A stretch of 33,327 bases of DNA from Caryophanales bacterium (GTDB lineage Bacteria; Bacillota; Bacilli; Exiguobacteriales; Exiguobacteriaceae). The translations under genes and the position numbers were made by a program. The notes under the pieces are model-generated. The model was not told where the DNA came from, did no database searches, and saw only the letters and a list, made by a program, of their open reading frames with translations. This document shows, in pieces, positions 1-33,327 of this stretch; the stretch's first letter is position 1, and each line of letters begins with the position of its first letter. The DNA is taken from contig CABIYO010000031.1 in assembly GCA_902362975.1 (NCBI GenBank), positions 1 through 33,327 of the forward strand, read 5' to 3'.

Positions 1-29
1 CCCCGTGAGCGACTTGTTCGCTCACGGGG
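1..29 (-). terminator. Hairpin, likely terminator of adhE
   Basis: Perfect 12-bp stem (1-12 with 18-29) and 5-base loop, 60 bp beyond the adhE stop. On the minus strand the T-tract would fall outside the window, so only the hairpin can be seen. The plus-strand flank is only moderately T-rich. Bases 30-89 hold nothing else I can recognise. Confidence 0.6.
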
Positions 30-89
30 GCCTCTTTCTTATAAATCTACTGGGTTATGCCCCAGCCTCCTACTTGTAAATGTTGATTC

Positions 90-2681
90 TTATACGCCTT
101 CGTATGCTGCGTACATGATCTCTTTCAATTCTTCAACGAGCGGCATTTTCGGGTTGGCCGTTGTACATTGGTCTTCGAATGCGTCGACCGCCATCTTGTC
201 GATCTTCGCATCGAGTTCTGCTTTCTTAATACCTTGCGCCTTGAACGAAAGTTTGATGTTCAAGCGTTGGCCGAGCTCGATAATCGCTTGGACGAGTGAC
301 TCAACACCTTCAGCTGTCGTACTTGCTGGAAGACCGAGGTAACGTGCGATTTCTGCGTAACGTTCGTCAGCGATGAATGACTCATATTTCGGGAACGCCG
401 CAAGTTTCGATGGGCGTGTCGCGTTGTAACGGATGACGTGTGGCATGAGGATTGCGTTCGTACGACCGTGTGGTACGTGGAACTCTCCACCGATTTTGTG
501 AGCGATCGAGTGGTTGATACCGAGGAACGCGTTCGCAAACGCCATACCCGCCATCGTTGAAGCATTGTGTACTTTCTGACGAGCTTCCGCGTCGCTACCG
601 TTTTCATACGCTTTTGGTAGATAGTCGAAAATCATCTTGATGGCACGGAGGCAGAGTCCGTCTGTGTAATCATTCGCCATGACAGATACATATGCTTCGA
701 TTGCGTGTGTCATGACGTCCATTCCTGTATCAGCCGTGATCGAAGCCGGGACGGTCATGACGAACTCTGGGTCGACGATGGCGACGTCTGGTGTGATCGC
801 ATAGTCAGCAATCGGATACTTCACGTTACGTTTTTTGTCAGTGATGACAGTGAACGGTGTCACTTCAGAACCTGTACCAGAAGTTGTCGGGATGGCGATA
901 AACATTGACTTGTTACCTAATGTCGGGAACTTGTACGTCCGTTTGCGAATATCCATAAATTTCTGGCGTAGGTTTGAGAATTTCTCTTCTGGACGTTCGT
1001 AGAAAAGCCACATGCCTTTCGCTGCATCCATCGGTGAACCACCACCAAGTGCGATGATCATGTCTGGTTGGAAGTGACGCATCGCTTCGGCACCGTTCAT
1101 GACTGTCTCAACAGATGGATCAGGTTCGACCTGGTCGAAGATGCGGTACTCGACACCAGCCGGCAAGTTTTTGATGACTTTGTCAGCGAATCCGAGTTTG
1201 ACCATCATTTCATCTGTGACGATCATTGCCCGTTTTTTCGTTGTGAGCGATTGAAGGTATTGTACTGAATTTTTCTCGAAATAGATTTTTTCAGGTACTT
1301 TGAACCATTGCATATTCACGCGACGTCTCGCCACCTTTTTCACGTTGAGTAGATGTTTCGCCGTCACGTTTTCTGAGACGGAGTTTTTACCGTAAGACCC
1401 ACACCCGAGCGTGAGGGATGGTGTCATTTCGTTGTAAAGGTCACCGATTCCACCGTGTGCTGAAGGTGAGTTGACGATGATGCGGCAAGCTTTCATGCGA
1501 AGACCGAACTCAAGGATGGCATCGTCATCTGTAGAGTGGATGACTGCTGTGTGACCGAGACCACCAATCTCAAGCATTTTTTCAGCGATTGCGAATCCTT
1601 CTTCACGTGATTGAACTTTATACGCACCGAGAACCGGGCTTAATTTTTCGTGAGAGAGAAGTTCTGTTGCGCCAACTGTTTCGAGTTCTGCAATCAAGAT
1701 TTTCGTATCAGCCGGTACTTTGAGACCTGCCTGTTCAGCAATCCATGCTGCCGGCTTCCCGACGATTTCAGGATTGACCGCACATGTATCCGTCCGAATG
1801 ACGAGCGTTTCAAGTTTTGCTTTTTCTTCTGGTGAACAGAAGTAGCAACCGAGTGCCGTCATCTCTGCTTTCACTTCTTCATATACTTCTTGGTCGACGA
1901 TGATCGCTTGTTCAGACGCACAGATCATCCCATTGTCGAACGTTTTTGAAAGGATGACGTCTGAGATGGCACGTTTCACTTTCGCAGTCTTATCGATGTA
2001 GGCCGGTACGTTACCAGGTCCGACACCGAGTGCTGGTTTACCAGTCGAGTAAGCCGATTTGACCATCGCTGCCCCACCCGTCGCAAGGACCATCGCCACG
2101 CCAGGGTGGTTCATGAGTGCTTTCGTCGCATCGAGTGACGGAACTTCAACCCATTGAATCAAGTTTTCAGGAGCACCTGCCGCCACTGCTGCGTCACGAA
2201 GGACACGGGCCGCTTCGCTTGAACATTGTTGCGCTGATGGGTGGAACGCAAAGATGATCGGGTTACGTGTCTTGATGGCGATGATTGCTTTGAACATCGT
2301 TGTCGATGTCGGATTTGTGACCGGTGTGACCCCAGCGACGACACCGACTGGTTCCGCGATGTATGTGATTCCGTTTTGAACGTCATCTTCAAGGACGCCT
2401 ACCGTTTTCTCACCACGGAGTGAGTTATAAATATATTCTGTCGCAAAGATGTTTTTGATCATCTTGTCTTCAAAGACACCGCGACCTGTTTCTGTATGCG
2501 CTAATTTCGCGAGTGCGACGTGTTGCTCGAGTCCCGCAAGCGCCATCGCCTGTACGATGTGATCAATTTTCTCTTGGTCGAACGTCATCAACGTATCGAG
2601 TGCCTTATGCGCACTGGCTACGAGCGTGTCCACCATTTGTTCTGCCGTTGTTTCCACTTTTGCTTTCTCTTTGACTGCCAT
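90..2681 (-). CDS. adhE: Bifunctional aldehyde-alcohol dehydrogenase AdhE
   Basis: An 863-aa fusion that reduces acetyl-CoA to acetaldehyde and then to ethanol, re-oxidising two NADH in fermentation. The N-terminal half (about 1-440) is a CoA-acylating aldehyde dehydrogenase with the catalytic Cys254 in NGMICASEQ. The C-terminal half (about 455-863) is an iron alcohol dehydrogenase with GGGSP near 546, the likely Fe ligands D655, H659, H724 and H738, and the HVPHGRTN signature. Length is usual for the family, whose members form filaments (spirosomes). The frame stays open for 38 more codons upstream, but ATG at 2681 is chosen because a GAGGAGG SD lies 8 bases before it and homologues begin near here. 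It is divergent from marR. Upstream cre and Rex-like sites suggest repression by glucose and derepression by high NADH. Certain for function, strong for the start. Confidence 0.97.
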   Translation of the reverse strand: MAVKEKAKVETTAEQMVDTLVASAHKALDTLMTFDQEKIDHIVQAMALAGLEQHVALAKLAHTETGRGVFEDKMIKNIFATEYIYNSLRGEKTVGVLEDDVQNGITYIAEPVGVVAGVTPVTNPTSTTMFKAIIAIKTRNPIIFAFHPSAQQCSSEAARVLRDAAVAAGAPENLIQWVEVPSLDATKALMNHPGVAMVLATGGAAMVKSAYSTGKPALGVGPGNVPAYIDKTAKVKRAISDVILSKTFDNGMICASEQAIIVDQEVYEEVKAEMTALGCYFCSPEEKAKLETLVIRTDTCAVNPEIVGKPAAWIAEQAGLKVPADTKILIAELETVGATELLSHEKLSPVLGAYKVQSREEGFAIAEKMLEIGGLGHTAVIHSTDDDAILEFGLRMKACRIIVNSPSAHGGIGDLYNEMTPSLTLGCGSYGKNSVSENVTAKHLLNVKKVARRRVNMQWFKVPEKIYFEKNSVQYLQSLTTKKRAMIVTDEMMVKLGFADKVIKNLPAGVEYRIFDQVEPDPSVETVMNGAEAMRHFQPDMIIALGGGSPMDAAKGMWLFYERPEEKFSNLRQKFMDIRKRTYKFPTLGNKSMFIAIPTTSGTGSEVTPFTVITDKKRNVKYPIADYAITPDVAIVDPEFVMTVPASITADTGMDVMTHAIEAYVSVMANDYTDGLCLRAIKMIFDYLPKAYENGSDAEARQKVHNASTMAGMAFANAFLGINHSIAHKIGGEFHVPHGRTNAILMPHVIRYNATRPSKLAAFPKYESFIADERYAEIARYLGLPASTTAEGVESLVQAIIELGQRLNIKLSFKAQGIKKAELDAKIDKMAVDAFEDQCTTANPKMPLVEELKEIMYAAYEGV

Positions 2682-2764
2682 GTTAGGTTCCTCCTCATAA
2701 GTGAGAGCTTTTAATGAGCATATTGACTTGATGGAAGCACATTGTGATGACTGTTTTTTAAAGA

Positions 2765-2782
2765 TTGTGCTTTCCTTCACAT
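2765..2782. promoter_or_regulatory. Rex-like operator 2 of adhE
   Basis: TTGTGCTTTCCTTCACAT is a half-conserved match to the Rex consensus TTGTGAAATATTTCACAA: the outer TTGTG and TTCACA halves fit and the centre does not. It lies 84-101 bp upstream of the adhE start, downstream of Rex-like site 1. Weaker than site 1, and supported mainly by its proximity to it. Confidence 0.45.
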
Positions 2783-2823
2783 TCACAGAATACAATGTTT
2801 TTCAGGTTTTGTGGGTGACAAGA

Positions 2824-2841
2824 ATGTGAATTCTTTCACAA
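2824..2841. promoter_or_regulatory. Rex-like operator 1 of adhE
   Basis: ATGTGAATTCTTTCACAA is an 18-bp dyad whose TGTGAA and TTCACAA arms match the Rex (redox repressor) consensus; only the first base and the central bases differ. Rex represses ethanol and lactate fermentation genes in Gram-positive bacteria when NADH is low, so adhE is an expected target. I see no confident -35/-10 pair for adhE. Confidence 0.7.
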
Positions 2842-2933
2842 TATTTTTTTATCTATTGTTGATAGCTCTTGATTTTTGTATGCGTCCTCAGTAAAATCGA
2901 ATGCGTTTTCATGAAAATATATCAAACCTTTGA

Positions 2934-2947
2934 TGTAAACGCTTACA
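2934..2947. promoter_or_regulatory. cre site (CcpA) in adhE-marR gap
   Basis: TGTAAACGCTTACA matches the cre consensus WTGNAANCGNWWNCAW at every position including both flanks (A and T). It lies about 250 bp upstream of the adhE start and about 125 bp upstream of marR. CcpA control of adhE is the likely meaning. The rest of the 388-bp gap (2682-3069) is AT-rich promoter DNA with the Rex-like sites and the marR operators listed separately. Confidence 0.75.
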
Positions 2948-3004
2948 TATTTTGTGTCGATTCAATCTCTACTATGATGTATCAATCATCACACCAACCT
3001 GTTT

Positions 3005-3056
3005 TTAGGTTCAACTGCACCTAACTGGTGTATAATGAAAATAGAACCTAACTAGG
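3005..3056 (+). promoter_or_regulatory. marR promoter with two operator dyads
   Basis: A consensus -10 (TATAAT, 3031-3036) has no good -35. Upstream of it is the inverted repeat TTAGGT-8 bases-ACCTAA (3005-3024). Just downstream is AACCTAACTAGG (3045-3056), containing the palindrome CCTAACTAGG and repeating the ACCTAACT word. Two related dyads bracketing the -10 are a classical layout for MarR autorepression. The lack of a -35 hexamer would fit a promoter whose upstream part is given over to the operator. Confidence 0.65.
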
Positions 3057-3069
3057 AAGTGAATCTATT

Positions 3070-3516
3070 ATGTCGAAACAAGATGCAGCGGACCAGTTTG
3101 TCAAACTGATTCCTTTAATTCGTCGTAAATTGTTACGTCGATCTGATTTTCCTCAAATTCCAAACCTGAACTTCTCTCATTTCCATCTATTGATGTTGAT
3201 TGAGGACGAGGGGGCTGTCACGAATGGACGAATCAGCGAGATACTCTCCATTGCGCCACCGAACGTTACCCCGCTCATCACGAAATTGTTGAACGAGGGG
3301 TATATCACTCGGGTGCCAGACGAGCGGGATCGCCGTGTGATTTGGAATCAACTGACCGAGAAAGGTGAACGGATCTTACTTGAGCGCAGAGACTCATTCC
3401 GTAGACTATTCGAGGAACGTCTCGCCTTTTTGAATGAGGACGAAACTGACCGACTCATTGAGAGTTTGAAGACACTTACAGAGATCGTCGAGAAGATGGA
3501 CAAAGGTGACGAGTAA
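3070..3516 (+). CDS. MarR-family transcriptional regulator
   Basis: A 148-aa winged-helix regulator. The helix-turn-helix lies at about 55-85 (GRISEILSIAPPNVTPLITKLLNEGYI) and the wing carries VPDERDRRVI, the conserved DxRxxR-type loop of MarR proteins. The flanking N- and C-terminal helices are the dimer interface. ATG at 3070 follows AGGAAGTGA by 7-8 bases. It is divergent from adhE and upstream of, but not clearly in an operon with, yebC, which has its own promoter. The dyads in its promoter suggest autorepression. The inducer cannot be told from sequence: there is no conserved reactive Cys near the N-terminus as in OhrR. Confidence 0.9.
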   Translation: MSKQDAADQFVKLIPLIRRKLLRRSDFPQIPNLNFSHFHLLMLIEDEGAVTNGRISEILSIAPPNVTPLITKLLNEGYITRVPDERDRRVIWNQLTEKGERILLERRDSFRRLFEERLAFLNEDETDRLIESLKTLTEIVEKMDKGDE

Positions 3517-3524
3517 AACTTTTC

Positions 3525-3553
3525 TCGTCAATTCCCGCAACTTCTTATATAAT
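3525..3553 (+). promoter_or_regulatory. SigA promoter of yebC
   Basis: TCGTCA (3525-3530, 4 of 6) and TATAAT (3548-3553, 6 of 6) are separated by 17 bp and lie 44 bp upstream of the yebC start. Confidence 0.6.
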
Positions 3554-3596
3554 CTGTAATGAATCTACGAACAAATGGAAAGAGAGATGACATGTA

Positions 3597-4310
3597 ATGG
3601 GTCGTAAATGGAACAACATTAAAGAGAAGAAGGCGTCAAAAGACGCGAACACGAGTCGCATCTATGCGAAGTTCGGTCGCGAGATTTATGTGGCCGCCCG
3701 ACAAGGGGAACCTGATCCTGAGTTGAACCAGTCATTAAAATTCGTGGTGGAGCGCGCGAAGACTTATAACGTCCCTCGTGCGATCATCGATCGTGCCATC
3801 GACAAAGCCAAAGGTGGCGATGAGGAAAACTTCGATGAGCTTCGATATGAAGGGTTTGGTCCGAATGGTTCGATGGTCATCGTCGATACATTGACGAATA
3901 ACGTCAACCGTACGGCTTCAGAAGTTCGTGCCGCGTTCGGTAAAAACGGAGGCAACATGGGAGTCAGTGGTTCGGTCGCATATATGTTCGATGCAACTGC
4001 CGTCATCGGTGTCAATGAAATGTCGGCAGATGACGTCCTCGAACTCATGATGGAGCATGACCTCGATGTGCGTGATGTCATTGAGGAAGACGAGACGGTC
4101 ATCGTCTATGCAGAGCCAGAAGCGTTCCACGCCGTTCAGACTGCATTCAAGGCTGCCGGAGTAGAAGAGTTTGCCGTTGCGGAATTGACGATGCTCCCGC
4201 AGAACGAAGTGTCACTCGATGACGATTCGAAAGAACAGTTTGAAAAACTAATCGATGTGCTCGAAGACTTAGAAGATGTGCGCCAAGTGTATCATAACGT
4301 CGAGATGTAA
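3597..4310 (+). CDS. yebC: YebC/TACO1-family translation factor (YeeI type)
   Basis: 237 aa, full length for the family. It opens with [20 protein letters not shown], typical of the Bacillus YeeI branch (YebC type II), and has the three-domain YebC fold: helical N-terminus (1-75, with YAKFGREI and [10 protein letters not shown]) and two mixed domains with RYEGFGPNG and [12 protein letters not shown]. The family was long annotated as a transcription regulator. More recent work links YebC and TACO1 proteins to relief of ribosome stalling at proline-rich stretches. ATG at 3597 follows the GAGAG purine run. It is monocistronic, between its own promoter and terminator. Family call secure; exact role by homology. 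Confidence 0.93.
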
Positions 4311-4315
4311 CACGT

Positions 4316-4348
4316 AAGCGATAACTTTCACGAGTTATCGCTTTTTTT
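4316..4348 (+). terminator. Intrinsic terminator of yebC
   Basis: Perfect 11-bp stem AAGCGATAACT/AGTTATCGCTT (4316-4326 with 4333-4343), 6-base loop, and seven T (4342-4348), starting 5 bp after the stop codon. Confidence 0.93.
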
Positions 4349-4358
4349 CATATTCGAT

Positions 4359-4387
4359 TTGACAAGGGTCACATCATATGTTAAATT
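4359..4387 (+). promoter_or_regulatory. SigA promoter of yuiF
   Basis: TTGACA (4359-4364, 6 of 6), 17 bp, TAAATT (4382-4387, 4 of 6), about 67 bp upstream of the chosen start. Confidence 0.6.
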
Positions 4388-4453
4388 TCAAAAAGTCTTT
4401 ATCATATTAAAGTGATACCAAGAGAAAGAAAACGCGAAAGGTGTTGGATCGAT

Positions 4454-5773
4454 ATGAACGCAGTATTACTTGCAGTCATCGTCTTATTTGCGCTCGCAAT
4501 CAGTCGAGTGCACATTGTATTATCATTAATCTTAGCTGCGCTTGTCGGAGGGCTTGTTGGAGGGCTTGGGTTCAGCGACACGTTGACCGCCTTCAGTGAC
4601 GGTCTTGGTGGTGGAGCGAGCATTGCACTCAGCTACGCGCTCCTCGGTGCATTTGCTGTCGGGTTATCGAAGACGGGGCTTCCGGACGTCTTAGCTGAAA
4701 AATTGATTGCAATGTCAGGTCGTGACGTGTCGGGAAAACGCGTGATGGTTGTCAAAGCATTCCTGTTGTCACTCATCTTATTGTTATCCATCAGTTCACA
4801 AAACGTGCTTCCGATTCACATCGCCTTTATCCCGATTGTGATTCCGCCGTTACTCGTACTGTTCAATGAGTTGAATGTAGACCGTCGTCTGGTAGCGACC
4901 ATTTTGACGTTCGGTCTTGTGACACCTTATATGTTGTTACCTGTCGGGTTTGGTGGGATTTACTTGAATGAGATTCTCATTGCAAACGTTGAAGCAAACG
5001 GCTTGACTGTCGGAGACGTCAACATCATCTCAATCATGAGCATCCCCGCATTAGGGATGGTCGTCGGATTGATTGCTGCGTTCATTCACTACCGGAAACC
5101 GAGAACATATGAAACGATTGCACTCGGACCAACTGATTATGAAGTACGTCAAATGAGTGGTTTAAAGATGATCGTGACACTCGCAGTCGTTCTCATCGTG
5201 TTGATTGTTCAGTTGCAGACCGAGTCGATGATTGCCTCTGCGGTGACTGGTCTGATCTTACTTTCAATCTTCCGCCTGATTCCATGGTCTGAGGCAGATG
5301 ATATCTTCACAAGCGGCATGCGCATGATGGCATTCATCGGGTTCGTCATGATCGCCGCAAGTGGATTCGCTGCCGTCATCCGCGAGACAGGTGCGATCGA
5401 ACCGCTCGTCAACGGAGCGAGTGATTTGATGGGTGACTCTAAACTCATTGCCGCTCTCGTCATGTTGCTCGTCGGTCTTGTCATCACGCTCGGAATCGGT
5501 TCAAGTTTCTCGACCGTTCCAATCATTGCAGCGATTTTCGTCCCGCTCTGTGTACAATACGGATTCTCAGTCGAGGCGACGATTGCCATCATCGGGACTG
5601 CTGGAGCGCTTGGGGACGCAGGTAGCCCAGCGAGTGACTCGACACTCGGACCTACGAGTGGATTGAACGCTGACGGTCAACACGATCACCTGCGTGAAAC
5701 GGTTTGGCCAACGTTCTTACACTACAATATTCCACTCATCATCTTCGGTTTGATTGCCGCGATGGTGCTTTGA
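4454..5773 (+). CDS. yuiF: YuiF-like ion/amino-acid transporter (Na+/H+ antiporter family)
   Basis: A 439-aa polytopic membrane protein of the NhaC-like Na+/H+ antiporter family, closest in look to B. subtilis YuiF. Hydrophobic segments run throughout, with a basic cytoplasmic loop near 210-225 (HYRKPRTYE). Gly- and Ser-rich re-entrant-type segments occur near 345-360 (LGIGSSFSTVPI) and 390-410 (TAGALGDAGSPASDSTLGPTSG), as expected of a two-repeat transporter. Substrate is uncertain: family members are named both as sodium/proton antiporters and as amino-acid carriers. ATG at 4454 is preferred over the more upstream ATG at 4412 because AAAGGTG precedes it by about 10 bases and the extra residues are hydrophilic. 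Its stop codon directly abuts a small gene on the other strand. Confidence 0.85.
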   Translation: MNAVLLAVIVLFALAISRVHIVLSLILAALVGGLVGGLGFSDTLTAFSDGLGGGASIALSYALLGAFAVGLSKTGLPDVLAEKLIAMSGRDVSGKRVMVVKAFLLSLILLLSISSQNVLPIHIAFIPIVIPPLLVLFNELNVDRRLVATILTFGLVTPYMLLPVGFGGIYLNEILIANVEANGLTVGDVNIISIMSIPALGMVVGLIAAFIHYRKPRTYETIALGPTDYEVRQMSGLKMIVTLAVVLIVLIVQLQTESMIASAVTGLILLSIFRLIPWSEADDIFTSGMRMMAFIGFVMIAASGFAAVIRETGAIEPLVNGASDLMGDSKLIAALVMLLVGLVITLGIGSSFSTVPIIAAIFVPLCVQYGFSVEATIAIIGTAGALGDAGSPASDSTLGPTSGLNADGQHDHLRETVWPTFLHYNIPLIIFGLIAAMVL

Positions 5774-5863
5774 TCATTTTTTCCGTCGTGAATAAATGGT
5801 TCCTAATAAAATGAGGATGAGAATAAACCAGATTCCCGTATACATGAGGATTTCGGTGAACAT
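5774..5863 (-). CDS. Unrecognised 29-aa single-span membrane protein
   Basis: Not recognised. ATG at 5863 is preceded at 7 bases by AGGAGGAG (5869-5876), a very strong SD. The peptide begins MFTEILMYTGIWF, continues with a run of Ile and Leu (about residues 9-24) that would span a membrane once, and ends in the basic tail SRRKK. This is the shape of small membrane regulators, oxidase accessory peptides and type I toxins. The stop codon abuts the yuiF stop, tail to tail. It follows gltD on the same strand, 49 bp after the gltD stop, beyond a hairpin whose minus-strand T-tract is weak. Expression by read-through from gltBD is therefore plausible; no separate promoter is visible. The whole gene is antisense to the presumed yuiF 3' UTR. 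Confidence 0.6.
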   Translation of the reverse strand: MFTEILMYTGIWFILILILLGTIYSRRKK

Positions 5864-5887
5864 AAAAACTCCTCCTAAACAAAAGAT

Positions 5888-5914
5888 AAGGAGCGACGGC
5901 TGTCGCTCCTTTTT
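5888..5914. terminator. Hairpin between yuiF and gltD
   Basis: Perfect 10-bp stem AAGGAGCGAC/GTCGCTCCTT (5888-5897 with 5902-5911), loop GGCT. Read on the plus strand it ends in TTTTT and would terminate the yuiF message, giving it a long 3' UTR. On the minus strand it follows the gltD stop, but its T-tract is interrupted (ATCTTTTG), so leaky termination is likely. Confidence 0.8.
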
Positions 5915-7364
5915 ATGATGAGGTTTTTAATTCGGTCTTGCAAGTATCGAGATACGCATCGACGACCTCTGCTACTTCTCGTCCTTCCCGAATCGCCCAT
6001 ACGATCAAGCTTTGCCCTCGCTTGGCATCCCCCGCGACAAAAACGTTTTCCGTTGCCGTCTGGAAATCTTTCGTCTTCTCGACGCCGATTTTCCGCAACT
6101 CATGCTCCGGTCGCTCAAATCCGATGGCGACGAGGACGAGGTCCGCCGGATACGTCTCTATTGAATCTTCCTCCACGAAGAAGGTTGCCTGACCATCCGG
6201 GTTGACGAATTTCGTCATCCGTTCCGTTTCAATCGCTGTGACACGTCCTTCTTTCGTAACGATTTGGTTGGAACGAATCAAATACGTTCTTGGGTCCTTT
6301 TCATAGACCGCAAGCGATTCGGCATACGCATAATCGGTCGTAAGCGTGTCCGGTTGAAGTGGCCAGGGGCGCTCCGGAGCCCTAAACAATCCTTTCGAAG
6401 GGTGCTTACCGAACTGGATGACAGATTTTGCTCCTTGGCGAATCGCCGTCGCCACACAGTCGGCTCCTGTATCTCCACCCCCGATGACGATGACGTCTTT
6501 GCCTTTGGCGTCATGTTCTGGTGATCGGGTCAATCCTTTTCTCTCGTACATGGATGCCTTCAAATAATCCATCGCCATTTCAACACCACGTGCATCATCG
6601 CCATCAATCCCGAGCGTGCGCTGTTTCTGAGCCCCTGTTGCGAAAATCACCGCATCGTATTGGTTCCGAAGCGCCTCGACTGTCACATCCGTACCGACCA
6701 CTACGTTCGTCCGGATGACGATTCCCTCTAGTTCGAGCAACCGAATGCGACGTTTCACGACATCCTTATCCAGTTTCATGTTCGGGATTCCGTACATGAG
6801 TAGCCCTCCCGGTTCATCCGCCTTCTCGATGATGGTGACGGAATGTCCGAGCTGGTTCAGTTGGTCAGCCGCCGCCAATCCAGCCGGCCCACTTCCGATT
6901 ACGGCGACTGTCATCCCGCTTCTTCGATGGACCGGCCTTGGTTTCACCCAACCTTCTTCAAATGCTCGATCGATGATGGTTCGTTCAATCGATTTGATCG
7001 CAACCGGATCTTCACTGATTCCGAGTGTACAAGACCCCTCACATGGTGCGGGACAAACTCGACCCGTAAACTCCGGGAAGTTATTCGTCTCCATTAATCG
7101 GTGATACGCTCCCATCCAGTCCGATTTTGTCACAAGCTTGTTCCACTCTGGGATATAGTTGTGAATCGGGCACCCAATCGTCTCTTGTCCAATCATATCC
7201 CCGACATGACAGAATGGTGTGCCACAGTCCATACAACGTGAAGCCTGTTGTTTGACCGATTCGTCATCCATTCGTGTCGCATATTCTTCATAATCCTTCA
7301 CTCGCTCATCCGCCAGACGCTCAGGTAATGTGGCCCGTGCGATGTTTAAAAAGTTATGTTTCAT
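5913..7364 (-). CDS. gltD: Glutamate synthase [NADPH] small (beta) subunit
   Basis: 483 aa. It passes electrons from NADPH through FAD and Fe-S centres to GltB for 2-oxoglutarate + glutamine -> 2 glutamate. The N-terminal Fe-S region holds C44, C47, C52, C65, C104, C108 and C112. The FAD-binding GSGPAG lies at 157-162 and the NADPH-binding GGGDTG at 294-299. A second FAD motif near the C-terminus (VFVAGDAKRGQSL) completes the family. ATG at 7364 overlaps the gltB stop as ATGA, with a G-rich SD (GAGGGGGGG) before it, so the two subunits are translationally coupled. It is followed by a hairpin and then the 29-aa membrane protein gene. Confidence 0.97.
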   Translation of the reverse strand: MKHNFLNIARATLPERLADERVKDYEEYATRMDDESVKQQASRCMDCGTPFCHVGDMIGQETIGCPIHNYIPEWNKLVTKSDWMGAYHRLMETNNFPEFTGRVCPAPCEGSCTLGISEDPVAIKSIERTIIDRAFEEGWVKPRPVHRRSGMTVAVIGSGPAGLAAADQLNQLGHSVTIIEKADEPGGLLMYGIPNMKLDKDVVKRRIRLLELEGIVIRTNVVVGTDVTVEALRNQYDAVIFATGAQKQRTLGIDGDDARGVEMAMDYLKASMYERKGLTRSPEHDAKGKDVIVIGGGDTGADCVATAIRQGAKSVIQFGKHPSKGLFRAPERPWPLQPDTLTTDYAYAESLAVYEKDPRTYLIRSNQIVTKEGRVTAIETERMTKFVNPDGQATFFVEEDSIETYPADLVLVAIGFERPEHELRKIGVEKTKDFQTATENVFVAGDAKRGQSLIVWAIREGREVAEVVDAYLDTCKTELKTSS

Positions 7365-10300
7365 ACGTTCCCCCCCTCAGTCACAACCCGAAACAACTCA
7401 AGTGCTCGGTCCGCTTCGCTCAATTCCGGTCGATTCGCCTCGATTTGGCGCATAACGTCCAATACATTCGCATAATCTCGTGGAACGACCTTTACAAAGT
7501 GAGGGTGTGCTTGTTCGAATGACTCTAAAATGGTCCGTGCCTTGACACTGTCTGTATGAAACTGATGCGCTTCGAGAAGTGCATAAATTTGTTCCATGTC
7601 TTCATCGGTCAATTCTTTCACGACGGAGACGAGCTCCTCGTTGACGAGTCGTTCGTACGCTTGACTCCCATAAAGATATGCGATGCCACCTGACATGCCG
7701 GCTGCAAAGTTCTGTCCGATCTCACCGAGGACGAGAACCGTTCCCCCGGTCATATACTCACAGCCATGATCGCCGACTCCTTCGACGACTGCCGTCGCCC
7801 CGGAATTTCGGACGGCAAAACGCTCGCCGACGTGACCGTTAAAGAAGGCTTGTCCGCTCGTCGCTCCGTACAAGCAGACGTTACCGGCAATCATTTGTTT
7901 ACTTTCATCAAACGGTGCGTGTTTTTCAGAAATCAATGCTAATTTCCCACCGCTCAAGCCTTTCCCGATGTAATCGTTGGCATCCCCGATGACGGAAATG
8001 GTGATTCCTCGCGGTAAAAATGCTCCTAAGCTTTGTCCGGCTGACCCACTGAGGCGAACCGAGATGGTATCGTCTGCTAAACCGACCTGACCGTGAACTT
8101 TCGTCACTTCAAACCCCAACTTTGTTCCGACGGCACGATCGGTGTTTCGGATGCGACCAACGAAGAATGTCGGTTGCAACGAGCTGATTGACCGTGAGAC
8201 TGCCGGAATCAATTTTCGGTGATCATAGGAACGGTATGCCGGGTGAGCGAGTTCTTCACGTTCAGGAAGTAGTGTCGGCATCGAGAGCATCGGTGCTAAA
8301 TCTAACCGTTTTGCTTTCGGATGTTTCGTCTTCCATTCACTTTCTTCTAGAAGATCCGTTCGACCAATCACGTCGTCTAATGATGTCACACCAAGTGATG
8401 CTAAAATTTCTCGTACTTCTTCAGCCAAGAACGTCATCAAGTTGACGACATGTTCTGGCTTCCCCATAAATTTCTGACGAAGCACAGGGTCTTGAGTCGC
8501 CACACCGACGGGACACGTATCTAAATGACATGCGCGCATCATAATACATCCAAGGACGACGAGTGGTGCTGTCGCAAACGCAAACTCTTCCGCCCCGAAG
8601 ATAGCAGCTAGGACGATATCTCGTCCCGTCATGAGCTTTCCGTCCGTTTCAAGTGTGACTCTTCCCCGCAACCCGTTCAACGCGAGCGTTTGATGCGTCT
8701 CTAAGAGTCCAAGTTCCCAAGGAAGACCTGTGTGCTTGATTGATGTTTTTGGAGAAGCACCAGTTCCACCATCATATCCACTGATGACAATCGTATCGGC
8801 ATTCGCTTTCGCGACACCGGCTGCAATCGTCCCGACGCCTGACTTCGAGACAAGTTTGACACTGATTTTCGCTTTCGGGTTTACATGCTTTAAGTCAAAG
8901 ATGAGTTGGGCCAAGTCCTCAATCGAATAAATATCGTGATGTGGAGGCGGTGAGATGAGTCCAACCCCTGGAACGGATCCACGTACTTCGGCGACCCATG
9001 GGTACACTTTATTTCCTGGAAGTTGACCACCCTCACCTGGTTTTGCTCCTTGCGCCATCTTGATTTGAATTTCATCGGCATGGTAAAGATATTCTGCCGT
9101 CACCCCGAATCGTCCGCTCGCGACTTGCTTGATGCGGCTGATGCGTTCGTTTCCGAACTCATCCGGGACGAAGCGGGCCCGGTCTTCCCCGCCTTCTCCA
9201 GAGTTACTTTTCGCACCGATCTGATTCATGGCGATAGCGAGCGTTTCATGCGCCTCTTTCGACAAGGACCCAAATGACATCGCGCCTGTCTTAAAACGGC
9301 GAACGATCGACGTGACTGGCTCTACTTCTTCGAGCGGGACAGGACGTTGTGTTTTAAATGCAAACAACTGTCGAATGAACTGTCCTGATGATTCATGCAG
9401 CTTCACATAAGCATCATAATATTTACGTTCATTCTCACGACAGGCACGTTGCAACAAATGAATCGTCTTTGGATTGAATGCATGTTCTTCTCCGTCTGCA
9501 CGCCATTGGAAATCACTTCCCGCCTCGAGCGGACGATTCGTCGCATAGGCGGACGTATGGAGTGTTTTCGCTTCGTCTTCAAGTTCTTCAAATCCGATTC
9601 CAGACAGTTGAGACGTCGTTCCTCGGAAATGTGTCTCAATCAAATCACGGTCTAATCCGATGGCTTCGAAAATTTGGGCCCCACGATAGCTTTGAATCGT
9701 CGAGATGCCCATTTTCGACATGATTTTGACGATGCCTTCGACGACTGCTTTTTGATACGAGCGAATGGCCCCTTCAAGTGAATGCGCAATTAGTTCACGT
9801 TCGACTAAGTCTCGAATCGTCGCATAGGCTACATAAGGATATACCGCATCTGCCCCATACCCAATCAAGGTCGCTGCCTGATGCACTTCTCGGACTTCAC
9901 CACTCTCACAAATGAGACTACAGTTCGAGCGCAAGTTCTCTCGAATCAAGTGTTGATGAATCGCACTCAGGACGAGAAGAGACGGCATCGGAATCCGTTC
10001 ACGATTGGTGAGCCGGTCAGATAGAACAATCACATTCGCTCCATTCCGAACCATCTGAGCGACTTGTCGCAATAGTGACTTAAGAGATGCCTCTAAATCA
10101 TTCGTAAACGTTGTATCGACTCGTTCGAGCTTGAGCTTCTCGTCAAGTTGCTTGAGGGTTGCCCCATCAATCATCGGATGATCTAACCACACACGTTTCG
10201 CGTGACCTCGTCCGGTATGGACCGGATTTCCTTGCGGACCAATCCAAGTAAACGTAGCCGTGACAATTTTCTCCCGTAACGCGTCGATTGGCGGGTTGGT

Positions 10301-11800
10301 CACTTGCGCGAAGTGTTGTTTGAAATAATGGAACAAGGAACGGGGCCGCGTTGAGAGCACCGCGATTGGTTGGTCATGTCCCATCGAGCCGATTGGGTCT
10401 TTTTCGTCTTTGATTAACGGAACCATATACTGTTCAATGTCTTCTTTCGTATATCCAAACGCACGTTGCACACGCTCGAGTTCAAGTAGTTCTTCTTCAT
10501 CGACCTCTCGATCCTCAAGAATCATCATCTGCCTAAGCCATTTGTGATAAGGCTCTGACTTCGCAATCGTCTCTTTGATCTCATGATCTGGTATCAAACG
10601 CTTTTCAATCAAGTCGATCAATAACAACTGCCCTGGTCTTAAACGTTGTTTTGATTTAACGTTCTCTGCGTCAACCGGAATGACTCCTGTTTCAGATGAG
10701 AGAATCAATTCCCCGTCCAATGTTTCGACATAACGCATCGGACGCAAGCCGTTACGATCTAAAATTGCTCCGATCTGCCTTCCATCCGTGAAGACGACTC
10801 CAGTCGGTCCATCCCACGGCTCCATGATGGATGAATGATACTGATAAAAGTCGCGCTTGAACGGTTCCATCTGTCCTTCGACAAATGGTTCAGGAATCAA
10901 CATCATCGCCGTGTGGGCAATCGAGCGACCCGTTCGTGTAAAGAATTCAAAAGCGTTATCGAGCATGGACGAGTCGCTTCCATCCTCTTGAAGCACAGGG
11001 AACAAGTGTTGAACGTCTTCAAATAAGTCTGTTGACGTGACCCCTTCCCGCGCTCGCATCGCATCGATATTTCCGCGAAGCGTGTTTATTTCCCCGTTAT
11101 GGACTATCATTCGGTTTGGATGTGCTCGTTCCCAAGAAGGGAACGTATTCGTCGAGAAACGAGAATGAACGATGCCGAACGTACTCTTGTAATGAGGGGA
11201 TTGCAAGTCCAAATAAAATGCTGCGATTTGATTTGGCGTCAACATCCCTTTATACACGATCGTTCTTGTTGAAAGGCTTGCGATATATAGGCGTAATGAT
11301 TCGACTTTTTCGATTTTCCGACGAAGTTCATAGAAGACGCGTTCATTCGCATCCTCATCTAGGAATGGACATGAGATGAACCATTGATAGATCACCGGTT
11401 GTGTGACCCGTGCATGTTCACCGATTTGCATCGGGTCGACAGGTACTTCGCGCCATTCAATCGTCGAACAATCCAGTTCATCCGCCATCCGTTCCATTAA
11501 CGTGATCTTTTCGTGAAGCTGATTCTCAGACGGCTGAAAAAAAACCATTCCGACAGCGTAACGACCGAGTGACGGAAGGTTCATGGTTTGCGTAAACAAT
11601 TCGTGTGGAATTTCAGTCATGATACCCGCCCCATCACCAGCATCGATGACACCTTGTCCTCCTCGGTGCTCTAAATTACATAACATGGAGAGCGATTTTT
11701 GGACGATTTCATGTTTCTTTAGCCCATGTAAATTGACGTAAAGTCCAATCCCACACGCATCTTTCTCAAATTTTGAGTCATACAAACCAACTCGACTCAT
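7361..11800 (-). CDS. gltB: Glutamate synthase large (alpha) subunit
   Basis: 1479 aa. Domains in order: class II glutamine amidotransferase, central linker, FMN/3Fe-4S synthase barrel and GXGXG beta-helix. The N-terminal nucleophile is Cys16 in KDACGIG, so a 15-residue propeptide is expected to be removed. The Fe-S cysteines sit in GCIMMRACHLDTCPVG (about 1085, 1091 and 1096), and the FMN/2-oxoglutarate region includes NSGEGGED. ATG at 11800 is chosen because AAAGGGG lies 8 bases upstream; a GTG at 11818 overlaps that SD and is unlikely. First gene of gltBD. No gltC-like regulator is adjacent; upstream is a TspO-family gene. A cre-like site and a dyad lie in the promoter region. Confidence 0.97.
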   Translation of the reverse strand: MSRVGLYDSKFEKDACGIGLYVNLHGLKKHEIVQKSLSMLCNLEHRGGQGVIDAGDGAGIMTEIPHELFTQTMNLPSLGRYAVGMVFFQPSENQLHEKITLMERMADELDCSTIEWREVPVDPMQIGEHARVTQPVIYQWFISCPFLDEDANERVFYELRRKIEKVESLRLYIASLSTRTIVYKGMLTPNQIAAFYLDLQSPHYKSTFGIVHSRFSTNTFPSWERAHPNRMIVHNGEINTLRGNIDAMRAREGVTSTDLFEDVQHLFPVLQEDGSDSSMLDNAFEFFTRTGRSIAHTAMMLIPEPFVEGQMEPFKRDFYQYHSSIMEPWDGPTGVVFTDGRQIGAILDRNGLRPMRYVETLDGELILSSETGVIPVDAENVKSKQRLRPGQLLLIDLIEKRLIPDHEIKETIAKSEPYHKWLRQMMILEDREVDEEELLELERVQRAFGYTKEDIEQYMVPLIKDEKDPIGSMGHDQPIAVLSTRPRSLFHYFKQHFAQVTNPPIDALREKIVTATFTWIGPQGNPVHTGRGHAKRVWLDHPMIDGATLKQLDEKLKLERVDTTFTNDLEASLKSLLRQVAQMVRNGANVIVLSDRLTNRERIPMPSLLVLSAIHQHLIRENLRSNCSLICESGEVREVHQAATLIGYGADAVYPYVAYATIRDLVERELIAHSLEGAIRSYQKAVVEGIVKIMSKMGISTIQSYRGAQIFEAIGLDRDLIETHFRGTTSQLSGIGFEELEDEAKTLHTSAYATNRPLEAGSDFQWRADGEEHAFNPKTIHLLQRACRENERKYYDAYVKLHESSGQFIRQLFAFKTQRPVPLEEVEPVTSIVRRFKTGAMSFGSLSKEAHETLAIAMNQIGAKSNSGEGGEDRARFVPDEFGNERISRIKQVASGRFGVTAEYLYHADEIQIKMAQGAKPGEGGQLPGNKVYPWVAEVRGSVPGVGLISPPPHHDIYSIEDLAQLIFDLKHVNPKAKISVKLVSKSGVGTIAAGVAKANADTIVISGYDGGTGASPKTSIKHTGLPWELGLLETHQTLALNGLRGRVTLETDGKLMTGRDIVLAAIFGAEEFAFATAPLVVLGCIMMRACHLDTCPVGVATQDPVLRQKFMGKPEHVVNLMTFLAEEVREILASLGVTSLDDVIGRTDLLEESEWKTKHPKAKRLDLAPMLSMPTLLPEREELAHPAYRSYDHRKLIPAVSRSISSLQPTFFVGRIRNTDRAVGTKLGFEVTKVHGQVGLADDTISVRLSGSAGQSLGAFLPRGITISVIGDANDYIGKGLSGGKLALISEKHAPFDESKQMIAGNVCLYGATSGQAFFNGHVGERFAVRNSGATAVVEGVGDHGCEYMTGGTVLVLGEIGQNFAAGMSGGIAYLYGSQAYERLVNEELVSVVKELTDEDMEQIYALLEAHQFHTDSVKARTILESFEQAHPHFVKVVPRDYANVLDVMRQIEANRPELSEADRALELFRVVTEGGNV

Positions 11801-11837
11801 ATCATCGACCCCTTTCACTCACAGTTTCGTAATTAAC

Positions 11838-11866
11838 ATTTTGTTCTAAATATTCTGAAAAATCAA
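11838..11866 (-). promoter_or_regulatory. Promoter of gltBD
   Basis: On the minus strand TTGATT (11861-11866, 4 of 6), 17 bp, CAAAAT (11838-11843, 4 of 6). It is a weak promoter, as expected for one needing an activator. The dyad ATGCA-TTTT-TGCAT (11876-11889) lies just upstream of the -35, where a LysR-type activator would bind. Confidence 0.5.
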
Positions 11867-11913
11867 GTGAGTTGCATGCATTTTTGCATAACACGAATCT
11901 CAAAGAGTGCTAT

Positions 11914-11927
11914 TGAAAGCGTATACA
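11914..11927. promoter_or_regulatory. cre-like site upstream of gltB
   Basis: TGAAAGCGTATACA, with T on both sides, fits WTGNAANCGNWWNCAW at all 16 positions. It lies about 50 bp upstream of the proposed -35 of gltBD, a position more typical of activation than of roadblock repression. Confidence 0.6.
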
Positions 11928-12020
11928 TAACTGTTATCAATGGATTTATCGTTTTTAGTTATGTTCAATAAAGAATAAATATCCATAAATATTATTTATT
12001 TATAGGTTCTTCAGAACGCA

Positions 12021-12050
12021 AAAAAGGATATCCTGAAGATACCCTTTTCT
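12021..12050 (-). terminator. Terminator of the TspO-family gene
   Basis: On the minus strand AAGGGTATC, a TTCA/G loop, then GATATCCTT with one wobble pair and a run of T, just after the stop codon at 12054. Confidence 0.8.
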
Positions 12051-12053
12051 TGA

Positions 12054-12806
12054 TTATTGTTCTACTGTTTTACGCGTATGATGCAAAAACGATTTCGGAC
12101 GTTTCCACAAAATCAAACCGATATACCCAATCGCTAGCAATGTAAGGGCGCTGACAATCACAACATAGAGTGTGCCTTCTTCGATTCTAGCAAAGATACC
12201 GATATACGCCCATACGAATACGAGTGGGTAGATGAAATCATGATGCCACCACATAAAGAGGAGGGCAAGGACTACACCGACCATCAGCATAAGTGAGGTC
12301 CAGGCGAGCTCATCAAGACCTAACAGCGACGTGATCTGTTCCGTCTTCATCACAACGAACGTGTTGACGATGGTCGCGACTGATACCCAGCCGATGTAGA
12401 TGGAGAACGGGAACCGATCGAGCCAGCTCGTAGACGTTCGAAAAGCGATGTAATACAACCAGCACAGCGTAGCCAGGAACAACACCATGATGATCAGTGA
12501 GACGACGAACCATTCGTTCGTGAATGCCAATAACCATAAACCATTCAACACGCAAGAGACTAAAAATCCAGCCTTCATTCGCTCGGCTTGACGATTCGCC
12601 GTCGTCCCTTTCTTCAACTGGAGCACCAGCCAGACAAGAAGCGCGACATAGATGACACCCCAAATTGAGAAAGCGTACCCTGCCGGCTTAAAGTAGATAT
12701 CGATGCGGTCCGAAACCGCTGCGTTGTCGCCGTTCGCAAAGTAGTTGATGACGACGGTCGCTAAAAAAGCGACCCAGTTTACAATCGGCCATTTTGATAA
12801 GTCCAT
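12054..12806 (-). CDS. TspO/MBR-family tryptophan-rich membrane protein
   Basis: A 250-aa membrane protein with seven or eight hydrophobic segments and many Trp residues, longer than the classical 5-span TspO (about 160 aa). The segment FKPAGYAFSIWGVIYVALL matches the TspO/translocator signature region, as do WLLAF and the later FSIYIGWVSVATIVNT. Classical TspO proteins bind porphyrins and sterols and help in stress responses; this longer branch has no settled function. The start is odd. The strong SD (AAAGGAGGTG, 12835-12844) is 28 bases from ATG 12806, but a 19-base hairpin fills the gap and leaves an effective spacing of 9. A GTG at 12812 is the only in-frame alternative and has a poor SD. 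It has its own promoter and terminator. Confidence 0.85.
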   Translation of the reverse strand: MDLSKWPIVNWVAFLATVVINYFANGDNAAVSDRIDIYFKPAGYAFSIWGVIYVALLVWLVLQLKKGTTANRQAERMKAGFLVSCVLNGLWLLAFTNEWFVVSLIIMVLFLATLCWLYYIAFRTSTSWLDRFPFSIYIGWVSVATIVNTFVVMKTEQITSLLGLDELAWTSLMLMVGVVLALLFMWWHHDFIYPLVFVWAYIGIFARIEEGTLYVVIVSALTLLAIGYIGLILWKRPKSFLHHTRKTVEQ

Positions 12807-12812
12807 AAGCAC

Positions 12813-12831
12813 AATCTTCTAAATGAAGATT
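12813..12831 (-). promoter_or_regulatory. Hairpin between SD and start codon (TspO gene)
   Basis: On the minus strand AATCTTC-ATTTA-GAAGATT: a perfect 7-bp stem and 5-base loop sitting between SD AAAGGAGGTG and the start codon. With the hairpin folded, TTT plus GTGCTT (9 bases) separates SD from ATG. The structure therefore either brings the SD into register or acts as a translational switch. Confidence 0.65.
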
Positions 12832-12850
12832 AAACACCTCCTTTTGTAAC

Positions 12851-12879
12851 ATAATATTCAATACCCGCATCCATGTGAC
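12851..12879 (-). promoter_or_regulatory. Promoter of the TspO-family gene
   Basis: Minus strand GTCACA (12874-12879, 4 of 6), 17 bp, TATTAT (12851-12856, 5 of 6). Transcription would begin a few bases before the SD, so the 5' UTR would be little more than SD, hairpin and start. Confidence 0.5.
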
Positions 12880-12889
12880 TCTACACGTA

Positions 12890-12918
12890 TAAAGGGGCTC
12901 GCATATGCGAACCCCTTC
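12890..12918 (-). terminator. Terminator of the aldo/keto reductase gene
   Basis: Near-perfect long stem AAGGGGTTCGC/GCGAGCCCCTT around ATAT, followed by TTTAT on the minus strand, just after the stop at 12923. Confidence 0.85.
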
Positions 12919-12922
12919 TCCA

Positions 12923-13735
12923 TTAAAAGTCGATTTCGTCTGGATCTGGTCCGAGACGTTCCCTTGTCGCCACTTGATCGATTTTCGCAAAATCGTCCGC
13001 ATCGAGTGAGAAGTCGAATACATCAAAGTTCTCACGGATTCGATGTGGTGTCACCGATTTCGGTAACGCGACATGACCGGACTCAAGATGCCAACGGAGA
13101 ACTATCTGTGCCGGCGTCTTCCCATGTTTTTCTGCAATCTCAGAAAAAGCAGGGATGTCTAAAAACTTTCCTTGCATGAGTGGACTCCATGCCTCGATTT
13201 GAATCCCTTCATCTTGGCAGTAATCCAACAAATCCGGTTGCGGGAGTAGTGGATGAAGTTCAACTTGATTGATGAGTGGCGCCATCAGACCGGCTTCTTT
13301 CAATGTTTCTAAGTGGTGTTCTTTAAAGTTGGATACACCGATTGCTTTGATTTTTCCGGCTTCATATAAATCGATGAGATCTTTCCACGCATCGACGAAC
13401 CCATCTACCGGCCAATGCAACAGACAAAGGTCCAAATAATCTGTCTGGAGTCGTTTTAACGAGTCTTCGAATGCCTCTTTCGTTTTGCCTTCGCGAATGT
13501 CATCATTCCAAATCTTCGACGTGATGAACAATTCAGAGCGGTCTACACCTGAGAGATGAATTCCCTTCGCAACGCCCTCTTCATTTTTATAGATTGCAGC
13601 CGTATCGATGTGACGATAGCCTGTTTTGATGGCTTCAACGACAGCAGCTGGTGCCTCGGTTTCATTATCGACCTTCCAGACACCAAAGCCGATCATCGGA
13701 ATTTCGACCTTATTTCGTAATGTTGCGTAAAGCAT
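12923..13735 (-). CDS. Aldo/keto reductase (AKR5 type, YvgN/YtbE-like)
   Basis: A 270-aa NADPH-dependent TIM-barrel reductase of aldehydes and ketoaldehydes such as methylglyoxal. Counting from the chosen start, the catalytic tetrad is D44 (GYRHIDTAA), Y49 (AIYKNEEGV), K74 (TSKIWN) and H107 (LLHWPV). The IGVSNF and NADPH-binding PKSVTPHRIREN motifs are present, and the C-terminus LGPDPDEIDF is typical of the Bacillus glyoxal reductases. Two ATGs compete: 13744 lies directly against the SD AAAAGGGG, while 13735 has a 9-base spacing, so 13735 is preferred. Physiological substrate not determinable from sequence. Confidence 0.92.
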   Translation of the reverse strand: MLYATLRNKVEIPMIGFGVWKVDNETEAPAAVVEAIKTGYRHIDTAAIYKNEEGVAKGIHLSGVDRSELFITSKIWNDDIREGKTKEAFEDSLKRLQTDYLDLCLLHWPVDGFVDAWKDLIDLYEAGKIKAIGVSNFKEHHLETLKEAGLMAPLINQVELHPLLPQPDLLDYCQDEGIQIEAWSPLMQGKFLDIPAFSEIAEKHGKTPAQIVLRWHLESGHVALPKSVTPHRIRENFDVFDFSLDADDFAKIDQVATRERLGPDPDEIDF

Positions 13736-13838
13736 CTCATTCATCCCCTTTTCATTCTAACGAGCTGATTGTATCATACTATGAAAGAGACGATGGACGT
13801 CTACTTTCATTTCTTTTGGAATGGGATCATGATGCGCT

Positions 13839-13879
13839 AAAAGGTGACTGTCCGCTCCCTTGAAACAGTCACCTTTTTT
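13839..13879. terminator. Bidirectional terminator after the FAD oxidoreductase gene
   Basis: Perfect 12-bp stem AAAAGGTGACTG/CAGTCACCTTTT (13839-13850 with 13866-13877), 15-base loop, A-tract on one side and six T on the other. It abuts the stop codon of the FAD oxidoreductase. Confidence 0.85.
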
Positions 13880-14991
13880 CATGTGTGATAGATAAAGTCT
13901 TCAATTGGATAGAGCGATAGATCCACTTCTGCGTCACCTGTCAGAACGAGGTCACTCAACACTTTTCCGATGAATGGGCCGACCGTCAAGCCGGATGAGC
14001 CCAGACCGTTCGCGACTAACAGTTTTTCTGCCCCCGGCACCTTCCCGAGAACGGGAATTGAATTTGGTGTGACCGGACGGAAGCCGACCTTCGTCTCAAC
14101 GAGTTCCGCTTCAGCAAGTCCAGGTGCCGACTCCAAACCTTTCGTCAGTACTTCGTGCACTCCGATTGCAGTCGGTCGAACGTCGAACGCTTTTCCTTTC
14201 TCATGTGTCGAACCGATGACCACTTTCCCGTCGTCAAATCCGAGTAAATAGCGGCGTCGTGGCGGCATGACGACCGGCCAGTCAGATGCATCTGTATCCT
14301 TCAACTGGACGTGGACGAGCTGGGCCTTTTCCCCTTCGACTCGTACCGTATATCCAAGAGGCTGTAACAGTTCCGGTAACCAAGCACCCGTCGCAAGGAT
14401 GATTTCATCCGCTTCATATCTCACTCCGTCACACTCCACACCAATCTCATCTCCGCTCGTCAACCGTGCTGAACCGTTGACAAATGTGACGCCACGCTTG
14501 ATAGCGACTCTCTCAAGTGCAGCGCGAAAGCGTCCGCCGTCGACTCTAGCCCCTCCTGTCACGAAGAGTGCATCGTATTCATCGGATAACGGTGGGAAAC
14601 GATGTTGTGCCTCTTCTGCAGTTAGTCGTTCGAGTTCACCGATTTCTGGCGCTTCTTCTCGACGAAGCAACGTTCGCTCCATCATCTGGTCGAGCTTTGT
14701 TTCTTCATGGAGCGCAAGCGTCCCGACACATTTGTATCCGGTGTCCGTCTCCCCTTCAGCTTCCAGCTCTTTGACGACCTTAGGATAATAGCTTGCTCCG
14801 CCTTTCGCCAGTGCATACCAAGCTTTGTTGCGTCGCTGCGCAATCCACGGACATACGATTCCAGCCGCGGCATCCGTTGCTCTTCCTTCTTCTTTCCGGT
14901 CAATGACCGTTACATCCGCTTTACCAGCTAAATGATAGGCAGCCGAGACACCGACGATCCCTGACCCGATAATCACTATTTTCTTCATCAT
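13879..14991 (-). CDS. FAD-dependent oxidoreductase of the D-amino acid oxidase/DadA family (YurR-like)
   Basis: A 370-aa flavoprotein of the DAO superfamily, which oxidises secondary or primary amines of amino acids. The N-terminal FAD motif is KKIVIIGSGIVGVSAAYHL, with VIDRKE ending the second strand. The C-terminal family segment is GFRPVTPNSIPVLGKVPGAEKLLVANGLGSSGLTVGPFIG. It has no signal peptide and is probably cytoplasmic. Substrate unknown. The start is odd: SD AAAGGA (15022-15027) lies about 30 bases from ATG 14991 (or the adjacent ATG 14988), with a perfect 8-bp hairpin in between, leaving 9 bases when folded. That SD starts only 3 bases beyond the T-tract of the preceding gene's terminator, so transcription by read-through from the Bax1-like gene is likely. 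Confidence 0.88.
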   Translation of the reverse strand: MMKKIVIIGSGIVGVSAAYHLAGKADVTVIDRKEEGRATDAAAGIVCPWIAQRRNKAWYALAKGGASYYPKVVKELEAEGETDTGYKCVGTLALHEETKLDQMMERTLLRREEAPEIGELERLTAEEAQHRFPPLSDEYDALFVTGGARVDGGRFRAALERVAIKRGVTFVNGSARLTSGDEIGVECDGVRYEADEIILATGAWLPELLQPLGYTVRVEGEKAQLVHVQLKDTDASDWPVVMPPRRRYLLGFDDGKVVIGSTHEKGKAFDVRPTAIGVHEVLTKGLESAPGLAEAELVETKVGFRPVTPNSIPVLGKVPGAEKLLVANGLGSSGLTVGPFIGKVLSDLVLTGDAEVDLSLYPIEDFIYHT

Positions 14992-14993
14992 AA

Positions 14994-15014
14994 ATCTGTC
15001 TTGCGCAGACAGAT
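14994..15014 (-). promoter_or_regulatory. Hairpin between SD and start codon (FAD oxidoreductase gene)
   Basis: On the minus strand ATCTGTCT, loop GCGCA, AGACAGAT: a perfect 8-bp stem. It fills the gap between SD AAAGGA (15022-15027) and the start, leaving TGTGTCC plus TT (9 bases) outside the stem. Same architecture as at 12813-12831. Confidence 0.65.
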
Positions 15015-15029
15015 GGACACATCCTTTCG

Positions 15030-15062
15030 TAAAAAAATCATCGACCCAACGGATCGATGATT
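15030..15062 (-). terminator. Terminator of the Bax1-like gene, just upstream of the FAD gene SD
   Basis: On the minus strand ATCATCGA, a 9-base loop, TCGATGAT, then seven T (the last T of the stem included). It begins a few bases after the stop at 15068. Three bases after the T-tract the SD of the FAD oxidoreductase begins. Confidence 0.85.
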
Positions 15063-15067
15063 GATTC

Positions 15068-15802
15068 TTATTCTCTCATCGCTAGGCGATAAAGTAAATC
15101 TAACAACTCAATATACAACCAGACGAGCGTGACGATTAATCCGAATGCCGCGACCCATTCCAACTGTTTCGGGGCCCGAGCTTCGACTTGACTTGCGATG
15201 AAGTCAAAATCCAAGACGAGAGCAAGCGAAGCGATGATGACAATCACGAATTGAACACCGATCGCAAGTGGGCTTGAACCGGTCATGAATGCCAAGCCTG
15301 AACCGAACAAACTCATCACGAGTTGCACGAGATATAACAACATGACTGTGAACATGGCTGCCATGACACCGGCTTTAAACTTCTGTGTCACTTTGACAAG
15401 CCCTGTCGTATAGACAAACCACATCGCAAAGGCGACGACAAACGTCGTCAATACGGCGCGTCCCACAATACCAGGGACCATCGCTTCGAAGAAATACGAA
15501 ATCGAACCGACGAAGACACCTTCGATAATGCCGTATAGTGGCGCAACGACCGGTGCTGTATTCGGTTTAAACGTGATGAGCAAAGCAAAGATAAAGCCGA
15601 GGATGAGTGACCCAATCATGAGCGGGAACAAGAGCCCTTCTCCGATTGTCGGGACGACAAGCCATGTCGTACCGGCTGCCGCTGTCACGAGTAAAAGCAA
15701 GGTGAACACTTTAGACCATGTTCCTGCTTTCGTCATCGGTTCGGCACTGTAAGCTGCGGACTGCATTGATTTACGAAGCAATGGATTCGATTTTAAGTTC
15801 AA
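15068..15802 (-). CDS. Bax inhibitor-1/YccA-family membrane protein
   Basis: 244 aa with a hydrophilic N-terminal tail (about 1-28) and seven hydrophobic segments, ending YIELLDLLYRLAMRE. It matches the Bax1-I-like branch of the BI-1/TMBIM superfamily, whose bacterial member YetJ is a pH-sensitive calcium leak. The conserved central Asp-containing segment LVLDFDFIASQVE is present. The start is a TTG at 15802 with AAAGGAG 10 bases upstream; there is no ATG nearby in frame that would keep the first part. It starts 26 bp after the PfpI-like gene stop, so the two are probably cotranscribed. Function in bacteria is poorly known. Confidence 0.85.
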   Translation of the reverse strand: MNLKSNPLLRKSMQSAAYSAEPMTKAGTWSKVFTLLLLVTAAAGTTWLVVPTIGEGLLFPLMIGSLILGFIFALLITFKPNTAPVVAPLYGIIEGVFVGSISYFFEAMVPGIVGRAVLTTFVVAFAMWFVYTTGLVKVTQKFKAGVMAAMFTVMLLYLVQLVMSLFGSGLAFMTGSSPLAIGVQFVIVIIASLALVLDFDFIASQVEARAPKQLEWVAAFGLIVTLVWLYIELLDLLYRLAMRE

Positions 15803-15828
15803 TGTTTAATAGCTCCTTTATGGTTCAG

Positions 15829-16353
15829 TTACTGTTTTGCGAACACGTCGATGAACGCACGCATATAATCTGGTAAGTCTGGCGGACGACGACTTGAGAC
15901 GATATGTCCGTCGACGACGACCGGCTCATCATGCCAAATCGCTCCCGCATTTTCCATGTCATCTTTAATTCCCGGTGTACTCGTCACGTTCACCCCGTCT
16001 AAAATGTTCGCAGAAATCAACACCCAACCGGCGTGACAGATTTGACCGATTGGTCGTTTTTGTTCATCCATATAGCGGACGAAACTTTTCACCGAATCGA
16101 AACGGCGCAATAAGTCAGGTGACCATCCGCCTGGCACGAGAATCGCATCGAACGATGTGATGTCCACATCATCAAATGCCACGTCAGATTTTGCTGGCAC
16201 ACCGTATTTACCGATATACGCGTGATCGGCCTTCTCCCCAGCGAGGATCACGTGCGCCCCCTCTTCACGTAGGCGATGCACCGGATACCAAAGCTCTAAA
16301 TCCTCGAAGTCATTACTGACAAGTTGAAGGACTTTCTTCCCTTGTAATTTCAT
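15829..16353 (-). CDS. DJ-1/PfpI-family stress protein (YfkM/GSP18-like)
   Basis: A 174-aa cytoplasmic protein of the class I glutamine amidotransferase-like fold. The nucleophile elbow is GQICHAGW (Cys106, His107), with an acidic partner in the N-terminal FEDLELWYP and the VPGGWSPD loop near 73-80. The C-terminal SSRRPPDLPDYMRAF is typical of PfpI/YfkM. Family members are described as general stress proteins and possible deglycases or chaperones; the exact activity is debated. ATG at 16353 has GGAGGGG at the right distance. The promoter contains a SigB-like element. It heads a likely operon with the Bax1-like gene. Confidence 0.88.
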   Translation of the reverse strand: MKLQGKKVLQLVSNDFEDLELWYPVHRLREEGAHVILAGEKADHAYIGKYGVPAKSDVAFDDVDITSFDAILVPGGWSPDLLRRFDSVKSFVRYMDEQKRPIGQICHAGWVLISANILDGVNVTSTPGIKDDMENAGAIWHDEPVVVDGHIVSSRRPPDLPDYMRAFIDVFAKQ

Positions 16354-16379
16354 CAAACCCCTCCTTTTGTTCACTCCCT

Positions 16380-16409
16380 ATTATACCCAAAAGCGACGGT
16401 TGCGAAAAC
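16380..16409 (-). promoter_or_regulatory. Overlapping SigB-like and SigA -10 promoter of the PfpI-like gene
   Basis: On the minus strand GTTTTC (16404-16409), 15 bp, GGGTAT (16383-16388) matches the SigB consensus GTTTAA-N12-15-GGGTAT at 10 of 12 positions. TATAAT (16380-16385) overlaps its end and could serve SigA, although no good SigA -35 is visible. The B. subtilis homologue YfkM is a SigB-dependent general stress protein, which supports the reading. Confidence 0.5.
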
Positions 16410-16437
16410 GAAGATTAACAATTGTTTTTCCAGGATA

Positions 16438-16467
16438 TTGATTATGGATGATTCTCACTACTATATC
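16438..16467 (+). promoter_or_regulatory. Possible promoter of thyA-dfrA
   Basis: TTGATT (16438-16443), 18 bp, TATATC (16462-16467); each hexamer is 4 of 6. It is the best pair in the gap upstream of thyA. Weak. Confidence 0.35.
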
Positions 16468-16531
16468 TTGTGTTTCCTCCCTACAATTGATACCTTTAGT
16501 GGTAGGAGATTGAGAAGGAGGCACATCACGT

Positions 16532-17326
16532 ATGAAACAATATCATGACTTATGTCGACACATCCTCGACCAAGGTGTCGTAAAAGAAGACCGGACCGGG
16601 ACTGGGACAACGAGTGTATTTGGTTACCAAATGCGTTTCAATCTACAAGAAGGGTTCCCCTTGATCACGACGAAGAAATTACATATCCGTTCCATCATTC
16701 ACGAACTATTATGGTTCATCTCAGGAGAGACGAACGTCCGATACCTTCAAGATAACGGGGTCCGCATTTGGAACGAATGGGCAGATGAAGAAGGAAATCT
16801 CGGCCCGGTATACGGCTCACAGTGGCGCTCATTCCCACGCCCGGACGGCTCGTCCGTCGATCAGCTGGCTCAAGTGATTGAACAAATCAAAACGAATCCA
16901 GATTCGAGACGGTTGATCGTGTCGGCATGGAACCCAGGACAGCTCGAAGAGATGGCCCTCCCTCCGTGTCATCTATTGTTCCAATTCTATGTCGCTGACG
17001 GGAAGCTCTCGTGTCAATTGTATCAACGAAGCGCTGATACGTTTTTAGGAGTACCGTTCAATATCGCTTCATATGCATTACTCACACACATGGTCGCGCA
17101 CGTGACCGGACTTGAAGTCGGCGACTTTGTGCATACCCTTGGTGACGCACATATTTATCATAACCATCTCGAACAAGTGGAACTTCAACTCTCGCGTGAC
17201 CCACGTCCGTTACCACAACTCAAGATTGTCCGTGACGTATCTTCAATTGAATCATTCCGTTTTGAGGACTTTGAAATTCTAGGCTATGACCCGCATCCGC
17301 ATATCAAAGGAGAAGTGAGCGTATGA
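16532..17326 (+). CDS. thyA: Thymidylate synthase
   Basis: 264 aa, exactly the length of E. coli-type ThyA. It makes dTMP from dUMP using 5,10-methylene-THF and releases dihydrofolate. The folate/dUMP motif [12 protein letters not shown] lies at 20-31 and the catalytic Cys146 is in [35 protein letters not shown] (dUMP phosphate and Asn contacts) and [12 protein letters not shown] follow. The C-terminal Val is kept, as the family requires. ATG at 16532 follows GAAGGAGG. It overlaps dfrA by four bases (ATGA), so production of dihydrofolate and its recycling are translationally coupled. Confidence 0.98.
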
Positions 17327-17808
17327 TTTCACACGTCGTCGCTTATGGGCAGAATCGCGAAATCGGAAAGGATAATGACTTATTATGGCGCTTGCCAGAT
17401 GACTTGAAACACTTCAAGGCCATCACGTCTGGCGGGACGGTCGTGATGGGAAGAAAGACATTTGAGTCCATTGGTAAAGCGTTGCCGAACCGCCGCAATA
17501 TCGTCGTCACATCTGATGCTTCCTTTTCAGCCGATGAAGTCGAGGTGTGGCATGATTTAGACCGTCTCGTTGAAATGAGTCAACAGGAAGAATGGTTTGT
17601 CATCGGTGGCGCAACATTGTACAAACAGACGATGCCGATGACGAGCCGGATCTATGCAACGGAAGTCGCTGCATCGTTCGAGGCCGATACGTATTATCCC
17701 GAACGAACTGGGGAATGGACGGTTACGAGTACAACCGACCACCCACAAGACGAATCACACGCATATGCCTTTTCATTCAAACAATACGACAAAACAGACA
17801 TCGAATAA
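17323..17808 (+). CDS. dfrA: Dihydrofolate reductase
   Basis: 161 aa. It reduces dihydrofolate to tetrahydrofolate with NADPH and is the trimethoprim target. The N-terminal Met20-type loop is [18 protein letters not shown] with catalytic Asp27. NADPH-binding [12 protein letters not shown] and [11 protein letters not shown] are present. ATG at 17323 has AAAGGAG 10 bases upstream inside thyA and overlaps the thyA stop. Chromosomal type: nothing suggests a mobile, resistance-type DHFR. Confidence 0.97.
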
Positions 17809-17824
17809 TTGATGTCTGTTTTTT
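17791..17824. terminator. Bidirectional terminator between dfrA and the GGDEF gene
   Basis: Stem AAAACAGACATC/GATGTCTGTTTT (17791-17802 with 17811-17822), 8-base loop, T-run at the end. It overlaps both the dfrA stop and the GGDEF-gene stop, serving both converging genes. Confidence 0.88.
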
Positions 17825-19313
17825 AGTCTGGCAATTTTTCTAGCCACTGTTCAATTTTTTTCGTAATGACTTCGTCCTGTCCTCCGTCCGCATAATCGTC
17901 ATAGATCGCTTCAAGTTCAGACGCCGTTCGTTTCGATACAGCAAGAATGTGGCTGTATTTGCCTCGTTGCTCTTTCACAGCAGACAACGTCCCTTTCGCT
18001 TCTTGCGCACGCGCATCATCCAAGACGAACATCTCGATATTGTCATTACAAGAATACGCCTCGTAAGGACGGTAGACGACTTCATATCGGCGGTGCTCTT
18101 TCGGGAGTCGATCAGCGAGCGATGTATAGGTATTGGCAGACATCGTCACATAGGCGATTCGCTTCTCCTCACGAACAGCAGAAGTGTATCGGACGACACG
18201 ATTTCGACCATCTCGTTTCGCCTTATACAGCGCCTCATCTGCGTAGGCACACCACTCTCCAAGTGTATAACCTGTCTGGCAGACTCGGGTGTATCCAATC
18301 GACACCGTCACCTGATGGTCGTATGGAAATTCCATTTCTTCGATACGTGTTCGGACTCGCTCGAGTACCGATTCGACGATTGCACGGTCTGAGACGTTCA
18401 AGAGGATTAAAAATTCTTCTCCTCCGTATCGGATGAGCTCATCACTAGAACGAATGGCATGACGGATTTCTTCAGAAACGCGATGAAGAACGTCATCGCC
18501 ATACGAGTGACCGAACGTATCATTCAATTGTTTGAAGTGATCGATATCGAGAAGTGCGACAGCAAAACTCTCACCAGACCGCTCCAATCTCGAGATGAAC
18601 CGAGAAAAGGTCGCCTTTAAATACTTACGGTTGAAAGCACCCGTTAATTCATCCACGAGTAACGCTTTTGATACGAGACGTGATTTTTCGATATGTAGTC
18701 CGAGACGCACCAATCGTTCCTCCATCGGCACCCACGATTCCCAATAATCGTCGAATCCGTATGAATAGGCAGCAAGACGATAATGTTCATTCGTTCCGAT
18801 GACAATGAGGGGAACGTAGAGCTTTCTCATCTTGCTAACGAACGATTGGATATCTCGCTCTTTAAATTGTGGCCATAATTCAACGTCCATGATGATAGCT
18901 TTTGGCACATCCTCATAATCGTATTCGACGGCTTCTTCAAGGGTCTGCAAAAATACCGGACGTGCCCCGAGCTTTTCAACGCGCGACTTGTAACGACTAA
19001 ATGTGGAAAAGCTTGCGGATAAGATGAGGACGAGATCTTCGTCCTCTTGTTCAATCCCCAAGACGGTATGGATATAACGTTTCACAGGAGAGATCAAGGT
19101 CAAAGCTTCCGCTTGTGTAAGGACGCTTGGCAACTCCTTCGCGTCAGACTCGACACGACTAAAGATTTCTAACAAATGCATCAACCGTCGTTGCCGAACT
19201 TCCTTCTTCATCCAATCGAGTAGAAACTCGATATCGCTTTTTGGAATTTGTCTCGACTCCGATATCTTTTTCAAAATCATATGTATACGCTCAGTGAGTT
19301 GACCTTGCTCCAT
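17823..19313 (-). CDS. Diguanylate cyclase with degenerate receiver-like flanking domains
   Basis: 496 aa, no membrane span. Order: helical N-terminus (1-88); receiver-like fold (about 92-210) with D143 in AIIMDVELW at the phosphorylation position, but VP in place of the conserved Lys-Pro; GGDEF domain (about 218-380) starting LTGAFNRKYL; and a C-terminal alpha/beta segment (about 384-496) that again looks receiver-like. The active-site motif is GGEEF (297-301), expected to be active. An inhibitory I-site RxxD (R288-D291) lies five residues before it, so c-di-GMP feedback inhibition is likely. The product is the second messenger c-di-GMP, which controls motility and adhesion. ATG at 19313 is preceded by a G-rich SD (GGGGGG). 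Which signal it senses is unknown. Confidence 0.9.
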   Translation of the reverse strand: MEQGQLTERIHMILKKISESRQIPKSDIEFLLDWMKKEVRQRRLMHLLEIFSRVESDAKELPSVLTQAEALTLISPVKRYIHTVLGIEQEDEDLVLILSASFSTFSRYKSRVEKLGARPVFLQTLEEAVEYDYEDVPKAIIMDVELWPQFKERDIQSFVSKMRKLYVPLIVIGTNEHYRLAAYSYGFDDYWESWVPMEERLVRLGLHIEKSRLVSKALLVDELTGAFNRKYLKATFSRFISRLERSGESFAVALLDIDHFKQLNDTFGHSYGDDVLHRVSEEIRHAIRSSDELIRYGGEEFLILLNVSDRAIVESVLERVRTRIEEMEFPYDHQVTVSIGYTRVCQTGYTLGEWCAYADEALYKAKRDGRNRVVRYTSAVREEKRIAYVTMSANTYTSLADRLPKEHRRYEVVYRPYEAYSCNDNIEMFVLDDARAQEAKGTLSAVKEQRGKYSHILAVSKRTASELEAIYDDYADGGQDEVITKKIEQWLEKLPD

Positions 19314-19360
19314 TCCCGTCCCCCCGTATGTTCGTACTCCCCGAATTCTCTTATGTTTCG

Positions 19361-19389
19361 ATTATGCGACTTCTCAGGATAAAATACAA
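19361..19389 (-). promoter_or_regulatory. Promoter of the GGDEF gene
   Basis: Minus strand TTGTAT (19384-19389, 3 of 6), 17 bp, CATAAT (19361-19366, 5 of 6). Confidence 0.5.
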
Positions 19390-19426
19390 CTATTTCCTTA
19401 TTTATTTTCTATTGTTTTACATATCA

Positions 19427-19444
19427 TTAGGACTTAAGTCCTAA
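19427..19444. repeat. Perfect 18-bp palindrome
   Basis: TTAGGACTTAAGTCCTAA reads identically on both strands. It lies 38 bp upstream of the proposed -35 of the GGDEF gene and about 40 bp beyond the fumC stop. On neither strand is it followed by a T-tract as a terminator would be, so a protein-binding site is more likely. Confidence 0.6.
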
Positions 19445-19455
19445 AAAAGACATAC

Positions 19456-19480
19456 TAAAAGCGGTCTTGCGACCGCTTTG
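19456..19480 (-). terminator. Terminator of fumC
   Basis: Minus strand AAAGCGGTC-GCAA-GACCGCTTT followed by TAG and mixed bases; 9-bp perfect stem and tetraloop, immediately after the stop codon at 19483. The T-tract is short. Confidence 0.75.
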
Positions 19481-19482
19481 TG

Positions 19483-20883
19483 TTATTTTTTCACTTTTAA
19501 GTTTGGTGACGTCATTTCCTCCGGACGAATCCATTGATCGAATTGTTCTTCCGTTAATAAACCAGTTTCTAAGGCTGCTTCTTTCAAAGAAGTACCATTT
19601 TTATGTGCCAATTTCGCAATTTTTGCCGCATTTTCGTATCCGATATGCGGGTTAAGTGCTGTAACGAGCATGAGTGACTGTTCCACATTATGTGAGATCA
19701 CTTCATGATTTGGTTCGATTCCGACAGCGCAATGATCATTAAACGAATGTAAACTGTCCGTCAATAGACGACAAGTCTGTAGGAAATTATACATAATGAC
19801 TGGTTTGAAGACGTTCAATTCAAAGTTCCCTTGACTCGCCCCAAAACCGATCGTCGCATCATTTCCGAGTACTTGTGCGGCAACCATCGTGAGCGCCTCA
19901 CTTTGAGTCGGGTTAACTTTACCCGGCATGATGGAACTTCCCGGTTCGTTCTCCGGAATGGTGATTTCTCCGATTCCTGCACGTGGTCCAGAAGCCAACC
20001 ATCGCACATCGTTCGCAATCTTCATCGCGTCCATCGCTAAGGCTTTTAATGCACCATGCGTGAAGACGAGTTGATCGTGACTCGTGAGGGAGTGGAACTT
20101 GTTGACGGCTGTTACAAACGGTTTGCCCGTCTCTTCTGAGATTTTCTTCGCTACAACTTCACCGAACTCAGGGTGTGCATTGATCCCTGTCCCGACAGCC
20201 GTTCCTCCAAGTGCAAGCTCCGTGAGTGGTTCAATCGTGCGCTCGATCATCTGTTTTGACAATTCAAGCATCCGGACCCACCCACTGATTTCTTGACCGA
20301 GTGTGATCGGCGTCGCGTCTTGAAGGTGCGTCCGACCAATTTTGACAATATCCATAAACGCCTCAGCTTTTTGTGAAAGGGTTTGATAAAGCGAGTCGAT
20401 TGCTGGAAGGACATCATCTTGTACGGAAAGGATGGCGGCGATGTGCATCGCGGTCGGGTACGTATCGTTCGAGCTTTGCGATTTGTTCACGTCATCATTC
20501 GGATGAATCGTGATAGATGCTCCACGAGCCTGTAACTTTTCATTCGCAAGATGTGCAATGACTTCGTTGACGTTCATGTTTGACTGCGTGCCCGACCCTG
20601 TCTGCCAGACGACGAGCGGGAATTCCGCGTCATGTTGCCCTGCTAAAATCTCATCTGCCACCTCTGCGATGATTGCTGCTTTTTCTTCCTCGAGTACACC
20701 GAGTTCAGCGTTTGCTAATGCTGCACCTTTTTTCAAAATGGCAAATGCGTATACGATTTCAAGCGGCATCTTCTCCGAACCAATTTTAAAGTTTTCGAGA
20801 CTACGTTGCGTTTGTGCTCCCCATTTCGCCGTAGCTGGAACTTTAATTTCCCCCATTGTGTCCCGTTCAATCCGATAATCCAT
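19483..20883 (-). CDS. fumC: Class II fumarate hydratase
   Basis: 466-aa iron-independent fumarase of the TCA cycle, interconverting fumarate and L-malate; active as a tetramer in the cytoplasm. Visible motifs are the N-terminal [30 protein letters not shown], the second-region [31 protein letters not shown] with the catalytic His, and the superfamily signature [11 protein letters not shown]. FumC rather than AspA is favoured by length and by the fumarase-type TQSNMN and [14 protein letters not shown] context. ATG at 20883 follows GAGGGGG. A cre-like site overlaps the 5' region, so carbon repression is plausible. Confidence 0.96.
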
Positions 20884-20904
20884 ATATAATTCCCCCTCTA
20901 TAGT

Positions 20905-20918
20905 TGACTACGCTTTCA
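20905..20918. promoter_or_regulatory. cre-like site upstream of fumC
   Basis: On the minus strand TGAAAGCGTAGTCA, A on both flanks, fits WTGNAANCGNWWNCAW at 15 of 16 positions. It lies 22-35 bp before the start codon, where CcpA binding would block transcription. Confidence 0.5.
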
Positions 20919-20954
20919 TTTTAGCGAAAAACCATCTAAAAAGAAATGACTCCG

Positions 20955-20988
20955 TCAAAAAAGCGACCAAGAATAATCTCGGTCGCTT
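20955..20988 (-). terminator. Terminator of the nuclease/GTPase operon
   Basis: Minus strand AAGCGACC, 12-base loop, GGTCGCTT and then further T (six in all), overlapping the RNase H-like gene stop codon. Confidence 0.85.
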
Positions 20989-21379
20989 AATTCATTCCAT
21001 TCAATGCGTCACGTGCAATCACGTCTGCCCGATTCTCCGCTCGTGGGACCCATTTCAAGAACACGGTCGGCAATTCATCATAGGCAATTAGTGCTTTCAG
21101 AAACAGAGGCTTCGCCGAAGCATCTTTCATGAAACGTTGCTCTAGTGCGCGAACAATCACTTCGGCATCGGAATACAGCATGAATGAGGTTTCGCCTTCC
21201 AATACATGCGCTTGTTCCAGCGCATAAGCACATGCAGCCAATTCCGCGTGAACGCTTGTCAATCCTTGCATTCGACGTTTAAACGTCAATACGGTACCGT
21301 CGGACGACTTGATCCACACGCCGATTCCGTTCTCTCCAGTCGTCTGATTAGTGGCCGCGTCAAAATAGATGTGAACCAA
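20987..21379 (-). CDS. RNase HI-like protein (YpdQ-like)
   Basis: 130 aa, short RNase HI fold. All four acidic residues of the RNase H active site can be placed: D7 (IYFDAATN), E46 (SVHAELAA), D71 (LYSDAEV) and D119 (RAENRADVIA). It lies directly after a YpcP-like 5'-3' exonuclease, the same neighbourhood as ypdQ in B. subtilis. The start is taken as the TTG at 21379: GGGAGGCG lies 7 bases before it and the RNase H fold begins there. Upstream in-frame starts (ATG 21415 and beyond) would add a basic stretch overlapping the exonuclease gene. Translation is coupled, since the start lies inside the end of the exonuclease gene. Role would be removal of RNA in hybrids, if active. Confidence 0.85.
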   Translation of the reverse strand: MVHIYFDAATNQTTGENGIGVWIKSSDGTVLTFKRRMQGLTSVHAELAACAYALEQAHVLEGETSFMLYSDAEVIVRALEQRFMKDASAKPLFLKALIAYDELPTVFLKWVPRAENRADVIARDALNGMN

Positions 21380-22142
21380 ATCGGTACGCCTCCCAATCCG
21401 TGTTGACAGGTGCATGGATATCAATCTGTGACAGTCGTTTCGACAAGAGCGCGATCTCTTCATGACCGTCTAGTTTTTTGGCATATTTTTGATGGGGCGT
21501 TTCGAGTGTTTCATTTTGAACATGCGCATAAAGCGTCTCAATCGTATCGTAATGCTGAATTAAAATCGTCGCCGTCTTCGGACCGATGCCACGTACACCT
21601 GGGATGTTATCCGAGGAGTCGCCCTGCAATGCCTTCACATCGACAAATTGATATGGTTTCACGCCATACATTATTTCAAAAGTAGCTTCATCGACGAGCT
21701 GTTCCTCACCTTTTTTTGGCATGATTTGAAACACGTTCGGAGACAACAACTGAAGTAGATCGCGGTCCGAGGAATAGAGATATGATTCGCCCGGGAACAC
21801 TGTCGCGACGGCGCCCATTAAATCATCCGCTTCATATCCCGTCAACTCGGATTGTAAGATGGCTCGTTCATGCAAAGCGGCTCTCAATTTCAAATAGTCT
21901 TCGAAAAGCGGTTCCGGGAGTCCATTACGCGTTGCTTTATATTCAGGATACATCGCATAGCGGTGGGTAGACTCTCGTGTCCCGTCCCAAAAGAAAGCGA
22001 TATGGGAAAAGTCTGTCGTCCAGGAATCCACCTTTCGAAGTAATCCTTTCACAGTCACTTCCGGATCTTGTGCCCGTCTTCGCTCCGTCGCAAAATAATA
22101 ACGGGACAACAAATTAAATCCGTCAACTAGAATAAGCTTCAT
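21360..22142 (-). CDS. 5'-3' exonuclease (YpcP-like, Pol I-type FEN domain)
   Basis: A 260-aa stand-alone version of the 5' nuclease domain of DNA polymerase I. It begins MKLILVDGFNLLSRYYFA with the first metal-binding Asp in VDGFN. The acidic cluster continues in FWDG, YEADDLMG and YSSDRDLLQLL. The helix-hairpin-helix is VDVKALQGDSSDNIPGVRGIGPKTATILI. It processes RNA primers or flaps in lagging-strand and repair synthesis. ATG at 22142 lies 20 bp inside the GTPase gene, with GAGGTGGAG as SD; a GTG 15 bases earlier is less likely. Middle gene of a coupled operon. Confidence 0.93.
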   Translation of the reverse strand: MKLILVDGFNLLSRYYFATERRRAQDPEVTVKGLLRKVDSWTTDFSHIAFFWDGTRESTHRYAMYPEYKATRNGLPEPLFEDYLKLRAALHERAILQSELTGYEADDLMGAVATVFPGESYLYSSDRDLLQLLSPNVFQIMPKKGEEQLVDEATFEIMYGVKPYQFVDVKALQGDSSDNIPGVRGIGPKTATILIQHYDTIETLYAHVQNETLETPHQKYAKKLDGHEEIALLSKRLSQIDIHAPVNTDWEAYRFGSHLF

Positions 22143-23073
22143 CTTGCTCCACCTCACATGCTTTTAATCCCCGTGCTAGTGCGTCTTGGTCTAGTTCCTT
22201 CCCAATCCAAACAAATACGGAACGGTCCCCTTCATGCACCTCATTTGCAAATGTCGCGCCCATCAACTGATTCGTCGCTTGAATGACAAACTTGCGCTCC
22301 TCATCCTGTAAGCGGACGATTGCCTTCATCCGATACATCGCATCCTCGTAGTGCATCAACACTTCACGAACGTAACGGGTCACGCGCTCCCGAGACAACG
22401 GACGCTCAGCACTCAACGTGATGGCACGGAGGGAGGAGACCGATTCACTCGTCTCTGTCAGTTGACTCAACTTCTGTTCATCGACACGTGACAGTTGGAA
22501 CGTATTCTCAAGTAATTCGTAATCACCTTCTGTTTGAATCGTCTCTACAATCCTTACCGTCGGATTGAGTTGTTCGATTCGGCGGCGTGCTTGATCAAGT
22601 TCATCCGACGACACTAAATCGGTTTTATTTAACAAAATGAGATCGGCATAAGCGATTTGATGAATTCCTTCTTTGAACAGTTCACGGTCCATTTGACTGG
22701 CATCCACAACCGTCAAGATGGCGTTCATTTTAAAGTGTTGACGTAAGTACTCGTCATAATAAATCGTCTGAATGATCGGTGCGGGATCGGCGACACCGGT
22801 CGTCTCGATGATGACTCGGTCGAATGTTTCTTGCTTTGCTGCGAGTTGATAGAACGTCTTACTCAAATCATTTTGGATGGAACAGCAAATACATCCGTTT
22901 GAAAGTTCAATCTGCTCTTGGTCCATCTTGACAATCAATTGTTCATCGATATTAATCGCGCCGAGCTCGTTGACGATCAGACAAATCTTTTCGTCCGTCG
23001 CCGCGAGTAAACGATTCATATACGTCGTCTTGCCTGCTCCTAAAAATCCGGTCACTAATTGTACGGGAATCAT
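22123..23073 (-). CDS. G3E-family GTPase (CobW/YjiA/ZNG1-type metallochaperone)
   Basis: A 316-aa P-loop GTPase. The Walker A is GFLGAGKTT (9-17), the metal-binding CxCC motif is GCICC with C61, C63 and C64, the Walker B region is RVIIETTGVADP and the guanine motif is NKTD. The C-terminal CobW domain begins near 215 (LRAITLSAERPLSRERV). Members with CxCC deliver Zn or other metals to client enzymes in a GTP-dependent way. Cobalamin synthesis is unlikely: no cob genes are near. ATG at 23073 follows AAAGGGTGG. It starts 15 bp after the YhaM-like gene and overlaps the exonuclease start. Its client could be a neighbour, but that is inference. Confidence 0.92.
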   Translation of the reverse strand: MIPVQLVTGFLGAGKTTYMNRLLAATDEKICLIVNELGAINIDEQLIVKMDQEQIELSNGCICCSIQNDLSKTFYQLAAKQETFDRVIIETTGVADPAPIIQTIYYDEYLRQHFKMNAILTVVDASQMDRELFKEGIHQIAYADLILLNKTDLVSSDELDQARRRIEQLNPTVRIVETIQTEGDYELLENTFQLSRVDEQKLSQLTETSESVSSLRAITLSAERPLSRERVTRYVREVLMHYEDAMYRMKAIVRLQDEERKFVIQATNQLMGATFANEVHEGDRSVFVWIGKELDQDALARGLKACEVEQDEAYSS

Positions 23074-23088
23074 GATACCACCCTTTTC

Positions 23089-24267
23089 TTACAAATCTTC
23101 GTGCGCGCGAGCCCATTTTTCATAACGCGCATCCAATAAATCAATCAAGTGAAGCATCCAAGCCTCCGTCGTCATCGGGAGGACACTCGATCCCCACTCA
23201 CGTTTCCCATGATGTGATAAAATCATGTGCCAGATCCGGTGATGGACATCCAATGGCAATCGCGTCGACGTCTGGCGTAACGTTTCTTCAAACAATAGCC
23301 CACCGTATGGCATATGCCCGATCAATGTGCCCATCGGGTTGATGGAGATACCGGTCGATTCACTTGTGCCCTCAACGGGAGATAACTTCTCAAAACGATT
23401 CGGACTAGATAACAGATGGCTGTATTCATATATTTTTCCGATGTCGTGGAAGAGGATTCCAAGTGCGAGTTCATCCCAACTCAACGGTTCTTTCCGCTCG
23501 GCCATCGCTTCACAGGCGGCATACAGCGATTCAAACGTTCCTTTATATGCCTGTTCGATTTTAACACCGTTCATCGTATTCCAAAGGTCGACTTTGTGCA
23601 ACTGCTCCGCTTCTTTTATTACACGAAACACCATCGCCAGATAGTCATCTTGCTCTTGAATTCGATAGCCGAGACGAAGCATACACACGGTATGCTTTAA
23701 TAGACCTCCCGCATAGTTATGGTGGTGATAGAGTGCCGCTGGCGAAAGGACGAAATCATCCCAAACGAAATCAAGGAGGCCGTAGGCGATCTGTTGATAG
23801 GTCGGTGACAACGTATCAATCAAACTGAACAATTCATCCGCAAACTGCTCCATCGTCTCATCCCCTGGCAAGCCTGGTAATAACGAGATTGCCTCATCTT
23901 TTGAGATGGGATGGACGCGGTCAATCGTAATCGATTTGGCGCCATCCGGTTTTGGATAGACATCGATTTTCCCGGACAATTCGATGACACCCGATTCATA
24001 GATTGGAAGCAGTTCATTCTCATTCCCTCGAAGCCAATGTTTGGCACGCATCATCCCGTTCGCCGTCGTGACACTAAGTTGAAGCCATTTTGCACCGTTC
24101 TTTCCTTCTCTTACCTCGACTGTGCTGACAAGCGCTTTCGTTTGGACAGGAGTCCCGTCTGCTAACTGGTCTAAACGCTCTTTTGATTTGTCTATTTGCG
24201 GTATTTGAAATCGATCATGGTTCATCGATGAACCGATGACCGGATCAATTTGTTGATAATAGTTCAT
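23089..24267 (-). CDS. yhaM: YhaM-like OB-fold/HD-domain 3'-5' exoribonuclease
   Basis: 392 aa. An OB-fold nucleic-acid domain (about 40-125, QTKALVSTVEVREGKNGAKWLQLSV) is followed by an HD hydrolase domain with HHHNYAGGLLKHT (H181-H192), HD at 274-275 in LGILFHDIGKIYEY, and late His residues in HRIWHMILSHHGKREWG. YhaM degrades RNA ends, and also ssDNA, from the 3' end with Mn or Co. It is longer than B. subtilis YhaM (about 314 aa), with extra sequence between the two His motifs (about 205-262), so it may be a distinct branch. ATG at 24267 is 8 bases from GGAGG; the ATG at 24273 touches the SD. First gene of the operon. Confidence 0.85.
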   Translation of the reverse strand: MNYYQQIDPVIGSSMNHDRFQIPQIDKSKERLDQLADGTPVQTKALVSTVEVREGKNGAKWLQLSVTTANGMMRAKHWLRGNENELLPIYESGVIELSGKIDVYPKPDGAKSITIDRVHPISKDEAISLLPGLPGDETMEQFADELFSLIDTLSPTYQQIAYGLLDFVWDDFVLSPAALYHHHNYAGGLLKHTVCMLRLGYRIQEQDDYLAMVFRVIKEAEQLHKVDLWNTMNGVKIEQAYKGTFESLYAACEAMAERKEPLSWDELALGILFHDIGKIYEYSHLLSSPNRFEKLSPVEGTSESTGISINPMGTLIGHMPYGGLLFEETLRQTSTRLPLDVHHRIWHMILSHHGKREWGSSVLPMTTEAWMLHLIDLLDARYEKWARAHEDL

Positions 24268-24357
24268 AATCATTCCCTCCTCGCATCTTCTGACATTGTA
24301 TCGTGTTTTCGTTCATTAGGCGAACATACTTTCTAGTAGGGTCTCGATTTTCCAATC

Positions 24358-24392
24358 ATTATATTGAAAGCGCTTACGATTATTGATACGAT
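24358..24392. promoter_or_regulatory. Divergent promoter region with cre-like site
   Basis: For the plus-strand gene: TTGAAA (24364-24369, 5 of 6), 17 bp, TACGAT (24387-24392, 4 of 6). For the minus-strand YhaM operon: TATAAT as -10 (24358-24363) without a clear -35. Between and overlapping them lies TGAAAGCGCTTACG (24365-24378), 15 of 16 to WTGNAANCGNWWNCAW including flanks. CcpA bound here could block both directions. Confidence 0.6.
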
Positions 24393-24422
24393 AAAGGTAG
24401 TTCGATAAAGGGGGAAACGATA

Positions 24423-24935
24423 ATGATTTCATTAATCGACACGTATGAGCGTTTCATCGCCTCGGGGGAAGCGACACGTTATGCACAAGAGCAACAATCC
24501 ATTGAACATATTTTGCAAGCGTCAACTTGTCCGGTAGGGATGCAGGACTTAGAACAGTCACTCACGCATCTTTCCGGTAATCCATATGCCAAAGATGCAT
24601 CACTCGACAAAATCGTCGAGCATGAGATGAAAGGGGCTATGGCGGCGCTTGAACTTTCAGGTTACCCACTTCAGACACCGCTAGCAAAGGCGGTCGTTTT
24701 ATCTAGTTTCGCTCGAACGAACCGACTCAATATTGATAAGTTGAAAGAACTGAGCCACGCCGATCTTCTCGTCCGAATTCAATCGGCAGAGCGCGCTTGG
24801 AAGCGGACATTCACATTGTTACACCGTTCAACGCCGACTCAGATTTGTGGTCAAATGGATTCACTCCTCGGTGGATGTGCCATCCAACGCGTCCTTGAGG
24901 CAATCAAGCAACCGGGAACGACAAAAACAGCATAA
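24423..24935 (+). CDS. Unrecognised 170-aa helical protein
   Basis: I do not recognise this protein. ATG at 24423 has a good SD (AAAGGGGG) and its own promoter and terminator, so it is very likely real. It is predicted soluble and mostly helical, with three Cys (near 36, 142 and 151) and no membrane span or obvious nucleotide motif. Its C-terminal part (RIQSAERAWKRTFTLLHRSTPTQICGQMDSLLGGCAIQRVLEAIKQ) looks amphipathic. The divergent promoter carries a cre-like site overlapping the -35, suggesting expression when preferred sugars are absent. Neighbours (nuclease operon, hfq) give no functional hint. Confidence 0.75.
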   Translation: MISLIDTYERFIASGEATRYAQEQQSIEHILQASTCPVGMQDLEQSLTHLSGNPYAKDASLDKIVEHEMKGAMAALELSGYPLQTPLAKAVVLSSFARTNRLNIDKLKELSHADLLVRIQSAERAWKRTFTLLHRSTPTQICGQMDSLLGGCAIQRVLEAIKQPGTTKTA

Positions 24936-24972
24936 GAAAAGGAGCGGTCCCCGGGCCGCTCCTTTTCTTATG
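24931..24972. terminator. Bidirectional terminator between the unknown gene and hfq
   Basis: Perfect 17-bp stem (24931-24947 with 24956-24972) with an 8-base GC-rich loop; CTCCTTTTCTT at the plus-strand end and the equivalent on the minus strand. It overlaps the stop of the plus gene and ends 1 bp before hfq, serving both. Confidence 0.9.
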
Positions 24973-24973
24973 C

Positions 24974-25222
24974 TCATCCTTCTGTTACTTCAACTGCATC
25001 CGGCTCATATAGCGTCACATTACGTGCCGGAGAAAATGTCGAAATCGCATGTTTATAGATCAATTGTTGACGACCTTCAGACTCGACGATGACGGTAAAG
25101 TTATCAAATGACTTGATGACACCTCGAATTTGAAACCCACTCACCAAAAATACGGTCGTTGGCACCATTTCTTTTCGAAGTTGATTCAAAAAATGGTCTT
25201 GGATGTTGTAGCTCGCTTTCAT
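24974..25222 (-). CDS. hfq: RNA-binding protein Hfq
   Basis: 82-aa Sm-like hexamer subunit. It starts [34 protein letters not shown], with the Q8-type proximal-face Gln in NIQDHFLN and the D/F/K features of Sm1 ([20 protein letters not shown]). Sm2 is present as [12 protein letters not shown], where KH is the uridine-binding pair. It lacks the long acidic tail of E. coli Hfq, as usual in Firmicutes. In Gram-positives its role in sRNA regulation is limited and debated. The SD is AGGGGG. It follows miaA by 27 bp, the conserved miaA-hfq order, so they are cotranscribed. Confidence 0.97.
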
Positions 25223-25249
25223 GCTGAATTCCCCCTAGTCTTTATCTCT

Positions 25250-26185
25250 TTAAAATAATCGGAATTTTCGAAAAAACTCCTCTACCTCATCATAAATATT
25301 TTTATATGATAGTTCAAATGATTTTCGATCCATATCCACCCAAATTCCATCAAATTGATGACGGAACCAAGTTAATTGTCGTTTCGCGAACTGTCTTGTG
25401 TGCTGTTTCAGCAAATCTGTCGCTTTCTCTTTCGACATCTTTCCATCGATAAAGGGAATCATTTCCTTGTATCCGATGGCTCGCATCGCCTGTGTATCAC
25501 GATATCCTTGTGCCAAAAGTCGTTCAACTTCTTCGACAAGTCCTGCTTCCATCATCGCGTCGACGCGTTGATTGATTCGGTCGTATAATATCTCACGGTC
25601 TGCGTGAAGGACGAACAATCGAAAATCATAATGTTCGGATGGCGCACTGTCTGTTGTCTGTGTATCCCCTTGCATCACCACCTCGAGCGCCCGCACGACG
25701 CGACGCACGTTATTCGGATGAATCGTAGCCGCACGCTCTGGGTCAAGTTGGACCAATCGTTGATGTAGCGCTTCACGCCCTTCGACTTCTGCAAACCGTT
25801 CGAGTTCAGCCCGCAGTGCTTCATCGACAGGTTGCTCCACAAATTCATAATCATATAAGATCGAGCGAATGTAAAGCCCCGTCCCACCGACGATAATCGG
25901 TAACTTGCCACGGGCATAAATATCATCGATGGCGGCACGCGCCAATGTTTGGAACATCGCGACACTCATGGCATCATCCGGGTCACAAATATCAATCAAA
26001 TGATGCGGGATTCCTTCGGCCTCTTCTTTCGTCACTTTTGCTGAACCGATGTCCATGCCCCGGTACACTTGAACCGAATCACCCGAGACGATCTCGCCGT
26101 CGAACGCTTTTGCTAGTTCGATGCCCGTCTTCGTTTTGCCAACAGCGGTCGGACCGACGATGACGACGACAGGTATTTTTTTCAT
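25250..26185 (-). CDS. miaA: tRNA dimethylallyltransferase MiaA
   Basis: 311 aa. It adds the isopentenyl group to A37 of tRNAs reading UNN codons. The P-loop is GPTAVGKT (11-18), followed by SGDSVQVYRGMDIGSAK (catalytic Asp), PHHLIDI, IVGGTGLYIRS and the tRNA-binding TRQFAKRQLTWFR. ATG at 26185 is selected because the GAGGAGTGAG SD lies 8 bases upstream; an upstream in-frame GTG at 26194 lies within the SD. A terminator hairpin (26203-26230) stands immediately before the SD, so miaA-hfq must be read through from the small gene upstream or from a promoter hidden there. Confidence 0.97.
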   Translation of the reverse strand: MKKIPVVVIVGPTAVGKTKTGIELAKAFDGEIVSGDSVQVYRGMDIGSAKVTKEEAEGIPHHLIDICDPDDAMSVAMFQTLARAAIDDIYARGKLPIIVGGTGLYIRSILYDYEFVEQPVDEALRAELERFAEVEGREALHQRLVQLDPERAATIHPNNVRRVVRALEVVMQGDTQTTDSAPSEHYDFRLFVLHADREILYDRINQRVDAMMEAGLVEEVERLLAQGYRDTQAMRAIGYKEMIPFIDGKMSKEKATDLLKQHTRQFAKRQLTWFRHQFDGIWVDMDRKSFELSYKNIYDEVEEFFRKFRLF

Positions 26186-26202
26186 ACATCTCACTCCTCA
26201 AT

Positions 26203-26230
26203 TAAAAACCCGTCTCCTCACGAGACGGGC
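26203..26230 (-). terminator. Terminator of the 30-aa gene, directly before the miaA SD
   Basis: Minus strand CCCGTCTC-GTGAG-GAGACGGG followed by TTTTTAATT (8-bp stem). It begins about 28 bp after the small gene stop; the miaA SD starts 4-5 bases after the T-tract. Confidence 0.85.
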
Positions 26231-26248
26231 CATCAAATTCTTCTTTTT

Positions 26249-26290
26249 ATTCTATCATCAAATACGACTAATTCTATCATCAAATACGAC
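26249..26290 (-). repeat. Tandem 20-bp repeat at the 3' end of the 30-aa gene
   Basis: Two identical 20-bp copies (26249-26268 and 26271-26290; ATTCTATCATCAAATACGAC on the plus strand) with a 22-bp period. The second copy in gene direction shifts frame and supplies the last codons and the stop. Confidence 0.9.
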
Positions 26291-26350
26291 GGCAAACATC
26301 ATCCAACCACATAAAAGTAATCCGAGTAATAACACGAGACCATCACTCAT
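26258..26350 (-). CDS. Unrecognised 30-aa hydrophobic membrane protein
   Basis: Not recognised. ATG at 26350 follows AAAGGAGG (26360-26367) at 9 bases, a near-consensus SD. The peptide opens MSDGLVLLLGLLLCGWMMF and stays hydrophobic to about residue 22, forming one membrane span, then ends in a short charged tail (FDDRISRI). It is followed by a clear intrinsic terminator. A tandem 22-bp duplication covers its last codons, so the ancestral C-terminus differed. It could be a small regulator of a membrane complex or a toxin-like peptide; no antisense RNA promoter is evident. Lies between the SMI1/KNR4 gene and miaA-hfq on the same strand. Confidence 0.6.
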   Translation of the reverse strand: MSDGLVLLLGLLLCGWMMFAVVFDDRISRI

Positions 26351-26416
26351 CTGCTTTCGCCTCCTTTAGATTCCTCATTCCCCCTTTTCACATTTTAGAC
26401 ACAAAATAACTGTAAA

Positions 26417-26443
26417 AAGCATACTCAATAAAGAGTGCGCATT
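26417..26443 (-). terminator. Weak terminator of the SMI1/KNR4 gene
   Basis: Minus strand GCGCACTC-TTTATT-GAGTATGC followed by TTTTTA; the stem has one wobble and one mismatch. It lies just after the stop at 26457. Confidence 0.5.
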
Positions 26444-26456
26444 CCATCATCGTCTA

Positions 26457-26936
26457 TTACCCTCTGAACCAGTCCCAAAAATGAGCGCCTTGGGCGACAA
26501 TCAAATAGTCGAACCAGCGTGTATAATCCATCGGAAGTTTTTCGGTATCATCTGTGTAAGTCAAAAATTCTCCAACCCAAATGTAGTTTTCATGTTCGTT
26601 GACGACCTCGCAAACAATCCATTCCCCATCTCTCCCGGCTCCGACGGGAATGAATTGTTCAGGACACTCCCATATTTTCCGATACTCGATCATTTCATCT
26701 ACACTAAAAAGTCGGATTCCTCCACCGTATGTCGGGTGAACAAATAGGTCAGCACCATTATGGGTCTTCAAGAAGTGAATAATGTCGTTTGGCATCATTT
26801 GCTTCAATCGCTTGATTTCAACTTCCGTCGCGGACTCACTGAATGAAAAGTGAAACGTGTCCACATATCCCTCTTCATTTTGAATTTCGATTCGATTATT
26901 TACAAGCCTACTTTTCAACGCTTCAAGTGCAATCAT
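26457..26936 (-). CDS. SMI1/KNR4 (SUKH) family protein
   Basis: 159 aa. The SUKH-1 hallmarks are visible: the helical N-terminal part with SATEVEIKRLKQMMPNDIIHFLKTHNGADL (about 35-64), then GGGIRLFSVDEMIEYRKIW (about 72-90), FIPVGAGRDGEWIVCEV and an acidic Trp-rich tail (DYTRWFDYLIVAQGAHFWDWF). Bacterial SUKH proteins often serve as immunity proteins against secreted nuclease toxins. No toxin gene lies nearby, so it may be an orphan immunity gene or a housekeeping SUKH protein. ATG at 26936 has GTGGGG 8 bases upstream; an overlapping TTG precedes it. Function uncertain. Confidence 0.82.
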   Translation of the reverse strand: MIALEALKSRLVNNRIEIQNEEGYVDTFHFSFSESATEVEIKRLKQMMPNDIIHFLKTHNGADLFVHPTYGGGIRLFSVDEMIEYRKIWECPEQFIPVGAGRDGEWIVCEVVNEHENYIWVGEFLTYTDDTEKLPMDYTRWFDYLIVAQGAHFWDWFRG

Positions 26937-27030
26937 CAACTCAACCCCACTCTATGAGAATTAACGACGTTTGTATCGTATCTTTCATTTCCACTTTTCT
27001 GTATTGCATATATCGACCTTTCAGCGTTCA

Positions 27031-27075
27031 ATAAAAAAGGACATCAGGCACGACTTGATCGCGTCCGATGTCCTC
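27031..27075 (-). terminator. Terminator of the AmiS/UreI-like gene
   Basis: Minus strand AGGACATC ... GATGTCCT (8-bp outer stem with additional inner pairing) then TTTTTTAT, about 20 bp after the stop codon. Confidence 0.8.
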
Positions 27076-27093
27076 AAATCGTTTTTTAATTCT

Positions 27094-27687
27094 TCATGAA
27101 GCAATTTCAATCGTCTGTTTCGTACGTTTGACAGAAACGATGAAATACAGGATTGCCGTACCGCTCGCCGCCCACCAAACCATGTCATACCATCCATTCA
27201 TCAGTCCAGCCATCCCAACCATCGCCGGGACAATCAGCGTCAACCATGATAATACGAGAGCGACACGTGCTGTAATGGTCTCGTTCGGTTTCCCGAGTGC
27301 CATTCCAAAAAAGAACAGCGCCCAAAGGAAGGACCAGAAGAACCACGTCAATGCACCCATAGAATCACTTTCTGCAATCGCAATTACACCGTAAAAAGCA
27401 GCTGCAATCGAAACGAATAATGAGAACCAGCCCACGCCACGACCGTCTAAATTCAAAATAAACGTTACCCCTACATATAAATAAGTGAACGAAAATAGAT
27501 AGATACTCGCAAGACCGAATTGTTCTTCTGGACTCGCCCCAATCAATAACCACGTGGCGATAAACGTTTGTAAGAGTCCCGTAAACAAACTAAAGAACCC
27601 TGCGCTCTTGCTATCCACTTTCCCGAGAAGAACGAGACTATTTAAAAACAGTGCGACGCCACCGAATAGTAAACTTACATTACCCAC
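27094..27687 (-). CDS. AmiS/UreI-family urea/amide channel
   Basis: 197 aa, six hydrophobic spans, starting GNVSLLFGGVALFLNSLVLLGKVD as in AmiS (GLLFxGxxLFxNxLxLLG). The family includes the H. pylori proton-gated urea channel UreI and the Pseudomonas amidase-operon AmiS. Conserved Trp/Phe-rich pore segments appear in YLYVGVTFILNLDGRGVGWFSLFV and FFWSFLWALFFFG. A GTG at 27687 is chosen because the SD AAAGGGG is 8 bases away and family members start here; the ATG at 27693 is only 2 bases from the SD. No urease or amidase gene is in the window. A cre-like site sits within the promoter spacer. Confidence 0.85.
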   Translation of the reverse strand: MGNVSLLFGGVALFLNSLVLLGKVDSKSAGFFSLFTGLLQTFIATWLLIGASPEEQFGLASIYLFSFTYLYVGVTFILNLDGRGVGWFSLFVSIAAAFYGVIAIAESDSMGALTWFFWSFLWALFFFGMALGKPNETITARVALVLSWLTLIVPAMVGMAGLMNGWYDMVWWAASGTAILYFIVSVKRTKQTIEIAS

Positions 27688-27734
27688 AATCATTACCCCT
27701 TTGTACAGATGTCTGACCTTTAATCTACTGTATC

Positions 27735-27763
27735 ACTTTAGCTTGAATTCGCTTTCAGTGCAA
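27735..27763 (-). promoter_or_regulatory. Promoter of the AmiS/UreI-like gene with internal cre-like site
   Basis: Minus strand TTGCAC (27758-27763), 17 bp, TAAAGT (27735-27740). The spacer holds TGAAAGCGAATTCA (27744-27757), which fits WTGNAANCGNWWNCAW at 15 of 16 positions with flanks. CcpA here would repress. Confidence 0.5.
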
Positions 27764-27797
27764 GGGGATTTTTAAGTGTTCACGAGAACGCCATGCC

Positions 27798-28658
27798 TTA
27801 CTCGTTCTTAAGGGTTTCGATGGCCTCATCGATTCGCTCTTTTTCCTCATCCGTGAAAGTCGGATACTGTGGATCAATCCGTTCAAGAACATCAATCATG
27901 ACTGACGAAATGACAAAACGACTGTACCACTCATCATCTGCCGGCAACACATACCACGGTGAAACTTCTGTTGATGTGTGCGACAACATCTCGGCAAAGA
28001 TTTCTTGATATTCTTCCCAATGCTGTCGCTCTTCGACGTCACTGAAGGAGAATTCCCAATTCTTTTTCGGGTCCTTTAACCGTTCAAGCAAGCGATCTCG
28101 TTGTTTATCCTTAGATACATTGAAAAAGAACTTGATGACTTCGAATCCGTTTTCATGTAAATAGCGTTCATAATCGTTGATTTGACGATAGCGCATCAGC
28201 CAGACCTCTTCCTGGTCCATTTCTTCCGGAAGTACTTCGTCCCCCAACAAATCATGGACACGAGGCGCAATGACCTCTTCGTAATGGGATCGGTTTAAAA
28301 TTCCGACCTGACCTCTTTCAGGTAACAAATCATGCATTCGCCACAGATAGTCGTGTTTCTTCTCCGTATCGGAAGGTTTTTGAAACGCATTCGTCTTCAG
28401 TCCTTGGGCGTTCAAATTTGAAAAGATATAGCTGATCGCCTCATCTTTCCCACCCGCATCAAGCGCCTGCAAGACGACGATAATCCCTTTCTTACTCTCG
28501 GCATATAATCGCCAATGTAGTTCTTTTAATCGCTCAACACTGTTCGGAATGAGTTCAGTCGTCAACGTCTCATCCTTCGGTTTGTCTGAAACTGTCGTCG
28601 GATAATCATTTAATTGAATCTTGCTGTTCGGTGACACAATAAATTCCTTCGTGTTCAT
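27798..28658 (-). CDS. ppk2: Polyphosphate kinase 2 (PPK2)
   Basis: 286 aa, cytoplasmic. It transfers phosphate between polyphosphate and nucleotides. The Walker A-like motif is LQALDAGGKDEA (64-74), where the usual GKDG is GKDE. The Walker B/lid region is GILNRSHYEEVIAPRVH (119-135), close to the FNRSHYEDVLVVRVH pattern of class III PPK2, which can phosphorylate AMP and ADP. The later KFFFNVSKDKQRDRLLERLKDPKKNWEFS is family-typical. ATG at 28658 follows AAAGGAG. No terminator is visible before the amiS-like promoter. Polyphosphate use fits stress or energy buffering. Confidence 0.93.
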   Translation of the reverse strand: MNTKEFIVSPNSKIQLNDYPTTVSDKPKDETLTTELIPNSVERLKELHWRLYAESKKGIIVVLQALDAGGKDEAISYIFSNLNAQGLKTNAFQKPSDTEKKHDYLWRMHDLLPERGQVGILNRSHYEEVIAPRVHDLLGDEVLPEEMDQEEVWLMRYRQINDYERYLHENGFEVIKFFFNVSKDKQRDRLLERLKDPKKNWEFSFSDVEERQHWEEYQEIFAEMLSHTSTEVSPWYVLPADDEWYSRFVISSVMIDVLERIDPQYPTFTDEEKERIDEAIETLKNE

Positions 28659-28713
28659 ACTCGTTCTCCTTTTCGCTCGACGTTCAACCTTGATTTACCC
28701 AAAAACTGCATAA

Positions 28714-28742
28714 GAAAATCCCTTCCGAAAATTTCGGAAGAG
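28714..28742 (-). terminator. Terminator of the M4 protease gene
   Basis: Minus strand CTTCCGAAA-T-TTTCGGAAG (perfect 9-bp stem as written; a few central bases would open as loop) then GGATTTTCTT, just after the stop at 28754. Confidence 0.8.
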
Positions 28743-28753
28743 ATGTTGAGAAC

Positions 28754-30313
<1,560 letters not shown>

Positions 30314-30418
30314 TTACACACTTTCCCACAAAAGCAGTATCCACCTTTTTAATTATTTTGATAATTCATAATATTGAGTATTTAGAACTATTCATTCTAT
30401 TTATGACCTGATTTTATC

Positions 30419-30456
30419 CAAAAAAATTCGTGCTCCTTAGGAAAAGAGCACGAATC
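30419..30456 (-). terminator. Terminator of the ABC permease gene
   Basis: Minus strand ATTCGTGCTC, 10-base loop, GAGCACGAAT, then TTTTTT; perfect 10-bp stem immediately after the stop codon. Confidence 0.92.
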
Positions 30457-30457
30457 A

Positions 30458-31456
30458 TTAATACACATCTTTTTGAGTAAAGTGGTAAAACGCATACGCC
30501 AAGGCGGCCATCGACCAAATGAGAATGACGAGAAGCGAGAACGGTAACGTCATCCCATCAATTGGTGGAGCCTGTCCTTCCAAATAGGTATGAAGGTCGA
30601 AGTTGACGTTCATCAGGTATTTCGAGCTATCCCAGTTTGAGCCAAGCGATGTCAAGAGTGGCCCCGAGATGAGGACAGCCATCATGATTCCGATTCCGGT
30701 CGCCGTATTTTTCACCAAGACGGAAATCATGAGAGAAATTGTCCCGACCGCAGCCACGACAAGCCACGAAAGACCCATCGACATAAGCAGGTACTCCCAC
30801 ATCGGCAACGTATGCACAAAGTCGGTCGAGAATGTTCCAGTCGGCGAAGCTTGGAAACCAGTCAAAATCGGAGCATTCCATCCGTCCCAGCCGAGAACGA
30901 TGCCGGAAATGGCGTAACTGACGACGGCGGTCACAAATATTAAGATCGATGTATAGAGGAGCGCCGTCAGCCATTTGGCGAGCAAGATCTTATATCGCCG
31001 GACCGGTCGCGATAACAACGTCTTAATCGTTCCATCATTATGTTCCCCGCTCACGATATCTGCCATCAATATAATAATGAACAGCGGTAGGACAAGCGTA
31101 GTCCCTTGTGAGAAGAAGACGCGCATAAACGTCGGGGCTCCCGGATAATTCGGATTAATATCATTATCAAGATAATACTGATTCTGTTGGACTTGGAACT
31201 CAAGAATCTGCCGAAACTCGTCTTGGACGTTCGCAGAGGCGAGTCGGTTTTGTGTATCGATGATTTCTTGCTGGAGATCAACACGCCAATCAATCGTTCC
31301 TTGTTCTTCGCGTTGTTTCTCGATTTGACGATAGTTCGCATACGTGAACATCGAAACAAGTACGATCAGAATAATGGAGACGACCATCAATCTGCGTTTC
31401 CGATGAATCTTGAGCACTTCATTACGAATGAGACCGAGCATCGATGGATTAGGCAA
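30458..31456 (-). CDS. ABC-2 type transporter permease
   Basis: 332 aa. One N-terminal membrane span (about 25-42) and a large extracytoplasmic loop (about 45-105) are followed by about five spans, the NatB/YhaP-like ABC-2 layout. DIVSGEHNDGTIKTLLSRPVRRYKILLAKW (about 140-170) is the cytoplasmic coupling region. It forms an exporter with the ATPase encoded just upstream. The start is best as TTG 31456: AGGCGGTGATC lies 8 bases before it, matching the anti-SD with one mismatch. The GTG at 31465 touches that SD, and ATG 31441 is further away. It overlaps the ATPase gene by 8 bp. Substrate unknown (Na+, peptide or drug export all occur). Confidence 0.88.
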   Translation of the reverse strand: MPNPSMLGLIRNEVLKIHRKRRLMVVSIILIVLVSMFTYANYRQIEKQREEQGTIDWRVDLQQEIIDTQNRLASANVQDEFRQILEFQVQQNQYYLDNDINPNYPGAPTFMRVFFSQGTTLVLPLFIIILMADIVSGEHNDGTIKTLLSRPVRRYKILLAKWLTALLYTSILIFVTAVVSYAISGIVLGWDGWNAPILTGFQASPTGTFSTDFVHTLPMWEYLLMSMGLSWLVVAAVGTISLMISVLVKNTATGIGIMMAVLISGPLLTSLGSNWDSSKYLMNVNFDLHTYLEGQAPPIDGMTLPFSLLVILIWSMAALAYAFYHFTQKDVY

Positions 31457-32369
31457 TGTGATCACCGCCTGTCAACTTGATGAAGAGGTCCTCTAACGTT
31501 TGGACACGGCGCTCAAGTCCGAACACCTCGACATTTCTTTCCATCAAATAGCGATTCAACTTCGCCGTCTCTTCCACGTTCATGGAAATACGAATCGTTC
31601 GTTCGTCCATCACGTCCGCTTGGTCGATTCCTTCGTAGCCTTGAACAATCGGCAATACTTCGAAGCTATTCGTCACATGTAAGTCGACCGTTGACGCGAG
31701 TTCTTCAATCAAAGCATGGACCGTCCCCACCTTGACAATCTTGCCTCGCGACATGATGGCGACTCGGTCCGCTAATAGCTCAATTTCGGCCAGGATGTGG
31801 CTCGACACAAGAACACTCAGCCCCGTTTCTTCTACGAGACGACGAATGAAAAGTCGTAAATCCCGAATCCCCATCGGATCGAGCCCGTTCGTCGGCTCAT
31901 CCAAGATAAGCACCCGTGGATTGTTTAAAAGCGCCTGGGCAATCCCGAGTCTTTGTCGCATCCCGAGAGAGTACGTCTTTACTTTATCATCGATTCGAGC
32001 GGTCAAATCGACGAGGTCAATGACTTCTTGGATTCGCTTATCATCGACTCCAGGTAACATGCGTGCGAACGCTTCTAAGTTCTCACGTCCGGATAAAAAC
32101 TTATACAGCTCTGGATTCTCGACGATTGCGCCGATTTGATTCATCGCTTGGACAAATTGTCTGTCGACACGATACCCACAAATCGATACATTTCCTTTCG
32201 TCGGTTTGATCAAGCCAACAATCATTCGAATCGTCGTCGTCTTCCCGGCGCCATTTGGTCCTAAAAATCCAAAGACCTCACCCGGGTAGACATCTAACGA
32301 AATATGATCGATAATCGTCTTTTTCCCAATCACTTTAGTTAGTTGATGTAGCTTTAACGTCGGTTCCAT
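31449..32369 (-). CDS. ABC transporter ATP-binding protein
   Basis: 306 aa. The nucleotide-binding domain (1-220) has Walker A GPNGAGKTT (about 38-46), the Q-loop at NQIGAIVENPELY, signature YSLGMRQRLG, Walker B VLILDEPTNGLD and the H-loop SSHILAE. A C-terminal extension of about 80 residues (DLHVTNSFEVLPIVQG...) is typical of the BcrA/NatA-type exporter ATPases. Bacitracin-type drug export or Na+ extrusion are family precedents. The SD is AAAGGTGAGACA before ATG 32369. First gene of the operon, with an inverted repeat in its promoter spacer suggesting a dedicated repressor. Confidence 0.95.
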   Translation of the reverse strand: MEPTLKLHQLTKVIGKKTIIDHISLDVYPGEVFGFLGPNGAGKTTTIRMIVGLIKPTKGNVSICGYRVDRQFVQAMNQIGAIVENPELYKFLSGRENLEAFARMLPGVDDKRIQEVIDLVDLTARIDDKVKTYSLGMRQRLGIAQALLNNPRVLILDEPTNGLDPMGIRDLRLFIRRLVEETGLSVLVSSHILAEIELLADRVAIMSRGKIVKVGTVHALIEELASTVDLHVTNSFEVLPIVQGYEGIDQADVMDERTIRISMNVEETAKLNRYLMERNVEVFGLERRVQTLEDLFIKLTGGDHIA

Positions 32370-32387
32370 TGTCTCACCTCTTTCTAT

Positions 32388-32418
32388 ATTCTATCGGACA
32401 AAAGCGAATCTGTCCTAT
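32388..32418 (-). promoter_or_regulatory. Promoter of the ABC operon with operator-like dyad
   Basis: Minus strand AGGACA (32411-32416, 4 of 6), 17 bp, TAGAAT (32388-32393, 5 of 6). The inverted repeat AT-n-GGACA-10 bases-TGTCC-n-AT (32393-32418) covers the spacer and -35. The position suits a GntR- or TetR-type repressor. Confidence 0.55.
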
Positions 32419-32487
32419 TCGAACATTCACATAGGGCACATCCATTTATATTTGATATGATGTTTATATAGAAAGCGAGGTCAGCCC

Positions 32488-33237
32488 ATGAAACAGTCGA
32501 AATGGTATGCATTTTTAAGTGGCTCCGTTCTTTTAACGGGAATCGCCTTATATGGTCTATGGATTGGCTATCAGGATATCGTCAATCCGCCGGAGCGAAC
32601 ACTTTCCGTCTCCGAAGATGAACGTCCCGAACCAGAAGGAGACGTCTACGTCGCATTAGGCGATTCGTTGACACGCGGTGTGGGGTCAACATCAGGCGCA
32701 GGATATGTACAGCCTGTCAGCACTGCTCTTGAAGAAGAAGGCGTACGTACGCAAAACCTTGCCGTGTCTGGGGCACGAACAGAAGATTTACTCACACAAC
32801 TCGAGCAACCTGAAGTGCGTCGGACTATCGAAAACGCACGATATATCACGTTGACCATCGGTGGAAACGATTTGTTCAACCGTGGGGAAAACGTCGATAA
32901 CTTCGAATCCGTCGATATTCAACAAGTGGTCACAGATGCGAAGACGAATTTAGAAACGATTTTCACTGATATTCGCTCACTCAACGATTCGGCAACCATC
33001 GTGTATATCGGTCTATACAATCCGTTTCAAAATGATGAGAATGGACAAGCATTCAATCAGCTCATCCTCGATTGGAACGCATCCGCGAAACAATTGGCGA
33101 ATGCGCACAATATCGATGTGATCGACCCGTTTTCCTACATCTCTGACTTATCAAGAGATCTAGCGACCGATCAGTTCCATCCGAGTGACCGTACGTATGA
33201 GAAATTCGCGAATGATGTACTCTTCGTTCTCGAATGA
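32488..33237 (+). CDS. SGNH/GDSL-type hydrolase, membrane-anchored or secreted
   Basis: 249 aa. The N-terminal hydrophobic segment (about 8-28, with a short basic start) is a signal anchor or peptide. The catalytic triad comes from block I GDSLTRG (Ser60), block III GGND (Asn127) and block V DQFH (Asp228, His231), all in the right order and spacing. Family members hydrolyse ester bonds in lipids, acyl groups on wall polymers or similar; the substrate is unknown. It resembles YpmR-like lipases/esterases of bacilli. ATG at 32488 follows GCGAGGT. It is divergent from the ABC operon. No terminator follows before the window ends. Confidence 0.92.
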   Translation: MKQSKWYAFLSGSVLLTGIALYGLWIGYQDIVNPPERTLSVSEDERPEPEGDVYVALGDSLTRGVGSTSGAGYVQPVSTALEEEGVRTQNLAVSGARTEDLLTQLEQPEVRRTIENARYITLTIGGNDLFNRGENVDNFESVDIQQVVTDAKTNLETIFTDIRSLNDSATIVYIGLYNPFQNDENGQAFNQLILDWNASAKQLANAHNIDVIDPFSYISDLSRDLATDQFHPSDRTYEKFANDVLFVLE

Positions 33238-33254
33238 AACAAACAATCCGGGAC

Positions 33255-33327
33255 TCAAGCGATCGCCGTCAAGGCCTCTCCACCCCACCGAATGGGGATG
33301 GCAACATCGACCTTCTTCATCGCACTT
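33255..33327 (-). CDS. Possible 3' end of a minus-strand gene (partial)
   Basis: From the window edge the minus strand reads SAMKKVDVAIPIRWGGEALTA... with stop TGA at 33255-33257. The stretch is too short to identify. It could be the C-terminus of a gene lying beyond the window, converging on the SGNH hydrolase 17 bp away, or chance. Confidence 0.3.
   Translation of the reverse strand, partial: SAMKKVDVAIPIRWGGEALTAIA

Follow-up and report, generated by a model that had tools for sequence, protein, structure and literature searches.

The gene for an FAD-dependent oxidoreductase on a contig assigned to the Exiguobacteriaceae raises the question of how translation can begin where the Shine-Dalgarno (SD) sequence lies about 30 nucleotides from the start codon and a perfect hairpin occupies the space between them. 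The window, the whole stretch of DNA that was analysed, comprises 33,327 nucleotides (GCA_902362975.1, contig CABIYO010000031.1), and an original prediction made from its letters had described this layout at two unrelated genes and taken it for a recurring initiation strategy.

Two leaders with a hairpin between SD and start codon

The oxidoreductase gene (13879–14991, minus strand) encodes a ThiO-like protein of 370 aa in the DAO family; its product matched the Pfam profile PF01266 (E 2.1e-59), and the NCBIfam profile TIGR02352 with 173.2 bits, under the cut-off of 250.8. Its leader, on the minus strand throughout, carries the SD GAAAGGA (15022–15028; extended form AAAGGATGTG) with the core AAAGGA at 15027–15022, followed by a perfect 8-bp stem that was recognized from sequence and predicted folds. 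The whole hairpin spans 15014–14994 and consists of the 5′ arm ATCTGTCT (15007–15014), the loop GCGCA (15002–15006) and the 3′ arm AGACAGAT (14994–15001); the dinucleotide tt separates this arm from the first start codon, ATG at 14989–14991, which is directly followed by a second ATG at 14988 (ATGATG). The distance from AAAGGA to the ATG is 30 nt, made up of 21 nt of hairpin and 9 remaining bases, exactly as originally described. In aligned spacing, counted from the base matching the last G of GGAGG, the same distance is 28 nt, and 7 nt once the hairpin is removed; 7 is also the commonest spacing in samples of SD-bearing genes from two related genomes, G001 (75/292) and G008 (72/281).

An intrinsic terminator hairpin (15036–15062, minus strand; identified from sequence) lies 3′ of a Bax-inhibitor-like gene, and its T-run stops 3 nt before the DAO SD (window 15070–15022, minus strand), which leaves no room between the two for a promoter; DAO transcription must read through the terminator or begin farther upstream. 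By eye, a terminator-like hairpin with a T-run shortly before the DAO SD, at a gap of at most about 20 nt, was also visible in 19 relatives.

The second gene with the same geometry and a different stem, about 2 kb from the DAO hairpin as the original prediction had stated, is TspO-like. Its SD AAAGGAGGTG (12835–12844, minus strand), identical in 19 of 20 leaders and differing by one base in the other (L042), is followed on the same strand by the hairpin AATCTTC-ATTTA-GAAGATT with a 7-bp stem (12813–12831) and by a conserved ATG (12804–12806), found as ATGGACTT in 20/20 leaders. The list of open reading frames starts this gene at GTG 12812, a codon that is not kept across the 20 leaders; judged from the alignment, the start is ATG 12806 and not GTG 12812. 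The aligned spacing in the window is 30 nt, or 9 nt without the hairpin.

Thermodynamic stability of the leaders is ordinary. The 71-nt DAO leader folds with a z-score of −0.43 (61 of 200 shuffles were equally good) and the TspO leader with 0.33; a 121-nt DAO fold that takes in the terminator is unusually stable (z −2.37). These longer predicted DAO folds also pair part of the SD weakly, GGA with UCC in the 71-nt fold and with coding sequence in the 121-nt fold. Stability calculated from one sequence at a time therefore proves little, and the case for the hairpin rests on comparative evidence.

DAO and TspO-like leaders across the genus

The DAO gene was found in all 19 other genomes of the genus that were searched, so that with the window 20 leaders could be compared; weak additional matches (L020–L024) were left aside, as were 11 sister-genus DAO homologues whose leaders are unlike those of the genus. 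The extended SD AAAGGATGTG followed by a stem before the ATG is kept in 18/20 leaders, and the stem letters are replaced between clades: the 18 stems take 13 distinct forms, including ATCTGTCT/AGACAGAT and variants, CTGTAAA.../...TTTACAG, GCCGTCATCG/CGATGATGGC and variants, GCCCTCA/TGAGGGC, and CGCCCCC/GGGGGCG. On average, 98% of positions pair between a leader’s own arms (a figure favored by the choice of arms for best pairing) versus 55% when arms are swapped between distinct stems; the 22 of 156 swaps that still pair fully are between near-identical forms. The alignment of the DAO leaders left the arms out of register and was excluded from pair counts.

The departures from this pattern are few. 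Neither L018 nor L019 has a stem, and their SD spacings are 8 and 5; L012 has merely a 5-bp core stem with an internal loop and an effective spacing of 23, that is, the distance left once the hairpin is discounted. L005 has a stem; its spacing of 5 was measured from another GAAAGGA, which lies in the loop and 3′ arm. Six of the 18 stem-bearing leaders are at an effective spacing of 13.

The TspO-like stem, in the form RRTCTTC/GRRGATY, stands between SD and ATGGACTT in 20/20 leaders, frequently with a UUCG loop in the relatives. All 119 of 119 cells on 17 distinct leaders are paired; the stem varies little (3/7 pairs never vary), and 23/500 shuffles reach the observed values.

Genome scan and three further genes

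A scan against shuffled leaders covered 1.2 Mb of G001, the nearest genome (about 41% of it), in which greedy calling of open reading frames of at least 80 aa gave 1198 frames. It retained leaders whose SD lies 18–45 nt upstream and is at least 1.5 kcal/mol stronger than any normally spaced SD, a far SD that 133 of the open reading frames possess, and whose perfect stem, with one G-U permitted, leaves 4–13 nt. SD scoring used the usual 16S 3′ tail, which may not be the host’s; in pattern searches, this tail had no exact match in G001, G008, G011 and G006. The genome sequence fetched, 2.0 Mb, contained 170 N.

Stems of at least 7 bp were found in 6/1198 open reading frames versus a shuffled mean of 1.20, a count reached in 0.5% of 200 shuffles, so that the excess over shuffled leaders expected by the original prediction was obtained. 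With stems of at least 6 bp the count was 11 versus 4.20, and with at least 5 bp 17 versus 11.74, which is not significant; a stricter SD threshold at 7 bp or more gave 5 versus 0.45 (0/100 shuffles). The excess depends on the strong-SD filter: under a loose filter (SD threshold −7.5, no margin) it was lost at 7 bp, with 9 versus 6.5. The main filter is itself a revision made after a first version, which on 400 kb each at 6 bp had yielded no significant excess in G001, at 3 versus 1.42, and 3 versus 1.44 in G008. With stems of at least 7 bp, 400 kb of G008 gave 4 versus 0.54; two of these are the DAO and TspO orthologues and hence not independent, and the other two (at 73745 and 363949 of the joined sequence) appear by eye to be likely spurious. 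In small samples of 400 kb, the sister-genus genome G031 (1 versus 0.39) and Escherichia coli K-12 (1 versus 0.37) showed no significant excess.

The six G001 matches are the DAO and TspO-like genes and four others, and these four were compared over 19 genomes; five weaker 6-bp candidates stood outside the comparison with relatives. A 161-aa candidate among the six was rejected: an upstream reading frame spans its hairpin and stops in an overlapping ATGA, and the upstream peptide across the hairpin is near-constant in 19/19 genomes. The accepted class, judged by these comparisons, is small, at five unrelated genes of 1198; by extrapolation, a genome would contain roughly a dozen of them, provided that the remainder of G001 is similar.

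The first new member is cmk, the (d)CMP kinase gene, whose stem is kept in 19/19 genomes; in its leader the stem, of the GGGTATCGG/CCGATACCC type and in 6 forms, comes after AGGAGG. A small hairpin, CTCGG/CCGAG, directly precedes this SD in 19/19 genomes and thus places it between two hairpins (seen, for example, in leader L120, just upstream of 5833 on the minus strand). The second is a RimK-like ATP-grasp gene, in which AGAAAGGAAGTGAA and then a stem are kept in 19/19 genomes, with forms such as AGACGCA/TGCGTCT, CACCGTG/CACGGTG and AGGTGC/GCACCT; the stem ends 4 nt before the ATG in 16/19 leaders and 2–3 nt before it in the others. The third encodes a protein of 95 aa that matched neither Pfam nor NCBIfam at E 0.001, and shows ATCTATTCATC/GATGRATAGAT in 19/19 genomes, in merely two stem forms.

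Covariation is clearest in the ATP-grasp leaders. Pairing holds in 111/111 cells over 16 distinct leaders (shuffled mean 77.3%, 0/500 as high), the covariation score is 0.805 versus 0.338 in shuffles (0/500 as high), and 6/7 pairs change on both sides, with a number of double-change cells reached by 0/500 shuffles, although related sequences can top shuffles even without structure. Structures slid out of place scored at most 0.28. Two of the five measures did not rise above shuffles, namely the pairs with double changes (6 versus 4.9) and further pair types (10 versus 11.5). The TspO and 95-aa stems are too uniform for covariation to be tested strongly, and it is the ATP-grasp and DAO genes that show most strongly a stem conserved under changing sequence.

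The geometry is shared by all five genes. Over 95 stem-bearing leaders the total spacing, by core stem, is 26–39 nt; in 94/95 the hairpin is 17–29 nt long, and the effective spacing is 5–13 nt in 94/95, values that fall within the normal range or close to it, with 13 at the long edge and L012 as the exception. By gene, effective spacing ranges over 5–13 for DAO (17/18 leaders; mostly 7 to 13), 5–11 for TspO (mostly 11), 6–8 for cmk (usually 8), 5–9 for ATP-grasp (usually 9) and 11–12 for the 95-aa gene (usually 12). As a caveat, the predicted fold of some leaders is extended by outer pairs; were these to form on the ribosome, the remainder there would fall to between −2 and 3 nt. Segments from the SD motif to the ATG beat dinucleotide shuffles (P ≤ 0.05) in 17/17 distinct DAO segments (18 leaders contain the motif; L018 and L019 do not and were excluded), and in 11/16 distinct segments for TspO, 14/14 for cmk, 15/16 for ATP-grasp and 11/11 for the 95-aa gene.

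The sister genus and other Bacilli bear on whether the stem and the distance belong together. In sister-genus ATP-grasp leaders (11 of 19 read) the SD spacing is 6–7 and there is no 6-bp stem. Relatives that lack the stem and yet keep the distance, an outcome that the original prediction had singled out as adverse, were found neither among these 11 nor in the 2/20 stemless DAO leaders (spacing 5–8 overall). For sister-genus cmk (13 of 19 leaders read) the same check was ambiguous: the leaders have no 6-bp stem and an AAGGA near the start, and 7/13 also have a slightly stronger GGTGA match 25–26 nt upstream. Among cmk leaders of other Bacilli, 0/21 had a 6-bp stem separating the best SD from the start, with several starts uncertain. 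Stem and distance thus come or go together for DAO and ATP-grasp, and less clearly for cmk.

A proposed spacing device and its alternatives

As the hairpin is kept in relatives, sometimes with different letters, it probably takes up the extra distance by folding, and it is likely that it acts as a spacing device within a split, or accommodated, ribosome binding site. The SD would bind the 30S tail, the stem would stay folded beside the mRNA channel while the ribosome initiates without melting it, and the single-stranded remainder alone would count as spacing, so that the start codon reaches the P site. Leader anatomy and the comparison with relatives suggest, as steps of this model, formation of the hairpin in the cell, use of the far SD and initiation that leaves the stem intact. 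Of the recurring initiation strategy that was originally proposed, the recurrence has held, in a small class of five accepted genes among 1198, and its role in initiation is a reading of the sequence.

A regulatory element that switches translation in response to protein, RNA, ligand or temperature, with spacing as a secondary matter, is unlikely, even if the hairpin occupies the initiation region, where switches act, and its genus-wide conservation would fit regulation as well. The stems and loops of the five genes share no evident sequence and the DAO and ATP-grasp stems are replaced between clades, which makes a shared sequence-specific ligand unlikely, and no Rfam family was matched in the window at gathering score. 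ROSE-type RNA thermometers likewise place a hairpin in the initiation region; according to PMC8346122 it is the SD or the start codon that is paired in them, whereas in the present leaders the SD and AUG both lie outside the intervening stem instead of being paired when it is closed, unlike thermometers that sequester the SD. A combined version is likewise unlikely: genus-wide accommodated starts, that of cmk included, could serve as an inverse switch, on when the stem is folded and off when melting by heat or helicase stretches the spacing, the stems being renewed wholesale, perhaps by template switching, with the geometry kept.

Improbable, too, is a misplaced start, by which initiation would use another codon or a closer SD inside the hairpin and the far SD would be incidental. 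It draws on the in-frame CTG that lies 9 nt from AAAGGA in the window’s DAO leader, and on closer SDs (−8 kcal/mol or better) in 2/18 stem-bearing DAO leaders, 10/20 TspO leaders (6 GGAGG, 4 GATCC) and 1/19 leaders of the 95-aa gene; at the same threshold there is no closer SD in the window’s two leaders, the 19 cmk or the 19 ATP-grasp leaders, and in the aligned ATP-grasp and DAO leaders it is the far SD that does not vary. The CTG was rejected as the true DAO start, its frame being lost in L003, where the spacer is 1 nt shorter. In DAO leaders L003 and L005 and TspO leaders L034, L036–L039 and L041, a second SD-like sequence lies in the loop and 3′ arm at normal spacing; such a second SD might act as an alternative site once the stem opens. 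A role for the palindrome as an operator in DNA or as a signal in transcription, unrelated to translation, is highly improbable. Its 8-bp inverted repeat has a common operator shape, and there is little promoter room between terminator and SD; the arms, however, change together, with G-U pairs (seen for ATP-grasp), and TspO relatives carry the UUCG loop. An operator would be expected to conserve its letters and not its pairing, and here pairing is kept and sequence is not, so that a transcription-factor operator was rejected. Least credible of all are chance hairpins in long leaders: single leaders are indeed not unusually stable and shuffles yield about one such gene per 1.2 Mb, but each gene’s stem persists in all or nearly all of the genomes compared (18 to 20 out of 19 to 20) and is replaced in two genes, and pairing is kept under sequence change in DAO and ATP-grasp, the evidence being weakest for TspO and the 95-aa gene, where there is little variation.

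The spacing-device reading has precedents in bacteriophage T4 genes 25 and 38 (Nivinskas, Malys). The review PMC3014915 describes for these two genes an SD more than 20 nt from the AUG and an intervening structure that bridges the two and shortens the spacing from 22 to 5 nt in gene 38 and from 27 to 11 nt in gene 25, a role backed by mutations and, for gene 25, by DMS probing. The likeness to these cases consists in the distant SD, the hairpin in between and the shortened spacing. The sequence of T4 gene 25, GAGG-c-[CTCAAAG AGTT CTTTGAG]-8 nt-ATG, has the same layout, and the leaders described here share its defining features: a long SD spacing (28 nt for DAO and 30 nt for TspO versus a mode of 7), a hairpin wholly between SD and start, and a remainder within a functional range of spacing. 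Gene 25, with no more than the weak GAGG as its SD, for that reason escaped the scan at the main threshold and was found at a relaxed one. In contrast to the T4 genes, the present cases are chromosomal, have SD matches longer than GAGG, number five, and are known from sequence alone; their stem sequence is replaced between clades in two genes.

In Escherichia coli thrS, the initiating ribosome accommodates a long hairpin without unfolding it, as stated in PMC3936740, and for E. coli rpsA (S1), SD-like parts were proposed to be joined by hairpins, a proposal that later work did not support according to PMC1805508. Of these, thrS resembles the present leaders in the accommodation of a folded hairpin at initiation, which is the arrangement proposed here, and the rpsA proposal would bring two half-SDs together where here it is SD and AUG. 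The thrS hairpin reportedly lies upstream of the SD, splitting off a further single-stranded region and not the SD from the AUG, and its leader is said to serve autoregulation. A search of open-licence literature found the T4 cases, thrS and the rpsA proposal, and no chromosomal class.

We infer that hairpin-accommodated sites of the kind found in T4 genes 25 and 38 recur on bacterial chromosomal genes, and the several chromosomal cases in one genus suggest that a folded stem within the spacer is something bacterial ribosomes can tolerate routinely. Such genes would be misjudged by start-site callers and models of translation in which spacing is counted along the linear sequence, and the natural stem variants would be useful in tests of how spacing is read by the 30S subunit.
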